This document shows, piece by piece, positions 1 to 64,000 of a stretch of 64,000 nucleotides of DNA. Numbering within the stretch: the first letter of the stretch is position 1; each line of letters starts with the position of its first letter. Made by a program: the position numbers and the translations under genes. The notes beneath the pieces are model-generated. The model saw nothing but the letters and a program-made list of their open reading frames with translations. It had not been told where the DNA came from and did not search any database. The stretch spans positions 372,001-436,000 of the forward strand of contig NZ_VYQE01000004.1 in assembly GCF_008710275.1 (NCBI RefSeq), written 5' to 3'. Origin of the DNA: Histidinibacterium aquaticum (GTDB lineage: Bacteria; Pseudomonadota; Alphaproteobacteria; Rhodobacterales; Rhodobacteraceae).

Positions 1-756
1 CGGAGCTACCTGGAAGGCCTGCGCCGCTTCGCGCCGGAACGCGGGCTGCGGTCGCTCGACGCCGACACCCACATGTCGCCGGGTTCGCTCGCCGCGGCCT
101 TCCGCGCGGCGGGGGCCGTGGTGCGGGCCGTCGACATGGTGCTGGGGGGCGAGGCGCCCAATGCCTTCTGCGCGGTACGGCCCCCGGGGCACCATGCCGA
201 GCGCGAGACGGCCATGGGGTTCTGTCTCTTCGGGACGGTGGCCATCGGGGCCAAGCACGCGCTCGACCACCACGGGCTGGGGCGCGTCGCGATCGTCGAC
301 TTCGACGTTCACCACGGCAACGGCACCCAGGACCTCGTCGAGGACGACCCGCGGATCCTCTTCTGCTCGACCCACCAGATGCCGCTCTATCCCGGCACGG
401 GCGCACCGGACGAGACAGGTCCGCACGACACGGTGCTGAACGTGCCGCTGCCTAGCGGCGCGGGCGGCGGGCAGTTCCAGGATGCCATGGAGACGCAGGT
501 GCTGCCGCGCATCGAGGCCTTCGCGCCCGAGCTGATCCTGGTCTCGGCGGGCTTCGACGCCCATGCCGCCGACCCGCTGGCCGGGCTGCTGCTGACCGAG
601 AACGATTTCACCTGGGTGACGCATCGTCTCTGCGATCTCGCGGACCGCCACTGCGGCGGCAAACTGGTCTCTTCGCTCGAGGGCGGTTACGATCTCGACG
701 CGCTGGGGCATTCGGCCCGGGCGCATGTGGAAGTCCTGATGGAGCGCGGCGCATGA
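1..756 (+). CDS. Histone deacetylase family protein (5' truncated by window edge)
   Basis: Zn-dependent deacetylase of the HDAC/acetylpolyamine amidohydrolase family, removing acetyl groups from acetyl-lysine or acetylpolyamines in the cytoplasm. The reading frame is open from base 1 and already in family sequence (LDADTHMSPGSL), so the start lies outside the window. Visible motifs are RPPGHHAE (paired active-site histidines), DFDVHHGNGTQD (Asp and His zinc ligands) and SAGFDAHAADP (third zinc ligand). The C-terminus is complete, with SSLEGGYDLDAL near the end. Its stop overlaps the xseB start by 4 nt, so it heads a coupled run HDAC-xseB-ispA. The bacterial substrate cannot be told from sequence. 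Confidence 0.93.
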   Translation, partial: RSYLEGLRRFAPERGLRSLDADTHMSPGSLAAAFRAAGAVVRAVDMVLGGEAPNAFCAVRPPGHHAERETAMGFCLFGTVAIGAKHALDHHGLGRVAIVDFDVHHGNGTQDLVEDDPRILFCSTHQMPLYPGTGAPDETGPHDTVLNVPLPSGAGGGQFQDAMETQVLPRIEAFAPELILVSAGFDAHAADPLAGLLLTENDFTWVTHRLCDLADRHCGGKLVSSLEGGYDLDALGHSARAHVEVLMERGA

Positions 757-992
757 CCGAGAAACCCGTGGCGGAAATGAGCTTCGAAGAGGCGATGGGG
801 GAGCTCGAAACCCTCGTCGGCCAGCTCGAGCGCGGGGACGTGCCGCTGGACGAGTCGATCCGGCTCTACGAGCGGGGCGCGGCGCTGAAGGCGCGCTGCG
901 AGCAGAAGCTCTCGGAGGCCGAGGAGAAGGTCGCCAAGCTCACCCTCGACGCCGAGGGCAACCCGACGGGCACCGCGCCGCTCGATGGTTGA
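753..992 (+). CDS. xseB: Exodeoxyribonuclease VII small subunit
   Basis: Small subunit of exonuclease VII, which with XseA degrades single-stranded DNA to acid-soluble oligonucleotides. The 79-residue product matches the usual size and carries the family core SFEEAMGELETLVGQLERG, followed by LDESIRLYERG and a charged helix ending in EEKVAKL. It starts by ATGA overlap with the HDAC-like gene and overlaps ispA by 8 nt, so translation of all three is probably coupled. xseA is not in the window. The xseB-ispA-dxs order is common in Proteobacteria. Confidence 0.95.
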   Translation: MTEKPVAEMSFEEAMGELETLVGQLERGDVPLDESIRLYERGAALKARCEQKLSEAEEKVAKLTLDAEGNPTGTAPLDG

Positions 993-1878
993 CGGAAGGC
1001 TCGCGGAGGCGGGCGCGCGGATCCGGGACCATCTGCGGGAGAGCGTGCCGCCGAGCGGCGTGGCGGAGGCCGACCTGCTGGGCGAGGCCGTCGCCTATGC
1101 TTCCGAGGGCGGCAAGGCGGTGCGCGGGGCGCTTGTCCTGGAAAGCTGTGCGATCTGCGGCGTCGACGCGGGCGCGGCGCTGAAGGCCGCCTCGGCCATC
1201 GAGGCGATCCACGCCTATTCGCTCGTTCACGACGACCTGCCCGCGATGGACGATGACGACATGCGCCGGGGACGGCCCACGCTGCACCGCGCCTACGGCG
1301 AGGCGCTCGCGATCCTGGCGGGCGACGCCCTGCAGAGCCTCGCCTTCGACCGGCTCGCCGCGATCACGGAGGCCCCGCCGGAGCGGGTGCTGGCGCTGGT
1401 GGGCGCGCTCGCGCGGGACGCGGGGCCGCGCGGCATGGTGGAGGGCCAGTGGCTCGACATGCGGGCCGAGAGCCATCCCCTGCCGGAGAGCGCCCCAATG
1501 GAGGACCGGCTCCGGCGGATCGAGGACATCCAGAGCCGCAAGACCGGCGCGCTGCTGCGCTGGTCCTGCGAGGCGGGGCCGATCCTCGGCGGGCAGGACC
1601 CGGCCCCCTTCCGGGCCTATGCCGATGCCGTGGGGCTCGCCTTCCAGGTCCGCGACGACCTCCTCGACGTGGAGGGCAGCGCCGAGGAGACCGGCAAGGC
1701 CGTGGGCAAGGACGCAGCTGCCGGGAAGGCGACCTTCGTCGGTCTGCTCGGCGTCGATGGCGCGCGGGCCAAGGCCGGGGCGCTGCTGGACGAGGCTCTC
1801 GCCGCGTTGGACCCGTTCGGCCCCTCGGCGGATTTCCTCCGTGAGCTCGCGCGCTTCATCGTGACGCGGGACCGATAG
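985..1878 (+). CDS. ispA: Farnesyl diphosphate synthase (geranyltranstransferase)
   Basis: Condenses dimethylallyl/geranyl diphosphate with isopentenyl diphosphate to farnesyl diphosphate, the precursor of quinones, undecaprenyl carrier and carotenoids. The product has 297 residues. The first aspartate-rich motif is at about residues 83-92 (DDLPAMDDDD, followed by MRRGRPT) and the second at about 224-228 (DDLLD). The KAVRGALVL segment near residue 45 fits the isopentenyl diphosphate-binding region, with VRG where many homologues have KRLRP. The ATG lies inside the end of xseB. dxs follows after 38 nt, so two isoprenoid enzymes are co-transcribed. Confidence 0.95.
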   Translation: MVDGRLAEAGARIRDHLRESVPPSGVAEADLLGEAVAYASEGGKAVRGALVLESCAICGVDAGAALKAASAIEAIHAYSLVHDDLPAMDDDDMRRGRPTLHRAYGEALAILAGDALQSLAFDRLAAITEAPPERVLALVGALARDAGPRGMVEGQWLDMRAESHPLPESAPMEDRLRRIEDIQSRKTGALLRWSCEAGPILGGQDPAPFRAYADAVGLAFQVRDDLLDVEGSAEETGKAVGKDAAAGKATFVGLLGVDGARAKAGALLDEALAALDPFGPSADFLRELARFIVTRDR

Positions 1879-1916
1879 GCTGGTAGAGGCGCGCGGATGC
1901 CCCAGGTGACGAACCG

Positions 1917-3830
1917 ATGACCGACAGACCGAAGACCCCGACCCTCGACAAGGTGCACCTGCCGTCCGACCTGCGGCGGCTGTCCGACGAGGATCTGCAC
2001 CGCGTGGCGCAGGAGCTGCGGCAGGAGACCATCAGCGCCGTGAGCCAGACCGGCGGGCACCTCGGCGCAGGCCTCGGCGTCGTCGAGCTGACGGTGGCGA
2101 TCCACTCGGTCTTCGAGACGCCGCGGGACAAGCTGATCTGGGACGTGAGCCACCAGTGCTACCCGCACAAGATCCTCACCGGCCGGCGCGAGCGCATCCG
2201 GACCCTGCGCCAGAAAGACGGGCTTTCGGGCTTCACCAAGCGGAGCGAGAGCCCCTACGACCCCTTCGGCGCGGCGCATTCCTCGACCTCGATGTCGGCG
2301 GGGCTGGGGTTCGCCGTGGCGCGGGACCTGGGCGGCGATCCGGGCGACGTGGTCTGCGTGATCGGCGACGGGGCGATGTCGGCTGGCATGGCCTACGAGG
2401 CGATGAACAACGCCGGGGCGCTGGGCAAGCGGCTGATCATCATTCTCAACGACAACGAGATGTCGATCGCGCCGCCGGTGGGGGCGATGTCCTCCTACCT
2501 CTCCCGGCTCTATGCCGGGGCGCCTTTCCAGGAGCTGAAGGCCGTGGCCAAGGGGGCGGTGAGCTTCCTGCCGCCGCCGCTGCAGGAAGGCGCGCGCCGG
2601 GCGAAGGACATGCTGAAGCATCTCGCGGTGGGCGGCACGCTCTTCGAGGAACTGGGGATCTCCTACTTGGGGCCGATCGACGGGCATGACCTCGACCAGC
2701 TGCTTGCGATCCTGCGCACGGTGCGGTCGCGGGCGGACGGGCCGATCCTGATCCACGCCATCACGCGCAAGGGCAAGGGATACGCCCCCGCCGAAGAGGC
2801 CGCCGACCGCGGCCACGGGGTGTCGAAGTTCGACATGGTCACCGGGGAGCAGAGCAAGGCGCCGTCGAACGCGCCCTCCTACACCAAGGTCTTCGCGCAG
2901 ACGCTCTCCGATATCGCGGAGCGGGACGACAAGATCGTCGCGGTGACCGCCGCGATGCCGGACGGGACCGGGCTCAAGAGCTTCATGGAGCGTTTCTCGT
3001 CTCGGTGCTTCGACGTCGGGATCGCCGAGCAGCACGCGGTGACCTTCGCGGCGGGGCTCGCGGCCGGGGGGATGCGGCCCTTCGCGGCGATCTACTCGAC
3101 CTTCCTGCAGCGGGGCTACGACCAGATCGTGCACGACGTGGCGATCCAGCGGCTGCCGGTGCGCTTCGCCATCGACCGGGCGGGGCTCGTGGGGGCGGAC
3201 GGGGCGACCCATGCCGGCAGCTACGACATCGCCTATCTCGCGAACCTGCCGGGCTTCGTGGTCATGGCGGCCGCCGACGAGGCGGAGCTCGCGCGGATGG
3301 TGGCGACGGCGGCCGTCCACGACGAGGGGCCCATCGCCTTCCGCTTTCCGCGCGGCGAGGGCGTGGGGCTCGAGATGCCGAAGGTTCCGGAGCCGCTCGA
3401 GATCGGCAAGGGCCGGATCGTGCGGGAGGGCCGGCGGGTGGCGCTGCTCTCCTACGGGACGCGGCTGGCGGAGGCGGAGGTCGCCTGCGAGCGGCTGGCC
3501 GAGCGGAGAATCGAGCCGACGCTGGCCGACGCGCGTTTCGTCAAGCCGCTGGACCGCGAGTTGATCCTCAACCTTGCCCGCAACCACGAGGCGCTGATCA
3601 CGCTGGAAGAGGGCGCGGTCGGCGGCTTCGGCAGCCATGTCGCGCAGCTCCTGGCCGAGGAGGGCGTCTTCGACCGGGGTCTCGCCTACCGCTCGATGGT
3701 GCTGCCGGACGTCTTCATCGACCAGGCCAGCCCGCGGGACATGTACGAAGTGGCGGGGCTCAACGCCGAGCACATCGAGGCCAAGGTGCTGGAGACCCTC
3801 GGCGTCGGCGTGATGTCCAAGCGGGCCTGA
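1917..3830 (+). CDS. dxs: 1-deoxy-D-xylulose-5-phosphate synthase
   Basis: Thiamine-diphosphate enzyme joining pyruvate and glyceraldehyde 3-phosphate to DXP, the first and usually rate-limiting step of the MEP isoprenoid pathway (also feeding thiamine and pyridoxal synthesis). At 637 residues it is the standard length. The ThDP-binding stretch [16 protein letters not shown] lies at about 150-165, the N-terminal [11 protein letters not shown] carries the substrate/cofactor histidine, and [10 protein letters not shown] contains the catalytic glutamate near residue 371. The C-terminal transketolase domain is complete. It is downstream of ispA in the same orientation. Confidence 0.97.
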
Positions 3831-3927
3831 GGCGGGACGCGATCCGGCGGGGCGGCCGCCGCGGCGCCCCGCGTCTTGCGCCGCCCCCGGGCGGATGGTC
3901 TAGTCCGCCGCGGTCAGGGAGGCGCCG

Positions 3928-5220
3928 ATGGTCGACATCGCCACACGAGTCTGGAACCACAAGTGGAAGATCGATCCGATCGTCCGCTCCCTCATCGATA
4001 CCGATTTCTACAAGCTGCTGATGTGCCAGTCGGTGTTCCGCAACCACCCGGACACCACCGTCACCTTCAGCCTGATCAACCGCACGACGGACATCCGTCT
4101 CGCCAACCTGATCGACGAGGGCGAGCTCCGCGAACAGCTCGACCACATCCGCTCGCTCTCCCTCACCCGGGGCGAGAGCACCTGGATGCGGGGCAACACC
4201 TTCTACGGCAAGCGGCAGATGTTCACGCCTGAGTTCATGGACTGGTTCGAGAACCTGCGCCTGCCGCCCTACCAGCTCGACAAGCGCGACGGGCAGTACG
4301 AGCTCACCTTCGAGGGCAAGTGGCCCGAGGTCATGCTCTGGGAGATCCCAGCCCTCGCCGTCCTGATGGAACTGCGCGGCCGGGCCGTCCTCCGTGACAT
4401 GGGACGGTTCGAGCTGCAGGTCCTCTACGCCCGCGCCATGACCAAGCTCTGGGAGAAGGTCGAGCGGCTCCGCACCCTGCCGGGCCTGAAGATCGCCGAC
4501 TTCGGCACCCGCCGGCGGCACAGCTTCCTCTGGCAGGACTGGGCGGTGCAGGCCATGCTCGAGGGGCTGGGCGAGGCCTTCACCGGCACCTCCAACTGCC
4601 TGATCGCCAAGAACCGCGACCTCGAGGCCATCGGTACCAACGCCCACGAGCTGCCCATGGTCTACGCCGCGCTCGCCCGGGACGACGCCGAGCTCGCCGC
4701 CGCCCCCTACGACGTGCTCTCCGACTGGCACGAGGAGCACGAGGGCAACCTGCGCATCATCCTGCCCGACACCTTCGGCACCGGTCCCTTCCTCGCCAAC
4801 GCCCCGGACTGGCTGACGAAATGGACCGGCATCCGCATCGATTCCGGCGACCCGGCGGAGGGGGCGGAGACCGCCATCCGCTGGTGGACCGACCGGGGGG
4901 AGGACCCCCGCGAGAAGCTGGTGATCTTCTCGGACGGGCTGGACGTGGAGAAGATCGAGGAGCTCCACGCCCGCTTCTCGGGCCGGGTGAAGGTGAGCTT
5001 CGGCTGGGGAACGCTACTGACCAACGACTTCCGCGGGTTGGCCGAGAACGACGCCCTGGCGCCCTTCAGCCTCGTCTGCAAGGCCGTCGCCGCCGAGGGC
5101 CGCCCCACCGTCAAGCTCTCCGACAACCCCCGCAAGGCCATGGGCCCGGCCTCCGAGATCGAACGGTACAAGCGGGTGTTCGGGGTGGGGGAGCAGGTGG
5201 AGCGGGAGGTTGTGGTTTAG
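3928..5220 (+). CDS. pncB: Nicotinate phosphoribosyltransferase
   Basis: Salvages nicotinate to nicotinate mononucleotide with PRPP, the committed step of the Preiss-Handler NAD route. The 430-residue protein shows [16 protein letters not shown] at the N-terminus, [15 protein letters not shown] mid-protein, GTSNCLIAK, and the phosphate-binding IRIDSGDP segment, all typical of bacterial PncB. The ATG is preceded by GGAGG at good spacing. It sits 97 nt after dxs on the same strand but has no metabolic link to it, so it is probably a separate transcript. Its coding strand is C-rich where dxs is G-rich. Confidence 0.96.
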
Positions 5221-5229
5221 GACCGTGCC

Positions 5230-5252
5230 GTAGGGTGGGGTTCGACCCCACC
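5230..5252 (+). repeat. Palindromic REP-like element, variant copy
   Basis: The bases GTAGGGTGGGG, then TTCG, then ACCCCACC form a short hairpin directly downstream of pncB. It has the same design (GTAG followed by a GC palindrome) as the GTAGGCCGGGCTTCAGCCCGGC copies at 5337 and 33120-33185 but a different stem. Kinship with them is inferred. Confidence 0.45.
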
Positions 5253-5336
5253 GCCGGCGTAGGATTCGTTACTTCGTATGCTCAGACCGCCGCGCGCCGT
5301 TCAGCGAAGGTATCCCCGCACTCGTCCATCGACCGC

Positions 5337-5358
5337 GTAGGCCGGGCTTCAGCCCGGC
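5337..5358 (+). repeat. REP-like palindrome, single copy
   Basis: GTAG followed by the imperfect palindrome GCCGGGCTTCAGCCCGGC. The same 22 bases occur twice more, as an inverted pair, between serC and serA. Here it lies between the convergent ends of pncB and the small membrane-protein gene at 5365-5526, a typical place for REP elements. No REP-associated transposase gene is in the window. Confidence 0.7.
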
Positions 5359-5364
5359 ACCCCC

Positions 5365-5526
5365 TCACTCGATCGCTTCCTCCACCGTGTCGTTCATCCC
5401 GGCGTCGGTGGTCTCCTGCCGCCATTCGCCGAAGAGCAGCAGCCCCCCGATGATGAGGACGAACCCCACGGGGATGAGGACGAAGATCTTCGGGTGACGG
5501 GCCTCGGTCTTGGTGCGTTTCGCCAT
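5365..5526 (-). CDS. Small single-pass membrane protein of unknown function
   Basis: A 53-residue product with a basic N-terminus (MAKRTKTEARHP), one clear transmembrane helix (about residues 13-32, KIFVLIPVGFVLIIGGLLLF) and an acidic tail ending VEEAIE. The ATG at 5526 is preferred over an in-frame upstream start because it gives the normal positive-inside arrangement and is preceded, 6 nt upstream, by GGAAAGGA on the coding strand. I do not recognise the family. It is divergent from the PsiE-like gene 98 nt away, with which it may share a promoter region. Confidence 0.6.
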   Translation of the reverse strand: MAKRTKTEARHPKIFVLIPVGFVLIIGGLLLFGEWRQETTDAGMNDTVEEAIE

Positions 5527-5624
5527 GTCGTGTCCTTTCCTGCCTTTCCGGCACAACACCCGCACTGCCGCAGGGTTCACCCCCGGCCCTACACGGCGGA
5601 CCCGGCCGCCCTAGGTGACCGCCC

Positions 5625-6059
5625 ATGTCGGACACGCTGAGGACCTTCTTCAACCTCTTCGAGAAGCTGGTGGCCGCGCTGCTCCTGCTCGGGATGGTCG
5701 TGGTGATCGGGCTCGCTGCCTGGGCCTTCCTGCGCACCGCCGGAGAGACCGCGATGAACCCGCAGGCCGACCTCGCCTATTCCACCTTCCAGCGCATGTT
5801 CGACCGGCTGCTCGCCGCCGTCATCGCACTGGAGCTCGCGCGGTCGGTGCTGCTGCTGGTCGAGGGGCACAGGGGGCTCGTGCAGGTGAGGATCATCCTC
5901 GTCATCGGCATCCTCGCCGTCGTGCGGAAGCTGATCCTGATCGAGCTGGAGACCGCCGAGGCGCCCATCCTCTTCGGCCTCGCTGCCGCGGTCATCGCCC
6001 TGGGCGTCGTCTTCGCGCTGCTAAACTGGCTCGAACCGGCGCGGGGGCCGGAGGACTGA
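5625..6059 (+). CDS. PsiE-like (phosphate-starvation-inducible) membrane protein
   Basis: A 144-residue integral membrane protein with about four hydrophobic helices (near residues 15-36, 62-85, 92-108 and 115-135). The segment FDRLLAAVIALELARSV and the following ILVIGILAVVRKLILIE resemble the PsiE family (phosphate-starvation-inducible E), where the conserved RK(L/F)I(L/I) segment follows helix 3. The molecular role of the family is unknown. No Pho box was recognised upstream. The family call is by recognition of these segments only. Confidence 0.65.
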   Translation: MSDTLRTFFNLFEKLVAALLLLGMVVVIGLAAWAFLRTAGETAMNPQADLAYSTFQRMFDRLLAAVIALELARSVLLLVEGHRGLVQVRIILVIGILAVVRKLILIELETAEAPILFGLAAAVIALGVVFALLNWLEPARGPED

Positions 6060-6100
6060 AAGGTTAACGGGCCGGGGCTCCGGACGGATTTTCAAGCAAT

Positions 6101-6133
6101 TCCAAAGGCTTGAGGTCCTGTCCAAATTTGGAC
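6101..6133 (+). promoter_or_regulatory. Composite motif, copy A (upstream of serine hydrolase)
   Basis: TCCAAAGGCTTGA, then 6 nt, then the perfect palindrome GTCCAAATTTGGAC (6120-6133), ending 75 nt before the serine hydrolase ATG. Matching composites, with the same 6-nt gap, lie upstream of mnmH (36186-36218) and asd (50953-50987, minus strand). It may be an operator or promoter element; the role is inferred. Confidence 0.55.
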
Positions 6134-6208
6134 GCCCCCACACCGCCCCGTGATTTGCCTCTCCCCGCCGGCCCGATACCTTCGACTGGACCCTGCCGGA
6201 GCCCGCCC

Positions 6209-8160
<1,952 letters not shown>

Positions 8161-8170
8161 CTAGCGTCCC

Positions 8171-8590
8171 TCAGGGATCCACGCGACCCCGCATGGACTT
8201 TACCTCGCCGCGCTTCTTCTTGGCGTCCAGCCGCTTGCGCTTCTGGTTCTGGGTGACGCGCGTGGGGATCCGGCGCTTCGGCTTCTCGCAGGCCTTGCGG
8301 ATGAGCGCCACGAGACGCTCCCGAGCGATTTCGCGGTTACGGGCCTGCGAGCGTTCTTCGGACGCCCTGATCACCACCGCCCCCTCCTTCGTCCAGCGGC
8401 GGCCGGCCAGCCTGCGGAGGCGGTTCTTCACGGGGCCGGGGAGGGAGGGCGACCGCTCTGCCTCGAAGCGCAGCTCGACCGCCGAGGAAACCTTGTTCAC
8501 GTTCTGCCCGCCGGGGCCGCCCGCGCGGGTGAACTGCTCGGTGATCTCCCAGTCTTCGATGCTCAGGGTGTCGGTGATGGCGATGCTCAT
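8171..8590 (-). CDS. arfB: Alternative ribosome-rescue factor B (aminoacyl-tRNA hydrolase)
   Basis: Peptidyl-tRNA hydrolase of the YaeJ/ICT1 type that frees ribosomes stalled at mRNA ends. The 139-residue protein has the GGQ catalytic motif at residues 27-29 (AGGPGGQNVNKVSSAVEL) and the basic C-terminal tail (PTRVTQNQKRKRLDAKKKRGEVKSMRGR) that enters the empty mRNA channel. The ATG at 8590 was chosen because family members begin just before IEDWEITEQFTRA; an upstream in-frame extension is arginine/cysteine-rich and not family-like. A dispersed TATTT/AGATGAA repeat sits 20 nt upstream. Confidence 0.93.
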   Translation of the reverse strand: MSIAITDTLSIEDWEITEQFTRAGGPGGQNVNKVSSAVELRFEAERSPSLPGPVKNRLRRLAGRRWTKEGAVVIRASEERSQARNREIARERLVALIRKACEKPKRRIPTRVTQNQKRKRLDAKKKRGEVKSMRGRVDP

Positions 8591-8610
8591 GGGCCCGGGG
8601 ATACCCCAGT

Positions 8611-8633
8611 CTTCATCTAGCCCCAAATACCTT
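8611..8633 (-). repeat. Dispersed TATTT/AGATGAA intergenic repeat, copy 1
   Basis: Read on the minus strand: AAGGTATTTGGGGCTAGATGAAG. A copy identical at all but two bases is upstream of serB (31761-31783), and two related plus-strand forms occur at 17204 and 36137. It lies 20 nt upstream of arfB. Confidence 0.65.
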
Positions 8634-8750
8634 GTTGCCCGCGCAGCGCAGCTCCGGCGTCGGGAAGGGCGCGCGCCGCCGGCCCTCCCGCGCCACCGCG
8701 ACGCGCGAAGCGCGGCGCAACAGGGCCGGGCGCACCAGGCGGACCAAAGC

Positions 8751-8780
8751 AAAAGGGCCGCCCCGGCGATGGGGCGACCC
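8751..8780 (-). terminator. Rho-independent terminator
   Basis: On the minus strand GGGTCGCCCC, loop ATCGCC, then GGGGCGGCCC (10 bp with one G-U pair) is followed by TTTT. It closes the short transcription unit at 8751-8969 and separates it from arfB. Confidence 0.7.
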
Positions 8781-8847
8781 TTCGAAAGTTTCGGAGGTGG
8801 GGTCGGTTAGGATCCCCAACACGGGGTTTGAAATCCCGAGGGCTGCC

Positions 8848-8904
8848 TCAGGAAATCGCCTCCCACGCTGTTCCGACACCTCTCTCCAATCTCTTTCTAG
8901 ACAC
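8848..8904 (-). CDS. Possible 18-residue leader peptide
   Basis: A GTG codon lies 7 nt after AAAGGAGG, within a stretch complementary to the extreme 3' end of 16S rRNA over about 15 bases. The frame encodes a basic-then-neutral peptide (MSRKRLERGVGTAWEAIS) and stops at TGA. The GGAGGTG at 8910-8916 could pair with CACCTCC at 8793-8799 just before the terminator. No homologue is recognised. Such a strong SD on so short an ORF suggests either real translation or a regulatory role. Confidence 0.35.
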   Translation of the reverse strand: MSRKRLERGVGTAWEAIS

Positions 8905-8986
8905 TGGATCACCTCCTTTCATTTGGTTTCGCCTGACCGGGAGCGTTGCACAGATCTGGTGTATGTCAAATGAATTTACGCAAGCC

Positions 8987-9613
8987 TTAGGCGGGCCGCG
9001 CACGGAGTTGCTCGGTGATGAGGCGGAACGGCACCAGGGCGATCAAGGCGACGGCGAGTTTGACCGCCCAATCCGCCACCGCGAGGCTGACCCAGAGGGG
9101 CGCAAACGGGCCGGTCAAGAGGAAGGGCACGGCCTCCTGCGCCCAGGCGATTTGGGCGTCCGCCGCGGCGCCGAAGCTCAGCACGCCGGCGAAGGCGACC
9201 GTGAAGAAGATCGCCGTGTCGACCGTGGAGCCAACGAGGGTGGAGACCAGCGGCGCGCGCCACCAGGCGCCTTCGCGGAACCGCGAGAAGATCGCGACGT
9301 CGAGCAGCTGCGCCAAGAGGAAGGCCGAGCCCGAGGCGACGGCGACCCGAAGCGGAACGGCGGGCCCGAACTCCAGCATGATCTGCGAGCCGATGAGCGA
9401 GCAGACGACGCCCACGGCGAAGCCCGCGAGCACGACCCGCCGCGCGGGACCGGCACCGTAGACCCGGTTCATCACGTCCGTGACGAGGAAGGCCACCGGG
9501 TAGGTGAAGGCGCCCCATGTCAGCAGTCCGTCGAGGATCAGGAACTGCACGAGGATGTTCGAGGCCACCACGACGGCGGCCATGGCAAGAATGCCGGGAA
9601 GGATGCGGGTCAT
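8987..9613 (-). CDS. yhhQ: Queuosine precursor transporter (VUT family)
   Basis: Inner-membrane transporter of the YhhQ/VUT family that imports preQ0/preQ1 for queuosine tRNA modification. The 208-residue protein has about six hydrophobic helices and the family landmarks ASNILVQF, TYPVAFLVTDVMNRVYG and GSTVDTAIFFTVAF, including the conserved polar residues inside membrane segments. Length and topology are normal. No preQ1 riboswitch was recognised in the 93 nt upstream. It is transcribed toward the candidate small transcript at 8751-8969. Confidence 0.9.
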   Translation of the reverse strand: MTRILPGILAMAAVVVASNILVQFLILDGLLTWGAFTYPVAFLVTDVMNRVYGAGPARRVVLAGFAVGVVCSLIGSQIMLEFGPAVPLRVAVASGSAFLLAQLLDVAIFSRFREGAWWRAPLVSTLVGSTVDTAIFFTVAFAGVLSFGAAADAQIAWAQEAVPFLLTGPFAPLWVSLAVADWAVKLAVALIALVPFRLITEQLRARPA

Positions 9614-9706
9614 TGAGGAGTCCGTTTTGGCAAGGGTGCGGCACTTGGCTCCCCTCCCGGTGCGTCCGGAGCGGGGAACGGGCGCGGCGTACGGCCCGGG
9701 TCCCGT

Positions 9707-10525
9707 TCAGTCAAGCCTGTATTCGGCGATCTCCGTGGGCAGGATCCGGCGGAAGTTGTCGTCGGCCACCATGGTCAGCCGGATCGAGCCCGCGCTGTCG
9801 CGCCAGACGGCGAGCCCCTCGAGGTTTCCGTGCCGCCCGCGCTGCGTGCGCAGCACCTCCTCGGCCTCTCCTGTCCGGACGTCGATTCTCGTGACGAGGC
9901 TGCGGACCGCGATCCCGTCGAAGTCGCGCTGCAGCAGGTAGAGCTTTCCGTCGGGCCCGAAGTCGGCGCCGACCATGCGGAACGCCTCGGTCGCGCCGAG
10001 CCGCATCCGGAGCCGCCAGCCATTCCTGTCGAACCGGTAGAGCGGGAAGTACCCGTCCCGCGGCTCCTCCGGCAGGGTCCAGAGCGCACCGGCCGCGTCG
10101 ACCGCCAGCGCCTCGAGCCCGGCGTTGGAGCGGAACCGCGAGAACTCCCGGGGCGCGGGAAGGTCGCGGGGCCGTCCGGCCCTTGGCTGGAGCCTGACCC
10201 GGTTCGCGCCCTCGACAGAGAGGAAGAGCCTCCCGTCGGGGGCGAGGGCCAGCCCCTCGGTATCCCCCGCCGGAGCCAGCGGCGGCGGTCCCTCCAGCTC
10301 GCGGCGTTCGGTGGTGACGACCGTGAGGATGCCGCCCTCGCGGCGAAAGCGTCCCCGCAGGAGGGTGCCCCGGTCGGAGAGCGCGATGGCGGAGGTGCCA
10401 TCTTCCGTCAGCTCCAGCGCCGAGACGCCGCCGGTTTCGGGCCAGATGCCCCGGGCCACGAGAGTGGCCTCGGCGCAGGCCACGGCGGGCCAGAGCGCCA
10501 GCGCGCAGAGCAGTCCGCGGATCAC
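9707..10525 (-). CDS. Exported esterase-like phytase-family protein
   Basis: A 272-residue secreted protein (signal peptide MIRGLLCALALWPAVACA) of the 'esterase-like activity of phytase' family, a six-bladed propeller-like fold of uncertain substrate. Family-like repeats are GGVSALELTEDG, GDTEGLALAPDGRLFLSVE, NAGLEALAVDAAG and GRHGNLEGLAVW, where the NLEGLA/GLEALA elements mark blades. It begins 4 nt after the end of mepA on the same strand, so it is the last gene of an MFS-mepA-esterase run. It may act on phosphate esters in the periplasm, but this is weak inference. Confidence 0.82.
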   Translation of the reverse strand: MIRGLLCALALWPAVACAEATLVARGIWPETGGVSALELTEDGTSAIALSDRGTLLRGRFRREGGILTVVTTERRELEGPPPLAPAGDTEGLALAPDGRLFLSVEGANRVRLQPRAGRPRDLPAPREFSRFRSNAGLEALAVDAAGALWTLPEEPRDGYFPLYRFDRNGWRLRMRLGATEAFRMVGADFGPDGKLYLLQRDFDGIAVRSLVTRIDVRTGEAEEVLRTQRGRHGNLEGLAVWRDSAGSIRLTMVADDNFRRILPTEIAEYRLD

Positions 10526-10529
10526 GCGA

Positions 10530-11468
10530 TCAGTTCGCGGCGACGTCGTGGCACTGGGCCGGGAGCTGGGCCATCGTGACCGGCCCGCGCGGCGGAGCCG
10601 ACGGGGCGTCCGGGTCCGGCGGCGGAGGGTTCAGGATCCGGTCGACCCAGCCCTGCGCCTCGTCGCAGCCGTCGCCCGGGGGCGGCGGCGCCTGGTCCTC
10701 GCATCCGGTGGCGCCGGGCGGGCAGGAGAGGCGGACGTGGAAGTGGTAGTGATGCCCCCACCAGGGGCGGATCTTGCGCAGCCAGTCGCGGTTGCCGGTC
10801 TCGTTCGCGCACATCCAGGTCTTGGCGCCCGGGAAGACGAAGATCCGCGCGACCCTCGGGTCGGAGGCGGCGGCCCGGAGCAGCGCCATGTGCTGCGGGG
10901 TCCAGTTGTCGTTGACGTAGGCGCCCTCGGCCCGGCGCATGGAGATCGAGGAGATCGACTCCCGCGCCTGCGGCGGCAGGTCCAGGCGCTCGGGCGCGCG
11001 CATCCAGATGTCGGCGTCGAGGCCGGTCTGGTGGCTCGCGTGACCCGAGAGCATCGGCCCCCCGCGCGGCTGGCTCATGTCGCCGACGTAGAGCCCGTTC
11101 CAGCCGGGCAGTGTGGCGGCGAAGCGGGAAAGGTCCTGCACGAAGTCCACGGTGACGGGCTGTGCCCAGTTGCGGTTGCGGCTGAGCCGCATCGCCTGCC
11201 AGGTGGGCCCGGTCTCGGGGAGCTGCACCGCGCCGGCCTGGCAGCCGCGCGAATATCCGCCGAAGCTCTCAGACGACTGCACCGAGGCGGTCGAAAGGTA
11301 GCCGAAGACCTCCTTGGCGACGCGTCCGTCGGAGGGATCCATCGCCGCCGCGGTGGCCGGCGGCGCACCCGGATTGGCGTTCTGCGCCGAGACGGTGGAG
11401 GTGGTCGTGCCGGTCTGACAGGCACTTAGGCCCAGGATCAGGCCGAAGAGGGCGAGGGTTCGGACCAT
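10530..11468 (-). CDS. mepA: Penicillin-insensitive murein endopeptidase (lipoprotein)
   Basis: LAS-type metallopeptidase that cleaves D-alanyl-meso-diaminopimelate cross-links in peptidoglycan. The 312-residue product starts with a lipoprotein signal (LILGLSAC, lipobox cysteine near residue 17). Zinc and active-site segments are GHASHQTGLDADIWM and the C-terminal WWGHHYHFHVRLSCP. Conserved cysteines (CQAG, CANE, SCPPG...GCED, DGCDEA) fit the family disulfides. The ATG lies 31 nt inside the end of the upstream MFS gene, implying translational coupling. A proline-rich linker precedes the C-terminus. Confidence 0.93.
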   Translation of the reverse strand: MVRTLALFGLILGLSACQTGTTTSTVSAQNANPGAPPATAAAMDPSDGRVAKEVFGYLSTASVQSSESFGGYSRGCQAGAVQLPETGPTWQAMRLSRNRNWAQPVTVDFVQDLSRFAATLPGWNGLYVGDMSQPRGGPMLSGHASHQTGLDADIWMRAPERLDLPPQARESISSISMRRAEGAYVNDNWTPQHMALLRAAASDPRVARIFVFPGAKTWMCANETGNRDWLRKIRPWWGHHYHFHVRLSCPPGATGCEDQAPPPPGDGCDEAQGWVDRILNPPPPDPDAPSAPPRGPVTMAQLPAQCHDVAAN

Positions 11469-12832
11469 GCTGCTCGGTCTCCGTTCTTGTTGACGAAGAG
11501 TAGCAGACAAAGACCCATCGCGAAAAGGAGAATGACGGGCGCGATACCGAGGCGGGGCGACTGGGTGATCGCCGTGAAGGTCCCGATCATCGCGGGCGCG
11601 AGGAAGGACGTGGCCTTGCCCGAGAGGGCGAAGAGCCCGAAGGCCTCGGTCGGGCGGTCGGGATGGGTATGCCGCACCATCATCGACCGGGAGGCCGCGT
11701 AGATCGCGCCGCCCGCCCCGCCGATCGCCGCGCCGCAGACGTAGAAGGTCACGTCCGGCACAGCCGATCCCGGCGCCAGCGGGATGCCCAGCAGGAACTC
11801 CCGGGTCATGCCGACGATCACGGTGCAGACGCCCGTCAGGATCAGGATGCAGGTGATGATCACCGGCCGGGGGCCGAAGCGCGCGTCGAAGAGCCCGCCG
11901 ACGTAGGTGGCGATCCCCGCCGTGATGGCGCCGACGATGCCGAAGACGGCGATCTGCGTGAGCGACCAGTCGAGCACGAGAACGGCGTAGACCCCGCCGA
12001 AGCCGTAGAGCGCGTTGAGCGCGTCGCGGTAGAACATGGAGCTCAGCAGAAAGCCCTTGAGGCTGTCGCGGTGAGCGATGCCCCGGATGCTGGTCCAGAG
12101 GTCGGAGAGCGCCTCCCGCACGCCGCCCTGCTTCACTGCGGGGGCCGGTTCGCGAACCCAGGCGAAATAGGGGATCATGAAGATGACGAACCAGGCGGCG
12201 ATGAAGGGCCCGACGATACGGGTGCCTTCGCGTGCCTCGGGGTCGAGCCCGAAGGCAGGCGGCGTGCCGAGCAGCGTTGTGCCCGCCTCTTCGTTCGCCT
12301 CGAAGAAGAAGACCAGCATGATCGCGAGCGAGGCGACCCCGCCCCAGTAGCCAAGGCTGGCGCCGGTGCCCGAGATCTTGCCGATGGCGGACTCCGCGCC
12401 GAGCGAGGGGAGCTGGGCGTTGACGAAGATCAGCGCGAACTCGGCGGCGACGAAGGCCAGCGCGAAGGACCACAGGCAGAACCAGAGCGCCGAGCCGTCC
12501 GGCACCATGAACCAGAGCGCCGCCGTGGTGGCCACGTAGATCGCCGAGAAGAGCAGGATCCAGGGCATCCGCCGTCCGGTGCTGTCGGCATAGGCGCCGA
12601 GGACCGGCCCCGCGGAGGCGATGAAGAGCCCGGCCACAGTCTGCGCCAGGGCCCAGACGGACTGCGCGCGGGCGTCGGCCGCCTCGGGGCTCAGTCCTTC
12701 ACCGGCGAAGACCTCGGTCGCGACGGAGGCGAAGTAGGGCCCGAAGATGAAGGTGAGGCCCAGCGTGTAGAAGGGCTGGGCAGCCCAGTCGAAGGCCATC
12801 CAGCCCCAGATGCGTCTGCGCTCGCCCGTCAT
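11438..12832 (-). CDS. MFS transporter, UMF1/Atg22-like family
   Basis: A 464-residue major-facilitator protein with about 12 membrane helices. The N-terminus WGWMAFDWAAQPFYTLGLTFIF is characteristic of the UMF1 family (related to the vacuolar effluxer Atg22), followed by GPVLGAYADSTGRR, the loop 2-3 motif. Substrate is unknown; amino acid efflux is known for the fungal relatives only. The 3' end overlaps mepA by 31 nt, so the two are probably one operon; a role exporting or recycling cell-wall products would fit but is inference. Confidence 0.85.
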   Translation of the reverse strand: MTGERRRIWGWMAFDWAAQPFYTLGLTFIFGPYFASVATEVFAGEGLSPEAADARAQSVWALAQTVAGLFIASAGPVLGAYADSTGRRMPWILLFSAIYVATTAALWFMVPDGSALWFCLWSFALAFVAAEFALIFVNAQLPSLGAESAIGKISGTGASLGYWGGVASLAIMLVFFFEANEEAGTTLLGTPPAFGLDPEAREGTRIVGPFIAAWFVIFMIPYFAWVREPAPAVKQGGVREALSDLWTSIRGIAHRDSLKGFLLSSMFYRDALNALYGFGGVYAVLVLDWSLTQIAVFGIVGAITAGIATYVGGLFDARFGPRPVIITCILILTGVCTVIVGMTREFLLGIPLAPGSAVPDVTFYVCGAAIGGAGGAIYAASRSMMVRHTHPDRPTEAFGLFALSGKATSFLAPAMIGTFTAITQSPRLGIAPVILLFAMGLCLLLFVNKNGDRAAWSEPSPSSA

Positions 12833-12886
12833 GCCGCTCTCCCTCGGCGGGGATCAAAGGGCAAAGCGCGCCCGGCGGCAAGCGTG

Positions 12887-13444
12887 TCAGGCCGAGGGGG
12901 CGCCCGCCGTCTCCTGCATCGGCGGCCAGGGGCGCTGCGCCTCCGCCTCGATCCAGGCCTCGATCCATGGGGCGGGCCGCATCGCCGGGCCCTCGTGGCC
13001 CATGGCGGCCATGACCTCGTTCGGATCGACGATGCCCGACTTGCCGACGAAGGCCGAGCGGATGAGGACATGGCTCGCGCAGTCGCCGTTGGTCTTCCAC
13101 ATGCTCTGTTCCATGTAGAAGAAGCGCTCGTCCCACCCGGCGACGCGGCTGCGCATGGTGATCCGGTCGAAGGCGCGGACCCTGCGACGGTAGCGCGTGG
13201 TCGAGCCCGCGACCGTCAGGCCCCAGCCGTTCTTCTTGAGCACGCCGATCATCCCGGCCCGCCGCGCCATGGGCAGCCGCCCGAGATCGTAGAGCGTGAG
13301 GGTCCGGCCGTTGTTCAGCTCCCACCAGATGTCGAGGTCCCAGGGCCAGCAGATGTGGCTGCTGACGTGCTCGTCCGTCAGGCTGATCGCCGGGGATTTG
13401 CGGTGCGAGAAGAACTGCCACCAGAGGCGCGGGATCGGGTACAT
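12887..13444 (-). CDS. Acyl-CoA thioesterase-like (hotdog-fold) protein
   Basis: A 185-residue protein of the 4HBT/THEM6-like thioesterase group, hydrolysing acyl-CoA or acyl-ACP thioesters. The segment WPWDLDIWWELNNGRTLTLYDLGR carries the hotdog-fold catalytic region (normally D..xHxNN; here DIWWELNNG with the conserved NNG), followed by TVAGSTTRYRRRVRAFD and FYMEQSMW strands. The C-terminal region (about 150-185) is proline-rich and not conserved. It is divergent from yggT with a small dyad between the genes. Confidence 0.8.
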   Translation of the reverse strand: MYPIPRLWWQFFSHRKSPAISLTDEHVSSHICWPWDLDIWWELNNGRTLTLYDLGRLPMARRAGMIGVLKKNGWGLTVAGSTTRYRRRVRAFDRITMRSRVAGWDERFFYMEQSMWKTNGDCASHVLIRSAFVGKSGIVDPNEVMAAMGHEGPAMRPAPWIEAWIEAEAQRPWPPMQETAGAPSA

Positions 13445-13479
13445 GGGCGGACTCCTTTGGCCTCTCGGGTGGTCCCACC

Positions 13480-13493
13480 TGACGCAGGCGTCA
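13480..13493. promoter_or_regulatory. Dyad in divergent intergenic region
   Basis: TGACGC-AG-GCGTCA is a perfect 6-bp inverted repeat in the 134-nt gap between the divergent thioesterase and yggT genes. A third TGACG follows a few bases later. It could be an operator; no regulator is identified. Confidence 0.3.
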
Positions 13494-13578
13494 ACCCTGA
13501 CGTGGTGTCGGGGGATTGCCCGTTGGTGTGCAAGTGCTTAGGTGGCCTCGGAACGGACGAGACCTGAAGGGACGGGAC

Positions 13579-13866
13579 ATGCAATCTCTCTACGAAATCC
13601 TGATGCTGCTGCTCGGCGTCGTCCGCTTCTTCATCATCGTGCATTTCATCATGTCCTGGCTGATTTCCTTCCAGGTCCTGAACGTCCGCCAGCAGCTCGT
13701 CGGCCAGATCTGGTACGGCCTCAACCGCCTGCTCGAGCCGATCTACGGCCCCATCCGGCGCGTCCTGCCCGACATGGGCGGGCTCGACCTCTCGCCCCTG
13801 GTGGCGCTTCTCGGGGTCTACGCGCTCGAGATCATCCTCAGGAACAACGTCGCGCTCTTCCTCTGA
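13579..13866 (+). CDS. YggT family membrane protein
   Basis: A 95-residue integral membrane protein with two hydrophobic regions (about residues 6-33 and 70-90) separated by the YggT signature LNRLLEPIYGPIRRVLPDMGGLDLSPLV. The family is linked to osmotic tolerance, cell division and membrane-protein placement in other bacteria, and its exact role is unsettled. The ATG at 13579 gives the family N-terminus and follows AGGGACGGG. It is followed 117 nt later by recQ. Confidence 0.9.
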   Translation: MQSLYEILMLLLGVVRFFIIVHFIMSWLISFQVLNVRQQLVGQIWYGLNRLLEPIYGPIRRVLPDMGGLDLSPLVALLGVYALEIILRNNVALFL

Positions 13867-13983
13867 GTGCAGGAGAGGGCGCGGCATTCGGCCCGCCGCG
13901 CCCGGCCGGTCTTGCCCGGCCCCGCGGCCTATGGGAGTCTGCGATTAACGAGCAGAACACCCAGACCTGACAGGCTGCCCCCC

Positions 13984-16020
13984 ATGAGTGCCGCGACGCT
14001 TCTCCGCGATGTCTTCGGATTCGACGCCTTCCGTCCCGGGCAGGCCGAGATCGTGGAGGCGGTAGCAGAGGGCCGCAATACGCTCGCGATCATGCCGACG
14101 GGCGGGGGCAAGTCTCTCTGCTACCAGTTGCCCGCACTGATGCGCGAGGGCGTGACGGTGGTGATCTCACCGCTCATCGCGCTCATGCGGGACCAGGTTC
14201 GCGGGCTGCGCGAGGCCGGGGTCGAGGCCGGCGCGCTGACCTCGGGCGATACCGACGAAGAGCGCGACGCGGTCTGGCAGTCGCTGGAGGACGGGCGGCT
14301 CAAGCTCCTCTACATGGCGCCCGAACGACTGGCCTCGGGCGCGGCCCAGCACATGCTGCGCCGGATCGGCGTGAGCCTGATCGCCGTGGACGAGGCGCAT
14401 TGCGTCAGCCAGTGGGGCCACGACTTCCGCCCCGACTACCTGCGCATCGGTGACCTTCGGCGAGAGCTGGGCGTGCCGCTCGCCGCCTTCACCGCGACCG
14501 CGGATGCCGAGACCCGCGACGAGATCGTGGCCAAGCTCTTTGCCGGCGAGACGCCCGAGATGTTCCTGCGCGGCTTCGACCGGCCGAACATCCATCTCGC
14601 CTTCGCGGTGAAGGATCAGCCGCGTCGGCAGATCCTGGCCTTTGCCGCCGCCCGGAAGGGGCAGTCCGGCATCGTCTACTGCGGCACCCGGGCCAAGACC
14701 GAGAGCCTCGCCGGCGCGCTCCGCGAAGCCGGGCACGCCGCCTGTCATTACCACGGCGGGATGGAGGCCGATGACCGGCGCGAGGTCGAGCGCCGCTTCC
14801 AGCAGGAGGACGGGCTGATCGTCGTGGCGACGGTGGCCTTCGGCATGGGCATCGACAAGCCCGACATCCGCTGGGTCGCCCACGCCGACCTGCCCAAGTC
14901 GATCGAGGCCTACTACCAGGAGATCGGCCGCGCGGGCCGGGACGGGGCGGCGGCGGAGACGCTGACGCTCTTCGGACCCGAGGACATCCGCTACCGCCGC
15001 CAGCAGATCGACGAGGGTCTCGCCCCGCCCGAGCGCAAGCAGGCCGACCATGGGCGACTCAACGCCCTGCTGGGTCTTGCGGAGGCGCTGGAATGCCGGC
15101 GGACGACGCTGCTGTCCTACTTCGGCGAGAGCGTGGAAACCTGCGGCGGCTGCGATCTCTGCGACAGCCCGCCCGAGGTCTTCGACGCGACGACGCCGGT
15201 GCGGATGGCGCTCTCGGCGGCGCTACGGACAGGCGAAAATTTCGGCGCGGGCCATCTCATCGACATTGTCATGGGCAACGAGACCGAGAAGGTCCGGCAG
15301 CGCGGACACGACAGCCTGCCGACCTTCGGTGTCGGCACGGAGTATTCGAAGGGCGAATGGCAGGCCGTCTTCCGGCAGATGATGGGGCTCGACCTCATGC
15401 GCCCGGACCCCGAGCGGCACGGGGCCCTCAGGATGACCGAGAAGGCCCGGCCCATCCTGCGGGGAGAGCAGGAGGTCCGGCTGCGCCGCGACACCATCCG
15501 CGTCGCCAAGGCGGAGCGGCAGGTGAAGACGCTGGTCTCGGACGAGGACGCGCCGCTGCTCTCCGCGCTCAAGGCCAAGCGGCGGGCCCTGGCCGAGGCG
15601 CAGGGCGTGCCGGCCTACATCATCTTCAACGACCGTTCTCTGATCGAGATGGCCGAGACCCGGCCCGGCAGCCTCGACGAGATGGCGCGGATCGGGGGAG
15701 TCGGCGCGAAGAAGCTCGACAGCTACGGCCGCGCCTTCCTGGAGGTGATCGCGGGCGAGGCGGAGCAGATGCACCCGGCGCGCGCCCGGCTCGCCGGCCG
15801 GCGCGAGGGGACGCTCTACGACCGCCTGCTCGCGGTGCAGGCCGATCTCGCACGGGGCGAGGACGGGACGGAGAAGCCGCTCTCCTGCTCGGCCAAGGTC
15901 CTCGCCCGGGTCGCGCAGTCGAAGCCGCGGGACGAGGCCGCGCTCGAACGGCTGCTGGGACAGCGGCACGCGGAACGCTTCGGCCCGGCGTTCCTTGAGG
16001 TCCTGAGCGCTGCGGAGTGA
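13984..16020 (+). CDS. recQ: ATP-dependent DNA helicase RecQ
   Basis: 3'-5' superfamily 2 helicase for recombination and repair of stalled forks. The 678-residue product has the helicase N-term FGFDAFRPGQAEIV, Walker A TGGGKS (39-44), DEAH at 136-139, the RecQ aromatic loop CVSQWGHDFRPDY, motif VI QEIGRAGRDG, a zinc module (CRRTTLLSYFGES..CGGCDLC), a winged helix, and an HRDC domain (LKAKRRALAEAQGVPAYIIFND). The tail after HRDC (about 600-678) is an extra helical region. The ATG at 13984 matches the family start; an in-frame upstream extension is not conserved. Confidence 0.96.
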   Translation: MSAATLLRDVFGFDAFRPGQAEIVEAVAEGRNTLAIMPTGGGKSLCYQLPALMREGVTVVISPLIALMRDQVRGLREAGVEAGALTSGDTDEERDAVWQSLEDGRLKLLYMAPERLASGAAQHMLRRIGVSLIAVDEAHCVSQWGHDFRPDYLRIGDLRRELGVPLAAFTATADAETRDEIVAKLFAGETPEMFLRGFDRPNIHLAFAVKDQPRRQILAFAAARKGQSGIVYCGTRAKTESLAGALREAGHAACHYHGGMEADDRREVERRFQQEDGLIVVATVAFGMGIDKPDIRWVAHADLPKSIEAYYQEIGRAGRDGAAAETLTLFGPEDIRYRRQQIDEGLAPPERKQADHGRLNALLGLAEALECRRTTLLSYFGESVETCGGCDLCDSPPEVFDATTPVRMALSAALRTGENFGAGHLIDIVMGNETEKVRQRGHDSLPTFGVGTEYSKGEWQAVFRQMMGLDLMRPDPERHGALRMTEKARPILRGEQEVRLRRDTIRVAKAERQVKTLVSDEDAPLLSALKAKRRALAEAQGVPAYIIFNDRSLIEMAETRPGSLDEMARIGGVGAKKLDSYGRAFLEVIAGEAEQMHPARARLAGRREGTLYDRLLAVQADLARGEDGTEKPLSCSAKVLARVAQSKPRDEAALERLLGQRHAERFGPAFLEVLSAAE

Positions 16021-16056
16021 CCGGCGCCTCCCCATCGCTGTGATATGGGAACAGGC

Positions 16057-16290
16057 ATGGACGAGCGGACGATCGAGAGGCTGCGCCGGGTGCTGGCCGG
16101 CCGCGCGGCCGGAGAGTTCCACTTTCCCGAGGTCTACGGACCGGAGTGGGAGCGCCTGCCCATCGGCGAGAAGGTGAAGCTCGGGCACCGCTTCCTGGAC
16201 CTCGTCCGGGAGGGCACCTTCCGAGGGGTTTCCGACACGGGCCGCAAGGCCGGCGGCGGACGGGTCTACCGCAAGGCCGGGACGCGTTGA
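16057..16290 (+). CDS. Small DUF1413-like protein
   Basis: A 77-residue protein whose core (EFHFPEVYGPEWERLPIGEKVKLGHRFLDLVREGTF) resembles the DUF1413 domain: an aromatic-rich strand, 'W..L..G.....G..F...V..G', ending in a basic tail (GGGRVYRKAGTR). Function is unknown. Start at MDERT is preferred; an ATG four codons upstream is also possible. It sits 36 nt after recQ and 51 nt before yaaA, so could be part of a stress/repair transcript. Confidence 0.6.
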   Translation: MDERTIERLRRVLAGRAAGEFHFPEVYGPEWERLPIGEKVKLGHRFLDLVREGTFRGVSDTGRKAGGGRVYRKAGTR

Positions 16291-16341
16291 CGCCATGGCC
16301 CCGAGCCGTAGGTATGCGGGACTGCCGTAAAGAGGGGAACC

Positions 16342-17115
16342 ATGCTCGTCGTCATTTCGCCCGCCAAGTCCTTGAATGAAGAGCCCGTCGGCCTGCGCTC
16401 CACCAAGCCGCGGTTCGGCGACGAGGCGCTGCGGCTCGCCAAGCGGGCGCGCAACATGACGCTCAAGGAGCTCAAGTCGCTGATGTCGATCTCCGACGAC
16501 CTCGCGAAGCTCAACCGCGACCGGTTCCGCGACTTCAAGGCCGAGCCCAGGGAGGGCGATGTGAAGCCGGCCGCCCTGATCTTCGCCGGCGACACCTACC
16601 AGGGGCTCGACGCAGGCAGCCTCGACGACGCGGGCATGGACTGGGCGCAGGACCACCTGCGGATCCTTTCCGGCCTCTACGGCCTGCTGCGCCCGAGGGA
16701 CGGCATCCAGCCCTACCGGCTGGAGATGGGCTCGAGGCTCAAGACGCGGCGTGGCAAGGACCTCTATGCCTTCTGGGGTGACGAGATCGCCGAGGCGCTG
16801 AACACCCAGGCCGAGGCGCTCGGCTCCGACCTCCTGCTCAACTGCGCGAGCCAGGAATACTTCGGCGCCGCGGACCGCCCGGCGCTGAAGCTCCGGGTCG
16901 TGACGCCGCAGTTCCTGGAAGAGAAGGACGGCAAGCGTCAGACCGTGAGTTTCTACGCCAAGCGGGCGCGTGGGGCGATGGCGCGCTTCGTGATCGACCA
17001 GCGCGTGACCACCGAGGCGGGGCTCCGCGATTTCGACAGCGGCGGCTACCGCTACGATGGCGAGGCCAGCACGCCGGAGGCGCCGGTCTTCGTGCGGGAC
17101 TATCCCTCGGCCTGA
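16342..17115 (+). CDS. yaaA: Peroxide stress protein YaaA (DUF328)
   Basis: Cytoplasmic protein of the YaaA/DUF328 family, which in E. coli lowers free iron and limits Fenton damage during peroxide stress and binds DNA. The 257 residues are family length. Hallmarks are LVVISPAKSLNE at the N-terminus, FAGDTYQGLDA, LRILSGLYGLLRPRDGIQPYRLEMG and LNCASQEYF. AGAGGGG precedes the ATG. No OxyR site was recognised. Confidence 0.93.
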   Translation: MLVVISPAKSLNEEPVGLRSTKPRFGDEALRLAKRARNMTLKELKSLMSISDDLAKLNRDRFRDFKAEPREGDVKPAALIFAGDTYQGLDAGSLDDAGMDWAQDHLRILSGLYGLLRPRDGIQPYRLEMGSRLKTRRGKDLYAFWGDEIAEALNTQAEALGSDLLLNCASQEYFGAADRPALKLRVVTPQFLEEKDGKRQTVSFYAKRARGAMARFVIDQRVTTEAGLRDFDSGGYRYDGEASTPEAPVFVRDYPSA

Positions 17116-17203
17116 GCGATCCAGCGGCCTGCGCCTGCGGCGCAGTCATGATCTGCACGGCGCCGCCTGCGGCGGCCCCGTGCCGCCGGGGCGCTGCCCC
17201 GGA

Positions 17204-17233
17204 CCCCGGGATATTTCCGCCCAGAAGATGAAC
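17204..17233 (+). repeat. Dispersed TATTT/AGATGAA intergenic repeat, copy 2
   Basis: CCCCGGGATATTTCCGCC followed by CAGAAGATGAAC in the yaaA/alpha-2-macroglobulin gap, preceded by GC-rich inverted sequence (CCGGGGCGCTGCCCCGG). The first 27 bases recur exactly at 36137-36163, and GATATTT...AGATGAA is shared in looser form with the copies at 8611 and 31761. Confidence 0.7.
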
Positions 17234-17320
17234 GGGGGCGAAGCGCGGAGGGCGGGAATCGTTGCCAGCTCGTGGCGGCTCGTGGGATGATCGCCCAGTT
17301 GCTTGACGGGGGTGCCCGCG

Positions 17321-20300
17321 ATGATCCGCAGTCTGGTCTTCTGTTTCGCCGCGATCCTTCCGCTCGCCGCAGCCGCGCAGGAGGCCATCCCGGACAAGCG
17401 GGTGGTGGTCTCCCGCAACCTGGACTTCTACGGCTCCGACCTCGCCAATATCTTCGACACGACGTTGGACGCCTGCCAGGCGGCCTGCCTCTCCGACGAC
17501 CAGTGCGTGGCCTTCACCTACAACCAGCGCAGCGGATCGTGCTTTCCCAAGAGCGCGGTGACCGAGGTGCAGGGCTACGACGGGGCGGTGTCGGCGCGGA
17601 TCTATCCCACCGACCCGGGCGTGCTCGCCGCGGCGGAGGCGAAGGTGCCGCGGCTCGACTTCCTGTGGCCCGCCGACCTCGAGCGGGCCCACGACCTTGC
17701 GCAGACCCTGGGGCGGCTGCATTCGACCGACGAGAACGGCCCGCAGGGGCTCCTCGCCGTGGCCTCCGAGCTGCGGCAGCGCGGCGATACGCTGGGCGCC
17801 CTCATGTTCACCGGTGCGGCGCTGGCGGTGCTCGACAGCGCCGAGCTCTGGACCGACTACGCCGAGCTGGCGCTTGGCGCGCAGGTGGAGAACGGGGCCG
17901 AGCGGCAGCGCATCCGGGATCGTGCGCTGCCCGCGGCGGTCAACGCCTACCTGCGGGCGCGCTCCGGCGCGCAGGAGCACACGGCGCTCGCCGTTCTGGC
18001 GGGGGCGCTGGAGGAGGACGGGCGCGGGCGGCAGATGATCGACGCCCTCAGGCTCGCCCAGGAGGCGCAGTTCCGCCGCGACACGGAGACCCGCCTGAAC
18101 GAGGCCATCGGGCGCTACGGCTTCCGGGTGGTCGGTACCTCTGTCGAGAGCGACAGCGCGCGGCCGCGGATCTGCGCGGAGTTCTCGGAGGACCTGGCGG
18201 AGGCGGGTGTCGACTACGCGCCCTACGTCCAGCTGCCCGAGACGACGCTGACGGTCGAGGCACAGGGACAGCAGCTTTGCGTCGACGGGGTGGAGCACGG
18301 CGCCCGCTACCGGCTCGTCCTGCGGGAGGGGCTCCCGGCGGAGAGCGGCGAGAGCCTGATCCGGCCTGTGGAGCTGACGCTCTACGTCCGCGACCGCGCG
18401 CCCGGGGTGCGCTTCGCGGGCCGCGGCTACGTTTTGCCCCGGACCGGCGACGCGGCTCTGCCGGTTGAGACCGTGAACACCGGGGAGGTCGACCTGGAGC
18501 TGCACCGCGTGTCGGACCGCAACCTCGTGCGGACCATGCAGGAGGACCTCTTCGCCAGCCCGCTCTACGCCTACGAGGAAGGCTACTTCGAGGACCAGAT
18601 CGGTGTACCGGTCTGGGAGGGCACCGCCGAGGTGCGGACGGAGGTCAACCGCGACATCACCACCCGCCTGCCGTTGGCCGAGGCCATCGAGGGGCAGGAG
18701 GCGGGCGTCTACGTGCTGCGGGCGCGGGTGCCGGGGAGCGATCCGAACGAGAGCCCGGCAGCGACGCAGTGGTTCGTGCTGACCGACCTCGGGCTCACGA
18801 CCATGCAGGGCGCGGACGGGCTGACCGTGGTCGTGCGGCACCTGGGCGACGCCTCCGCCGCGGCGGGGATAGAGGTGCGGCTGGTGAACCGCGCGAACAG
18901 CGTTCTGGGCACCGTCGAGACCGACGCCGGGGGTATCGCGCGCTTCGAGCCGGGTCTCACACGCGGGACCGGTCCACAGGCGCCGGCACTGGTACTGGCC
19001 GAGGCCGAGGGGGACATGTCGTTCCTCTCCCTGACCGGGCCCGCCTTCGATCTGTCCGACCGCGGGGTGGAGGGGCGCGAACCCGCGCCGCCGGTGGACG
19101 TCTTCCTCGCGACGGATCGCGGGGCCTACCGGGCGGGCGAGACCATCCACGTCACCGGGCTGATGCGCGACGACGGGGCCCGGGCGGTCGAGGACGTGCC
19201 GCTGACGGCGGTGCTGACGCGGCCCGACGGGGTGGAGTACCTGCGCGAGGTGTCTCGTAGCGGCGCGGCGGGCGGGCATGTCTTCGCGCTGGAGGTGGGC
19301 CCGAGCGCGCCGCGCGGGGTCTGGTCCGTGGCGCTGCACGCGGATGCCGAGGCGCCGCCGCTCGCCAGCGAGCCGGTACTGGTCGAGGACTTCCTTCCGG
19401 AGCGGATCGATGTCGCGCTCGACCTGCCCGAGGAGGTGCGGCAGGGCGACCGGCCGCCCCTGGAGGTGCAGGCGGACTACCTCTTCGGCGCGCCGGCGGC
19501 GGGGCTGGAGGTCGAAGGCGAGGTTCTGCTCTCGGCGGCGGAGGGGCTGGCGGACTTTCCGGGGTTTGTTTTCGGTCTTCACGATGCGCCCTTCGATGCC
19601 GTGGCCGAGAGCATCGGCGAGGGCTGGACGACGGGAGAGGACGGCTCGGTCGTGATCGACCTGTCGATCCCGCAGGCTGAGGTGGGCGGGCGTCCCTTGG
19701 ATCTGCGGGCGACCCTCCGGGTGCAGGAGCTCTCGGGCCGGCCGGTGGAGAGGGAGGCCGAGGCGCGCGTGCTGCCGGACGGCGAGTTGATCGGCATCCG
19801 GCCGGAGTTCGACGGCGTCCTCGGCGAAGGGCAGGAGGCGGCGTTCAGTCTCATCGGCCTCGACAGTTCGCTGGAGCCCGCGGAGATGGAGGTGACCTGG
19901 ACGCTCAACCGCATCGAGACGCGTTACCAATGGTACAACGTCGAGGGGCGCTGGAACTGGGAGCCCATCACGTCGCGCGAGCGCATCGCGACGGGTGAGG
20001 CGGTGCTCGGCAACGGTCCGGTGAGCGTTTCGGCGCCGGTCGAGTGGGGCCAGTACGAACTGATCGTGGAGCGGACTGGAGGCGAATACCTGGCCTCCTC
20101 CGTCGATTTCTACGCCGGATGGTACGCCCCGGCGGACGCCTCCTCGACGCCGGACCTGCTGGAGACCTCCCTGGACGCGCCGCGCTATTCCGTCGGTGAG
20201 ACCGCGACCCTTCGGATCGTGCCGCGCTACGCCGGGACCGCGCTGGTTTCGGTCCTGTCGAACCGGGTGATCTCCCTTCAAGCGGTCGAGGTCGAGGCCG

Positions 20301-22747
20301 GCGAGAACCGCATCTCGATCCCGGTGACCGAAGACTGGGGCACGGGCGCCTATGTCACCGCCTCGGTCCTGCGACCGATGGATGTGGAGCAGGACCGGAA
20401 TCCGGCGCGCGCGCTCGGGCTCGCCCATGCCTCGGTCGATCCGGGCGACAAGGCGCTGGGCGTGAGCATCGAGGCACCAAACACCGCCAATCCGCGCGCG
20501 CCTCTTGACGTGAGTGTCGCGGTCGACGGCGTGGCGGCCGGAGAGGAGGCGTATGTGACGCTCGCCGCCGTGGACGTCGGCATCCTGAACCTCACCGGCT
20601 TCGAGAGCCCCGACCCATCGGACCACTACTTCGGCCAGCGCAAGCTCGGGATCGAGCTGCGCGACGTCTATGGCCGGCTGCTGGACGGGATGACGGGGGT
20701 GATGGGCGAGGTCCGGTCCGGCGGGGACGCGGGCGCGATCCAGTCGACCCGGTCGCCGCCGCCGACGGATGAGCTGCTGGCCTACTTCGAAGGGCCGGTG
20801 ACGGTAGCGGAGGACGGGCGCGCGACGGTCTCCTTCGACCTCCCGGCGTTCAACGGGACGGTGCGGCTGATGGCGGTCGCCTGGTCGCCCTCCGGTGTGG
20901 GCGAGGCGGAGGCCGAGGTGCTGGTGCGCGACCCGGTCGTGGTCAACGCGACGGTACCGCGCTTCCTCGCGCCAGGTGACCGGAGCCGGATGCTCATCGA
21001 GGTGACCCATGCCTCGGGGCCGACCGGCCTCGTCACGCTCGACGTGGAGTCCGAGGGTCTCGAGGTCCCGATGCCCGCGACGCTCTTCGGCGGCGATGTG
21101 GCCGAAGGTGGCGCTTTCACCCGGTCCCTCCCGATCACGGCCGGAGACGAGGCAGGGACATACGAGATCGCGCTGACGGCGACGACGCCGGACGGGACGG
21201 AACTCGTGCAGGAGCTGACGCTGCCGGTCGTCGTGAACGATCCCGAGATCTCGCGCACCTCGCGCTTCACGCTGGCCCGGGGCGACGTATTCACCTTCGA
21301 CGACCAGGTCTTCGCGGGCTTCCGGCCCGGGACCGGGACGGCGACGCTGTCGGTCGGGCCGCTCGCGCGGTTCGACGCACCGGGCCTGCTCGCCATGCTC
21401 GACCGGTATCCCTACGGCTGCACCGAGCAGATCGCCTCGCAGGCCCTGCCGCTGCTCTACTTCGGCGCGGTCGCCGAGGCGATGGACCTCGGGACGGGCG
21501 AGGGCATCGACGCCCGCATAGACGAGGCGATCACGGCGATCCTCGGACGGCAGGACCGCAACGGGGCCTTCGGGCTCTGGGGGCCCTACGCGGGTGATCT
21601 CTGGCTCGACGCCTACGTGACCGACTTTCTCTCCAAGGCCCGGGCCCGGGGGCACGAGGTGTCCGATGTCGCCTTCTCGATGGCGATCGACAACCTGCGG
21701 AACCGGGTGAACTACTATCCCGACTTCGATGCCGGAGGGACCGACCTCGCCTATGCCCTTCTCGTCCTCGCCCGCGAGGGAGCGGCGGCCATCGGCGACC
21801 TGCGCTACTACGCGGACGAGAAGGCCGTGGACTTCGGCACGCCAATGGCGCTCGCCCAGCTCGGCGCGGCGCTGGCGCAGTACGGCGAGCAGAGGCGGGC
21901 CGACGAGATGTTCGCCCGCGCGGCCTCGATGATGACGCTCCGCCTCGACCGCGAGGAGCCGGCCCTATGGCGCACGGACTTCGGCACGGATCGGCGCGAC
22001 GCCGCGGCGGTCCTGACCCTCGCCGTGGAGGCGGGCAGCAACGCGGTGGACCGAGACCTGCTGGCAGAGGCTATTGCCCGGCCCGGCCGCGCCTCCACCC
22101 AGGAGGCCGCCTGGCAGCTCATGGCAGCCGATGCGCTGATCGACGATCTCCGCGACACCGGCGTGCTCGTGAACGGCGAGGAGCCCGAAGGACCGCTCGT
22201 CCACCTGCGCGAGGACGAGGCGGACGCGGAACCGGTGATTTTCGAGAACCGAGGCGCGGACACCGAGCTCACCCTGCACAGCTTCGGTGTGCCGGAGGAG
22301 CCGCTGACCGCCGGCGGGAACGGCTACGCGATCCGACGCAGCTACTACACGATGGACGGCGAGGCAGCGCAGCCCTCCGGCCTGCGGACCGGCACCCGGC
22401 TCGTGACGGTGCTGGAGGTCACGCCCTTCGGCGAGCGGGAAGGGCGACTCATGGTAAGCGATCCGCTTCCGGCGGGCTTCGAGATCGACAACCCGAACCT
22501 GATCCGCGGGGGCGATATCTCTGCGCTTGCCTGGCTGGAGACCGCCGAGACCGAGGCGGCGGAGTTCCGATCCGACCGGTTCCTCGGCGCGGTGAACCAC
22601 CGGTCCGGTGAGCCCTTCCGCCTGGCCTACGTCGTGCGCGCCGTCAGCCCGGGCGAGTTCCACCACCCGGCGGCGAGCGTCGAGGACATGTACCGGCCCG
22701 ACATGCGCGCGAATACCGACGCGGGCCGGGTGATCGTCGTCGAATGA
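17321..22747 (+). CDS. Bacterial alpha-2-macroglobulin with N-terminal PAN/Apple domain
   Basis: A 1808-residue periplasmic/envelope protease trap. The chosen ATG gives a signal peptide (MIRSLVFCFAAILPLAAAAQ); an in-frame TTG six codons earlier is less likely. Residues about 45-85 form a PAN/Apple-like cysteine module (DACQAACLSDDQCVAFTY...SCFPKS). Macroglobulin repeats follow, with a bait-like central region. The thioester motif CTEQ is intact at about 1367-1370 (RYPYGCTEQIASQALP), so covalent trapping is expected. It overlaps pbpC by 4 nt, the usual pairing in which A2M protects the periplasm while PBP1C repairs the wall. Confidence 0.93.
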   Translation: MIRSLVFCFAAILPLAAAAQEAIPDKRVVVSRNLDFYGSDLANIFDTTLDACQAACLSDDQCVAFTYNQRSGSCFPKSAVTEVQGYDGAVSARIYPTDPGVLAAAEAKVPRLDFLWPADLERAHDLAQTLGRLHSTDENGPQGLLAVASELRQRGDTLGALMFTGAALAVLDSAELWTDYAELALGAQVENGAERQRIRDRALPAAVNAYLRARSGAQEHTALAVLAGALEEDGRGRQMIDALRLAQEAQFRRDTETRLNEAIGRYGFRVVGTSVESDSARPRICAEFSEDLAEAGVDYAPYVQLPETTLTVEAQGQQLCVDGVEHGARYRLVLREGLPAESGESLIRPVELTLYVRDRAPGVRFAGRGYVLPRTGDAALPVETVNTGEVDLELHRVSDRNLVRTMQEDLFASPLYAYEEGYFEDQIGVPVWEGTAEVRTEVNRDITTRLPLAEAIEGQEAGVYVLRARVPGSDPNESPAATQWFVLTDLGLTTMQGADGLTVVVRHLGDASAAAGIEVRLVNRANSVLGTVETDAGGIARFEPGLTRGTGPQAPALVLAEAEGDMSFLSLTGPAFDLSDRGVEGREPAPPVDVFLATDRGAYRAGETIHVTGLMRDDGARAVEDVPLTAVLTRPDGVEYLREVSRSGAAGGHVFALEVGPSAPRGVWSVALHADAEAPPLASEPVLVEDFLPERIDVALDLPEEVRQGDRPPLEVQADYLFGAPAAGLEVEGEVLLSAAEGLADFPGFVFGLHDAPFDAVAESIGEGWTTGEDGSVVIDLSIPQAEVGGRPLDLRATLRVQELSGRPVEREAEARVLPDGELIGIRPEFDGVLGEGQEAAFSLIGLDSSLEPAEMEVTWTLNRIETRYQWYNVEGRWNWEPITSRERIATGEAVLGNGPVSVSAPVEWGQYELIVERTGGEYLASSVDFYAGWYAPADASSTPDLLETSLDAPRYSVGETATLRIVPRYAGTALVSVLSNRVISLQAVEVEAGENRISIPVTEDWGTGAYVTASVLRPMDVEQDRNPARALGLAHASVDPGDKALGVSIEAPNTANPRAPLDVSVAVDGVAAGEEAYVTLAAVDVGILNLTGFESPDPSDHYFGQRKLGIELRDVYGRLLDGMTGVMGEVRSGGDAGAIQSTRSPPPTDELLAYFEGPVTVAEDGRATVSFDLPAFNGTVRLMAVAWSPSGVGEAEAEVLVRDPVVVNATVPRFLAPGDRSRMLIEVTHASGPTGLVTLDVESEGLEVPMPATLFGGDVAEGGAFTRSLPITAGDEAGTYEIALTATTPDGTELVQELTLPVVVNDPEISRTSRFTLARGDVFTFDDQVFAGFRPGTGTATLSVGPLARFDAPGLLAMLDRYPYGCTEQIASQALPLLYFGAVAEAMDLGTGEGIDARIDEAITAILGRQDRNGAFGLWGPYAGDLWLDAYVTDFLSKARARGHEVSDVAFSMAIDNLRNRVNYYPDFDAGGTDLAYALLVLAREGAAAIGDLRYYADEKAVDFGTPMALAQLGAALAQYGEQRRADEMFARAASMMTLRLDREEPALWRTDFGTDRRDAAAVLTLAVEAGSNAVDRDLLAEAIARPGRASTQEAAWQLMAADALIDDLRDTGVLVNGEEPEGPLVHLREDEADAEPVIFENRGADTELTLHSFGVPEEPLTAGGNGYAIRRSYYTMDGEAAQPSGLRTGTRLVTVLEVTPFGEREGRLMVSDPLPAGFEIDNPNLIRGGDISALAWLETAETEAAEFRSDRFLGAVNHRSGEPFRLAYVVRAVSPGEFHHPAASVEDMYRPDMRANTDAGRVIVVE

Positions 22748-24777
22748 GCCGACGCCCGGCCTACTGGCTCTGGGCGCTGGTCGTCGTCCTCGGTCTTCTC
22801 GCGGCGGGACGCGACGCCTTCGACCGCTGGGTCGAGGCGACGGAACTTCCGCCGCTCGTCGCCGAGACTTCCGTCGAGGTCATCGACCGGGACGGCGTGC
22901 TGCTGCGTCCTTTCCTCGTCGCCGACGGGCGCTGGCGGCTGGCGGTGGCCTACGACGGCGTCGATCCGCGCTACGTCGACATGCTCGTGCGCTACGAGGA
23001 CAAGCGCTTCTGGGACCACGGCGGGGTCGATCTCGTCGCCATGACCCGGGCGGTGGCGCAGGCGCTCCGGTCGGGCCGGATCGTTTCCGGCGGCTCGACG
23101 CTGACGATGCAGGTGGCGCGGATCCTCGAGGACGGGCCCACGGGACAGCTCGAGGGCAAGCTGCGCCAGATCCGCGTGGCTCTGGCGCTGGAGCGGCGGC
23201 TGTCGAAACGCGAGATCCTCACGCTCTACCTCAATCGCGCGCCATTCGGCGGGAACCTCGAAGGCGTCCGTGCCGCCTCCATCGCCTACTTCCGCAAGCC
23301 GCCCGCCCGGCTGACCCCGGCGCAGGCGGCGCTGCTCGTCGCCCTGCCGCAGTCGCCGGAGGCGCGCCGTCCCGACCGCGACCCCGAGGCGGCGCGGGCT
23401 GCACGGGACCGGGTCCTGCGGCGAATGGTGCGCGACGGGGTCCTGACCGGGGCCACGACGGAGGCCGCGCTGACGGAGGCCTCTCCTCGCCGACGCCACG
23501 ACTTTCCGGCCCTTGCCGCGCACCTCGCAGAGCGAATTGCACAGGAAGACCCGGTGGCGGGCACGCACCAGCTGACAATCGACGCCGGGCTGCAGGCCTC
23601 GCTGGAGGAACTGGCGGCGGACGCTGTGCGTGGATCGGGCGACAGGATGCAGGTCGCGATGATCGTGGCCGATCACCGCAGCGGCGAGGTCCTGGCGCAG
23701 GTCGGATCGGCCGCCTACCGCGCGGACGGGCGGCAGGGATTCGTGGACATGACCCAGGCCCTGCGGTCGCCGGGCTCCACGCTGAAGCCGCTGATCTACG
23801 GGCTGGCCTTCGACCAGGGGCTCGCGCACCCCGAGACGCTCATCGCCGACCGTCCCGTGAGCTTCGACGGCTACGCGCCGCAGAACTTCGACGGGATCTT
23901 CCGCGGCGAGCTGACGGTCCGGCGCGCGCTTCAGCTGTCGCTCAACGTTCCCGTCGTTCAGGTGCTGGAGGCCCTCGGGCCACAGCATCTCCTGACCGCG
24001 CTGCGCCGGGCCGGAGCCGAGCCCGATCTCCCCGGCGGCAAGCCGGGGCTCGCGGTGGCGCTGGGCGGGATCGGCGTCACGCTGGAGGACCTCACGCGCG
24101 CCTTCGCCGCGCTCGCCCGCGGCGGAGAGGCCGTGGATCTGCGGGTGCGGCCCAATCCGACCGAGGGCTTCCTGCCCCGGCGGATGATGAACAGGGCGGC
24201 CGCCTGGCAGATCGCCGACATCCTGCGTGATGCGCCGCGTCCGTCCGGCGTGCTGGGCGAGGGGATCGCCTACAAGACCGGGACGTCCTACGGCTACCGG
24301 GACGCCTGGGCGCTCGGCTTCGACGGGGCGCATGTGGTCGGTGTCTGGATGGGCCGGGCGGACGGCACGCCGGTACCCGGCATCTACGGCGGCGGGCTCG
24401 CTGCGCCGGTCATGTTCTCGGCCTTTGAGCGGATCGGCGAGATCGAGCCACTACCGCCCCCGCCTCCGGAAACGCTGCTGGTTTCCAACGCGCGCCTGCC
24501 CCAGGCGCTGCAGCGCTTCCGCCCGCCGGGCGAGGTCGTGGCGCCCGAGGGTCCGCAGATCGCCTTTCCGCCGGAGGGAGCCATCGTCGAGGGCGAGATG
24601 CTCGTGGTGAAGGTCCGGGACGGAGAGGCGCCCTTCACGGTGCTGGCGAACGGCAGGCCTGTCGCCCGGGCGCAGCGGCGCGAGATCCCTGTGGGGGAGA
24701 TCGGTCGGGGGTTCTCGCGGCTGACGGTGATCGACGCGGAGGGACGTGCGGCGCGGGTCTCGGTCGAGATGCGCTGA
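22744..24777 (+). CDS. pbpC: Penicillin-binding protein 1C
   Basis: Bifunctional peptidoglycan glycosyltransferase/transpeptidase-type PBP anchored by an N-terminal helix (about residues 7-25). The glycosyltransferase domain shows YEDKRFWDHGGVD (catalytic Glu) and GGSTLTMQVAR; the transpeptidase domain has S345-T-L-K348 (SPGSTLKPLIYG), SLN at QLSLNVPV and KTGTSYG. The C-terminal biPBP domain is present (about 590-677). At 677 residues it is slightly short for the family. Start overlaps the A2M stop (ATGA). The partnership with A2M is established in other Proteobacteria. Confidence 0.95.
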   Translation: MSRRPAYWLWALVVVLGLLAAGRDAFDRWVEATELPPLVAETSVEVIDRDGVLLRPFLVADGRWRLAVAYDGVDPRYVDMLVRYEDKRFWDHGGVDLVAMTRAVAQALRSGRIVSGGSTLTMQVARILEDGPTGQLEGKLRQIRVALALERRLSKREILTLYLNRAPFGGNLEGVRAASIAYFRKPPARLTPAQAALLVALPQSPEARRPDRDPEAARAARDRVLRRMVRDGVLTGATTEAALTEASPRRRHDFPALAAHLAERIAQEDPVAGTHQLTIDAGLQASLEELAADAVRGSGDRMQVAMIVADHRSGEVLAQVGSAAYRADGRQGFVDMTQALRSPGSTLKPLIYGLAFDQGLAHPETLIADRPVSFDGYAPQNFDGIFRGELTVRRALQLSLNVPVVQVLEALGPQHLLTALRRAGAEPDLPGGKPGLAVALGGIGVTLEDLTRAFAALARGGEAVDLRVRPNPTEGFLPRRMMNRAAAWQIADILRDAPRPSGVLGEGIAYKTGTSYGYRDAWALGFDGAHVVGVWMGRADGTPVPGIYGGGLAAPVMFSAFERIGEIEPLPPPPPETLLVSNARLPQALQRFRPPGEVVAPEGPQIAFPPEGAIVEGEMLVVKVRDGEAPFTVLANGRPVARAQRREIPVGEIGRGFSRLTVIDAEGRAARVSVEMR

Positions 24778-24781
24778 CCGG

Positions 24782-25126
24782 TCAGTCGACCGCGCGGATC
24801 AGCTTGCGCTCCAGCACGCGCAGCACCTGCTTCAGGTCGTTGCCCCGCTTCAGGATCCGTCCGTCCATGCCGATGACCGAATACTGGCCCTGCTTGAGCC
24901 GCAGCCGGGGCCGCTTCTCGATCCGGTAGAGCGGCTGTTCGGCGGTGCGCCGGAAGACCGAGAAAATGGCGACGTCCCGCAGCGCCGAGATGCCGTAGTC
25001 GCGCCACTCGCCGGCGGCGACCATCCTGCCGTAGACGGCGAGGATCACGGACAGTTCGGTGCGGTGGAAACTGACCCGTTCCTCGCCGCGTGGCGTCGGA
25101 AACGGGACGGGAGGCTGAAGGGTCAT
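24782..25126 (-). CDS. DUF2794 family protein
   Basis: A 114-residue cytoplasmic protein of the alphaproteobacterial DUF2794 family, recognised by FHRTELSVILAVYGRMVAAGEWRDYGIS and FSVFRRTAEQPLYRIEKRP. Function is unknown. The ATG at 25126 gives the family start MTLQPPVPFPTP. Its stop lies 4 nt from the pbpC stop (convergent). The upstream region to 25386 holds no convincing gene; a 64-codon frame ending in an ATGA overlap with this gene is noted separately as doubtful. Confidence 0.85.
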   Translation of the reverse strand: MTLQPPVPFPTPRGEERVSFHRTELSVILAVYGRMVAAGEWRDYGISALRDVAIFSVFRRTAEQPLYRIEKRPRLRLKQGQYSVIGMDGRILKRGNDLKQVLRVLERKLIRAVD

Positions 25127-25325
25127 GGTGAAAGAGTTGCGTCTTTGCCGCGGCAAATCAAGAGAGGGCGCGGCGTCCTGCCCGCGAATGACCGCCGGTC
25201 CGCCTCACCTTCGCCATTCCCCTGCGTCACATAGAAGGCCTGAACGGAGGCCCGGGGCGCCGCGTCATTGCCCCCACCCAGCCGGTGCTTCGGGTCTTCG
25301 TTCAGTTTCCAAGGCATGGTGACGC

Positions 25326-25364
25326 ACCGCTCGCGGCGGGCCGATGTGCCCCGACGCGAGCGGT
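25326..25364. terminator. Hairpin downstream of I78 gene cluster
   Basis: ACCGCTCGCG and CGCGAGCGGT form a perfect 10-bp stem 22 nt beyond the stop of the last I78 gene. On the plus strand TTCTTTC follows; on the minus strand there is no T-run, so for the I78 genes it may be only an RNA-stabilising or weak terminator structure. Confidence 0.45.
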
Positions 25365-25386
25365 TCTTTCGCGCGCGCCGGCGGCC

Positions 25387-25668
25387 CTAGCCGCAGAAGG
25401 CGCGGACGAGGTTGCCCTCGGCATCGACTTCCAGATTCAGGCGCTCGGGCACGAAATCCATCGTGCGCGCGTCGTTCGGTCCGAGGGTGCGGACCGGGCC
25501 CGTGGCCGTGATCTCGAGCTCGCCCACGTTGCGGCCGATGTCGTCCGAGAGCTGGTCGGCGTTGCAGGTGTCCTCCTGTGGAGCAGTCTCGACCGGCGTA
25601 CCGGGAGCTGTGTCGCAGGCGGCGAGCGTCGCCAGGGCGGCGGCGGGAAGGCTTGCGATGCGAATCAT
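25387..25668 (-). CDS. I78 family peptidase inhibitor, copy 3 (lipoprotein)
   Basis: A 93-residue exported inhibitor of serine peptidases (I78 family, Aspergillus elastase inhibitor type). Signal MIRIASLPAAALATLAAC ends in a lipobox-like LAAC. The mature domain has the two conserved cysteines (CNADQLSDDIGRNV ... AFCG) and the consensus core NDARTMDFVPERLNLEVDAEG. This copy is closest to the family consensus. It is the last of three tandem I78 genes on the minus strand, 16 nt after the second. Confidence 0.88.
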   Translation of the reverse strand: MIRIASLPAAALATLAACDTAPGTPVETAPQEDTCNADQLSDDIGRNVGELEITATGPVRTLGPNDARTMDFVPERLNLEVDAEGNLVRAFCG

Positions 25669-25684
25669 GTGGGACTCCTTCGGG

Positions 25685-25969
25685 TCAGCCGCAGTAGATG
25701 CGGGCGATGGATCCGTCCCCTCCGATAACGAAATTGATCCGGGCGGGTCTGAGGTCCTCGGAAATCGCATCTCCGGGCCGGATCACCCTGACCTGGCGCA
25801 TGATGAGCACCCGCTCCAGCGCGGTGCCGTCGCGGCCGACGAGACCCGTGTAGGGCGATGCGCCGCAGGTGTCCTCGCCCGGCGCCGGAACCGGCGGGCC
25901 GGGCGGCACCGAGGGCGCGCCGCAGGCGGCGAGAAGGAGTGCGAGAGCCGCGAGCGCGGCCCGCCTCAT
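25685..25969 (-). CDS. I78 family peptidase inhibitor, copy 2 (lipoprotein)
   Basis: A 94-residue lipoprotein (ALALLLAAC lipobox, then a proline-rich linker) with an I78-like domain: CGASPYTGLVGRDG at the first cysteine and RINFVIGGDGSIARIYCG at the end. The middle reads VRVIRPGDAISEDLRPARINF, keeping the D.RPARIN turn of the family. It overlaps the upstream copy by 4 nt, so the pair is translationally coupled. The CGA...GLVGRD variant is shared with copy 1, indicating those two are closest relatives. Confidence 0.82.
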   Translation of the reverse strand: MRRAALAALALLLAACGAPSVPPGPPVPAPGEDTCGASPYTGLVGRDGTALERVLIMRQVRVIRPGDAISEDLRPARINFVIGGDGSIARIYCG

Positions 25970-26319
25970 CCGCAGTAGACCCGGGAGATCATGCCCGACG
26001 GCTCGACGACCACCGTGATGCGCGAGGGCACCGCGACCTCTCCGGCTTCCATGCCGGGGCGGAGGAAGCGGAGCTGCTCGCTTTCGCCGATGCCGACGGT
26101 CGAGGCGTCACGGCCAATGAGGCCCAGGTACGAGCCCGCGCCGCAGGGGTCGGAGTTGTCGCCCACCTCGGGCTGGCGGGGCTGGAACGGAGGGGGAGGC
26201 GGCGGCGGAGCGGCGGCCCCGGCGGTCTCCTCTCCGACCGTCACCGGGCCGGTCGTCATCAGCATGGACTCGTCGCAGGCGGCGAGGGCGAGGCAGGCAA
26301 GAAGGGCACGCATTTTCAT
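25966..26319 (-). CDS. I78 family peptidase inhibitor, copy 1 (divergent lipoprotein)
   Basis: A 117-residue lipoprotein (LACLALAAC lipobox) with a long Ala/Pro linker (about residues 33-55, including seven consecutive prolines) before an I78-like domain: CGAGSYLGLIGRDAS ... LRFLRPGMEAGEV ... SRITVVVEPSGMISRVYCG. The acidic DFRPDRLN turn of typical members is replaced by VAVPSRITV, so inhibitory strength or target may differ. First gene of the three-gene run, divergent from frmA with 108 nt between starts. The ATG at 26319 is preferred over MR two codons later. Confidence 0.78.
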   Translation of the reverse strand: MKMRALLACLALAACDESMLMTTGPVTVGEETAGAAAPPPPPPPFQPRQPEVGDNSDPCGAGSYLGLIGRDASTVGIGESEQLRFLRPGMEAGEVAVPSRITVVVEPSGMISRVYCG

Positions 26320-26427
26320 GGCCGCAGCTAGGCGCGATCGCGCGCGCGGCGCAAGTCGATGACAGGTTGCGTCGCGGCCATTCCTGCCGCAGCGTTGCGC
26401 GAAAGACATGCAAGCAGGGAGGTCGGG

Positions 26428-27540
26428 ATGAAGACCCGCGCCGCAGTGGCCACGAAGGCCGGAGAGCCGCTCGAAATCATGGACGTGAACCTCGAAGGCC
26501 CGCGCGCCGGCGAAGTCCTCGTGGAGATCAAGGCCACTGGCCTCTGCCACACCGACGAGTTCACCCGTTCGGGCGCCGACCCCGAGGGTCTCTTCCCGGC
26601 GATCCTGGGCCACGAGGGCGCGGGCGTCGTGATGGAGGTGGGCGAGGGTGTCACCAGCGTGAAGCCCGGCGACCACGTCATCCCGCTCTACACGCCCGAG
26701 TGCCGCGAGTGCGAATACTGCCTCAACCCGAAGACCAACCTCTGCCAGGCGGTCCGGACGACCCAGGGGCAGGGCAAGATGCCCGACGGATCGTCGCGCT
26801 TCAGCACGCTCGATGGTGACGAGATCCTGCACTACATGGGCTGCTCGACCTTCTCGAACCACACGGTCCTGCCGGAGATCGCGCTGGCAAAGGTCCGGGA
26901 GGACGCGCCCTTCGACAAGATCTGCTACATCGGCTGCGGCGTCACCACCGGCATCGGCGCGGTGATCAACACCGCCAAGGTCGAGATCGGTTCCCGCTGC
27001 ATCGTCTTCGGCCTGGGCGGCATCGGCCTCAACGTGATCCAGGGCCTGCGGCTTGCCGGGGCGGACCAGATCGTCGGTGTCGACCTGAACCCCGAGAAGA
27101 AGGCCATGGCCGAGCGGTTCGGCATGACCGACTTCGTGAACCCCTCGGAGGTGGAAGGCGACCTCGTCCCCTACCTGGTCAATCTGACCAAGGGCGGCGC
27201 GGACTACACCTTCGACGCGACGGGCAACGTGGGCGTCATGCGCACGGCGCTGGAGTCCGCACACAAGGGCTGGGGCGAATCGATCATCATCGGTGTCGCT
27301 CCCGCCGGCGCCGAGATCTCCACCCGTCCCTTCCAGCTCGTGACCGGCCGCTCCTGGCGCGGCACCGCCTTCGGCGGCGCCCGCGGCCGCACCGACGTGC
27401 CGAAGATCGTCGACTGGTACATGGAGGGGAAGATCGAGATCGATCCGATGATCACCCACACCATGGGCCTCGACGAGATCAACAAGGGCTTCGACCTCAT
27501 GCACGAGGGCAAGTCGATCCGGTCCGTGGTCCTCTACTGA
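26428..27540 (+). CDS. frmA: S-(hydroxymethyl)glutathione dehydrogenase (class III alcohol dehydrogenase)
   Basis: Zn- and NAD-dependent oxidation of S-hydroxymethylglutathione in formaldehyde detoxification; also reduces S-nitrosoglutathione. The 370-residue protein has the catalytic-zinc segment GLCHTDEFT with GHEGAGVV, the structural-zinc cysteines [15 protein letters not shown], and the Rossmann motif [18 protein letters not shown] lies upstream of the ATG. The S-formylglutathione hydrolase usually found beside it is not adjacent; a NYN-domain gene follows instead. Confidence 0.96.
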
Positions 27541-27549
27541 GCGATAGAG

Positions 27550-27598
27550 GCGTCGCCCGGCGTGCCCGCCCTCGGGGCGTCTCGCAGCCGGGCGACGC
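27550..27598 (+). terminator. Hairpin after frmA
   Basis: GCGTCGCCCGGC (27550-27561) and GCCGGGCGACGC (27587-27598) form a perfect 12-bp stem with a 25-nt loop, 10 nt beyond the frmA stop, followed by GCCGTTCTCT. Likely a terminator, though the T-run is weak. Confidence 0.55.
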
Positions 27599-27689
27599 GC
27601 CGTTCTCTCGTGGCCGCTTGGTCCCCCCCTCGCCACGGCGGGCGAGGCCGGATAGGGTCGCGCAGCCCTATTTCTGAAGTCGGAGTCCC

Positions 27690-28400
27690 ATGCCAGTCGA
27701 CCGCCCTCTCCTCGCCGTGCTCATCGACGCGGACAACACCTCTCCCAAGCATATCGGCGCGATCCTCGAGGAGATCGCCGGTCTTGGCGAGGCCTCCGTC
27801 CGCCGCTGCTACGGCGACTTCTCCAGCCAGCAGATGGCCGGCTGGAACCGGGTCCAGGCGGAGCACGGGATCGTCCCGCACCACTCGCCGGCGAACACGG
27901 TCGGCAAGAACTCCTCCGACATCAGCCTCGTGATCGACGCGATGGACCTGATGCACACCGGGCGCTTCAACGGCTTCGTGCTGGTCAGCTCCGACAGCGA
28001 CTTCACCCGGCTCGCCAGCCGCATCCGCGAACAGGGTCTCGACGTCTACGGCATCGGCCAGAAGAAGACGCCCGACGCCTTCCGCAAGGCCTGCAAACGC
28101 TTCATCTTTCTCGAGAACATCGGCGCGACCGAGCAGGAGGAGAAGCCGCAGAAGATCGAGGCCAAGGCAAAATCCCCGGTCGAGGCGCGCGATATCATCC
28201 TGCGCGCCATGGACGCGATCGAGCAGGACGACGAGTGGTACGCCCTGGGCCCTCTCGGCCAGTACATCACCGCCGCCGACCCGGACTTCGACACCCGTAC
28301 CTACGGCAAGAAGAAGCTGTCGGACCTCGTCAAGGAACTGAAGGTCTTCGAGACCAAGCGCGGGCCCGACAACCAGCTCCTCGTGCGGCGGCTGGACTAG
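27690..28400 (+). CDS. NYN-domain (PIN-like) ribonuclease with C-terminal OST-HTH/LOTUS domain
   Basis: A 236-residue protein of the LabA/DUF88 type. The N-terminal NYN nuclease domain (about 1-145) shows the acidic catalytic pattern: LIDADN near residue 11, KNSSDISLVIDAMDLM, and SSDSDFTRLA. The C-terminal region (about 160-236: ARDIILRAMDAIEQDDEWYALGPLGQYI ... FDTRTYGKKKLSDLVKEL) is an OST-HTH/LOTUS RNA-binding domain. The combination suggests an RNA-cleaving or RNA-binding protein; targets are unknown. It ends 4 nt before the convergent Hint gene. Confidence 0.85.
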   Translation: MPVDRPLLAVLIDADNTSPKHIGAILEEIAGLGEASVRRCYGDFSSQQMAGWNRVQAEHGIVPHHSPANTVGKNSSDISLVIDAMDLMHTGRFNGFVLVSSDSDFTRLASRIREQGLDVYGIGQKKTPDAFRKACKRFIFLENIGATEQEEKPQKIEAKAKSPVEARDIILRAMDAIEQDDEWYALGPLGQYITAADPDFDTRTYGKKKLSDLVKELKVFETKRGPDNQLLVRRLD

Positions 28401-28404
28401 AGGC

Positions 28405-29556
28405 TCAGGCCCGCTTGCGCGCGGTGGGATAGAGCAGCGTCATGCCCGGCACCCGGCGAACCGTGGGGTAGGGACGCACGTCCTCGTCCTCCTCCACCGG
28501 TCCGGTGTGGCGCGGAATCCGCGGCGGGCTCATGCTCGGCCGGCCCGAGGCGCGGGCGTCCGACATGACGATGCCGAGCGCGCGTCCCTCCTCCGGCGTG
28601 AGGATGCGGCGACCCTCCGGTGCACAGTCGGCGCCGACGCAGTCGAGGTCCATCCGCGACAGGCCTTCGGGCTCGAGCGAGCTGCAGAGCGCCATGTCGG
28701 CGAAGACCACCTCCGGCCGGTCCAGCAGGAAGCCCACGTAGTCCACCGTGCCTCCGTCGCGGACAGAGATCTCGTGGCCGTCGGCGAGGTCGCCCACAGA
28801 GACCATGACCTCCTGCTCGCCCGTGAGGATCTCTGCAGCCCAGCCGGTTACCAGGACCCGGTGCGGAGACGGCAGGCGAAGCGTGCGTTCGTTGCCGAGG
28901 ACGTGCGGCGCGATTTCCACCGGCGCGGAGCGCCCCGTCGCGGCCACCCGCTTGCGGCCGATCCAGCGGATCGGCTCGTAGCCGCGGTCGCGGGTGATGA
29001 CCTCGTCGCCGATCTTCAGCTCGTCTGCCCGGATCTCGCCCCGGCGCGTCAGGATCATGGTCTCGGGCGCGAAGCAGCCGGAGAGATCGGGCTGCCGCCC
29101 CAGCTCGAGGTCGAGACGGGCGGTGCGGCGAAGGTGGGCCGAGACATCCGCGATCTCCTGCCGGTCGATGGACCGGTCGAGTTCCGGATTGTCGAGGATC
29201 GTCCGCTCGAGGCTTTCGAGCAGGTGAGAGAGGTCGTCGTCGGGAAAGCGGACGAAGGTCATGCCGCAGTTGGTCTCGTAGGCGTGGACCCGGATCGACT
29301 CCGGCGGGCGGGCGACGAGGCCGCCGCCGAGCGCTAGCGAGATAGAGGCGCGGCCCGTGGTGACGCGGTTGACCGTCTCCTTGCCGACCTTCACCGGAAG
29401 CCCGGGAGGATCGGACCGACGGCCGGGCCGGTCGTCGAACACCAGGCTGCGCGGAACGGGCCGGGAGAAGTCCGTCGGCGTCCGGTTCAGTTCAGCCGCG
29501 AAGAGCCCGCCACTGAAGATGTGGACGTCGTGCGTTTCAGTCACTCGTTCGGGCAT
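28405..29556 (-). CDS. Hint (hedgehog/intein) domain protein
   Basis: A 383-residue protein with a Hint module at about residues 163-310: it begins GCFAPETMILTRRGEIRADELKIGDEVITRD, has LPSPHRVLVTG (block with His) and the acidic VDYVGFLLDRPEVVFADM strand. Bacterial Hint proteins of this type are abundant in Rhodobacteraceae and are often attached to secreted or surface proteins; autocatalytic cleavage at the first Cys is possible, but no His-Asn C-terminal splice junction is seen. The N-terminal 160 residues are unrecognised. The ATG at 29556 has GGAGGATCCCC upstream. Confidence 0.82.
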   Translation of the reverse strand: MPERVTETHDVHIFSGGLFAAELNRTPTDFSRPVPRSLVFDDRPGRRSDPPGLPVKVGKETVNRVTTGRASISLALGGGLVARPPESIRVHAYETNCGMTFVRFPDDDLSHLLESLERTILDNPELDRSIDRQEIADVSAHLRRTARLDLELGRQPDLSGCFAPETMILTRRGEIRADELKIGDEVITRDRGYEPIRWIGRKRVAATGRSAPVEIAPHVLGNERTLRLPSPHRVLVTGWAAEILTGEQEVMVSVGDLADGHEISVRDGGTVDYVGFLLDRPEVVFADMALCSSLEPEGLSRMDLDCVGADCAPEGRRILTPEEGRALGIVMSDARASGRPSMSPPRIPRHTGPVEEDEDVRPYPTVRRVPGMTLLYPTARKRA

Positions 29557-29639
29557 GGGGATCCTCCGCCAACATGATGCGCTCAACCCTCTCCACTCGT
29601 ACCGTCGGTCCGGGCGGTGCCCCCGCGCCTCCCGGAACA

Positions 29640-29653
29640 TGTACTTTAGTACA
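29640..29653. promoter_or_regulatory. TGTAC dyad upstream of Hint gene
   Basis: TGTAC-TTTA-GTACA, a 5-bp perfect inverted repeat with AT-rich centre, followed by a further GTACA half-site. It is about 85 nt upstream of the Hint gene in an otherwise gene-free 248-nt gap, and the next upstream gene is a TetR regulator. Operator function is inferred. Confidence 0.35.
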
Positions 29654-29804
29654 GGTACACGCGGCGGCGGGGAATACAATTCATGGTTGTGCCTGCTTCG
29701 GGGCGGTCTTTGGGCGCTCTCCTGCCGTTTTTGTACGGAGCGCGTGCTGGCGTGGGAAACAGTCGGGGCCGGCCGGTCGCATTGTGGAGCCGGCCTTGGG
29801 AGAA

Positions 29805-30425
29805 TCAGGTCCCGTAGCGGGCCATGAAGGTCTCCACCGCGCCCTCGACGACGCGGCGCTTCTCTTCTGCGTCGAAGCTCCGGGCCATAGAGAACACGAG
29901 CCGCGGAAAGAGGTCGGCCTTGCAGAGCTCGTGGAACTGGTCCGCGGCGAGTTCGCGGTCGTCGATCCTCAGCTCTCCTCGCGCGATCGACTCGTCGAAG
30001 TAGCTCAGCAGTTTCTTTCTTACGAGGAGCGGGCCGTTCTCGTAGAATTCGCGCCCCAGCTGGGGAAAGCGCTCGGATTCGGCGACGCAGAGACGGAAGA
30101 CCCGCTGCCCGAAGTCCGAGGTCACGAACTCGATCATCCGCCAGCCGATGTCGCGGAGGACCTCGCGCGGTGAGCCGGACATGTCGACCTGGTGCACCGC
30201 GCTGTCGGCCTGCCGGGCGCACTCGGATTTGGCGACCTCGAGGAAGAGAAGCCGCTTGTCGGTGAAATAGCTGTAGAGCGTCGCCTTGGAGACGCCCGCC
30301 CGCTTCGCGATCTCGTCGACGCTGGCACCCTCGAACCCGTCGCTCATGAAGACATCCCGCGCGCCCTCGAGCACCTGGTCGAACTTGCGGCCGCGCTTGA
30401 TCTCAGCCTGGGCGCCGTCGGGCAT
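29805..30425 (-). CDS. TetR/AcrR family transcriptional regulator
   Basis: A 206-residue repressor-type regulator. The N-terminal helix-turn-helix spans about residues 16-60 with the family core DVFMSDGFEGASVDEIAKRAGVSKATLYSYFTDKRLLF. The C-terminal ligand domain resembles the AcrR C-terminal group with FGQRVFRLCVAESERFPQLGREFYENGP. GGAGGAG precedes the ATG. The target is not evident; the Hint gene downstream and a TGTAC dyad before it are the nearest candidates. Three residues from the end it reads ARYGT, complete. Confidence 0.92.
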   Translation of the reverse strand: MPDGAQAEIKRGRKFDQVLEGARDVFMSDGFEGASVDEIAKRAGVSKATLYSYFTDKRLLFLEVAKSECARQADSAVHQVDMSGSPREVLRDIGWRMIEFVTSDFGQRVFRLCVAESERFPQLGREFYENGPLLVRKKLLSYFDESIARGELRIDDRELAADQFHELCKADLFPRLVFSMARSFDAEEKRRVVEGAVETFMARYGT

Positions 30426-30496
30426 CTGGGGGTCTCCTCCAACCTAATGGAAAACCCTAGTCCAGTCCCGGCGGTTCCCACAAGCGCGGCTCGCCA

Positions 30497-30649
30497 TCAC
30501 TGCTGTGGGAGTTCGACCGTCGGCTCGATGGAGGGCGGCGGGGGCGGAGGCGTTGCGGGCTCCGGGTAGAACAGGTGCGGCAGGTCGAAGCTCACCGCAC
30601 TCGCGGGAAGGGGCAGGACAAGGAGGCAGAGCATGAGAATACGGCGCAT
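30497..30649 (-). CDS. Small exported proline-rich protein
   Basis: A 50-residue product: signal peptide MRRILMLCLLVLPLPASA, then a short mature part FDLPHLFYPEPATPPPPPPSIEPTVELPQQ. AAAGG lies at usual spacing before the ATG at 30649. No family is recognised. It is downstream of serB on the same strand with 155 nt between, and upstream of the TetR gene. The gap to serB contains AT-rich stretches that could hold its promoter. Confidence 0.5.
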   Translation of the reverse strand: MRRILMLCLLVLPLPASAVSFDLPHLFYPEPATPPPPPPSIEPTVELPQQ

Positions 30650-30804
30650 GGTCTGGACCTTTCTTCGTTGAACCTGGAACAAGAAAGGGTCGATGAGTGT
30701 CACTGTCCGCGAGCAGTTTACCACGAATCCGGCGGATGGGGCGGCCAGTCCCGCGCGCTCCTGACATTAACTGACGTGGTGGCGGCTCCCGCGCGCCCGG
30801 TGCC

Positions 30805-31701
30805 CTAGACCGCGTAGTCTTCGGGCTCGGGCGGATGCAGGAAATCGCCCTTGGAATAGCCCTGCAGGTAGAGCAGCGCGCTCAGGTCGCCGTGATTGAC
30901 CCGGAGCTTGCAGGCGGCCTGCACCGAAGGCTTGGCGTGCAGCGCGACACCGGTCCCGGCGAGCTCCAGCATGCCGAGGTCGTTCGCGCCGTCGCCCACC
31001 GCCATGGCCTCCCGGGGGGAGATCCCCTTGGCCCGGCAGGCCCGTTCGAGGGCCTCGACCTTGGCCTCGCGACCGAGGATCGGCGGCGCGGCTTCCCCGG
31101 TGAGCTTGCCGCCCTCGACGATCAGCCTGTTGGCCTGCACCTCGTCGAAGCCCAGTTCGGCGCCCAGGGGCTCCGCGAAGGCGGTGAAGCCGCCGGAGAC
31201 CAGGACGGTATGCGCGCCGTTGGCCTTCATCGTCGCCAGAAGTGGTTTGCCGCCGGGAGTGAGCGTGATCCGCTCTTCCAGCACCCGGTCGACCACCCCG
31301 GCCTCGAGACCTTCCAGCAGGGCGACCCGCTCGATCAGGGCGCCCTCGAAATCGAGCTCGCCGTTCATGGCGCGTCGTGTGATGTCGGAGACCTTCTCGC
31401 CCACGCCCGCCGCGTCGGCGAGCTCGTCGATGCACTCCTGGCCGATCATCGTGCTGTCCATGTCGGCGATCAGCAGCTGCTTGCGCCGGTGCCCGGTGCG
31501 CTGGATGCAGAGGTCCGCGCCCTGCTCCTGCAGCGAGGACCAGACGTCCTCCCAGTGGTTCGGAACGCGGCGAACCGGGAACTCCGCCGCCTCGTCGGGC
31601 GCGAGCCAGACGGCGTCGCCGCCGCCCCAGGCGTTCCGCAGCGAGTGGACCATCTCCGGCGCCAGCGCGCCGGGTTTCGCGATCATCGTGACGGTGAACA
31701 T
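30805..31701 (-). CDS. serB: Phosphoserine phosphatase
   Basis: HAD-superfamily hydrolase for the last step of serine synthesis. The 298-residue protein has an N-terminal regulatory region (about 1-75) then the HAD motifs [10 protein letters not shown] (nucleophile Asp in DxDST), [10 protein letters not shown] (motif II), KVEALERAC (motif III Lys) and [10 protein letters not shown] (motif IV). The ATG at 31701 was chosen because GAGGAGG precedes it and the family N-terminus matches. It is divergent from serC, with 259 nt between starts; serC and serA read the other way. Confidence 0.96.
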
Positions 31702-31760
31702 GTCCGGTCCTCCTCGGTCGTCTCCAGAAACAGACCTCCCCGCTCCGGTGCAACCCCCTG

Positions 31761-31783
31761 CTTCATCTAGCTCCAAATACCTC
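31761..31783 (-). repeat. Dispersed TATTT/AGATGAA intergenic repeat, copy 3
   Basis: Minus strand GAGGTATTTGGAGCTAGATGAAG, two mismatches from copy 1 at 8611-8633. It lies 59 nt upstream of serB, on its coding strand, as copy 1 lies upstream of arfB. Confidence 0.65.
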
Positions 31784-31918
31784 TACCCCGCCCGGAACCG
31801 GAGCCCCGGGTTTCCGATAGTGTCCATCCGCCGCGGTCCGTGCCGCCGATTCCGGCGTCCTGCCCGATTTCGCGGCTTGCCGCAGCGCCACCCGCGCCGT
31901 AGATGCCGCGGTGGGACA

Positions 31919-31959
31919 CCCCTCCCCAACGAGGGGCGTATATCTGAGAGGGTATCAGA
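31919..31959 (+). promoter_or_regulatory. serC-type leader RNA (two hairpins)
   Basis: CCCCT (31919-31923) pairs with AGGGG (31932-31936), and TCTGA (31943-31947) pairs with TCAGA (31955-31959), the second loop GAGGGTA holding the Shine-Dalgarno just before the serC ATG. Two small hairpins with the SD in the second is the arrangement of the 'serC' RNA motif known from Alphaproteobacteria. Matching was by eye. Confidence 0.6.
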
Positions 31960-31960
31960 A

Positions 31961-33115
<1,155 letters not shown>

Positions 33116-33119
33116 CATG

Positions 33120-33185
33120 GCCGGGCTGAAGCCCGGCCTACACCAGCATTCACGCAAATCGCCGTAGGCCGGGCTTCAGCCCGGC
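33120..33185. repeat. Inverted pair of REP-like elements between serC and serA
   Basis: GCCGGGCTGAAGCCCGGC plus CTAC (33120-33141) and GTAG plus GCCGGGCTTCAGCCCGGC (33164-33185) are exact inverted copies, 22 bp each, separated by 22 bp. Each unit is itself palindromic. The whole can fold into one long hairpin in the serC-serA mRNA. A third, single copy is at 5337-5358. Confidence 0.8.
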
Positions 33186-33216
33186 TCGCTACGGATAAGA
33201 CAAAGGACCACACGTA

Positions 33217-34812
33217 ATGGCCCCCCGCGTTCTCATTTCCGACAAGCTCTCCGACGCTGCCGTGCAGATCTTCCGCGACCGCGGCATCGACGTCGACTTC
33301 CAGCCCGACCTCGGCAAGGACAAGGACAAGCTCCTCGAGGTCATCGGCCAGTACGACGGCCTCGCCATCCGTTCCGCCACCAAGGTGACCGAGAAGGTCA
33401 TCGCCGCCGCGGACAACCTCAAGGTCATCGGCCGGGCCGGCATCGGCGTCGACAACGTCGACATCCCCGAGGCCTCCAAGAAGGGCATCATCGTGATGAA
33501 CACGCCCTTCGGGAACATGATCACCACCGCCGAGCACGCCATCGCGATGATGTTCGCCGTGGCCCGGCAGATCCCCGAAGCCAGCGCCTCCACCCACGCG
33601 GGCAAGTGGGAGAAGTCGAAGTTCATGGGCGTCGAGCTGACCGGCAAGACGCTCGGCGTCATCGGCGCGGGCAACATCGGCTCCATCGTCTGCGCCCGCG
33701 CGCTCGGTCTGCGGATGAAGGTCATCGCCTACGACCCCTACCTTTCCGAGGAGCGCGCGACCGAGATGGGCGTCGAGAAGGTCGACCTCGAGACGCTGCT
33801 CAAGCGGTCCGACTTCATCACCCTGCACGTTCCGCTCACCGACCAGACCAAGAACATCCTGGGCCGCGAGAACCTCGCCAAGACCAAGAAGGGCGTGCGC
33901 ATCATCAACTGCGCCCGCGGCGGACTGGTGGACGAGCAGGCCCTGGCCGATGCCCTCAAGGACGGCCATGTCGCGGGCGCGGCCTTCGACGTCTTCGCCG
34001 AGGAACCGGCCAAGGAGAATCCGCTCTTCGGGCTGCCGAACGTGGTCTGCACGCCGCATCTCGGGGCCGCCACCACCGAGGCGCAGGAAAACGTGGCGCT
34101 CCAGGTCGCCGAGCAGATGTCCGACTACCTGCTGACCGGCGCGGTGCAGAACGCGCTGAACATGCCCTCGGTCACCGCCGAGGAGGCCAAGGTCATGGGT
34201 CCCTGGATCAAGCTCTCGGGCCACCTCGGGCAGTTCATCGGCCAGATGACGGACGAGCCGATCAAGGCGATCAACATCCTCTTCGACGGCGAGGCGAGCA
34301 CGATGAACCTCGGTGCGCTCACCTCCTCGACCGTGGCCGGGATCATGGCCACCACGAACCCCGACGTGAACATGGTCTCCGCTCCGGTGATCGCGAAGGA
34401 GCGCGGGGTGAAGATCTCCACCACCAAGCAGGACCAGTCCGGTGCATTCGAGGGCTACATCAAGGTGACCGTCGTGACGCCCACGCGGGAGCGCTCCATC
34501 GCCGGGACGGTTTTCTCGGACGGCAAGCCCCGGTTCATCCAGATCAAGGGCATCAACATCGATGCCGAGATCGGCCGCCACATGGTCTACACGACCAACA
34601 ACGACGAGCCGGGCATCATCGGCGCGCTCGGCAACACCATGGGGTCGAACGGCGTGAACATCGCCAACTTTACCCTGGGCCGGTCTGCCCGGAACGGAGA
34701 GGCCATCGCGCTGCTCTATGTCGACGACCCCGTGCCCGCCCATGCTCTGGACGCGCTCCGGGACACGGGTCTTTTCGGTCAGGTCAAGAACCTGACCTTC
34801 GACGTGGCCTGA
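33217..34812 (+). CDS. serA: D-3-phosphoglycerate dehydrogenase
   Basis: First enzyme of serine synthesis, oxidising 3-phosphoglycerate with NAD. The 531-residue long form has the dehydrogenase core (Rossmann GVIGAGNIGSIVCARA near residue 150, catalytic region NCARGGLVDEQAL and TPHLGAAT), an allosteric-substrate-binding domain (about 320-450) and a C-terminal ACT domain (MVYTTNNDEPGIIGALGNTMGSNGVNIANF). AAAGGA precedes the ATG. It is 101 nt after serC, likely one transcript interrupted by the REP pair. Confidence 0.97.
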   Translation: MAPRVLISDKLSDAAVQIFRDRGIDVDFQPDLGKDKDKLLEVIGQYDGLAIRSATKVTEKVIAAADNLKVIGRAGIGVDNVDIPEASKKGIIVMNTPFGNMITTAEHAIAMMFAVARQIPEASASTHAGKWEKSKFMGVELTGKTLGVIGAGNIGSIVCARALGLRMKVIAYDPYLSEERATEMGVEKVDLETLLKRSDFITLHVPLTDQTKNILGRENLAKTKKGVRIINCARGGLVDEQALADALKDGHVAGAAFDVFAEEPAKENPLFGLPNVVCTPHLGAATTEAQENVALQVAEQMSDYLLTGAVQNALNMPSVTAEEAKVMGPWIKLSGHLGQFIGQMTDEPIKAINILFDGEASTMNLGALTSSTVAGIMATTNPDVNMVSAPVIAKERGVKISTTKQDQSGAFEGYIKVTVVTPTRERSIAGTVFSDGKPRFIQIKGINIDAEIGRHMVYTTNNDEPGIIGALGNTMGSNGVNIANFTLGRSARNGEAIALLYVDDPVPAHALDALRDTGLFGQVKNLTFDVA

Positions 34813-34819
34813 CGCCGTC

Positions 34820-34845
34820 GCGCCGGCGCTTCGCGGCGCCGGCGC
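34820..34845 (+). terminator. Strong GC hairpin after serA
   Basis: GCGCCGGCGC, loop TTCGCG, GCGCCGGCGC is a perfect 10-bp stem 7 nt after the serA stop. There is no T-run, so termination may need Rho or the stem may protect the mRNA 3' end. Confidence 0.5.
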
Positions 34846-34874
34846 GCATCCGCGCTTGACCCCGCTCCCGGCCG

Positions 34875-35669
34875 GTGGTCGATGCGGAGCCGAGCGGGGC
34901 CGCCCTTAGCGGCCCCGGAACCGGAGGACGCGACATCACCCAGCCCCTCTATGCCATCGGCGACATTCACGGCCAGCTGTCGGAACTCGAACGGGCGCTC
35001 GCCCTGGTGGAGGCCGACGGCGGTCCGGAGGCGCCGATCATCTTTCTCGGCGACTACTCCGACCGGGGCCCCGACAGCCGCGGCGTCCTCGACCGGCTGA
35101 TCGCCGGGCGCGACGCGGGCCGTCCCTGGCGGTTCATACTCGGCAACCACGACCGGATGCTCGTGCGGTTCTACCACGACTGCGAGCAGCACGACGAGAA
35201 CGTGAAGTCGGGCAAGGGCTGGTTCCACTCCGCTCTCGGCGGAGACGCGACACTCGCCTCCTACGGCATCGACGGCATCGGGGTCCGGGCGCTCGCCGAT
35301 ATCCAGCGGCTGGCGATCGAGCGGATCCCCCGGTCCCACATCGAGTTCCTCGAGAGCTTGCCGCTCTGGATCGAGGACGGTCCGCATCTCTTCGTCCATG
35401 CCGGGATCCGTCCCGGCGTGCCGCTGGAGGAGCAGGCCGAGGACGACCTGATCTGGATCCGCGAGGGCTTCCTCGATTTCGACGGGGACTTCGGCTGGCT
35501 CGTCGTCCACGGTCACACCATGGTCGAGACGCCCACCCACTTCGGAAACCGCATCGACATCGACGGCGGTGCGGGCGCCGGGCGGCCGCTCGTGCCCTGC
35601 GTCTTCGACGGAGGGGCCTGGCATCGGCTGACCGACCGGGGTCGGGCGCCGCTCGCGGCCCCGGCCTGA
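34875..35669 (+). CDS. Metallophosphoesterase (calcineurin-like), start uncertain
   Basis: Serine/threonine-phosphatase-like metallophosphoesterase. The GDIHGQ (metal ligands), GDYSDRGPDS, LGNHDRML and VHGHTMVE motifs are all intact. The first canonical in-frame codon is GTG at 34875 (264 residues), but it has no Shine-Dalgarno, and the first 20 codons run through a hairpin (34896-34916). Family members begin about where ITQPLYAIGDIHG begins; there the codon is ATC (34935), 6-7 nt after GGAGG. Initiation at ATC, or an ATG-to-ATC change, is possible. It overlaps the VOC gene by 1 nt. Confidence 0.85.
   Translation: MVDAEPSGAALSGPGTGGRDITQPLYAIGDIHGQLSELERALALVEADGGPEAPIIFLGDYSDRGPDSRGVLDRLIAGRDAGRPWRFILGNHDRMLVRFYHDCEQHDENVKSGKGWFHSALGGDATLASYGIDGIGVRALADIQRLAIERIPRSHIEFLESLPLWIEDGPHLFVHAGIRPGVPLEEQAEDDLIWIREGFLDFDGDFGWLVVHGHTMVETPTHFGNRIDIDGGAGAGRPLVPCVFDGGAWHRLTDRGRAPLAAPA
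34896..34916. other. Hairpin at the 5' end of the phosphatase gene
   Basis: GGGGCCGC, loop CCTTA, GCGGCCCC: an 8-bp perfect stem just upstream of a GGAGG and the ATC codon. It argues that the sequence before 34920 is untranslated leader or serA 3' structure rather than coding. Confidence 0.45.
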
Positions 35670-36028
35670 TGCGGCTCGACCACGTCCAGCTCGCGATTCC
35701 GCCCGGCGGCGAGGCGAAGGCGCGCGCCTTCTGGTGCGACCTGTTGGGTCTTTCCGAGATCTCCAAGCCGCCCGGTCTGGCCAGGCGCGGCGGTCTCTGG
35801 CTCGCGCTCGACGGCGCGGAGCTGCATCTCGGGGTCGAGAGCGGCTTCGCGCCCGCGCTGAAGGCGCATCCCTGTCTGGTGGTGGCCGACCTCCCGGCCC
35901 TGGCAGAGCGACTGTCGGGTGCAGGGCACGCCGTTCGGCCGGACGAGGCCATCGCCGGGCGCGAAAGGTTCTATTGCGACGATCCCTTCGGCAACCGGCT
36001 CGAGTTCATGGCGCCGGCATCTGCCTGA
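35669..36028 (+). CDS. VOC (glyoxalase/dioxygenase fold) family protein
   Basis: A 119-residue single-domain VOC protein: LDHVQLAIPPGGEAKARAFW at the N-terminus (first beta-alpha motif with metal His), WLALDGAELHLGVE in the centre and RFYCDDPFGNRLEFMAP at the end with the metal Glu. Such short proteins include glyoxalases and antibiotic-binding proteins; the substrate is not predictable. Start codon ATG overlaps the phosphatase stop by one base (TGATG), so the two are coupled. The 240 nt after it contain a repeat and composite motif B. Confidence 0.85.
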   Translation: MRLDHVQLAIPPGGEAKARAFWCDLLGLSEISKPPGLARRGGLWLALDGAELHLGVESGFAPALKAHPCLVVADLPALAERLSGAGHAVRPDEAIAGRERFYCDDPFGNRLEFMAPASA

Positions 36029-36136
36029 AGGATGCGGGGCGGCCCTGCGGGCCGCGCCGGGCAAGCCCGCGCCCCGCCTGCGGCGGAACCCGGGCGGCAG
36101 GAGGGGCTCCGCCCCTCTGGCGCGATGCGCCATTCA

Positions 36137-36166
36137 CCCCGGGATATTTCCGCCCAGAAGATGGAT
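36137..36166 (+). repeat. Dispersed TATTT/AGATGAA intergenic repeat, copy 4
   Basis: CCCCGGGATATTTCCGCC then CAGAAGATGGAT. The first 27 bases are identical to copy 2 (17204-17230). It is preceded by GC-rich inverted sequence (AGGGGC TCC GCCCCT) and followed within 20 nt by composite motif B. Confidence 0.7.
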
Positions 36167-36185
36167 GGGCGCTTTTTATAATCCA

Positions 36186-36218
36186 ATCAATGGCTTGACC
36201 GGGCGTCCAAATTTGGAC
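36186..36218 (+). promoter_or_regulatory. Composite motif, copy B (upstream of mnmH)
   Basis: ATCAATGGCTTGA, 6 nt, then GTCCAAATTTGGAC (36205-36218), ending 50 nt before the mnmH ATG. The palindrome and the 6-nt spacing are the same as in copy A at 6101-6133. Confidence 0.55.
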
Positions 36219-36268
36219 GCGAGGCCGCCGGCCCTTCTGTCCGGCGCGGGGAGCGGCTAGGAGGGGGC

Positions 36269-37330
36269 ATGGCCCGCACCTTCGAGACCCTCGCCGAGCT
36301 CCTCGGTCATGACTACGACAGCGTCATCGACGTCCGTTCTCCCGCCGAGTTCGAGGAGGACCGTGTCCCGGGCGCGATCAACATGCCCGTCCTGTCGAAC
36401 GAGGAGCGGGCCGAGGTGGGCACGATCTACGTCCAGCAGTCGCCATTCCTCGCCCGCAAGATCGGCGCCGCCATGGTCTTTCGCAACGCCGCGCGCCACG
36501 TCGAGGGGCCGCTGCGCGGGAAGGAGGGCGGCTGGCGGCCGCTCGTCTACTGCTGGAGGGGCGGCCAGCGGTCGGGGAGCTTCTCCTACCTCCTGAAGGA
36601 GATCGGCTGGCGTTCGGAAACGATCGCGGGCGGCTACCAGAGCTACCGGCGGCTGGTTCACAAGGCGCTCTACGACGAGGCGCTGGAGCAGCGGGTGATC
36701 CTGCTCGACGGCTATACCGGGACGGCCAAGACCGACCTGCTGCCGCGGCTCTCCGAACGGGGCGTCCAGGTGATCGATCTCGAGGGGCTCGCCAATCACC
36801 GGGGCTCTCTCCTTGGCGCGCGGGCCGGGGGACAGCCCTCGCAAAAGGCCTTCGAGTCGGCGCTGGCTGGTGAGCTGTCCCGGCTCGATCCCGCGCGGCC
36901 GCTCGTGGTGGAGGCCGAAAGCAACAAGGTCGGCGAGCGGCTGATCCCGCCCGCGCTCTGGGCGGCGATGAAGCGCGCGGACCGGGTGGAGATTACCGCC
37001 CCGCTGGCGGCGCGGGCGGCCTATCTCGTCGAGGCCTATGCCGACGTCTGGTCGGAGCCCGAGGAGCTTGAGGCCCGCTTCGCCCCGCTCGCCCGGCTGC
37101 GAGGGCACGAGGCGGTCGAGACCTGGCGGCGGCAGCTGAAGGCGGGCGAGGTGAAGGCCCTGGCCCGGTCGCTGATGGAGACGCACTACGACCCGGCCTA
37201 CGCCAAGTCCCGCGAGGCGATCGGGGTGCGCACCTCGGCCCGGGTCGAGGCGGAGAGACTGGACGCGGCGGGGCTCGACCATGCGGCGGACCGGCTGGCG
37301 CGGGAGATCGAGCGGCTCAGCGCAGGGTGA
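36269..37330 (+). CDS. mnmH: tRNA 2-selenouridine synthase
   Basis: Replaces sulfur in tRNA wobble 2-thiouridine by selenium, using selenophosphate, through a geranylated intermediate. The 353-residue protein has an N-terminal rhodanese domain (about 1-125; VIDVRSPAEFEEDRVPGAINMPVLSN and catalytic Cys in LVYCWRGGQRSGS) and a C-terminal P-loop domain. The P-loop reads GYTGTAKTD, with Ala where the Walker consensus has Gly. It is convergent with selD (14-nt overlap), which supplies selenophosphate. Composite motif B lies upstream. Confidence 0.94.
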   Translation: MARTFETLAELLGHDYDSVIDVRSPAEFEEDRVPGAINMPVLSNEERAEVGTIYVQQSPFLARKIGAAMVFRNAARHVEGPLRGKEGGWRPLVYCWRGGQRSGSFSYLLKEIGWRSETIAGGYQSYRRLVHKALYDEALEQRVILLDGYTGTAKTDLLPRLSERGVQVIDLEGLANHRGSLLGARAGGQPSQKAFESALAGELSRLDPARPLVVEAESNKVGERLIPPALWAAMKRADRVEITAPLAARAAYLVEAYADVWSEPEELEARFAPLARLRGHEAVETWRRQLKAGEVKALARSLMETHYDPAYAKSREAIGVRTSARVEAERLDAAGLDHAADRLAREIERLSAG

Positions 37331-39455
37331 TGCCGGGGGGCGCGTCGGTGACGCGGCCGATCTGCGCGGCCCGGGTCCCGGTGGCTTCGAGCGCAGAGAG
37401 GACGGCCGGGCCGTCTGGGACGGCCGCGAGCAGCCCGCCGCAAGTCTGCGGATCGAAGAGGAGGTCGGCGCGGGGATCGTCGGGCGCCTCGGGCAGCACG
37501 GTGCGGTTCTCCGGCCAGAGCGTCGAGCGGACCCCCTGCCGCGCGAGATCGAGCGCGCCGGGCAGGAGCAGGACGGCGTCGAGGTCGAGCTCGGCTCCAA
37601 CGCCGGAGGCCTGGCAGATGCCCATGAGGTGGCCCGCAAGCCCGAACCCGGTGACGTCCGTCATGGCATGGGCCCCGGACAGCGCCCGCGCGGCCTCGCC
37701 CTGGCTTCGGGTCATCACCTCGTAGGCCTGCGCCACGTCCGCGCCCCGGGCCAGCCCGCGCATCTCCGCGGCGAGGAGCACGCCCGTCCCGAGCGGCTTC
37801 GTCAGGATCAGCGCGTCGCCGGGCTGGGCCCCGGCGAGGGTGATCGCCCGTTCGGGCGCGAGGCCGGTGAGCGTGACGCCCAGGGTCATCTCGGCGCCCA
37901 TGGTGGAGTGGCCGCCGACGATCTCTGCCCCTTCGGCGGCGAGCATCTCGTCCGCGGTCGCCATGATCTCGGCCATGGTTCGGGCCTGCAGGTCGGAGGA
38001 CATGCGCGGCAGGATCAGCGAGAGCAGCGCGGTCTGCGGCGCGGCGCCCATGGCCCAGATATCGCCCAGGGCGTGGATCACCGCGATCCGGGTCATGAGG
38101 ACCGGGTCTTCGGTCACCGCGCGCAGGTGGTCGGTGGTCACGACCTGCCGGACGCCGCCCATGTTGAGGATCGCGGCATCGTCGCCGGGGCGGCTCTCCA
38201 CGTCGTCCCGGCGGCGGGGAAGGGCGGCGACGGCGCGGCCCAGCGTGCCGCGCCCGATCTTGGCACCGCAGCCGCCGCAGAGGGGCGCGCCGCCGAGCGT
38301 CTCGGAAACGCCCTCTGCCACCAGCGGCGGGAGGTCCGAGGTCATCTCCGGCAGATCGTCGAACCGGCGCATGAAGCGTCGGTCGATGTGGTCCTTCCAC
38401 CGCCACATCGGCGCGCCCGAGAGCTGCCGCCCGCCGCGCTCGGCGAGGGCGCGTTTCCCGCCGAGGGAGATCAGCTTGAGGTAGTCGCGCTGTGGCCGGT
38501 AGCGGCGCATCCTGCCGCCGGTCACCGCCGCGCGCAGGTTCTCGAACAGGACAGGCGCGGCGCGGACGGCATAGACTCCCGCCTTGGGACGCGGTGCGTG
38601 GGAAAGATGCGCACAGTCGCCGGCGGCGAAGACGCGGGGATCGGAGCTTTGCAGCGTCGGGCCGACGCTGACGAAGCCGTCGTGCAGGTCGAGGCCCGCT
38701 CCATCCAGCCAGCCGTGCGGACGCGCCCCGGCGGCGCCGGCGACGAAGTCCGCCTCGATGAGCGTGCCGTCGGCGAGGTGCACGCCGTCGGCGGAGATGC
38801 GCGCGATCTCGGCCTGTTCGACCGGCTCGATACCGAGGCCCGTCACCGCATCCACGAGTGCATTTCGAGGTCGGGGATTGAAATCGTCGAGGATCTCGCC
38901 CCGGTCAATCAGCCGGATCGTTGCGTTTCGTCCGCGCACGGCGTGGGCCATGGCCATCGCCAGCTCCCCCCCGGCGACGCCGCCGCCGATGACCGCGATG
39001 CGGGGTTGCCCGGCCTGTTCCAGCCAAGCGGACCAGCGGCGGGAGAAGGGGCCGAGAGGCTTGGCAGGAACGGCGTGCTCGGCGAAGCCCTCGATCTGGG
39101 GCATGTCGGAGGTGATGCCGATATCGAGGGAACAGACGTCGAAGCCCACGGCAGGGCGTCCGGGGACACGGACCTCGCGCGCGACGAGGTCGATGCCGTC
39201 GGCCGCAGCGAGGATCAGGCGAGCGCCGGCGAAGCGGGCGAGGCGCACGAGGTCGATGTCGAGCTCGTCGCGGCCGTAGTGACCGGCGACGTAGCCGGGC
39301 AGCATCCCGGAATAGGCGGCGGCCGGGTTCGGGTCGATCAGTGTCAGCCGGACCCCAGGGACCGGGGCCATGCCCCATTTGCGCAGCACGAGGGCATGGG
39401 TATGTCCGCCGCCCACGAGGACGATGTCGCGCGTCAGGGGAATGGTCGCCTGCAT
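37317..39455 (-). CDS. selD: Selenide, water dikinase fused to an N-terminal FAD/NAD oxidoreductase
   Basis: A 712-residue fusion. Residues about 1-365 are an NDH-2-like pyridine nucleotide-disulfide oxidoreductase (DIVLVGGGHTHALVLRKW, IAVIGGGVAGGELAMA, FAAGDCAHL). Residues about 385-712 are SelD, with the catalytic Cys/Lys loop LCGGCGAKIGRGTL, GDDAAIL, LGDIWAMGA, HSTMGAEM and TDVTGFGLAGHL. It makes selenophosphate from selenide and ATP. The oxidoreductase may supply reduced selenium; that is inference. No selA, selB or tRNA-Sec is in the window, so the visible use is MnmH. Confidence 0.95.
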   Translation of the reverse strand: MQATIPLTRDIVLVGGGHTHALVLRKWGMAPVPGVRLTLIDPNPAAAYSGMLPGYVAGHYGRDELDIDLVRLARFAGARLILAAADGIDLVAREVRVPGRPAVGFDVCSLDIGITSDMPQIEGFAEHAVPAKPLGPFSRRWSAWLEQAGQPRIAVIGGGVAGGELAMAMAHAVRGRNATIRLIDRGEILDDFNPRPRNALVDAVTGLGIEPVEQAEIARISADGVHLADGTLIEADFVAGAAGARPHGWLDGAGLDLHDGFVSVGPTLQSSDPRVFAAGDCAHLSHAPRPKAGVYAVRAAPVLFENLRAAVTGGRMRRYRPQRDYLKLISLGGKRALAERGGRQLSGAPMWRWKDHIDRRFMRRFDDLPEMTSDLPPLVAEGVSETLGGAPLCGGCGAKIGRGTLGRAVAALPRRRDDVESRPGDDAAILNMGGVRQVVTTDHLRAVTEDPVLMTRIAVIHALGDIWAMGAAPQTALLSLILPRMSSDLQARTMAEIMATADEMLAAEGAEIVGGHSTMGAEMTLGVTLTGLAPERAITLAGAQPGDALILTKPLGTGVLLAAEMRGLARGADVAQAYEVMTRSQGEAARALSGAHAMTDVTGFGLAGHLMGICQASGVGAELDLDAVLLLPGALDLARQGVRSTLWPENRTVLPEAPDDPRADLLFDPQTCGGLLAAVPDGPAVLSALEATGTRAAQIGRVTDAPPGITLR

Positions 39456-39475
39456 GGCCGAGCCTTACCCCCGGA

Positions 39476-40024
39476 TCAGGGAGAGAGCCAGCGCCCCCGC
39501 CAGTCCTCCTTGCGCGAGAAGACGGCGCGGCGATGGGTCTCACCTAGGTGCAGGACCTCCAGCGATTCGACGGTCAGGCGGAGGATGGCGAGGTTCCCGG
39601 GCGCGGGCGTGATCTCGTAGTCGAGCGGCGCGGCGATCTCCGTGCCAACGGGCGGCGTCTTGCCGTAGTTCTGCCGGGCGGTCTCGCCGAGGCCGCTCCA
39701 GACGTCCCGGTCGTTCTCGCGCAGCGTGACGGTGCAGGCCAGGCGCAGTTGCAGGCGGCTCTCGGCGTCCCAGGTCAGGACAGAGGCCCGGGGGCGGTCA
39801 CGCAGCTCGCGAACCTTGGCGGAGTCCGCGTCGGTCATGAGCGTGAGCATGCCGGCGGCCCGGTCCGCCCCGCGCAGGACGAGCGTGCGCTGCTGTGGCC
39901 GGCCCTCGGGGTCGATCGTGGCGAGGACCGGCCAGTGCGTACCGGTCTGCGGTCCCTGCGCGCCGAGGTCGAGTTGGGCCCAGGCTGCGTCGAGCATCGC
40001 GTCGGTGGTGTCGTAGTCACTCAT
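39476..40024 (-). CDS. Pyridoxamine-phosphate-oxidase-like flavoprotein
   Basis: A 182-residue PNPOx-like split-barrel protein. TGTHWPVLATIDPEGRPQQRTLVLRG and LTLMTDADSAKVRELRDRPRASVLTWD are the FMN-binding strands of the family; the C-terminus (EVLHLGETHRRAVFSR, WRGRWLSP) ends like the PNPOx dimerisation region. The true substrate may be other than pyridoxine phosphate, since this subgroup includes general FMN enzymes. Its start overlaps the attH-like gene by 8 nt, making it the fourth gene of the ABC operon 44060-39476. Confidence 0.83.
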   Translation of the reverse strand: MSDYDTTDAMLDAAWAQLDLGAQGPQTGTHWPVLATIDPEGRPQQRTLVLRGADRAAGMLTLMTDADSAKVRELRDRPRASVLTWDAESRLQLRLACTVTLRENDRDVWSGLGETARQNYGKTPPVGTEIAAPLDYEITPAPGNLAILRLTVESLEVLHLGETHRRAVFSRKEDWRGRWLSP

Positions 40025-41036
40025 ATCCGGTCATCTCCAGGTAGCCCCGGCCCTCATGGCTGCCGGTGACGCTCACCGGACCCTCCCAGTACGGGAAGGA
40101 GGTCGACATCCAGGCCTGCGGGTTCAGGGCCTCGACCTCCACGTCGAGGCCGCGGTCTGGGAGGGTGACGCGCCAGCGCACCGGGATCTCGCGCTCCGCC
40201 ACCGTGGCGGTCGCCAGCGGCTCGGCAGTGAAGGCGCCATCGGGATAGGCGGTGGCGCCATCCTCGATCCAGGTGGCGGAGGTGTAACTGCCGCCCTCGG
40301 TTCCGCGCAGCCGGAAGCCCATGACCTTCGCCTCGCCCAGCGAGAGCGAGAACCAGTCCCAGCCTTCCTGGTTCTCCGACAGCGGCTGGGAAGACCACTC
40401 GCGATCGAGCCAGGCCTCGCCGGTGACCTCGACCCGGCCCTCGGGGAGCGTGACCGTCCCCTCCACCGCGTAGGCGGGTTGGGAGTAGTAGTAGCTGGCC
40501 TGTCCTTCGGAGGACTTCACCGAGTAACCGTCCTCGCCATGGAAGATCAGCGGCCCCTGCGCCTCGAGGGAAAGGTCGTAGGCGAAGTCGGGCGCCGAGG
40601 CGGCAAGACGCAGGTCGTCGAAGGACGGTCCCCACATGCGCCATTCGTCGATCCAGGCGTCGAATGGCTCGGTCTCGACACCGGCCGTTCCGAGCCCGCC
40701 GCGGGAGAGGCGTTCCGAGACATAGTGTTCGTCGGGTGTCGTGACCGCCGCGTGGCCCATCCAGACCTGCGCCTCCGCCGCACCGCCGGGGGCCATCGCC
40801 GTTCGGAAGAGCGTCCACTGCGCGCCCATGGGCGTGCCGTCGGCGGCCTCCAGCGTCGCCGTCACGTACCACCATTCGATGCGGAAACCGGGATGCGCGC
40901 CGTGGTCGGCCGGGAAGGTGAACTCCGAATCCGGCGTGGGTGTCGCGTAACCCTCGGAGTCCGTGCCGAGACCGGCGAAGCCCTGTGCCAGCGCGAGGCC
41001 CGGCCAGAGCGCGGGGATCAGCCATCTAGCGTTCAT
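40017..41036 (-). CDS. attH: AttH/CrtC-like lipocalin-type exported protein of an ABC operon
   Basis: A 339-residue exported protein (signal MNARWLIPALWPGLALAQ) with the AttH/CrtC N-terminal lipocalin-like fold: HPGFRIEWWYVTATLEAADG, GWDWFSLSLGEAKVMGF and EAWLDREWSSQPL are hallmarks. Related proteins are carotenoid hydratases, but the operon with an ATPase and FtsX-like permease matches the AttEFGH ABC system, whose substrate is unclear. The ATG is 11 nt inside the permease end. Probably periplasmic. Confidence 0.85.
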   Translation of the reverse strand: MNARWLIPALWPGLALAQGFAGLGTDSEGYATPTPDSEFTFPADHGAHPGFRIEWWYVTATLEAADGTPMGAQWTLFRTAMAPGGAAEAQVWMGHAAVTTPDEHYVSERLSRGGLGTAGVETEPFDAWIDEWRMWGPSFDDLRLAASAPDFAYDLSLEAQGPLIFHGEDGYSVKSSEGQASYYYSQPAYAVEGTVTLPEGRVEVTGEAWLDREWSSQPLSENQEGWDWFSLSLGEAKVMGFRLRGTEGGSYTSATWIEDGATAYPDGAFTAEPLATATVAEREIPVRWRVTLPDRGLDVEVEALNPQAWMSTSFPYWEGPVSVTGSHEGRGYLEMTGYE

Positions 41037-43410
41037 TGGAGAAGACCTTGAGCAGTTCGCCGGGCGGTGTCCGCGCCAGCCTGCGGGCGGGCCAGAGCGC
41101 GGCCAGCGTCGCGGCAAGCACCGCGAAACCGGCGAGCACCGCGTAGTCGGCGGGAAAGAGATACATCGGCAGTCGCCATCCGAAGGCCGCAACGTTGACC
41201 CGGGCCAGAAGGATCCAGGCCAGGGCGAGGCCCAGCGGCAGGGCGGCGAGCGTCGTCAGCAGCGCCAGCATGACCGCGCGGATCATTTCCAGCCCACCCA
41301 GCCGTTTCCGCGTCAGGCCGAGCGCCCAGACCGGCGCGAGCTGCGGCAGCCGGAGGGCGGCGAGCGTGAGCAGGCTCATGAGGATCGCGAAGCCAGCGAC
41401 GGTCAGCGTCAGAACATTGAGCGCGCCGGTGACGGTGAAGGTCCGCTCGAAGACCTGCAACGAGAACGCCTTGATCGACGACTGGTCGACGATCTGCCCC
41501 TCGGGCAGGCCCAGGTCCTCGCGCAGGAGGTCGCGGATCTCCTGCGGCCGGTCCGTGCGAAGGCCGTAGCGTTGGGCCGTCACCTCCGGATAGAGGCGCT
41601 GAAACAGCGGTTCGGCCACGATCACCTGTCCGATCGGGTTGCCGTAGTCACCGACCACGCCGACCACCGGCAGGCGGGTGCCGGGCCCAACGGCGATCTC
41701 GTCTCCCAGCGACAGTCCGGCACGGCGGTAGAGCTGTTCGTTGATGACCGCCCCCTCACCCGCAAAGACAGTCTCCCAGGCGCCCTCCCGCGCCTCGAGA
41801 AATACCCAGTTCTCCCGGTAGGTCGCATCGTCCCGGTTGCCGTAGATCTCGGCCGGCAATCCGGCGACGTCCCGCTCGACCCATTGTACCGGCAGGATCG
41901 CGCGAACTTCAGGGGAGAGGACTTCCGTGATCCGCTCCGCCTGCGCCTCGTCCTCGGCGGTGACGTAGAGTTCCGCGGCGAGGCGCTGGTCGAGGAAGCC
42001 GGTGAAGGTCAGTCGGAAGGAGGAGACCATCGTCGAGACACCGACGTTCGCCGCCATGGCAAGAAGCAGCGCCATGAGCGCGAGCGAGAGGCCCGGCAGC
42101 TGCTGGCGGGTGTCGGCCCAGAACCACTCGGCTTGAGCGCTTCGCGCGCCGCGTGCGGCGAGCGCGAGGCAGGCGTCGAGGACCAGGGGGAGAGCGAGTG
42201 CCGCGCCGACCAGGAGTGCGCCCAAGGCGGCGAAGCTCGGGGCCAGACCCTCGGTGACGGCCACCAGTACCGCCGCGAGCGCCACCAGCCCGGCCGCTCC
42301 GCCGATGCGCAGCCACCGCCCTCCGGCCTGCCGCATGGCCCAGGCGCGGGGCCGGGCGGAGGCGAGGATCGGCATCCGGGCGATGTCCCTCAGCGCCGCC
42401 GTGCTCGCCGCCGCGGTGCCGAGAACCGAGATACCGAGGCCGGCCAGCCACCAGACAGGACGCAGCTCGAGCGTGCCCGACACCTGCGCGCCGTAGAGGC
42501 CGGAGAGCGTGGCCGCCACATCCGGCAATAGTGCCGCCGCGATGACGTAGCCGAGCGCGACGCCGATCAGGCCGGCCAGCAGCGAGATCCCGAGAAGCTC
42601 AACCGCCATCAGCCAGACGAGCCGGTTGAGCGGCATGCCGACCGCGCGGAGAGTCCGGACCATCGGACGACGCTGCTCGAAGGCGAGGCCGATGGCGCCG
42701 TGTACGATGAAGAGCCCGACCGCGAAGCTGAGAAAGCCGAATGCGGTGAGGTTGAGGTGGAAGCTGTCGGTCAGCCGGGCCACATCCGTGCCGCCCTGTG
42801 CGGGGCGCAGGGACAGTCCCGGCGCGATTTCCGACAGCTCCGGTCGTCCCATCGGCTGATCCGGCGACAGGATCAGCCGGTTTGCCCCGTCCCGTCCGAG
42901 CAACTCGCGCGCCACCGAGATGTCGGTCACGACAGTCATCGGCGCGACGTCCGGGTCAGCGACGCGCTCGGGGCCGAGGTCGCCGATGGCGTCGAGCGCT
43001 TCGGTCTGGCCGAAGACCTGGCCCTCTCCGCCCAGGAATGTGCCTACCTCGGTGCCCGAGTCGAGGTTCACCGGGCCCAGGCCACCGGGGGCGGTCAGGG
43101 GGTCGAGCCCCACGATCCTCACGCCGTTCAACCGGCCTTCGATCACCGGGCTCGCAAGCCAGCCCGAACGCCGGAGCTCGACGAAGGTGTCCATCGGGAT
43201 TTCGCCGCCATCCGAGTCGACGATCTGCGCGAAGCGACCCTCGCCCAGCGTCGCGGCCGCGGCATCGTAGCTCGCGCGGGCCTCGGCGTTGATCGCCTGA
43301 ACGCCGGACCAGAGCGCCGTGGCGAGGGCGAGCCCGGCGACGAGTGTAAAGGCCTGGAGCGGGTTCCTCCGCCAGTGCGACAGCAGCGCCCGGAGCCCCT
43401 CCCGGGTCAC
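41026..43410 (-). CDS. ABC transporter permease, FtsX/MacB-like (AttFG-type)
   Basis: A 794-residue permease with an N-terminal helix (about 18-35), a large periplasmic domain (about 40-210), two sets of FtsX-type helices and a second periplasmic domain between them, ending WPARRLARTPPGELLKVF, the usual FtsX C-terminus. Ten or so hydrophobic segments are visible. Such permeases act as mechanotransmitters or lipid/lipoprotein movers rather than classical importers. It overlaps the ATPase gene by 4 nt. Confidence 0.88.
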   Translation of the reverse strand: MTREGLRALLSHWRRNPLQAFTLVAGLALATALWSGVQAINAEARASYDAAAATLGEGRFAQIVDSDGGEIPMDTFVELRRSGWLASPVIEGRLNGVRIVGLDPLTAPGGLGPVNLDSGTEVGTFLGGEGQVFGQTEALDAIGDLGPERVADPDVAPMTVVTDISVARELLGRDGANRLILSPDQPMGRPELSEIAPGLSLRPAQGGTDVARLTDSFHLNLTAFGFLSFAVGLFIVHGAIGLAFEQRRPMVRTLRAVGMPLNRLVWLMAVELLGISLLAGLIGVALGYVIAAALLPDVAATLSGLYGAQVSGTLELRPVWWLAGLGISVLGTAAASTAALRDIARMPILASARPRAWAMRQAGGRWLRIGGAAGLVALAAVLVAVTEGLAPSFAALGALLVGAALALPLVLDACLALAARGARSAQAEWFWADTRQQLPGLSLALMALLLAMAANVGVSTMVSSFRLTFTGFLDQRLAAELYVTAEDEAQAERITEVLSPEVRAILPVQWVERDVAGLPAEIYGNRDDATYRENWVFLEAREGAWETVFAGEGAVINEQLYRRAGLSLGDEIAVGPGTRLPVVGVVGDYGNPIGQVIVAEPLFQRLYPEVTAQRYGLRTDRPQEIRDLLREDLGLPEGQIVDQSSIKAFSLQVFERTFTVTGALNVLTLTVAGFAILMSLLTLAALRLPQLAPVWALGLTRKRLGGLEMIRAVMLALLTTLAALPLGLALAWILLARVNVAAFGWRLPMYLFPADYAVLAGFAVLAATLAALWPARRLARTPPGELLKVFSNER

Positions 43411-44060
43411 GCGATCACTCCCTTCTCCAGGTGCAGTCGCCTCTCCATCGCCGAGGCGAGCCGGTCCGAATGCGTCACCATCAGGAGCGCCGCGCCGCTT
43501 TCGCGCACGAGGGTCAGCATGGCCGCCAGCACGGTCTCCGCGGTGGTCTCGTCGAGGTTGCCCGTCGGCTCGTCCGCCAGGACGAGAGCGGGCCGCGCGG
43601 CGAGCGCGCGGGCGATGGCGACGCGTTGCTGTTGGCCGCCGGAGAGCTGCTCCGGGTACTTGGCGAGATGCGGCGATAGGCCCAGCCCCTCCGCGAGCTC
43701 CCGCGTTCTCTCCGGGTCGTGGCGGCCCGCGAGCCGAGCCTGGAAGGCGATGTTGGAGGCGACATCGAGGGAGGGGATCAGGTTGAACTGCTGGAAGATG
43801 ACGCCGACCGTTTCGCGCCGGAGGCGGGCACGCCCCCGGTCGGAGAGAGTGCCCACGTTTTCATCGCCGATCAAAATCCGCCCGGCATCCGGTGTCTCCA
43901 GTCCGCCGGTCAGGTGGAGCAGCGTCGACTTCCCCGATCCCGATTCGCCGGTCAGCGCCAGGGTCTCTCCACGGGCCAGCGCCAGATCGACACCGCGCAG
44001 GACCGGTACCGGCCCCTCCGCGCCCGGATAGCTCTTCTCGACCCCTTCGACCCTCAGCAC
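43407..44060 (-). CDS. ABC transporter ATP-binding protein, LolD/MacB type (AttE-like)
   Basis: A 217-residue ATPase: Walker A GESGSGKST, Q-loop IFQQFNLIPSLDVASNI, signature LSGGQQQR, Walker B VLADEPTGNLD (the TGNLD ending is typical of the LolD/MacB/FtsE group). Starts at GTG, preceded by GGGGAG at 7 nt. First gene of the four-gene operon ATPase-permease-AttH-PNPOx on the minus strand. Confidence 0.92.
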   Translation of the reverse strand: MLRVEGVEKSYPGAEGPVPVLRGVDLALARGETLALTGESGSGKSTLLHLTGGLETPDAGRILIGDENVGTLSDRGRARLRRETVGVIFQQFNLIPSLDVASNIAFQARLAGRHDPERTRELAEGLGLSPHLAKYPEQLSGGQQQRVAIARALAARPALVLADEPTGNLDETTAETVLAAMLTLVRESGAALLMVTHSDRLASAMERRLHLEKGVIA

Positions 44061-44116
44061 CTGCGACTCCCCGGTTCTTCGCTGCGGGACCTAACACGCC
44101 GGGCGAAGGGGGAAAG

Positions 44117-44374
44117 TCAGGCGAAGGCCGAGACGAGGGACAGGAGAGCCATCAGGACCGTGGCAGATAGAAGCATCCGCCGCGACTCGGCCTGCTGAGG
44201 GTCGCGCACCCAGTCGGACATCGTGCTGAAGAAACTTGCGGGCCCCGGAAAGATGCGGCCCGTCCGTTGCACCGCACGCGTCCGCAGGTGGAACAGCGTG
44301 CGAAAGGCGAGCGCCGCCCAGACCAGGAAGACCACGCCCTGAAGCAGGAAGAAGAGCAGGACCGGCCAGCTCAT
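44117..44374 (-). CDS. Small two-helix membrane protein
   Basis: An 85-residue membrane protein with helices at about residues 3-25 and 66-84, a basic linker (LRTRAVQRTGRIFPGP) and a WVRDPQQAESRRML segment. No family recognised. The ATG at 44374 overlaps by ATGA the end of a 33-codon ORF carrying a good Shine-Dalgarno, so it may be translated by coupling; a GTG six codons upstream is an alternative start. It is 56 nt upstream of the ABC operon on the same strand. Confidence 0.55.
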   Translation of the reverse strand: MSWPVLLFFLLQGVVFLVWAALAFRTLFHLRTRAVQRTGRIFPGPASFFSTMSDWVRDPQQAESRRMLLSATVLMALLSLVSAFA

Positions 44375-44472
44375 GGGAGGGTCCCGACGCACGAACGCCG
44401 ACCCGGTCGCGGCCCGCGGGGCGGCGCGACGGCAAGGGGGCGGATGTGATCCAAGGTGGCAGCTCGGTTCAT
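44371..44472 (-). CDS. Possible 33-residue leader ORF
   Basis: ATG at 44472, with TGGAG 9 nt upstream, encodes a short Pro/Arg-rich peptide (MNRAATLDHIRPLAVAPPRG...) and ends by ATGA overlap with the small membrane protein gene. No homology is recognised. The interval 44393-44662 otherwise holds only the thiolase promoter region. It may be a coupling leader or chance. Confidence 0.3.
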   Translation of the reverse strand: MNRAATLDHIRPLAVAPPRGPRPGRRSCVGTLP

Positions 44473-44662
44473 TCGGGCAGTCTCCAGTTGATGCCCATCG
44501 TCGATGATCTTCGGCGGGCGTTTCCGGTCAAGCCGACCTGCGGCGGATCGGCCACAAAATGCGGCTGAAAGGACGCAGTTCTTCACGGCGCCGTGACCCC
44601 ACGTTCCGGCTGAAGCGACAGGACGCAGCAGGTAGGTTGGGGGCCGAACAGGGAGACCCGCC

Positions 44663-45838
44663 ATGACCGACATCGTGATCCTCGGCTCCGCGCGCACGGC
44701 GATCGGAACCTTCGGCGGCTCGCTCGCCGCCGTTCCGCCGATCGAGCTCGCCGCCACCGCGTCCCGCGCCGCCCTCGACCGCGCGGGCGTAGCTGCGGAT
44801 CGCGTGGGGCAGGTCGTCTTCGGCCACGTCATCAATACCGAGCCGCGCGACATGTACCTCAGCCGCGTCGCCGCGATGGAGGCGGGTGTCCCGGACACCG
44901 TGCCGGCGATGAACGTGAACCGGCTCTGCGGCTCGGGGGCGCAGGCGGTCGTCTCCGGCGTGCAGGCGCTGGCTCTGGGCGATGCCGACTTTGCGCTCGT
45001 CGGCGGGGCCGAGAGCATGAGCCGCAGCCCCTTCATCGTGCCGCAGCAGCGCTGGGGCGCGAAGATGGGCGACGTGAAATCCCTCGACATGATGCTGGGC
45101 GCGCTGAACTGCCCCTTCGGCACGGGTCACATGGGCGTGACCGCCGAGAACGTGGCGGCCGAGCATGGCGTCAGCCGCGAGGATCAGGACTCCTTCGCGC
45201 TCGAGAGCCAGACCCGGGCCGCGCGCGCCATTTCCGAGGGTCGGTTCGCCGATCAGATCGTGCCGGTGGTGCAGGAGACCCGGAAGGGTAAGGTCACCTT
45301 CGAGACGGACGAGCATCCCAAGCAGACCTCGGCCGAGGCGCTCGCGGGGCTCCGTCCGGCCTTTCGCCGCGACGGTTCGGTCACTGCCGGCAATGCCAGC
45401 GGCATCAACGACGGGGCCGCCGCGCTGGTCCTGGCCCGCGCCGACGCCGCGGAGCGTGACGGCCTGACCCCGAAGGCGCGTATCCTCGGCTACGCCGTCG
45501 CCGGGGTCCGGCCCGAGGTCATGGGCATCGGACCGGTTCCGGCCGTAGAGGCGCTCTTCGAGAAGACCGGTCTTTCGGCGGGCGATTTCGACCTCGTCGA
45601 ATCGAACGAGGCCTTCGCCGCCCAGGCGATCGCCGTCTCCCGCGCCCTCGGATTCGACCCGGAGCGCGTGAACCCCAACGGGGGCGCCATCGCGCTTGGC
45701 CACCCTGTCGGGGCGACCGGCGCGATCCTGACGGTCAAGGCGCTCTACGAGCTGGAGCGGACAGGCGGCAAGCGCGCCATCGTCACCATGTGCATCGGAG
45801 GCGGCCAGGGCATCGCGCTGGCGCTGGAGCGGCTCTAG
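44663..45838 (+). CDS. Acetyl-CoA C-acetyltransferase (thiolase)
   Basis: Condenses two acetyl-CoA to acetoacetyl-CoA (or the reverse thiolysis), used in polyhydroxybutyrate or ketone-body metabolism. The 391-residue protein has the nucleophile Cys in NVNRLCGSGAQAV (about residue 90), the NEAFAAQAIA segment, GHPVGATGA with catalytic His near residue 349, and C379 in MCIGGGQGIA. GGGAGA precedes the ATG. No phaB or phaC lies nearby in the window, so the pathway is not settled by context. Its stop overlaps the convergent NlpC gene by 4 nt. Confidence 0.95.
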   Translation: MTDIVILGSARTAIGTFGGSLAAVPPIELAATASRAALDRAGVAADRVGQVVFGHVINTEPRDMYLSRVAAMEAGVPDTVPAMNVNRLCGSGAQAVVSGVQALALGDADFALVGGAESMSRSPFIVPQQRWGAKMGDVKSLDMMLGALNCPFGTGHMGVTAENVAAEHGVSREDQDSFALESQTRAARAISEGRFADQIVPVVQETRKGKVTFETDEHPKQTSAEALAGLRPAFRRDGSVTAGNASGINDGAAALVLARADAAERDGLTPKARILGYAVAGVRPEVMGIGPVPAVEALFEKTGLSAGDFDLVESNEAFAAQAIAVSRALGFDPERVNPNGGAIALGHPVGATGAILTVKALYELERTGGKRAIVTMCIGGGQGIALALERL

Positions 45839-46695
45839 AGCCTGCGCCGCGAGGTGACCGGCCCGTCGCCCTGGCGGTCGATCCGGGCGAGGGCCGGCTC
45901 GATCTCCTCGTAGGCGACGGACATGCTGTGCGCGTTGGCGTGCAGCAGTCGGGCCGCATCCGCGACCCAGGCGACGTGGCCGGGCCAGAAAACCAGGTCG
46001 CCCCGGCGCAGCGACTCGTCTTCGGGGAGTCTCGTGCCCAGGTGGGCCTCCTGCTGGTCGCTGTCCCCTGGGCAGGGGATGCCGCAGGCGAGACAGGCGA
46101 CCTGTACCAGGCCCGAGCAATCGATACCGAGGTGCGAATTGCCGCCCCAGAGATACGGCGTCCCGAGAAACCGCTCGGCCACAGCGACCGGGTCGGTCTC
46201 CGTTTTACCAAGGGGCGCCAGGTGCACCGACGGTACGAAGAATGCGGCGCCCTCCGGACCGGTCCAGTCGTCGATCTCGGTCCAGCCGCCGGGGTGGGTC
46301 GCACTGACCCGGACCAGAGCACCGGGGGAAACCTGCATGACCTCCTCGCCCGACTTGAGCTCCGGCCGGGCCTTCGCGTAGCTGCGGACCGCGGCGCGAT
46401 GGGTCGGCTCTGCCGCCGACCGGCCAAGCGTGCCTAGAAGGACGTAGCCAACGTAACCGTCGCGCTCGGCCATGCCGAAGGCGTAGTCACCCTCCTCGTC
46501 CAGAACGAGGAAGCCCTCGCCGAAAACGAGCTCCCTCTCGCGCGGCGTACCGGCGTCCGGTCCGCGCCGGATTGCCGTGACGGGCGCGGTGACGCGCCGG
46601 CGCTCGCCCTCGACGAAGCGGTCGGCCTCGGACCGCCCGCGGAGGGAGACATGGGCGACACGCCCGTTCGACGGTGTCTCCCGCCGGTCGGTCAC
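45835..46695 (-). CDS. NlpC/P60 family cell-wall endopeptidase
   Basis: A 286-residue protein with two SH3-like regions (about 20-75 and 95-150) and a C-terminal NlpC/P60 cysteine peptidase domain: LGTPYLWGGNSHLGIDCSGLVQ (catalytic Cys), RRGDLVFWPGHVAWV (His) . Such enzymes hydrolyse gamma-D-Glu-diaminopimelate bonds. No signal peptide is seen from the chosen start, so it may act on recycled muropeptides in the cytoplasm. It starts at GTG, overlapping the M17 peptidase stop by GTGA. Adjacency fits sequential peptide recycling. Confidence 0.9.
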   Translation of the reverse strand: MTDRRETPSNGRVAHVSLRGRSEADRFVEGERRRVTAPVTAIRRGPDAGTPRERELVFGEGFLVLDEEGDYAFGMAERDGYVGYVLLGTLGRSAAEPTHRAAVRSYAKARPELKSGEEVMQVSPGALVRVSATHPGGWTEIDDWTGPEGAAFFVPSVHLAPLGKTETDPVAVAERFLGTPYLWGGNSHLGIDCSGLVQVACLACGIPCPGDSDQQEAHLGTRLPEDESLRRGDLVFWPGHVAWVADAARLLHANAHSMSVAYEEIEPALARIDRQGDGPVTSRRRL

Positions 46696-48077
46696 TTTGC
46701 CAGCAACTCCGGCATGGCCTGGAAGAGCGCACGGGCACCCTGCAGCGCCCCACCCTTCGAGCGGCCCGGTGCCGGAGTCGGGCACCAGCCGTAGATGTCG
46801 AAATGCATGTAGCGCGGCGTCTCGGTGACGAAGCGGCGCAGGAAGAGCGCCGCGGTGATCGAGCCCGCCATCCCGCCGGACGGAGCGTTGTCGAGGTCTG
46901 CGATGCCGGGTTCGATCATGGCCTCGTAGGGCTCGTGGAAGGGCATCCGCCAGACCGGGTCGGCCACATGGACCGCGGCGCCGGAGAGGGTCTGCGCGTC
47001 CCGGTCCTCGGTCGCGTAGAACGGGGCCAGGTCCGGGCCGACCGCCACTCGCGCCGCGCCCGTGAGCGTCGCCATCGAGAGCACGAGGTCCGACGGCGTC
47101 TCGTCCGCGAGCGCCAGCGCATCGGCCAGCACGAGTCGTCCCTCGGCGTCGGTGTTGTTGATTTCGACGGTCAGGCCCTTGCGCGATGTCAGGATATCGC
47201 CGGGCCGGAAGGCGTTGCCGGAGACGGCGTTCTCGACGGCCGGGATGAGGACCCGCAGCCGGATCTCGGAACCGGTCGCCATGAGCATGTGGGCGAGGCC
47301 CAGCACGTTGGCCGCACCGCCCATGTCCTTCTTCATCAGGCCCATGGAGGCGCCCGGCTTCAGGTTGAGCCCGCCGGTGTCGAAGCAGACTCCCTTGCCG
47401 ACCAGGGTCAGAGTCGGCCCGCTGTCGCCCCAGCGAAGGTCGATGAGCCGGGGCGCACGGGGCGCCGCGCGCCCGACCGTGTGGATCAGCGGGAAGTTGG
47501 CATCGAGCAGGGCATCGCCCGTCGTGACCTCGATCTCCGCCCCGAAGCGCTCGGCGAGGGCGCGGGCGGCCACTTCCAGTTCGTCCGGTCCCATGTCGGA
47601 GGCGGGCGTGTTGATGAGGTCGCGGGTGAGGTATTCCCCCTCGGCCATCGCCTCGACCCGGGCGGCGTCGATCCCCTCCGGCGCGACGAGCCGGGCCTTC
47701 GGCGCCTCCTGCGACTTGTAGCGGTCGAACCGGTAACCTTCGAGCAGCCAGCCGAGCGAAGCCTCCGTCGCCGCATCGGGGTCCAGGTCGCCATCGAACC
47801 GCCAGTCGCCCCCGGGGAGGGCGCTGGCCGCGCGGGCCAAGGCGAACCGGTGGCGGGGGCGCGCGGATTCGGCGCCGAGACCGGCAAGCGCCGCGACGAC
47901 GCGTCCGTCCGGGCCGGGAAGGGCGAGGATCTCTCCCGGCCCCGCGGAAAAGTTCTGCGAGTCGACCCAGGAGCGGGCCGTCTCCGGCAGGCCGTCGAGC
48001 GTTTGCTTCAGGGTCTCGGGCGACGTGACGTGGATCGGGCGGGCCGTCTCGGACGGCGCGGCGAAACGCGGGGACAT
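46692..48077 (-). CDS. Leucyl aminopeptidase family M17 protein
   Basis: Cytoplasmic M17 metallo-aminopeptidase, 461 residues. Metal and active-site segments are VGKGVCFDTGGLNLKPGASMGLMKKDMGGAA, and NNTDAEGRLVLADAL. The N-terminal domain is shorter than in classic PepA and resembles PepB. It overlaps the NlpC/P60 gene, so the pair may degrade murein peptides stepwise to amino acids; this is inference from context. The ATG at 48077 follows GGATGGAGAGCCC. Confidence 0.92.
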   Translation of the reverse strand: MSPRFAAPSETARPIHVTSPETLKQTLDGLPETARSWVDSQNFSAGPGEILALPGPDGRVVAALAGLGAESARPRHRFALARAASALPGGDWRFDGDLDPDAATEASLGWLLEGYRFDRYKSQEAPKARLVAPEGIDAARVEAMAEGEYLTRDLINTPASDMGPDELEVAARALAERFGAEIEVTTGDALLDANFPLIHTVGRAAPRAPRLIDLRWGDSGPTLTLVGKGVCFDTGGLNLKPGASMGLMKKDMGGAANVLGLAHMLMATGSEIRLRVLIPAVENAVSGNAFRPGDILTSRKGLTVEINNTDAEGRLVLADALALADETPSDLVLSMATLTGAARVAVGPDLAPFYATEDRDAQTLSGAAVHVADPVWRMPFHEPYEAMIEPGIADLDNAPSGGMAGSITAALFLRRFVTETPRYMHFDIYGWCPTPAPGRSKGGALQGARALFQAMPELLAK

Positions 48078-48148
48078 GGGCTCTCCATCCTGGGTCGGGC
48101 GGAGCCTATTGCCGGGCCGGACGGGCGGCAAGGCGGGCTGTCGCGCGG

Positions 48149-48574
48149 TCAATCCTCGAGATCCCAGATCTCGGCCAGGGACCGGTCGGTGACGCGGGTG
48201 AGCCGTGCGAGGGTGGCCGCGAGCGCGGCGCCGTCGCCGGAGCGGGCCGCCTCCGCGACGTGGCGGGCGACGGCACGCACCGACGTGAGGCCGATCGCAC
48301 CGGCGAGCTCGCCCAGCCGCTCGGCCGAAAGGGCGATCCGGGCGAGATCATGGGAGGCGAAGGCCCGCTCCAGCCGCCGCAGGCGGAGGCTGATCTCCTC
48401 CAGCCGGGTGCAGACGGCCTCCTCCGCGGCGGTCTCTCCGCGCTCGGCGAAGAGACGGACGAGCGGGCGCGTGTCGAACTGCACGGGCTCGCGTGGCGCG
48501 AGTGCCGCGGGCGCGACCGCCCCTGGGCCCTCTTGCACGGTATCCTTCGGCTGCGTCGTCATCGGCGCCGGCAT
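48149..48574 (-). CDS. Hypothetical helical protein (Hpt-like)
   Basis: A 141-residue mainly helical protein: an Ala/Pro-rich N-terminus (1-35), then amphipathic helices (AAEEAVCTRLEEISLRLRRLERAFASHDLARIALSAERLGELAGAIG) that resemble an Hpt four-helix bundle, but the phosphoacceptor HxxKG motif is not present (HDLAR lies near its place). Possibly a degenerate phosphotransfer or scaffold protein. Two starts are possible (48574 or 48562). It is 71 nt upstream of the M17 gene. Confidence 0.5.
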   Translation of the reverse strand: MPAPMTTQPKDTVQEGPGAVAPAALAPREPVQFDTRPLVRLFAERGETAAEEAVCTRLEEISLRLRRLERAFASHDLARIALSAERLGELAGAIGLTSVRAVARHVAEAARSGDGAALAATLARLTRVTDRSLAEIWDLED

Positions 48575-48681
48575 AGGCGCCCGCGGTTGTCATCGCGTGA
48601 AGGCCGCGCCATTACTGCACGAAATATCCGCAAAAACCGGTTCAATTCCGGTCAATCGCCCGAACGGGTGGGAGATATCCG

Positions 48682-49329
48682 ATGGACGCGATCCGCCCGC
48701 TGCCCGAGTACCTCGTCAAGCGCTACCACGGCTGGAAAGCCACCACATTCGCCGAGAACAAGAGTTGGTACCGCCGCCTGGCCGAAGAGGGACAGCGGCC
48801 GCGCGCGATGGTGATCTCCTGCTGCGACAGCCGCGTGCACGTCACGTCGATCTTCGGGGCCGACCAGGGCGAGTTCTTCATCCATCGCAACATCGCGAAT
48901 CTGGTGCCGCCCTACGAGCCGGACGGGGCCCAGCACGGGACCTCGGCCGCCATCGAGTACGCGGTGACCGCGCTGAAGGTCTCTCACCTGATCGTGCTGG
49001 GGCACTCGGGGTGCGGCGGCGTCCAGGGTTGCTACGACATGTGCGAGGGCAAGGCGCCGGCGCTCGAGGAGACTTCGAGCTTCGTGGGCCGCTGGATGGA
49101 CCTGCTTCGGCCGGGCTACGAGCGGCTGGAGGCGGGAGAGGACGCCGAGAGGCTCCGGGCGCTGGAGAAGCAGGCGGTTTTGGTCTCGCTCGAGAACCTC
49201 ATGAGTTTCCCCTTCGTGAAGGCGGCCTGCGACGAGGGCATGCTCAAGCTGCACGGCCTCTGGACGCACATCGGCGAAGGGGGGCTGGAGACCTGGGACC
49301 CGGAGGCAAGGGACTTCACCCCGGTTTAA
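48682..49329 (+). CDS. Beta-class carbonic anhydrase
   Basis: Zn enzyme interconverting CO2 and bicarbonate; 215 residues. Zinc ligands and dyad are in ISCCDSRVHVTSIFG (Cys, Asp-Arg pair) and LIVLGHSGCGGVQG (His and Cys), with FIHRNIANLVPPY typical of the family. GGGAG precedes the ATG. Upstream (48636-48652) is a T-arm-like hairpin noted as rejected. The gene is alone in orientation with the hypothetical gene at 49364 after 34 nt. Confidence 0.95.
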   Translation: MDAIRPLPEYLVKRYHGWKATTFAENKSWYRRLAEEGQRPRAMVISCCDSRVHVTSIFGADQGEFFIHRNIANLVPPYEPDGAQHGTSAAIEYAVTALKVSHLIVLGHSGCGGVQGCYDMCEGKAPALEETSSFVGRWMDLLRPGYERLEAGEDAERLRALEKQAVLVSLENLMSFPFVKAACDEGMLKLHGLWTHIGEGGLETWDPEARDFTPV

Positions 49330-49363
49330 GCATTGGTTCACCCTGGCGGACTACCATGCCGCC

Positions 49364-49852
49364 ATGGACACGGCCGTCACACTCAGCCTCGACCCGGCGC
49401 TCCTCCGCGCGGCGCGCGACGTCGCGGATGCCCGGGAAATCACGATCCAGCAGCTGCTGAAGGACGCTCTGACGTCGGAACTGGCGCGGGCGCACCGCCG
49501 CGCGAGGTCGCCCGTCCGGGCGGACGAGCGCCTGCTCGACCTGATGCGGGCGAAGTTCTCCCGCGACTTCGCGGAGGCGCGGGACTGGCCCGACCTGATG
49601 CGCCGCTGCCGGGCGAAAGGCGTGGTGCTGAGGGAAGCGGGCGGCGGACTGGCGCTCTTTGCCGCGCAGAACGGGGCCCGGTTGTGCAAGGCCTCGGATG
49701 TGGGGGCGAGGCTCAACAGGCTCGCCCGCCGGTTTCGCGCCCCGTTTCCCGGGGAGGCGCTGGGCCGCTTCGATTACCGCGCCCGCACCACGGATCCCGG
49801 AGACGTCGAGGTGCTCGACGACAGCGACAGGGCCGGTCTCAGCCCTTCTTGA
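49364..49852 (+). CDS. Hypothetical protein, possible ribbon-helix-helix N-terminus
   Basis: A 162-residue protein. Residues 1-40 (VTLSLDPALLRAARDVADAREITIQQLLKDALTSEL) look like a ribbon-helix-helix strand and helices. Residues 75-105 (WPDLMRRCRAKGVVLREAGGGLALF) and KASDVGARLNRLARRFRAPFPG resemble a region of relaxase-like or DNA-associated alphaproteobacterial hypotheticals, but I do not recognise the family. Convergent with asd, overlapping its stop by 14 nt. Confidence 0.6.
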   Translation: MDTAVTLSLDPALLRAARDVADAREITIQQLLKDALTSELARAHRRARSPVRADERLLDLMRAKFSRDFAEARDWPDLMRRCRAKGVVLREAGGGLALFAAQNGARLCKASDVGARLNRLARRFRAPFPGEALGRFDYRARTTDPGDVEVLDDSDRAGLSPS

Positions 49853-50861
49853 GGATGCGGTTGCCCAGCACCTCGGCGATCTGCACCGCATTCAGCGCGG
49901 CGCCCTTGCGGAGATTGTCCGAGACCACCCAGAGGTTGAGGCCGTTCTCGATGGTCGGATCCTGCCGGATGCGGCTCACGAAGGTGGCGAAGTCGCCGAC
50001 GCATTCGACCGGCGTGACGTAGCCACCGTCCTCGCGCTTGTCGACGACCATGATGCCCGGCGCCTCACGGAGGATGTCGCGGGCCTCGTCCTCGTCGAGG
50101 AAGTCCTCGAACTCCAGGTTCACGGCTTCGGAGTGGCCGACGAAGACCGGCACGCGGACGCAGGTGGCGGTGACCTTGATCGAGGGGTCCACGATCTTCT
50201 TGGTCTCCGAGACCATCTTCCACTCTTCCTTGGTCTGGCCGTCTTCCATGAAGACGTCGATGTGGGGAATGACGTTGAAGGCGATCTGCTTCTGGAATTT
50301 CTCGGGCTCGACCTCCTGACCGGGCACGTAGACGCCCTTGGTCTGGTTCCAGAGCTCGTCGACGCCTTCCTTCCCGGCGCCGGAAACGGCCTGGTAGGTG
50401 GAGACCACGACGCGCTTGATGCGGGCGCGGTCATGCAGCGGCTTCAGCGCCACCACCATCTGCGCGGTGGAGCAGTTGGGGTTGGCGATGATGTTCTTCT
50501 TGGAATAGCCCTCGATCGCGTCGGCGTTCACTTCCGGCACGATCAGCGGGACGTCGGGGTCGTAGCGGTAGAGCGAGGAGTTGTCGATCACCACGCAGCC
50601 GGCCTTGGCGGCCTTGGGGGCGTAGGTCTTGGTCGCGTCCGAGCCGATCGCGAAGAGCGCGATGTCCCAGCCGGTGAAGTCGAACTGCTCGAGATCCTGG
50701 GTCTTCAGCGTGCGGTCGCCGAAGCTGATCTCGGTGCCGAGCGAGCGGCGCGAGGCGAGCGCGACGATCTCGTCGACGGGGAATTCACGCTCGGCCAGGA
50801 TGGCGAGCATTTCGCGGCCCACGTTGCCCGTGGCGCCGACGACGGCGATTTTGTAGCCCAT
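49839..50861 (-). CDS. asd: Aspartate-semialdehyde dehydrogenase
   Basis: NADPH-dependent reduction of aspartyl phosphate in lysine, threonine, methionine and diaminopimelate synthesis. The 340-residue protein has the Rossmann segment VVGATGNVGREML, catalytic Cys in ANPNCSTAQMVVALKPLHD (about residue 131) and the His-containing RVPVFVGHSEAVNLEFE. The frame is complete. Composite motif C (50953-50987) lies 91 nt upstream, oriented toward asd. Confidence 0.97.
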   Translation of the reverse strand: MGYKIAVVGATGNVGREMLAILAEREFPVDEIVALASRRSLGTEISFGDRTLKTQDLEQFDFTGWDIALFAIGSDATKTYAPKAAKAGCVVIDNSSLYRYDPDVPLIVPEVNADAIEGYSKKNIIANPNCSTAQMVVALKPLHDRARIKRVVVSTYQAVSGAGKEGVDELWNQTKGVYVPGQEVEPEKFQKQIAFNVIPHIDVFMEDGQTKEEWKMVSETKKIVDPSIKVTATCVRVPVFVGHSEAVNLEFEDFLDEDEARDILREAPGIMVVDKREDGGYVTPVECVGDFATFVSRIRQDPTIENGLNLWVVSDNLRKGAALNAVQIAEVLGNRILKKG

Positions 50862-50952
50862 GTCTTGGCTCCTTGATCCGGATTGCGGGGGTGATACGGC
50901 AGCTAGGCCTTGAAAGGAAGGGGGCGGCCCTCTGGCCGGCCCCCGGCGGTCT

Positions 50953-50987
50953 GTCCAAGTTTGGACGGAGTGTCATCCCTTTGAAAA
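50953..50987 (-). promoter_or_regulatory. Composite motif, copy C (upstream of asd)
   Basis: On the minus strand TTTTCAAAGGGATGA, 6 nt, then GTCCAAACTTGGAC (50953-50966). One base in the palindrome differs from copies A and B. The order, orientation and 6-nt spacing are kept. Confidence 0.5.
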
Positions 50988-51018
50988 TTCTTGGGAAAAC
51001 TCTTAACGAGGAGATTTG

Positions 51019-52527
51019 TTAACCATCGTTAAAGAGGCCGGCGAAGGTCTCCCGGAGCTGCGCCTTCTGCACCTTTCCCATGGTGTTGCGCGGCAGCTCC
51101 TCGACAAGGGCGTAGTGCCGCGGCTGCTTGAATCGGGCAAGGCCGGAGAGACCTGACGCCAGCGCCTCGGGCGAGGGCGGCTCGGCGGGGCCGGCGACGA
51201 CCACCGCGACGACGGCCTCTCCGAGGTCCGGATGAGGCACGCCGATCACCGCGCTCTCGACCACGCCTGGCAGGGCGTCCAGCGCCTCCTCGACCTCCTT
51301 GGGGTAGACGTTGAGCCCGCCCGAGATCACGAGATCCTTCGCCCGTCCGACGATGGTGACGTAACCGTCCTCAGAGATCTGCGCGAGATCGCCCGTGATG
51401 AAGAAGCCGTCCTCCCGCATCTCCTCGGCCGTCTTCTCGGGCATCCGCCAGTACCCCCGGAAGACGTTCGGGCCGCGCACCTCCAGCACGCCGATCTCCC
51501 CGTCGGGCAGGACCGCGCCGTCCTCGCCCCGCACCCGCGCCTCCACACCGGGCAGGGGCGGGCCGACGGTGCCGGGACGGCGCTCGCCCTCGTAGGGGTT
51601 GGAGCAGGACATGTTGGTCTCGGTCATGCCGTAGCGTTCGAGGATGCGGTGGCCTGTGCGGGCCTCGAAGTCCCGGTGCGTCTCCGCCAGCAGCGGGGCC
51701 GATCCGGAGACGAAGAGGCGGATGCCCTCGGCCAGCTCACGGGTGAAGTCCTCGCGTCCGAGCAGCCGGGTGTAGAAGGTCGGCACGCCCATCATCGTCG
51801 TGGCCCGCGGCATCAGGCGGATCATCTCGTCCGCGTCGAACTTCGGCAGGAGGATCATCGCCCCGCCGGTCGCGAGTATCGTGTTCGTCGCCACGAAGAG
51901 CCCGTGCGTGTGATAGACGGGCAGCGCGTGAAGCAGCACGTCCTCCGCGGTGAAGCGCCAGGCCTCGGCGAGGGTGAGCGCGTTCGACAGCAGGTTCGCC
52001 TGCGTGAGCATCGCCCCCTTCGACCGGCCGGTGGTGCCCGAGGTGTAGAGGATGGCAGCGAGGTCGTCCTCCGCGCGCGACACGGTCCGGAAGCTGTCCG
52101 GTTGACCCTCGGCGAGGTCCGAGAGCGTGCCCGTACCGTCCTCCAGCGTCTGGGCCTGCGCCCCGTGGCGCGCGGCGATCTCGACGAGGGCTGGCGCCGA
52201 GGCTTCGGTCGTGACGAGAAGCGCGGCGCCGGAGTTGCCGACGAAGTAGTCGAGCTCCTGTGGCGTGTAGGCCGTGTTGAGCGGCAGGTAGACGAGGCCG
52301 GCCTGCACGCAGGCGGCGTAGAGCGCCAGGGTGTCGGGGTGCTTGTCGATCTGGACCGCGACGCGGTCTCCCGGCTCCAACCCGAGGCCGCTCAGGGCAT
52401 GGGCGAGACGCGCCGCGCGGACGAGGAAGTCGCGGTAGGCGATGGGCGTCCCGTCGGGCCGGAGCAGGAAGGGGGCCGCGCTGTCGGCATGGGCGGCGAA
52501 AAGGCGATCGAAGAGAGGGTTGGTCAT
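51019..52527 (-). CDS. matB: Malonyl-CoA synthetase (acyl-CoA ligase)
   Basis: ATP-dependent ligase of the AMP-forming superfamily, activating malonate to malonyl-CoA. The 502-residue protein has LYTSGTTGRSKGAM (P-loop-like core motif), PVYHTHGLF, RYGMTETNMSCSNPYEGERRPGTVG and the GRAKDLVISGGLNVYPKEVE hinge motif. The ERYGMTE(T/I)NM...Y.G.R region with arginine near the malonate-binding site is typical of MatB. The malonyl-CoA decarboxylase (matA) that often accompanies it is not in the window. 36 nt separate it from the ynj unit upstream. Confidence 0.9.
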   Translation of the reverse strand: MTNPLFDRLFAAHADSAAPFLLRPDGTPIAYRDFLVRAARLAHALSGLGLEPGDRVAVQIDKHPDTLALYAACVQAGLVYLPLNTAYTPQELDYFVGNSGAALLVTTEASAPALVEIAARHGAQAQTLEDGTGTLSDLAEGQPDSFRTVSRAEDDLAAILYTSGTTGRSKGAMLTQANLLSNALTLAEAWRFTAEDVLLHALPVYHTHGLFVATNTILATGGAMILLPKFDADEMIRLMPRATTMMGVPTFYTRLLGREDFTRELAEGIRLFVSGSAPLLAETHRDFEARTGHRILERYGMTETNMSCSNPYEGERRPGTVGPPLPGVEARVRGEDGAVLPDGEIGVLEVRGPNVFRGYWRMPEKTAEEMREDGFFITGDLAQISEDGYVTIVGRAKDLVISGGLNVYPKEVEEALDALPGVVESAVIGVPHPDLGEAVVAVVVAGPAEPPSPEALASGLSGLARFKQPRHYALVEELPRNTMGKVQKAQLRETFAGLFNDG

Positions 52528-52563
52528 CCCCTGGTGATAGGAGCCGGCTGCCGGCGCGGCAAG

Positions 52564-53190
52564 TCAGCCGATGCGCAGGATGCGGCCCTCGGCGGCGCGG
52601 GCGTCCTCGGCGTCGTGGGTCACGAGCAGCACCGGCAGGTCACGCGCCATGGCGCGGGAGAAGACCATGCGGCGGACCTGGGCGCGAAGGTCGGCGTCGA
52701 GCCCGGAGAAGGGCTCGTCGAGCAGCAGGGCGCAGGGGTCCGAGAGCAGCATCCGCATCAGGGCGACGCGCGCCCGCTGGCCGCCGGAGAGCGTGGCGGG
52801 GTCGCGGTCCTCGTAGCCCGAGAGGTCGACCTCGGAGAGCGCCTCGGTCACGCGGGCGCGGCGGTCGGGTGTGCCGGTGGCGAGCCCGAAGGCGAGGTTC
52901 TGGCCGACGGACATGTGCTGGAAGAGCAGCGCGTCCTGGAAGAGCAGGCCCATGCGCCGCTTGTGCGGCGGGGCCGCGGTGATGTCGTGCCCGTCGAGGA
53001 TGACCCGGCCCGTGGCACGGAAGCCGCGCGGCAGGGTGCCGGTCAGGAAGGCGAGCAGCGTGGATTTGCCCGCGCCGGAGGGGCCCATGACGCTGAGCAC
53101 CTCGCCCGGCGCGATGACCTCGTTGACGGAGAGGAGCCTGTCGCTTCCCTTGGAGATCGTCACCTCCTCAAGCCGCAGTCCCTTATCCAT
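52564..53190 (-). CDS. ynjD: ABC transporter ATP-binding protein, YnjD-like
   Basis: A 208-residue ATPase: Walker A GPSGAGKST, Q-loop FQDALLFQHMSVGQNL, signature LSGGQRAR and Walker B LLLDEPFSGLD. LEEVTI at the N-terminus fits. It overlaps the permease by 8 nt and is the last gene of a ynjF-ynjB-ynjC-ynjD run matching the E. coli ynj operon (whose substrate is unknown). The segment TGTLPRGFRATGRVILDGHDITAAPPHKRRMG is typical of YnjD. Confidence 0.88.
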   Translation of the reverse strand: MDKGLRLEEVTISKGSDRLLSVNEVIAPGEVLSVMGPSGAGKSTLLAFLTGTLPRGFRATGRVILDGHDITAAPPHKRRMGLLFQDALLFQHMSVGQNLAFGLATGTPDRRARVTEALSEVDLSGYEDRDPATLSGGQRARVALMRMLLSDPCALLLDEPFSGLDADLRAQVRRMVFSRAMARDLPVLLVTHDAEDARAAEGRILRIG

Positions 53191-54892
53191 GCGCCATGCC
53201 CCTCCGGTTGCGGAAGAGGACTGCGGGGACGGCGAGGGCCAGGGCGAAGGGCAGGAAGGCGACGAGGGTCTGCGTGAGGCTCCAGACGCCAATGGCGCGC
53301 CGGTCGCCGCCCGAGGCGAGCGCGACGGCCTCGGTGGTGAGGGTCGCGACGCGCCCGCCCCCCGCGAGGAGGGTGGGCAGGTACTGGCCGACCGAGACGG
53401 CGGTGCCCACGGCGGCGGCGGTCAGGAGGGCCGGGATCAGCATGGGCAGGCGGATGCGCCAGAGCGTCCGGTCCGGCCCGGCGCCGAGGGTGGCGGCGAC
53501 CGTGAGCGTCCGGGGGTCGAAGGCGCGCCAGGGACCGGCGAGGGAGAGAAAGACGTAGGGCAGCACGAACACGATATGCGTCGCTATGACGGGACCGAGG
53601 CCGGTGTCGAGGCCAACCGACAGAAGTCCGATCTGGACGCCGGGGAGGAAGGCCGTCTGGGGGATCAGCAAAGGCAGGTACAGCAGCCAGAGCGCGCGCG
53701 AGGGGCGCAACCCGTGGCGGGTCTCGGCCTCAAGGCTGCCGACGGTCAGCACCAGCGCGGCGAGCGTGGCGATGGCGGCGATGAGCGCGGTCACGGCGAA
53801 ACTGTCGAGCGCGCCGGGGCCGTGGCGCATCCAGCTGCGCGCGGTCAGCGCCTCCGGCAGGGCCTCGGGGAAGCTCCAGCGCGCGGCGACCGACCAGAGG
53901 GCGAGGCCGAGGAGGCCCGCGATCACCGCGGCGGCGGAGGCGAGGCCGGTGAGATAGCCCGCCGCGCGCAGGGCGGGGTCGGCGGCGCCCCGGCTGCCGG
54001 TGGCGATCCAGCGGCGACCGAGCGCGGCGGTCGCGATCTCGGCCAGGCGCCAGAGGGCGATGGCCCCGGCCACCAGGGCGAACTGCCAGAGGGCGGCGGC
54101 GGCCGCGAGGTCGCGCATGGCGATGTCGGGATCCGACATCCAGCGCACGATCTGGACGGAGAGCGTGGGCGGCGTGTTCGGGCCGAGGATGACGGCCACG
54201 TCGACCGTCGACATGGAGTAGGCCAGCGTGACGTAGACCGGCAGCCGGATCTGGGCGTAGAGGCCGGGAAAGGTGGTCTTGAGAAAGCCGGTGACGCGCC
54301 CGTAGCCAAGAGCCTGCGCCACCCGCTGCCGTTCCGGCGCCCGGGTCTGCGGCAGGGCGGCGAGGCTCATCAGCAGAAGGAAGGGGACCTCCTTGGCCAC
54401 CAGCCCGGCGGTGAGGGCGAGGCCCCAGGGGTCCTGCACGATGAGCAGGTCGGGCGGGCGCTCCCATCCCGTGAGCCAGGGTGAGAGGGCGCGGGCGATC
54501 CAGCCCGAGGGCGCGATGAGGAAGGCGATGCCGAAGGCCGCGGCGGCATGGGGCAGGGCGAGGAGCGGCGAGAGCAGGCGCTCCAGCGCGGCGAAGGCGC
54601 GGGTGCCGGACCAGCCGGCGAGGATCAGCGTGGTGATGCCGAGCGCGCCGAGCGTGGCCATGAGGCCGGTGGCGAGCGAGAGTCGGGTGGCCTCGGCGAT
54701 GCCGGGCCAATCGGCGACGGCCCGGAAGGCCCCGGCGGAGAGCCTGCCCTCGTCGAGGCCGGTGGCTGGCGCCAAGGTCCACCAGAGCCCCGCGGCGACG
54801 GGGCCCAGCATCGCCGCGAGGGTCAGCAGCGGCAGGGGGCGGAGGCGCCACGGGTCCGCGCGCTCCTCCGCCCGACGGGCGACGTCGCGCAT
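53183..54892 (-). CDS. ynjC: ABC transporter permease, YnjC-like (double-length)
   Basis: A 569-residue permease with about 12 membrane helices, consisting of two fused BPD-type permease halves; EAA-like loops are at AQALGYGRVTGFLKTTFPGLYAQIRLPV (first half) and VAATLGAGPDRTLWRIRLPMLIPALL (second half). The two-in-one form is characteristic of YnjC and of ThiP/FbpB-like systems. It starts 2 nt after the ynjB stop, so it is co-transcribed and probably coupled. Confidence 0.9.
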   Translation of the reverse strand: MRDVARRAEERADPWRLRPLPLLTLAAMLGPVAAGLWWTLAPATGLDEGRLSAGAFRAVADWPGIAEATRLSLATGLMATLGALGITTLILAGWSGTRAFAALERLLSPLLALPHAAAAFGIAFLIAPSGWIARALSPWLTGWERPPDLLIVQDPWGLALTAGLVAKEVPFLLLMSLAALPQTRAPERQRVAQALGYGRVTGFLKTTFPGLYAQIRLPVYVTLAYSMSTVDVAVILGPNTPPTLSVQIVRWMSDPDIAMRDLAAAAALWQFALVAGAIALWRLAEIATAALGRRWIATGSRGAADPALRAAGYLTGLASAAAVIAGLLGLALWSVAARWSFPEALPEALTARSWMRHGPGALDSFAVTALIAAIATLAALVLTVGSLEAETRHGLRPSRALWLLYLPLLIPQTAFLPGVQIGLLSVGLDTGLGPVIATHIVFVLPYVFLSLAGPWRAFDPRTLTVAATLGAGPDRTLWRIRLPMLIPALLTAAAVGTAVSVGQYLPTLLAGGGRVATLTTEAVALASGGDRRAIGVWSLTQTLVAFLPFALALAVPAVLFRNRRGMAHG

Positions 54893-54894
54893 GC

Positions 54895-56091
54895 TCAGTT
54901 CGTCCCGTAGCGCTCCTGCCAGTCCTCGTTGAGGGCGGTGGCCCAGGAGGGGTGCGGCTCGTCGAGCACCTGTCCGAGCTCGGAGGGCGAGAGGGTGGCG
55001 ATGCCGAGCGGCAGGGTCTCGAAGGCGCGGGCCTGCTCTTCGGGGAGGGCATCGGTGTCGAGGACGGTGCCGTAGCCCAGCACCTCGGGGTCCTGCGCGC
55101 GGAGCTGCGCCTCGGGGGACATCAGGAAGTTCGCCAGCACCATGGCGCCTTCCTTGGAGCCGGAGTTGTAGGGGATGGCGAGGAAGCTGGCGTTCCCGAT
55201 GGTGCCGTCCTCCAGCACGAAGGTCCGGACACTCTCGGGCAGCTGGAAGTTCGCGATCGCGGTCGAGGCCTCGTTGGGCGAGAAGCTGATGGCGAGGTCG
55301 ATCTCGTCGTCGTTCATCAGCTGGAGCTGCCGCGGGCCGGTCTGCGGGTAGGCGCGGCCCTGGCGCCAGAGGTTCGGCGTCAGCTCCTCGAGGTAGGCCC
55401 AGAGCGGGGCGGTGACCGCCTCGTAGTCGCTCTCGGAGACGGGCTGCTGCAGGACGGCGGGGTCCTCGACGAGTCCGATCAGTGCCTGCTTGAGGAAGGT
55501 CGTGCCGAGGAAGTCGGGCGGCTGCGGGTAGGTGAAGCGCCCCGGGTTGGCAGCGGCCCAGTCGGCGATGGCCTCCATCGAGGGCTGCGGCTCCATGTCG
55601 GCGCTGTCGTACATGAAGACCACCTGCGCCATGGCCCAGGGCGCCTCGTAGCCTTCGGTGGGGACGGTAAAGTCGGTCTGAACCGTCTTGCCCTCGGTAT
55701 CGACGTATTCCCAGCTCGGCAGCTGCTCGGCCCAGGGGCCGAAGAGCAGGTCCTGCTCCTTCATCGAGGCGAAGTTCGCGCCGTTGATCCAGATGAGGTC
55801 GACCGCGCCGTCCTCGTCCTGCCCGGCTTCGCGCTCCGACAGGACGCGGGTAACGGCGTCGGCGGTGTCGGTGAGCTTCACGTGCTCGACGGTGACGCCG
55901 TAGTCCTCGGCGACGCGGTCACCGGCCCAGGAGATGAAATCGTTGGTCGTGGTCGAGCCGCCCCAGGCGTGCCAGTAGACGGTCTGACCGTCCGCGGCCT
56001 GAAGCACGGCTTCCCAGTCGGAGGGATCGGTCTGCGCCTGGCCCGCGAGCGGTGCAAGCAGCAGGGTCGAGGCAAGGAGAGCGGAACGCAT
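54895..56091 (-). CDS. ynjB: ABC solute-binding protein, YnjB-like
   Basis: A 398-residue periplasmic binding protein with signal MRSALLASTLLLAPLAGQAQ. The mature protein resembles the iron/thiamine/polyamine type-2 binding-protein group, with VYWHAWGGSTTTNDFISWAG, DLIWINGANFASMKEQDLLFGPWA and WAMAQVVFMYDS matching YnjB landmarks. Aromatic residues of the ligand cleft (Trp-His-Ala-Trp) suggest a small hydrophilic or cationic ligand; this is inference. The ATG is overlapped by the ynjF stop by one base (TGATG). Confidence 0.88.
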   Translation of the reverse strand: MRSALLASTLLLAPLAGQAQTDPSDWEAVLQAADGQTVYWHAWGGSTTTNDFISWAGDRVAEDYGVTVEHVKLTDTADAVTRVLSEREAGQDEDGAVDLIWINGANFASMKEQDLLFGPWAEQLPSWEYVDTEGKTVQTDFTVPTEGYEAPWAMAQVVFMYDSADMEPQPSMEAIADWAAANPGRFTYPQPPDFLGTTFLKQALIGLVEDPAVLQQPVSESDYEAVTAPLWAYLEELTPNLWRQGRAYPQTGPRQLQLMNDDEIDLAISFSPNEASTAIANFQLPESVRTFVLEDGTIGNASFLAIPYNSGSKEGAMVLANFLMSPEAQLRAQDPEVLGYGTVLDTDALPEEQARAFETLPLGIATLSPSELGQVLDEPHPSWATALNEDWQERYGTN

Positions 56092-56708
56092 CAGGTATCC
56101 TTTCGGTCTTGAAACACGCGGGAGGCCGCGGCCACCCGCAGGATCGCGGTGAGGAAGCAGAGACTTCCGAAAATCCAGGCAATCGGCCCGAAGGCGGTGG
56201 GGAAGAGGCAGATCAGGAGGAAGAACCCGATGGTCTCGGTCCCCTCCAGAAGCCCGTTGGAGAAGTAGAGCGACTTGAGCCCCTGGGCGTCGGTTTCCAT
56301 CCGATGTTTCTCGGCGAGGATGGCGTAGCCGAGGAAGCTCGTGCCGTTGACGTAGAAGCTGGTCAGCACGAAGGCTGCGGGAAGGGCGTTCTCCGGGTCG
56401 TGAAGCGCGAAGGCGAGCGGGACGGCGCCGTAGAAGGCGAAGTCCGCCGCGATGTCGAGGTAGCCGCCGAAATCCGTCCTGCGCGAGGCGCGGGCCACCG
56501 CCCCGTCCAGGCCGTCCGCGATGCGGGAGAGCAGGATCAGTGCGACCGCGAGGGCGAAGGCTCCGGCCCAGATCGCCACGCAGGCCAGAAGACCCAGGGC
56601 GAGGCCGGTCAGCGTCACCGTATCCGCGGTGGCCCCCATCCGCGCCAGCCGCGCCCCGGCCGCGTTGAGCGGCGGGTCGATCAGCTTGCGGGCGGCGGCG
56701 TCGAGCAT
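56091..56708 (-). CDS. ynjF: CDP-alcohol phosphatidyltransferase, YnjF-like
   Basis: A 205-residue membrane enzyme of the CDP-alcohol phosphotransferase family with about six helices. The catalytic motif is DGLDGAVARASRRTDFGGYLD followed by IAAD; there are 7 rather than 8 residues between AR and G, a spacing I recall from E. coli YnjF. LLEGTETIGFF in the C-terminal half also matches YnjF. It would transfer a phosphatidyl or CDP-linked group to an alcohol. First gene of the ynj unit, and overlapped by ynjB, so transport and headgroup transfer are linked in one transcript. Confidence 0.9.
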   Translation of the reverse strand: MLDAAARKLIDPPLNAAGARLARMGATADTVTLTGLALGLLACVAIWAGAFALAVALILLSRIADGLDGAVARASRRTDFGGYLDIAADFAFYGAVPLAFALHDPENALPAAFVLTSFYVNGTSFLGYAILAEKHRMETDAQGLKSLYFSNGLLEGTETIGFFLLICLFPTAFGPIAWIFGSLCFLTAILRVAAASRVFQDRKDT

Positions 56709-56837
56709 CGGGGGTCTCCGTGGTCGGCGAAATCTTGATGCAGCGGAGACTTAGCGTCCATGACTGAAACGGGAACGTGAGACGCCTGAAAGATTTGTGC
56801 CCGAAACGGAGGAACGGGAATGATTGCAGGAGGTCAG

Positions 56838-56912
56838 ATGCTTGAATTCGGCGCAGCAGCACCGATTTGCCGCTGGCCCCGCTCTCGGGGCCAAGGGACA
56901 CACTCATCGTGA
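56838..56912 (+). CDS. Possible 24-residue leader ORF coupled to the antiporter
   Basis: AGGAGGTCAG directly precedes an ATG; the 24-codon frame (MLEFGAAAPICRWPRSRGQG...) ends at TGA overlapping the GTG start of the antiporter by 4 nt (GTGA). The strong Shine-Dalgarno and the exact overlap support translation and coupling. No peptide family is recognised. Confidence 0.45.
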   Translation: MLEFGAAAPICRWPRSRGQGTHSS

Positions 56913-57865
56913 TCGACATCGTTTATCTCTGCCTGGGCCTCTTGGGCCTTGTCGCGGGCGGCGAACTCCTCGTGCGCGGCTCCGTGGGCATCGCCCAGCG
57001 GCTGGGCATTCCGCCCCTCGTCATCGGGCTCACCCTCGTCGGGTTCGGGACCTCCACGCCGGAGCTCGTCACCAGCCTGCAGGCGGCCTTCGCCGGGTCG
57101 CCCGGGATCGCGGTCGGCAATATCGTCGGGAGCAACATCGGGAACATCCTGCTGATCCTGGGTCTCGCCGCGCTGATGCGGCCGATCGTGGTGGCGCCAG
57201 CCGCCTTCCGGCGCGACGGGACCGTTCTGGTCGCCGCGACGCTCATCTGTCTCGGCCTCGTCGTACTCGGCGATATCGGCCGGGGGCTGGGCGGCGGTAT
57301 CTTCGTGCTTCTGCTGGCCTACCTCACCTTCACCCTCTGGCAGGAGCGCTCCGGAGGCACCGCGGCCGGCGAGGTCTATGCCTCCGAGGCGGAGGTCGTC
57401 GCGCCGCCGGCCCAGAGCATGGGGCGGCTGATCCTGACCGCGGTGGGTGGTCTCGCGATCACCATCATCGGGGCGCGCTTCCTCGTGACGGGGGCGATCT
57501 CGGTGGCGGGTGCGCTGGGCATCTCGGAGACGGTGATCGGCCTAACGGTCGTGGCCGTGGGGACCTCGATGCCGGAGCTCGTAACCTCGATCATCGCGGT
57601 CCGGAAAGGCGAGGGCGACGTGGCCTTCGGCAACATCGTGGGCAGCAACATCTTCAACATCCTCGGCATCCTCGGGCTCACTGCGCTGGCGCATCCGCTG
57701 GCGGTGCCGGTGGAGATCATCCGCTTCGACATCTGGGTCATGCTGGCCGCCACCGCCGCGCTCGTGGTCTTCGCCATGACGGGCTGGCGGATCGGGCGGC
57801 GCGAGGGCGGGATCCTGTTCCTGGCCTACGGCGCCTATGTCGCGAGCCTTCTGGCCCTGGCCTGA
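56909..57865 (+). CDS. Calcium/sodium antiporter (CaCA family)
   Basis: A 318-residue inner-membrane cation exchanger of the YrbG type with 10 helices in two inverted repeats. The alpha-repeats are GFGTSTPELVTSLQAAFAG ... GNIVGSNIGNILLILG and VAVGTSMPELVTSIIA ... GNIVGSNIFNILGILG, with ion-coordinating Glu in both TPEL/MPEL motifs. The GTG at 56909 is preferred, with AAGGGA upstream; a TTG 14 codons earlier is less likely. It ends 6 nt before a bidirectional terminator. Confidence 0.93.
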   Translation: MIDIVYLCLGLLGLVAGGELLVRGSVGIAQRLGIPPLVIGLTLVGFGTSTPELVTSLQAAFAGSPGIAVGNIVGSNIGNILLILGLAALMRPIVVAPAAFRRDGTVLVAATLICLGLVVLGDIGRGLGGGIFVLLLAYLTFTLWQERSGGTAAGEVYASEAEVVAPPAQSMGRLILTAVGGLAITIIGARFLVTGAISVAGALGISETVIGLTVVAVGTSMPELVTSIIAVRKGEGDVAFGNIVGSNIFNILGILGLTALAHPLAVPVEIIRFDIWVMLAATAALVVFAMTGWRIGRREGGILFLAYGAYVASLLALA

Positions 57866-57870
57866 CGAAA

Positions 57871-57896
57871 AAGGCCCCGGCAGGTGCCGGGGCCTT
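57871..57896. terminator. Bidirectional terminator
   Basis: AAGGCCCCGGC, loop AGGT, GCCGGGGCCTT: an 11-bp perfect stem flanked by A-run and T-run, so it can stop both the antiporter transcript and the converging transporter operon. Confidence 0.9.
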
Positions 57897-57921
57897 TCAT
57901 CGTTATCGCCTCGCCAAGCGA

Positions 57922-58911
57922 TCAGTTCATCGCCTGGTCCGTGACCTCGTGGGTCCAGGCGGCCTCGCCCGGGTCCTCGGTGATGACCGGGTCGGAGCCG
58001 CCGGCGAGGAGGGTGTCGACCGTGCGCTGGTAGGCCTCGGGGTCGAGCGTGCCGTCGGAGCCCGCGGTGAGCTTCGCGACTTCACCCATCATGCGGACCT
58101 GGTGCTGCTCGGTCTGGGCGCCGGTCTCGTCGTAGTCGAGCACGATCATCGCCGCCTCTTCCGGGTTCTCCTCGGCCCACTTCCAGCCTTCCATGGAGGC
58201 CGCGACGAAGCGGGCCATCTTGTCGACGAAGGCCGGGTCCTCGAGGTCGTCCTCGAGCACCCAGAGACCGTCCTCGAGCGTGGCGACGCCCTGGTCCTCG
58301 TAACGGAAGTTCACCAGCTCCTCCGGCGTGACGCCCGCGTCGATGACCTGCCAGTACTCGTTGTAGGTCATGGTCGAGATGCAGTCCGCCTGGCGTTGCA
58401 GGAGCGGGTCGACGTTGAAGCCCTGCTTGAGGACCTCGACCGAGCCTTCCGACGCGCCGTCGGTCTCGATCCCGAGCTGGGACATCCAGCTGAGGAAGGG
58501 ATACTCGTTGCCGAAGAACCAGACGCCGAGGGTCCGGTTGTCGAGGTCGTCGGGGCTCTCGATGCCGACGTCGCCCCAGCAGGTGAGCTGCATGCCCGAC
58601 GAGGTGAAGGGTTGGGCGATGTTCACGAGCGGCAGGCCCTTCTCGCGCGCGGCGAGGGCGGCGGGCATCCACTCGACGATGACGTCGGCCCCGCCACCGG
58701 CGATGACCTGCGTCGGCGCGATGTCCGGGCCGCCGGGGCGGATGGTGACGTCGAGGTTCGCGTCCTCGTAGAAGCCCTGTTCGAGGGCGACGTAGTAGCC
58801 CGCGAACTGGGCCTGGGTCACCCACTTGAGCTGAAGCGTGACCTCGTCCTGGGCCTGGGCCGCGCCGGCCAGTCCCAGTGTGGCGAGGGCGCCTGTGATG
58901 ATCGTCTTCAT
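57922..58911 (-). CDS. ABC solute-binding protein, NMT1/THI5-like
   Basis: A 329-residue periplasmic protein (signal MKTIITGALATLGLAGAAQA). The NMT1/SsuA-like fold is indicated by VTLQLKWVTQAQFAGYYVALEQGFYEDANLDVTIRPGG, typical of pyrimidine-precursor binding proteins. Together with the two permeases and ATPase it forms an ABC importer. Adjacent dihydropyrimidinase suggests a pyrimidine or hydantoin ligand; this is inference. It is the last gene of the operon, ending at the bidirectional terminator. Confidence 0.92.
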   Translation of the reverse strand: MKTIITGALATLGLAGAAQAQDEVTLQLKWVTQAQFAGYYVALEQGFYEDANLDVTIRPGGPDIAPTQVIAGGGADVIVEWMPAALAAREKGLPLVNIAQPFTSSGMQLTCWGDVGIESPDDLDNRTLGVWFFGNEYPFLSWMSQLGIETDGASEGSVEVLKQGFNVDPLLQRQADCISTMTYNEYWQVIDAGVTPEELVNFRYEDQGVATLEDGLWVLEDDLEDPAFVDKMARFVAASMEGWKWAEENPEEAAMIVLDYDETGAQTEQHQVRMMGEVAKLTAGSDGTLDPEAYQRTVDTLLAGGSDPVITEDPGEAAWTHEVTDQAMN

Positions 58912-58950
58912 GTCTTTACCTTTCCCTGAGTTTGTTTTCTTGCTCGAGCC

Positions 58951-59796
58951 TCAATTCCGGTGGGAGGGGTGCCAGAAGGTCACCCTCCGTTCGATCCAGG
59001 CGACGCCGCCGTAGAACAGGGTGCCTGCGAGCGCCGCGACGGCGATCTCCGCCCAGACAAGATCGATGGACAAGGAGCCGACGCCGGTATTGATCCGAAA
59101 ACCCATGCCGCGTGTCGGAGAGCCGAAATATTCGGCAACGATGGCGCCGATCAGGGCAAGGGTCGTCGCGATTTTAAGCCCGTTGAAGATGAAGGGCATG
59201 GCGGCGGGTAGGCGCAGCTTGAAGAGGCTTTGGGAATAGCTGGCGGCATAGGTGTGCATGAGGTCCCGCTGCATGGGCTCGGTCTGGCGCAGTCCGGAGA
59301 CCGTGTTCACGAGCATCGGGAAGAAGACCATCACGACGACGACCGCGGCCTTGGATTGCCAGTCGAAGCCGAACCAGCTGACGAGGATCGGCGCGATGCC
59401 GACGATGGGAAGGGCCGCGACGAAGTTGCCGATGGGCAGCAGGCCACGGGTGAGGAAATCGGAGCGGTCGATGAGGATCGCTGTGAGGAAGGCCGCTCCG
59501 GTGCCGATCAGGTAGCCGGTGAGGGCGCCCTTCAGGACCGTCTGCTGGAAGTCGACCCAGAGCGTCTCGGTCGAATTGATGAGGGTGTCCCAGACCAGGC
59601 TCGGCGGCGGCAGGATCACGGGCATGACCTGGAAGTGGCGGACGAGCCCCTCCCAGAGCACGAGCAGGGTCACGCCGAAGAGAAGCGGGACGATCACCCG
59701 GACCGGGCGCGTCGAGCGCCAGGGCGAGTTTGCGAGCGCCGCGTTGGTGGCCCAGGCGGCGGCCCAGAAGAAGAGGGCGAAGGCCAGCCAGCTCAT
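58951..59796 (-). CDS. ABC transporter permease, SsuC/ThiX-like (first)
   Basis: A 281-residue inner-membrane permease, about six helices, with the EAA loop (DLMHTYAASYSQSLFKLRLPAAMPFIFNGLK) conserved. The ATG at 59796 overlaps the neighbouring permease stop by 4 nt (ATGA), and the N-terminus MSWLAFALFFWAAAWATN has an additional helix. Part of the NMT1-type importer. Confidence 0.9.
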   Translation of the reverse strand: MSWLAFALFFWAAAWATNAALANSPWRSTRPVRVIVPLLFGVTLLVLWEGLVRHFQVMPVILPPPSLVWDTLINSTETLWVDFQQTVLKGALTGYLIGTGAAFLTAILIDRSDFLTRGLLPIGNFVAALPIVGIAPILVSWFGFDWQSKAAVVVVMVFFPMLVNTVSGLRQTEPMQRDLMHTYAASYSQSLFKLRLPAAMPFIFNGLKIATTLALIGAIVAEYFGSPTRGMGFRINTGVGSLSIDLVWAEIAVAALAGTLFYGGVAWIERRVTFWHPSHRN

Positions 59797-60794
59797 CGGC
59801 CCATCCCCATGCGCTTGAGCGTGGCGCGCTGTGCCACGTCGAGCAGCGTCACCAGCACGCCGGCCAGGATCGCCGCGGCGAAGAGCGCGGCCCAGATTGC
59901 GAGCGGCGTGCCGAACTGGTCGCCGATCAGGATGCGCGCGCCAAGGCCGCGGATCGCGCCGGTGGGCAGCTCGCCGACGATCGTCCCGACGAGGGCCGCC
60001 GCGATGCCGATCTTGAGCGAGGCGAAGAGGTAGGGGACCGACGAGGGCAAGCGCAGCTTCCAGAAGCTCTGCAGGCTGGACGCGGAATAGGTCTTGAGCA
60101 GGTCGAGCTGGGCAGTGCCGGGGCTTCGCAGGCCCTTCACCATGCCGACGAGCACGGGGAAGTAGCAGAGATAGGCGGAGATGATCGCCTTGGGCACGCC
60201 GCGCCCCTCGATGCCGACCTGCGCCGAGAGGACGATGATCATCGGCGCGAGCGCCACGATGGGGATTGTTTGCGAGATGATCGCCCAAGGCATCAGCGAG
60301 AGGTTCACCACGCGGCTGTAGACGATGGCGATGGCCCCCGCGATGCCGAGCGTCGTCCCGAGCAGGAAGCCCCAGAAGGTCGAGCGCAGGGTCACCCAGG
60401 CGTGGAAGATGAGCGAGCGGCGCGACATCGCGCGGCCTTCGAGAGCCATCTCTCCCGTGGTCGCCCAGAGCTCACCGGCGACCTGGCCGGGCGTCGGCAG
60501 GCGTGGCCGGTCCTGCGCGTAGGACTGCGGGACGAGATCCGGGTTCTGGGCCATGAGCCGCCAGACCGAGACCTCCTGCCGCGCGATGGGGGTTTCCGGC
60601 ACGACGGTGGCCCCGCTCCGCTCGGCCTGGTCGAGGGCCAGGCGGATGTTCATGGGGGCGACGGCGGCGTACCAGATACCCACGATCACGGCGAGCACGA
60701 CGAGAACGGGCAGGGTGCCGCCGACCGTGCTGCGCAGGGCGCGCCCCGCGGTGCGGAAGGGACCGGGCGTGGTCGTCGCGGGCGCGGCGGTCAT
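59793..60794 (-). CDS. ABC transporter permease, SsuC-like (second)
   Basis: A 333-residue permease with a longer N-terminal region (a helix near 35-52 and a periplasmic segment 55-115) before the six-helix core, and the EAA loop DLLKTYSASSLQSFWKLRLPSSVPYLFASLK. The ATG at 60794 follows CGGAG; an in-frame TTG at 60824 is less likely. Paralogue of the neighbouring permease, so the channel is probably a heterodimer. Confidence 0.9.
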   Translation of the reverse strand: MTAAPATTTPGPFRTAGRALRSTVGGTLPVLVVLAVIVGIWYAAVAPMNIRLALDQAERSGATVVPETPIARQEVSVWRLMAQNPDLVPQSYAQDRPRLPTPGQVAGELWATTGEMALEGRAMSRRSLIFHAWVTLRSTFWGFLLGTTLGIAGAIAIVYSRVVNLSLMPWAIISQTIPIVALAPMIIVLSAQVGIEGRGVPKAIISAYLCYFPVLVGMVKGLRSPGTAQLDLLKTYSASSLQSFWKLRLPSSVPYLFASLKIGIAAALVGTIVGELPTGAIRGLGARILIGDQFGTPLAIWAALFAAAILAGVLVTLLDVAQRATLKRMGMGR

Positions 60795-60828
60795 GCGGCG
60801 CTCCGGCGCTTGGTCCGTGGGCAAGCCC

Positions 60829-61614
60829 TCACGCGTCTTCCTCCATGCCGGCGCGGAGACCGTCGCGGACGCGGTGGGCCACTTCGATGAACTCGCGGCT
60901 GTCGCGGATGTCGAGCGGGCGCTCGGCGGGAAGCGGGCTTTCGATCACGTCGGTGATCCGGCCGGGGCGCGGGGACATGACGACGATGCGGGTCGAGAGA
61001 TAGACCGCCTCGGGGATCGAGTGGGTGACGAAGCCGACCGTCTTGCCGGTCCGTGCCCAGAGCGAGAGGAGCTCTTCGTTCAGGCGGTCCCGCACGATCT
61101 CGTCCAGCGCGCCGAAAGGCTCGTCCATCAGCAGGATGTTGGCGTCGAAGGCGAGCGCCCGGGCGATCGAGGCCCGCTGCTGCATGCCGCCCGAGAGCTG
61201 CCAGGGGAACTTGGACGCGAAGCCGCCGAGGTCCACCAGGTCGAGCGTGCGGTCGACGCGTTCCTTCTGCTCCTGCTTGGAGTAGCCCATGATTTCCAGC
61301 GGCAGGGCCACGTTCTTGCCGATGGTCCGCCAGGGATAGAGCCCGGCCGCCTGGAAGACATAGCCGTAGGCGCGGGCGCGCCGAGCCGCGTCGGGGCTCA
61401 TGCCGTTGACCGTGAGCGTGCCGCCCGTCGGCTCTTCGAGTCCGGCAATGCAGCGCAGGAAGGTGGTCTTGCCGCAGCCGGAGGGGCCGATGAAGCTCAC
61501 GAACTCTCCCTTGCCGATGGAGAGCGAGACGTCCCGCAGCGCGTGCACGGGGGCGTCGGCGGTCTGGAAGGTCAGGTCGAGGTTCTTGGCCTCGATCACG
61601 GGTGTCGCTGTCAT
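60829..61614 (-). CDS. ABC transporter ATP-binding protein of the NMT1-type importer
   Basis: A 261-residue ATPase: Walker A GPSGCGKTT, Q-loop VFQAAGLYPWRTIGKNV, signature LSGGMQQR, Walker B LLMDEPFGALDE, typical of the SsuB/TauB group. The ATG overlaps the VOC gene by 4 nt (ATGA); 34 nt separate its stop from the permease ATG. Confidence 0.93.
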   Translation of the reverse strand: MTATPVIEAKNLDLTFQTADAPVHALRDVSLSIGKGEFVSFIGPSGCGKTTFLRCIAGLEEPTGGTLTVNGMSPDAARRARAYGYVFQAAGLYPWRTIGKNVALPLEIMGYSKQEQKERVDRTLDLVDLGGFASKFPWQLSGGMQQRASIARALAFDANILLMDEPFGALDEIVRDRLNEELLSLWARTGKTVGFVTHSIPEAVYLSTRIVVMSPRPGRITDVIESPLPAERPLDIRDSREFIEVAHRVRDGLRAGMEEDA

Positions 61615-62024
61615 GCGGCCTCCCAAAGGGCGGGTTCTGCGAACTCGATGGAGTTGCCGGCCGGATCGCGGACGTAGACCGAGCGCGGGCCGTGGGGCCA
61701 GCGGAAGTCGCTCTCGACCTCGATGCCCTTGCCGGTGAGGAACGCCACCCAATCGTCGAGGTCGTTCGAGGCGAAGCAGACGTGGCCGGGTCCCTCGGCG
61801 CCATGGGGCGGGACCGGCAGGGCGCCCTCCTGCGCGGGGCGGCGGGTGGCCTCGGGATTGAAGACCAGCAGGATCGTTCCTCCGCAGCGGAAGAAGATGT
61901 GCCGTCCCTCGGCGCGGACGACGATCGGAAGCCCGAGAAGGCCGCTGTAGAACTCCTCCGCCGCCGCGAGGTCGTCGGTGTAGAGCGCCGCTTCGAGCAG
62001 GCCGGAAAGGGGCGGGGCGCTCAT
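61611..62024 (-). CDS. VOC family protein in the importer operon
   Basis: A 137-residue VOC protein: LLEAALYTDDLAAAEEFYSGLLGLPIV, FFRCGGTILLVFNPEA, GPGHVCFASNDLDDWVAFLTGKGIEVE and SVYVRDPAGNSIEFAEP show the two beta-alpha-beta-beta-beta modules with metal-binding His (GHVCF) and Glu (NSIEF). Function is unknown. It sits between hydA and the ATPase gene, so may process the imported compound. Confidence 0.87.
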   Translation of the reverse strand: MSAPPLSGLLEAALYTDDLAAAEEFYSGLLGLPIVVRAEGRHIFFRCGGTILLVFNPEATRRPAQEGALPVPPHGAEGPGHVCFASNDLDDWVAFLTGKGIEVESDFRWPHGPRSVYVRDPAGNSIEFAEPALWEAA

Positions 62025-62097
62025 CGGGAAAGCCTCCCGGGGCGACGGCCGGCCAGGGGCCGTGCCGTCTGTTGCCTGTGCGACGAGTCCTCGCGCA

Positions 62098-63555
62098 TCA
62101 GACCCCGCTCGCCGGGATGCCGGAGCGCTGGACCGGGCGGGGGGCGGTGAGCTCCTTCCAGGTGGAGAGGGCCTTGTTCGTGGGGTTGTTCGCCTCGCGC
62201 TTGACGAACTTGCCGCGGCCCTCGGCCCCGCGCATCTCGCCGTCGTAGACCGCGACGTGGCCGCGGGTCAGGGTGAAGCGCGGCAGGCCCTTCACATGCT
62301 TGCCTTCGAAGACGTTGTAGTCGATCGCCGACTCCTGCTTGGCGGCCGTGATCGTCTTTTCCTTCGCCGGGTCCCAGACGAGGATGTCGGCGTCGGAGCC
62401 CACGCGGATCGCCCCCTTCTTCGGGTAGCAGTTGAGGATCTTGGCGATGTTGGTCGAGGTGACCGCCACGAACTCCTCGGGCGTCAGGCGGCCGGTGCCC
62501 ACGCCGTAGGTCCAGAGCATGGGGAGCCGGTCCTCGAGCCCACCCGTGCCGTTCGGGATCTTGGTGAAATCGCCGACGCCGTAGCGCTTCTGCTCGGTGG
62601 TGAAGGCGCAGTGGTCGGTGGCGACCACGGAGAGAGACCCGGCCTGAAGACCGTTCCAGAGGCTGTCCTGGTGCTGCTTGTTGCGGAAGGGAGGCGACAT
62701 CACCCGGCGGGCGGCGTGGTCCCAGTCCTTGTTGAAATACTCGCTCTCGTCGAGGGTCAGGTGCTGGATCAGCGGCTCGCCCCAGACCCGCTTGCCCTGC
62801 TGGCGCGCGCGGCGGATCGCCTCGTGGCTCTCCTCGCAGGACGTGTGGACCACGTAGAGCGGCACGCCCGCCATGTCGGCGATCATGATGGCGCGGTTGG
62901 TGGCCTCGCCCTCGACCTGCGTGGGGCGGGAATAGGCGTGGCCCTCGGGGCCGGTGTTGCCCTCGGCCAGAAGGCGCTGGGAGAGGTCCGCGACCACGTC
63001 GCCGTTCTCGGCATGGACGAGGGCGATGCCGCCGAGCTCGGCCACGCGCTGGAACGAAGCGTACATCTCGTCGTCCTGCACCATCAGCGCGCCCTTGTAG
63101 GCCATGAAGTGCTTGAAGGTGGTGATGCCGCGATCTTCGACGACGGTCTTCATCTCGTTGAAAACCTGCTCGCCCCACCAGGTGATGGCCATGTGGTAGG
63201 AGAAGTCGCAGTGCGCCTTGCCGGACTTGTTGTCCCACATCTGCAGGGCGTCGAGCAGGCCCTGGCCGTCTGGCGAGGGCAGGGCGAAGTCCACGACCAT
63301 GGTCGTGCCGCCGGCGAGCGCGGCGCGGGTGCCGCTCTCGAAGTCGTCCGAGGAATACGTGCCCATGAAGGGCATCTCGAGGTGGGTATGCGGATCGATC
63401 CCGCCGGGCATGACGTAGCAGCCCGTCGCGTCGAGTTCCTCGTCGCCGGAGAGGTTGTCTCCGATTTCGACGATCTTCTCGCCCTCGATCAGGACATCGG
63501 CCTTCCAGCTCAGATCGGCGGTGACGATCGTGCCGTTCTTGATGACGGTGCTCAT
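62098..63555 (-). CDS. hydA: Dihydropyrimidinase (D-hydantoinase)
   Basis: Zn-dependent amidohydrolase opening the ring of dihydrouracil/dihydrothymine (or hydantoins). The 485-residue protein has DPHTHLEMPFMG (metal His pair), the carboxylated Lys region TTFKHFMAYKGAL, HAENGDVVA, YVVHTSC and ATDHCAFTTEQK (metal Asp/His). Second step of the reductive pyrimidine pathway; beta-ureidopropionase-like activity may come from the truncated hydrolase at the window edge. Its start is complete. Confidence 0.95.
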   Translation of the reverse strand: MSTVIKNGTIVTADLSWKADVLIEGEKIVEIGDNLSGDEELDATGCYVMPGGIDPHTHLEMPFMGTYSSDDFESGTRAALAGGTTMVVDFALPSPDGQGLLDALQMWDNKSGKAHCDFSYHMAITWWGEQVFNEMKTVVEDRGITTFKHFMAYKGALMVQDDEMYASFQRVAELGGIALVHAENGDVVADLSQRLLAEGNTGPEGHAYSRPTQVEGEATNRAIMIADMAGVPLYVVHTSCEESHEAIRRARQQGKRVWGEPLIQHLTLDESEYFNKDWDHAARRVMSPPFRNKQHQDSLWNGLQAGSLSVVATDHCAFTTEQKRYGVGDFTKIPNGTGGLEDRLPMLWTYGVGTGRLTPEEFVAVTSTNIAKILNCYPKKGAIRVGSDADILVWDPAKEKTITAAKQESAIDYNVFEGKHVKGLPRFTLTRGHVAVYDGEMRGAEGRGKFVKREANNPTNKALSTWKELTAPRPVQRSGIPASGV

Positions 63556-63643
63556 GGGGTGACGGTCTCCCTGCGGTCGAGGTTTCGGCGTGTGGTCCGC
63601 TGGGGCGGACGGGGTGGTGTGCGGCGCATCCCGGCTCCTCCGG

Positions 63644-63844
63644 TCAGGCGTCGCACTCGAGCAGGACGGGATCGCCGTCCTGCATCGTGTAGGTGCAGCC
63701 CTGGCCTTCCGGGTCGCCTTCGGTGCGGAAGATCGGATCTCCCTCCTCGGTCATCGGCGGGGCCTGGACGGGTGTGCCGGGCGGCTCGGGGCGCGGGCCG
63801 CAGGCGGCCAGGGGAAGAACGAGGATGAGCAGGACGATCCGCAT
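63644..63844 (-). CDS. Small lipoprotein
   Basis: A 66-residue product with a lipoprotein signal (MRIVLLILVLPLAAC, lipobox LAAC) then a short acidic, proline-rich mature part with two further cysteines (GQGCTYTMQDG and LLECDA), possibly disulfide-bonded. No family recognised. It lies between hydA and the hydrolase gene on the minus strand. The Shine-Dalgarno is weak. Confidence 0.6.
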   Translation of the reverse strand: MRIVLLILVLPLAACGPRPEPPGTPVQAPPMTEEGDPIFRTEGDPEGQGCTYTMQDGDPVLLECDA

Positions 63845-63903
63845 GGCTCAGACCGCGCAATCGGGATCGCGCGAGGTCGGAGTGCCGGTGGGCGCGGGCC
63901 GCG

Positions 63904-64000
63904 TCATTCGACGATCTCCGCGGTCTCGACGACGGCGTGAAAGAGCACGTCCGCCCCCGCGGTGGCCCAGTCCTGCGAGATCTCCTCGGCCTCGTTGTGG
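63904..64000 (-). CDS. Zn-dependent amidohydrolase, C-terminal fragment (M20-type carbamoylase/allantoate amidohydrolase)
   Basis: Only the last 31 codons are inside the window, reading HNEAEEISQDWATAGADV then LFHAVVETAEIVE and stop. The 'S(H)NE.E...W...GA.VL.HAV...A' tail is that of allantoate amidohydrolase/N-carbamoyl amino acid hydrolase/beta-ureidopropionase proteins. With hydA it would complete the reductive pyrimidine route; the exact substrate cannot be told. The rest lies beyond 64000. Confidence 0.75.
   Translation of the reverse strand, partial: HNEAEEISQDWATAGADVLFHAVVETAEIVE

Follow-up and report, generated by a model that had tools for sequence, protein, structure and literature searches.

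We detected a small unit on the minus strand of Histidinibacterium aquaticum (8969-8751 of the 64,000-nt stretch of DNA analysed here, called the window). The gene upstream of it is yhhQ, for a queuosine precursor transporter (TIGR00697, 90.8 bits against a cut-off of 50.95), and the gene downstream, on the same strand, is arfB, for a ribosome rescue factor (8590-8171; NCBIfam NF006718, 179.5 bits, cut-off 100), which is followed by a gene of the lactate/malate dehydrogenase family. The features of the unit are as follows.

8964-8969 (-): -35 box TTGACA, from the sequence and its fixed spacing in relatives
8942-8950 (-): candidate extended -10, TGC AACGCT, after a 16-nt spacer; a reading of the sequence with a weak match to the consensus
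8904-8920 (-): maximal Shine-Dalgarno (SD) GAAAGGAGGTGATCCAG, a 17-nt complement of the 16S rRNA 3' tail; conserved sequence
8848-8904 (-): GTG-started 18-codon ORF VSRKRLERGVGTAWEAIS with a TGA stop at 8850-8848, from sequence comparison
8873-8877 (-): GTCGG, 5' arm of a predicted helix with CCGAC
8802-8806 (-): CCGAC, 3' arm of the same predicted helix
8793-8799 (-): anti-SD CACCTCC, partner of GGAGGTG, from the predicted fold and pairing counts
8751-8783 (-): intrinsic terminator of about 12 pairs with the loop ATCGCC, then TTTT, from sequence and fold

The final base of GAAAGGAGGTGATCCAG is also the first base of the start codon, and on the minus strand a folded stretch lies between the ORF stop and CACCTCC. 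A first-pass annotation made from the sequence alone had proposed this anatomy, which is right and was, if anything, understated. The TTGACA-like box is present at 8969-8964, the SD that it described as complementary to the extreme 3' end of 16S rRNA matches exactly over 17 nt (8920-8904), the GTG-initiated ORF has its 18 codons at 8904-8851, and the CACCTCC noted as complementary to the GGAGGTG of the SD (8799-8793) is paired with it in the predicted fold. Its 10-bp terminator with TTTT stands as a hairpin followed by the T run, with a stem predicted to be longer, at about 12-13 pairs.

A simple consensus promoter scan found no sigma-70 site at the locus, and a terminator scan does not flag the hairpin at 8783-8751, whose stem is followed by only four T. 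Because the consensus scans flagged no promoter, support for TTGACA was taken from its fixed place in relatives. Among 55 loci of the Rhodobacteraceae type (defined below), TTGACA with at most one mismatch occurs 48 times at 55-46 nt before AGGAGGTG and at most six times in any other 5-nt bin; this pile-up at one distance is much weaker in the other groups. The element is probably transcribed in H. aquaticum.

The 17 nt of GAAAGGAGGTGATCCAG are exactly complementary to the 3' end of the genome's own 16S rRNA (L031, read as 16S from its sequence), and AAAGGAGGTGATCC occurs at two places in this genome, the complement of 16S and the minus-strand unit. Before the starts of other ORFs the longest exact complement of the 16S tail is 8 nt, against 17 here, in a comparison that covers 193 mechanically listed window ORFs of at least 150 aa, spurious ones included, with starts in the first third. 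An identity of this kind could also mark a chance match or a scrap of reversed 16S rDNA. The likeness to 16S ends at the start codon (comparison with L031), and the conserved SD, start, frame, stop and terminator described below rule such an origin out, its remaining probability being negligible.

Distribution and genomic setting

Using the 21-mer GAAAGGAGGTGATCCAGTGTC with up to two mismatches, we found the element in 119 of 150 genomes of Rhodobacteraceae (at least 95% complete), in single copy each, with 0 matches of a reversed-pattern control. By a covariance model built from 45 relatives (R1), 18 of the 31 family genomes that lack the 21-mer have a strong match over the full length (E at most 1.7e-8). 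Of the other 13, five gave weak short matches and eight gave none, and these 13 of the 150 genomes are thus without a strong match by 21-mer or R1. When the element's stretch of the window was the query of a DNA search, 57 of 101 relatives gave a match, several of these to the terminator or the SD only.

The pattern AAAGGAGGTGNTCNNRTGTC was identified in 79 of 385 genomes of a class-wide draw (control 0) and in 50 of 299 genomes of a phylum-wide draw; by hand count, the 299 comprise 86 genomes of the class, 50 of them with the pattern, and 213 others, none with it. At least 119 stretches carry the pattern in a scan of named genomes; of the 80 listed titles, 77 refer to Alphaproteobacteria, as such or by a member, and the other three go no further than Proteobacteria. 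The pattern used for the named genomes forced [AG]TGTC, so the start codons of these loci are no evidence. Loci obtained from the DNA search, from R1 and from a search with the Rfam family CC2171 (RF01867) were not forced by the pattern, though the CC2171 model contains the SD block. One genome (G072) has two copies of landing site and start (C1:805113-805132 (+) and C1:2922049-2922068 (-)), and the other pattern-bearing genomes of the class-wide draw have one each.

SD and start are present in all 178 candidate loci (L001-L181 minus L031, L032 and L057), which reduce to 172 unique sequences and to 97 representatives less than 80% alike. A terminator-like hairpin was detected in 151 of 174 loci, where shuffles average 9.0. 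We refer to the clades as Rhodobacteraceae-type, Sphingomonadales-type, VSH and MSS, which are working names; loci without an accepted terminator were excluded from the clade groups, for which 149 were used (55, 18, 44, 20 and 12). Peptides of the MSHG type account for 35 entries, 18 of them in the Sphingomonadales-type group; most of the others lack an accepted terminator, and MSHG entries of another ORF length were assigned to another group. The minus-strand unit is a real, widely conserved small RNA gene.

In the Rhodobacteraceae-type group, 53 of 55 loci have yhhQ upstream and 43 of 55 have arfB downstream, each gene on the strand of the element; the downstream flank is at least 700 nt long in 48 of the 55. 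The 94 loci of the other groups have arfB nearby twice, once downstream on the same strand; the Sphingomonadales-type loci have a neighbour set of their own, and clustering of neighbours showed no gene common to the clades beside the element. Since neighbours are fixed within orders and other in other clades, we treat the element as a unit of its own: the RNA looks like a free-standing unit with a fixed place within orders and a place elsewhere in others. This fits the sRNA with a coding element that the first-pass annotation had suggested, given a conserved free-standing unit with promoter box, open frame and terminator. Its second suggestion, an attenuator-like RNA, does not hold as a leader of the downstream gene. 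A cis leader or attenuator of arfB would explain why this gene follows on the same strand here and in most Rhodobacteraceae-type loci and why the RNA ends in a terminator; however, yhhQ is the more constant neighbour even there, and the single same-strand case among 94 loci, together with the different neighbours of the Sphingomonadales-type loci, makes it very improbable. As the function of the family it was rejected, because other clades have other neighbours.

In three related loci (L042, L043 and L045), the RNA lies upstream of a dnaX-like gene (named from sequence) on the same strand. The serC leader RNA (RF00517) at 31909-31960 (+), with 73.6 bits, is the only Rfam match of the window above gathering, and a search for tmRNA returned 0 genes in the window with ARAGORN and only the serC leader with Rfam at gathering.

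Reading frame, peptide and landing site

Among the 97 representatives, a stop within codons 2-16 was found in 2 loci in frame 0, compared with 47 and 38 in the other frames. For codons 2-18 the corresponding values are 0 versus 36 and 44 in 75 Rhodobacteraceae-type loci. The Rhodobacteraceae-type ORF set comprises 59 loci selected by peptide motifs, a choice that favours an open frame to about codon 8-13, and 18 diverged loci not so chosen; the latter have 0 stops in codons 2-18 versus 8 and 12 in the other frames. The ORF is exactly 18 codons long in 71 of the 75 loci, and codon 19 is TGA in 34, TAG in 28, TAA in 9 and TGG in 0 (Fisher p 2.7e-12, with related sequences treated as independent), a stop usage for which base pairing alone would not suffice, since it would not avoid TGG. 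The 18 diverged loci keep the frame and ATG, GTG or TTG at a gap of 5, 6 or 7 nt from AGGAGG.

Across all 97 representatives, the ORF has 14-27 codons in 94 (outliers 31, 36 and 59) and codon 2 is serine in 96, its TC being forced by the pattern in part. Measured from the SD, the stop codon stands at a mean of 0.56 of the distance to the terminator (150 loci, sd 0.10). These comparisons suggest selection on the start codon, on its spacing from the SD, on the open frame and on the stop at codon 19. Long ORFs follow the landing site in L141 (59 aa, an Azospirillum record) and in L165 (36 aa), which may represent a different use of it.

The pN/pS ratio is 0.86 for ORFs of the Rhodobacteraceae type, whose other frames give 0.76 and 0.77; it is 1.25 for those of the Sphingomonadales type (other frames 0.70 and 0.62) and 0.81-1.05 for the remaining groups, so that the overall range of 0.81-1.25 is not clearly below that of other frames. 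Mean amino acid identity in the diverged set is 0.27; each of the other two frames gives 0.26. Class-wide, the peptides belong to unlike types (VSRxxLERGVGT, MSHGSA, VSHCH and MSSD/E). Because start, frame and stop appear selected and amino acid identity is no higher than in other frames, it is translation that appears to be conserved and not the peptide, and we infer that the element is translated in H. aquaticum as well. As far as these comparisons go, a selected ORF with an unselected peptide is an unexpected property beside a named sRNA family.

A gene for a small protein, or a dual-function sRNA whose peptide matters, would account for the similarity of the peptides within the Rhodobacteraceae-type loci (VSRxxLERGVGT), and the detection of the SEP1 protein described in the accessible text of PMC10117765 would favour it if SEP1 is an equivalent ORF. 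Against this stand the pN/pS values, the identity in the diverged set and the unlike types across the class, and the 'LE' of the peptide is encoded by bases that in predicted folds pair with UCCA before the start. A conserved peptide was therefore rejected as the function on the grounds of pN/pS and an identity like that of other frames, and we consider a reading in which the peptide matters improbable.

Beyond GAAAGGAGGTG, the match to 16S is gone in 14 of the 18 most diverged relatives, where complementarity is about 11 nt. A stretch close to GAAAGGAGGTG is all that these relatives keep, so the full 17 nt are typical and not essential. The class-wide pattern left the A of GGTGATCC free, and at this position only A or G was found in 80 of 80 places (hand count); A and G are both able to pair with U of 16S. 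Among the family places, a mispairing C stands at this position in 7 of 119 (hand count). For the predicted duplex of SD and 16S tail, the medians of all groups lie between -30.1 and -32.2 kcal/mol. Such strength in every group, and the restriction to pairing bases in the 80 places, would be expected of a decoy or sponge, the third suggestion of the first-pass annotation, in which the RNA holds 30S subunits through its complement of the whole 16S tail and the short ORF lets ribosomes leave. The mispairing C and the shortened match of the diverged relatives fit it less well. A decoy would moreover need neither an open frame nor a fixed stop, and the gene is nearly always single-copy, all of which leaves it quite unlikely.

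Pairing between the two ends of the RNA

Compared with dinucleotide shuffles, the predicted fold has a z of -3.51, with 0 of 200 shuffles as good, and it pairs GGAGGTG with CACCTCC and GTCGG with CCGAC. A partner of the SD was found anywhere between stop and terminator in 54 of 55 Rhodobacteraceae-type loci versus 28.4 by shuffling; since this shuffled expectation is high, the pairing test was redone on the last 30 nt before the terminator. There, a full 7-nt partner of GGAGGUG is present in 52 of the 55 loci (11.4 expected by shuffling), and 50 of the 52 partners lie 8-13 nt from the terminator. The partner occurs in eight spellings, of which CATCTCC (22) and CACCTCC (20) are the commonest; these spellings come from fully paired loci only, keep the pair by construction and are not evidence for it. 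The same GGAGGUG partner was identified in 11 of 18 Sphingomonadales-type loci versus 1.5 expected, in 2 of 44 of the VSH group (1.7 expected), in 0 of 18 of the MSS group (0.8) and in 2 of 11 remaining loci (0.8).

SD/anti-SD pairing is supported by these predictions in the Rhodobacteraceae-type family, and by the same counts the anti-SD is a feature of Rhodobacteraceae and of some Sphingomonadales-type loci rather than of the class as a whole. With a frequency at chance level in VSH and MSS, it gives no basis for a class-wide role. The first-pass annotation had proposed conservation of SD, ORF and anti-SD in close relatives as a check on its reading; all three are kept there, and of the three it is the anti-SD that does not extend across the class.

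Pairing of another kind was predicted for codons 2-7. With the locus's own 3' arm, the mean duplex energy is -13.8 kcal/mol in VSH, -15.4 in Sphingomonadales-type and -10.4 in MSS loci, compared with -6.5, -8.0 and -7.7 kcal/mol with the arms of other clades and -7.8, -8.7 and -7.4 kcal/mol with a stretch further upstream. The own arm also beats the arms of clade mates in VSH (-11.2) and MSS (-8.1). In the Rhodobacteraceae group it is no better than those of clade mates (-10.5 and -10.5), so this helix is without covariation there. What the clades have in common, by these modelled energies, is a link by pairing from the 3' end of the RNA to either the SD or the 5' end of the ORF.

Alignments of the four clades (A1-A4) hold 45 of 54, 32 of 42, 14 of 18 and 18 of 20 de-duplicated rows, with rows dropped by eye. 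RNAalifold on A1 does not pick the SD/anti-SD pairing, whose support is the single fold and the partner counts. For the VSH and MSS alignments it gave few pairs besides the closing helix and one hairpin or the terminator, and thus few in the inner domain. An automatic RNAalifold helix in columns 8-18 of all four alignments was disregarded because it lies inside the SD.

The predicted cost of opening the SD has a median of 10.8 kcal/mol in the Rhodobacteraceae-type group versus 4.7-6.9 in the other groups. This bears on a stabilising role, in which SD and a short translated stretch would shield an sRNA with a working 3' domain from 5'-dependent decay. Several features suit such a role, namely an SD near the probable 5' end, a frame and stop conserved where the peptide is not, and a compact layout with its own terminator. 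Yet an SD predicted to be closed in the Rhodobacteraceae-type loci would serve it poorly, and no seed common to the clades was seen by eye in alignments A1-A4; we regard this role as unlikely.

A candidate ribosome-gated RNA and related systems

The layout, conservation, frame, stop and pairing make it very probable that the element is a free-standing, translated small RNA. The data point to a role that needs a ribosome to initiate, travel a short way and terminate, and for which the product hardly matters; among such roles we favour ribosome gating. The RNA would then be a two-state device. Without a ribosome it would be closed, with the SD paired (here to CACCTCC); the long match would let in a 30S subunit whose 16S tail is intact, and the ribosome would translate the 18 codons to the apex of the domain and terminate. 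Its passage would open the 3' half (here with the C-rich anti-SD stretch) or guard the RNA from decay. In this way the RNA might signal the capacity for translation initiation or react to it, and the peptide would be discarded. We propose this ribosome-gated mechanism tentatively and, as a whole, give it somewhat less than an even chance. In a wider form of it, which we put forward with more doubt, the element would be a class-wide housekeeping RNA that exists to be translated and gauges the supply of free, intact 30S subunits. The ribosome would be its ligand and the ORF a measured path of mostly 18-26 codons, giving a peptide too short to emerge from the exit tunnel, and the output would be the folded 3' half.

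If ribosome gating is right, the little-studied CC2171 family would be a nearly always single-copy RNA of many Alphaproteobacteria with selected translation. Its peptide-agnostic ORF would be unusual among natural free-standing RNAs; we found no earlier report of such an RNA in the open-access literature. It would also call for caution with labels, as 'non-coding' sRNA or 'new small protein' may fit neither in its usual sense.

The RF01867 model matches the window over positions 1-159 of 159 with 46.8 bits (E 6.1e-9), below its gathering threshold of 75, so the window is not a CC2171 member by the curated test. The likeness consists of the 5' block GAAAGGAGGUGAUCCAGUGUCU, then a folded domain and the position of the terminator, with an end-to-end fit to the model. 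In contrast, the CAUUGUC/GACAAUG helix that closes CC2171 just before the terminator is absent here (fold, alignments A1 and A2), and the SD is predicted to be paired by CACCTCC. Judged from sequence, the element belongs to an alphaproteobacterial group that includes or neighbours CC2171, either as a homologue with a changed domain or with only landing site and layout in common.

The 29 other loci from the RF01867 search all have SD and start, the model itself holding the SD block. RF01867 matched 69 of 289 genomes of a class-wide draw, 9 above the cut-off. Of 14 named control genomes it matched two, Caulobacter vibrioides and Deinobacterium chartae, with one of these two matches above the cut-off; because of these control matches, the weak matches may include chance ones. 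None of 12 relatives (three of the window's ORF type and nine of others) passed its gathering threshold. It seems that the curated model takes in a single clade out of at least four; it could be widened, since these loci from the window's family and other clades do not pass. R1 matched 17 of 18 other-clade loci over at least 120 nt, with 26-51 bits versus 167 for the window, cross-clade scores that are helped by landing site and terminator.

A search of the open-access literature gave no functional study of CC2171, and we saw no mention of an ORF in its Rfam name, type (sRNA gene) or consensus or in the table line of PMC11701678. The family is unnamed in the accessible text of the Caulobacter sRNA papers PMC12559287 and PMC11005374. 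RNA-seq of M. huakuii gave a 215-nt product annotated as CC2171, which according to the accessible part of the report was not among the nine sRNAs picked for Northern blots (PMC5596092). Published evidence on translation is mixed. The Caulobacter ribosome-profiling paper describes its mostly intergenic ncRNAs as untranslated, and CC2171 does not come up in its accessible text.

According to the accessible text of PMC10117765, SEP1 of S. meliloti has 23 aa and a pI of 4.18, is conserved in Rhizobiaceae, has the highest translation efficiency among 54 sORFs and was seen by Western blot of a tagged fusion and one peptide-spectrum match. A 23-aa ORF in three genomes of one family, which we take to be rhizobial, has a pI of 4.41, 4.68 and 5.94. 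SEP1 possibly corresponds to it, a likeness drawn from length and, for two of the three, pI rather than from the SEP1 sequence. Four loci (L224-L227, in G681, G669, G476 and G534) have the landing site GAAAGGAAGGTGATCC with an extra A; behind it stands an ORF of 23-24 aa with the pattern MSNEISDLVTGM...RQPSL, a candidate match to SEP1.

Dual-function sRNAs and small mRNAs, such as Pos19 of R. sphaeroides and rnTrpL/peTrpL of S. meliloti, likewise have a short ORF in a small transcript. Of the properties by which dual-function sRNAs are recognised, a conserved open frame with a ribosome-binding site is found here and a conserved peptide is not. The peptide peTrpL is described as a functional product of a leaderless ORF (PMC10117765, accessible text), whereas the element here has a maximal SD and an unconserved peptide. 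The anti-SD sRNAs SisA-D of Caulobacter resemble it in having a C-rich stretch able to pair with an SD. In the accessible text of PMC12559287, the 10-mer of SisA with the anti-SD signature is thought to act on targets; the stretch here is instead predicted to pair with the RNA's own SD. Extended-SD mRNAs, known from S. aureus and from rpsU of many Flavobacteriales, have additional pairing with the 16S tail before the start, as here. As far as the accessible texts go, those of S. aureus are mRNAs and uORFs that belong to known genes (PMC13009471), and rpsU encodes bS21 (PMC9976891); unlike these, the element described here is probably a separate small RNA with a peptide-agnostic ORF.
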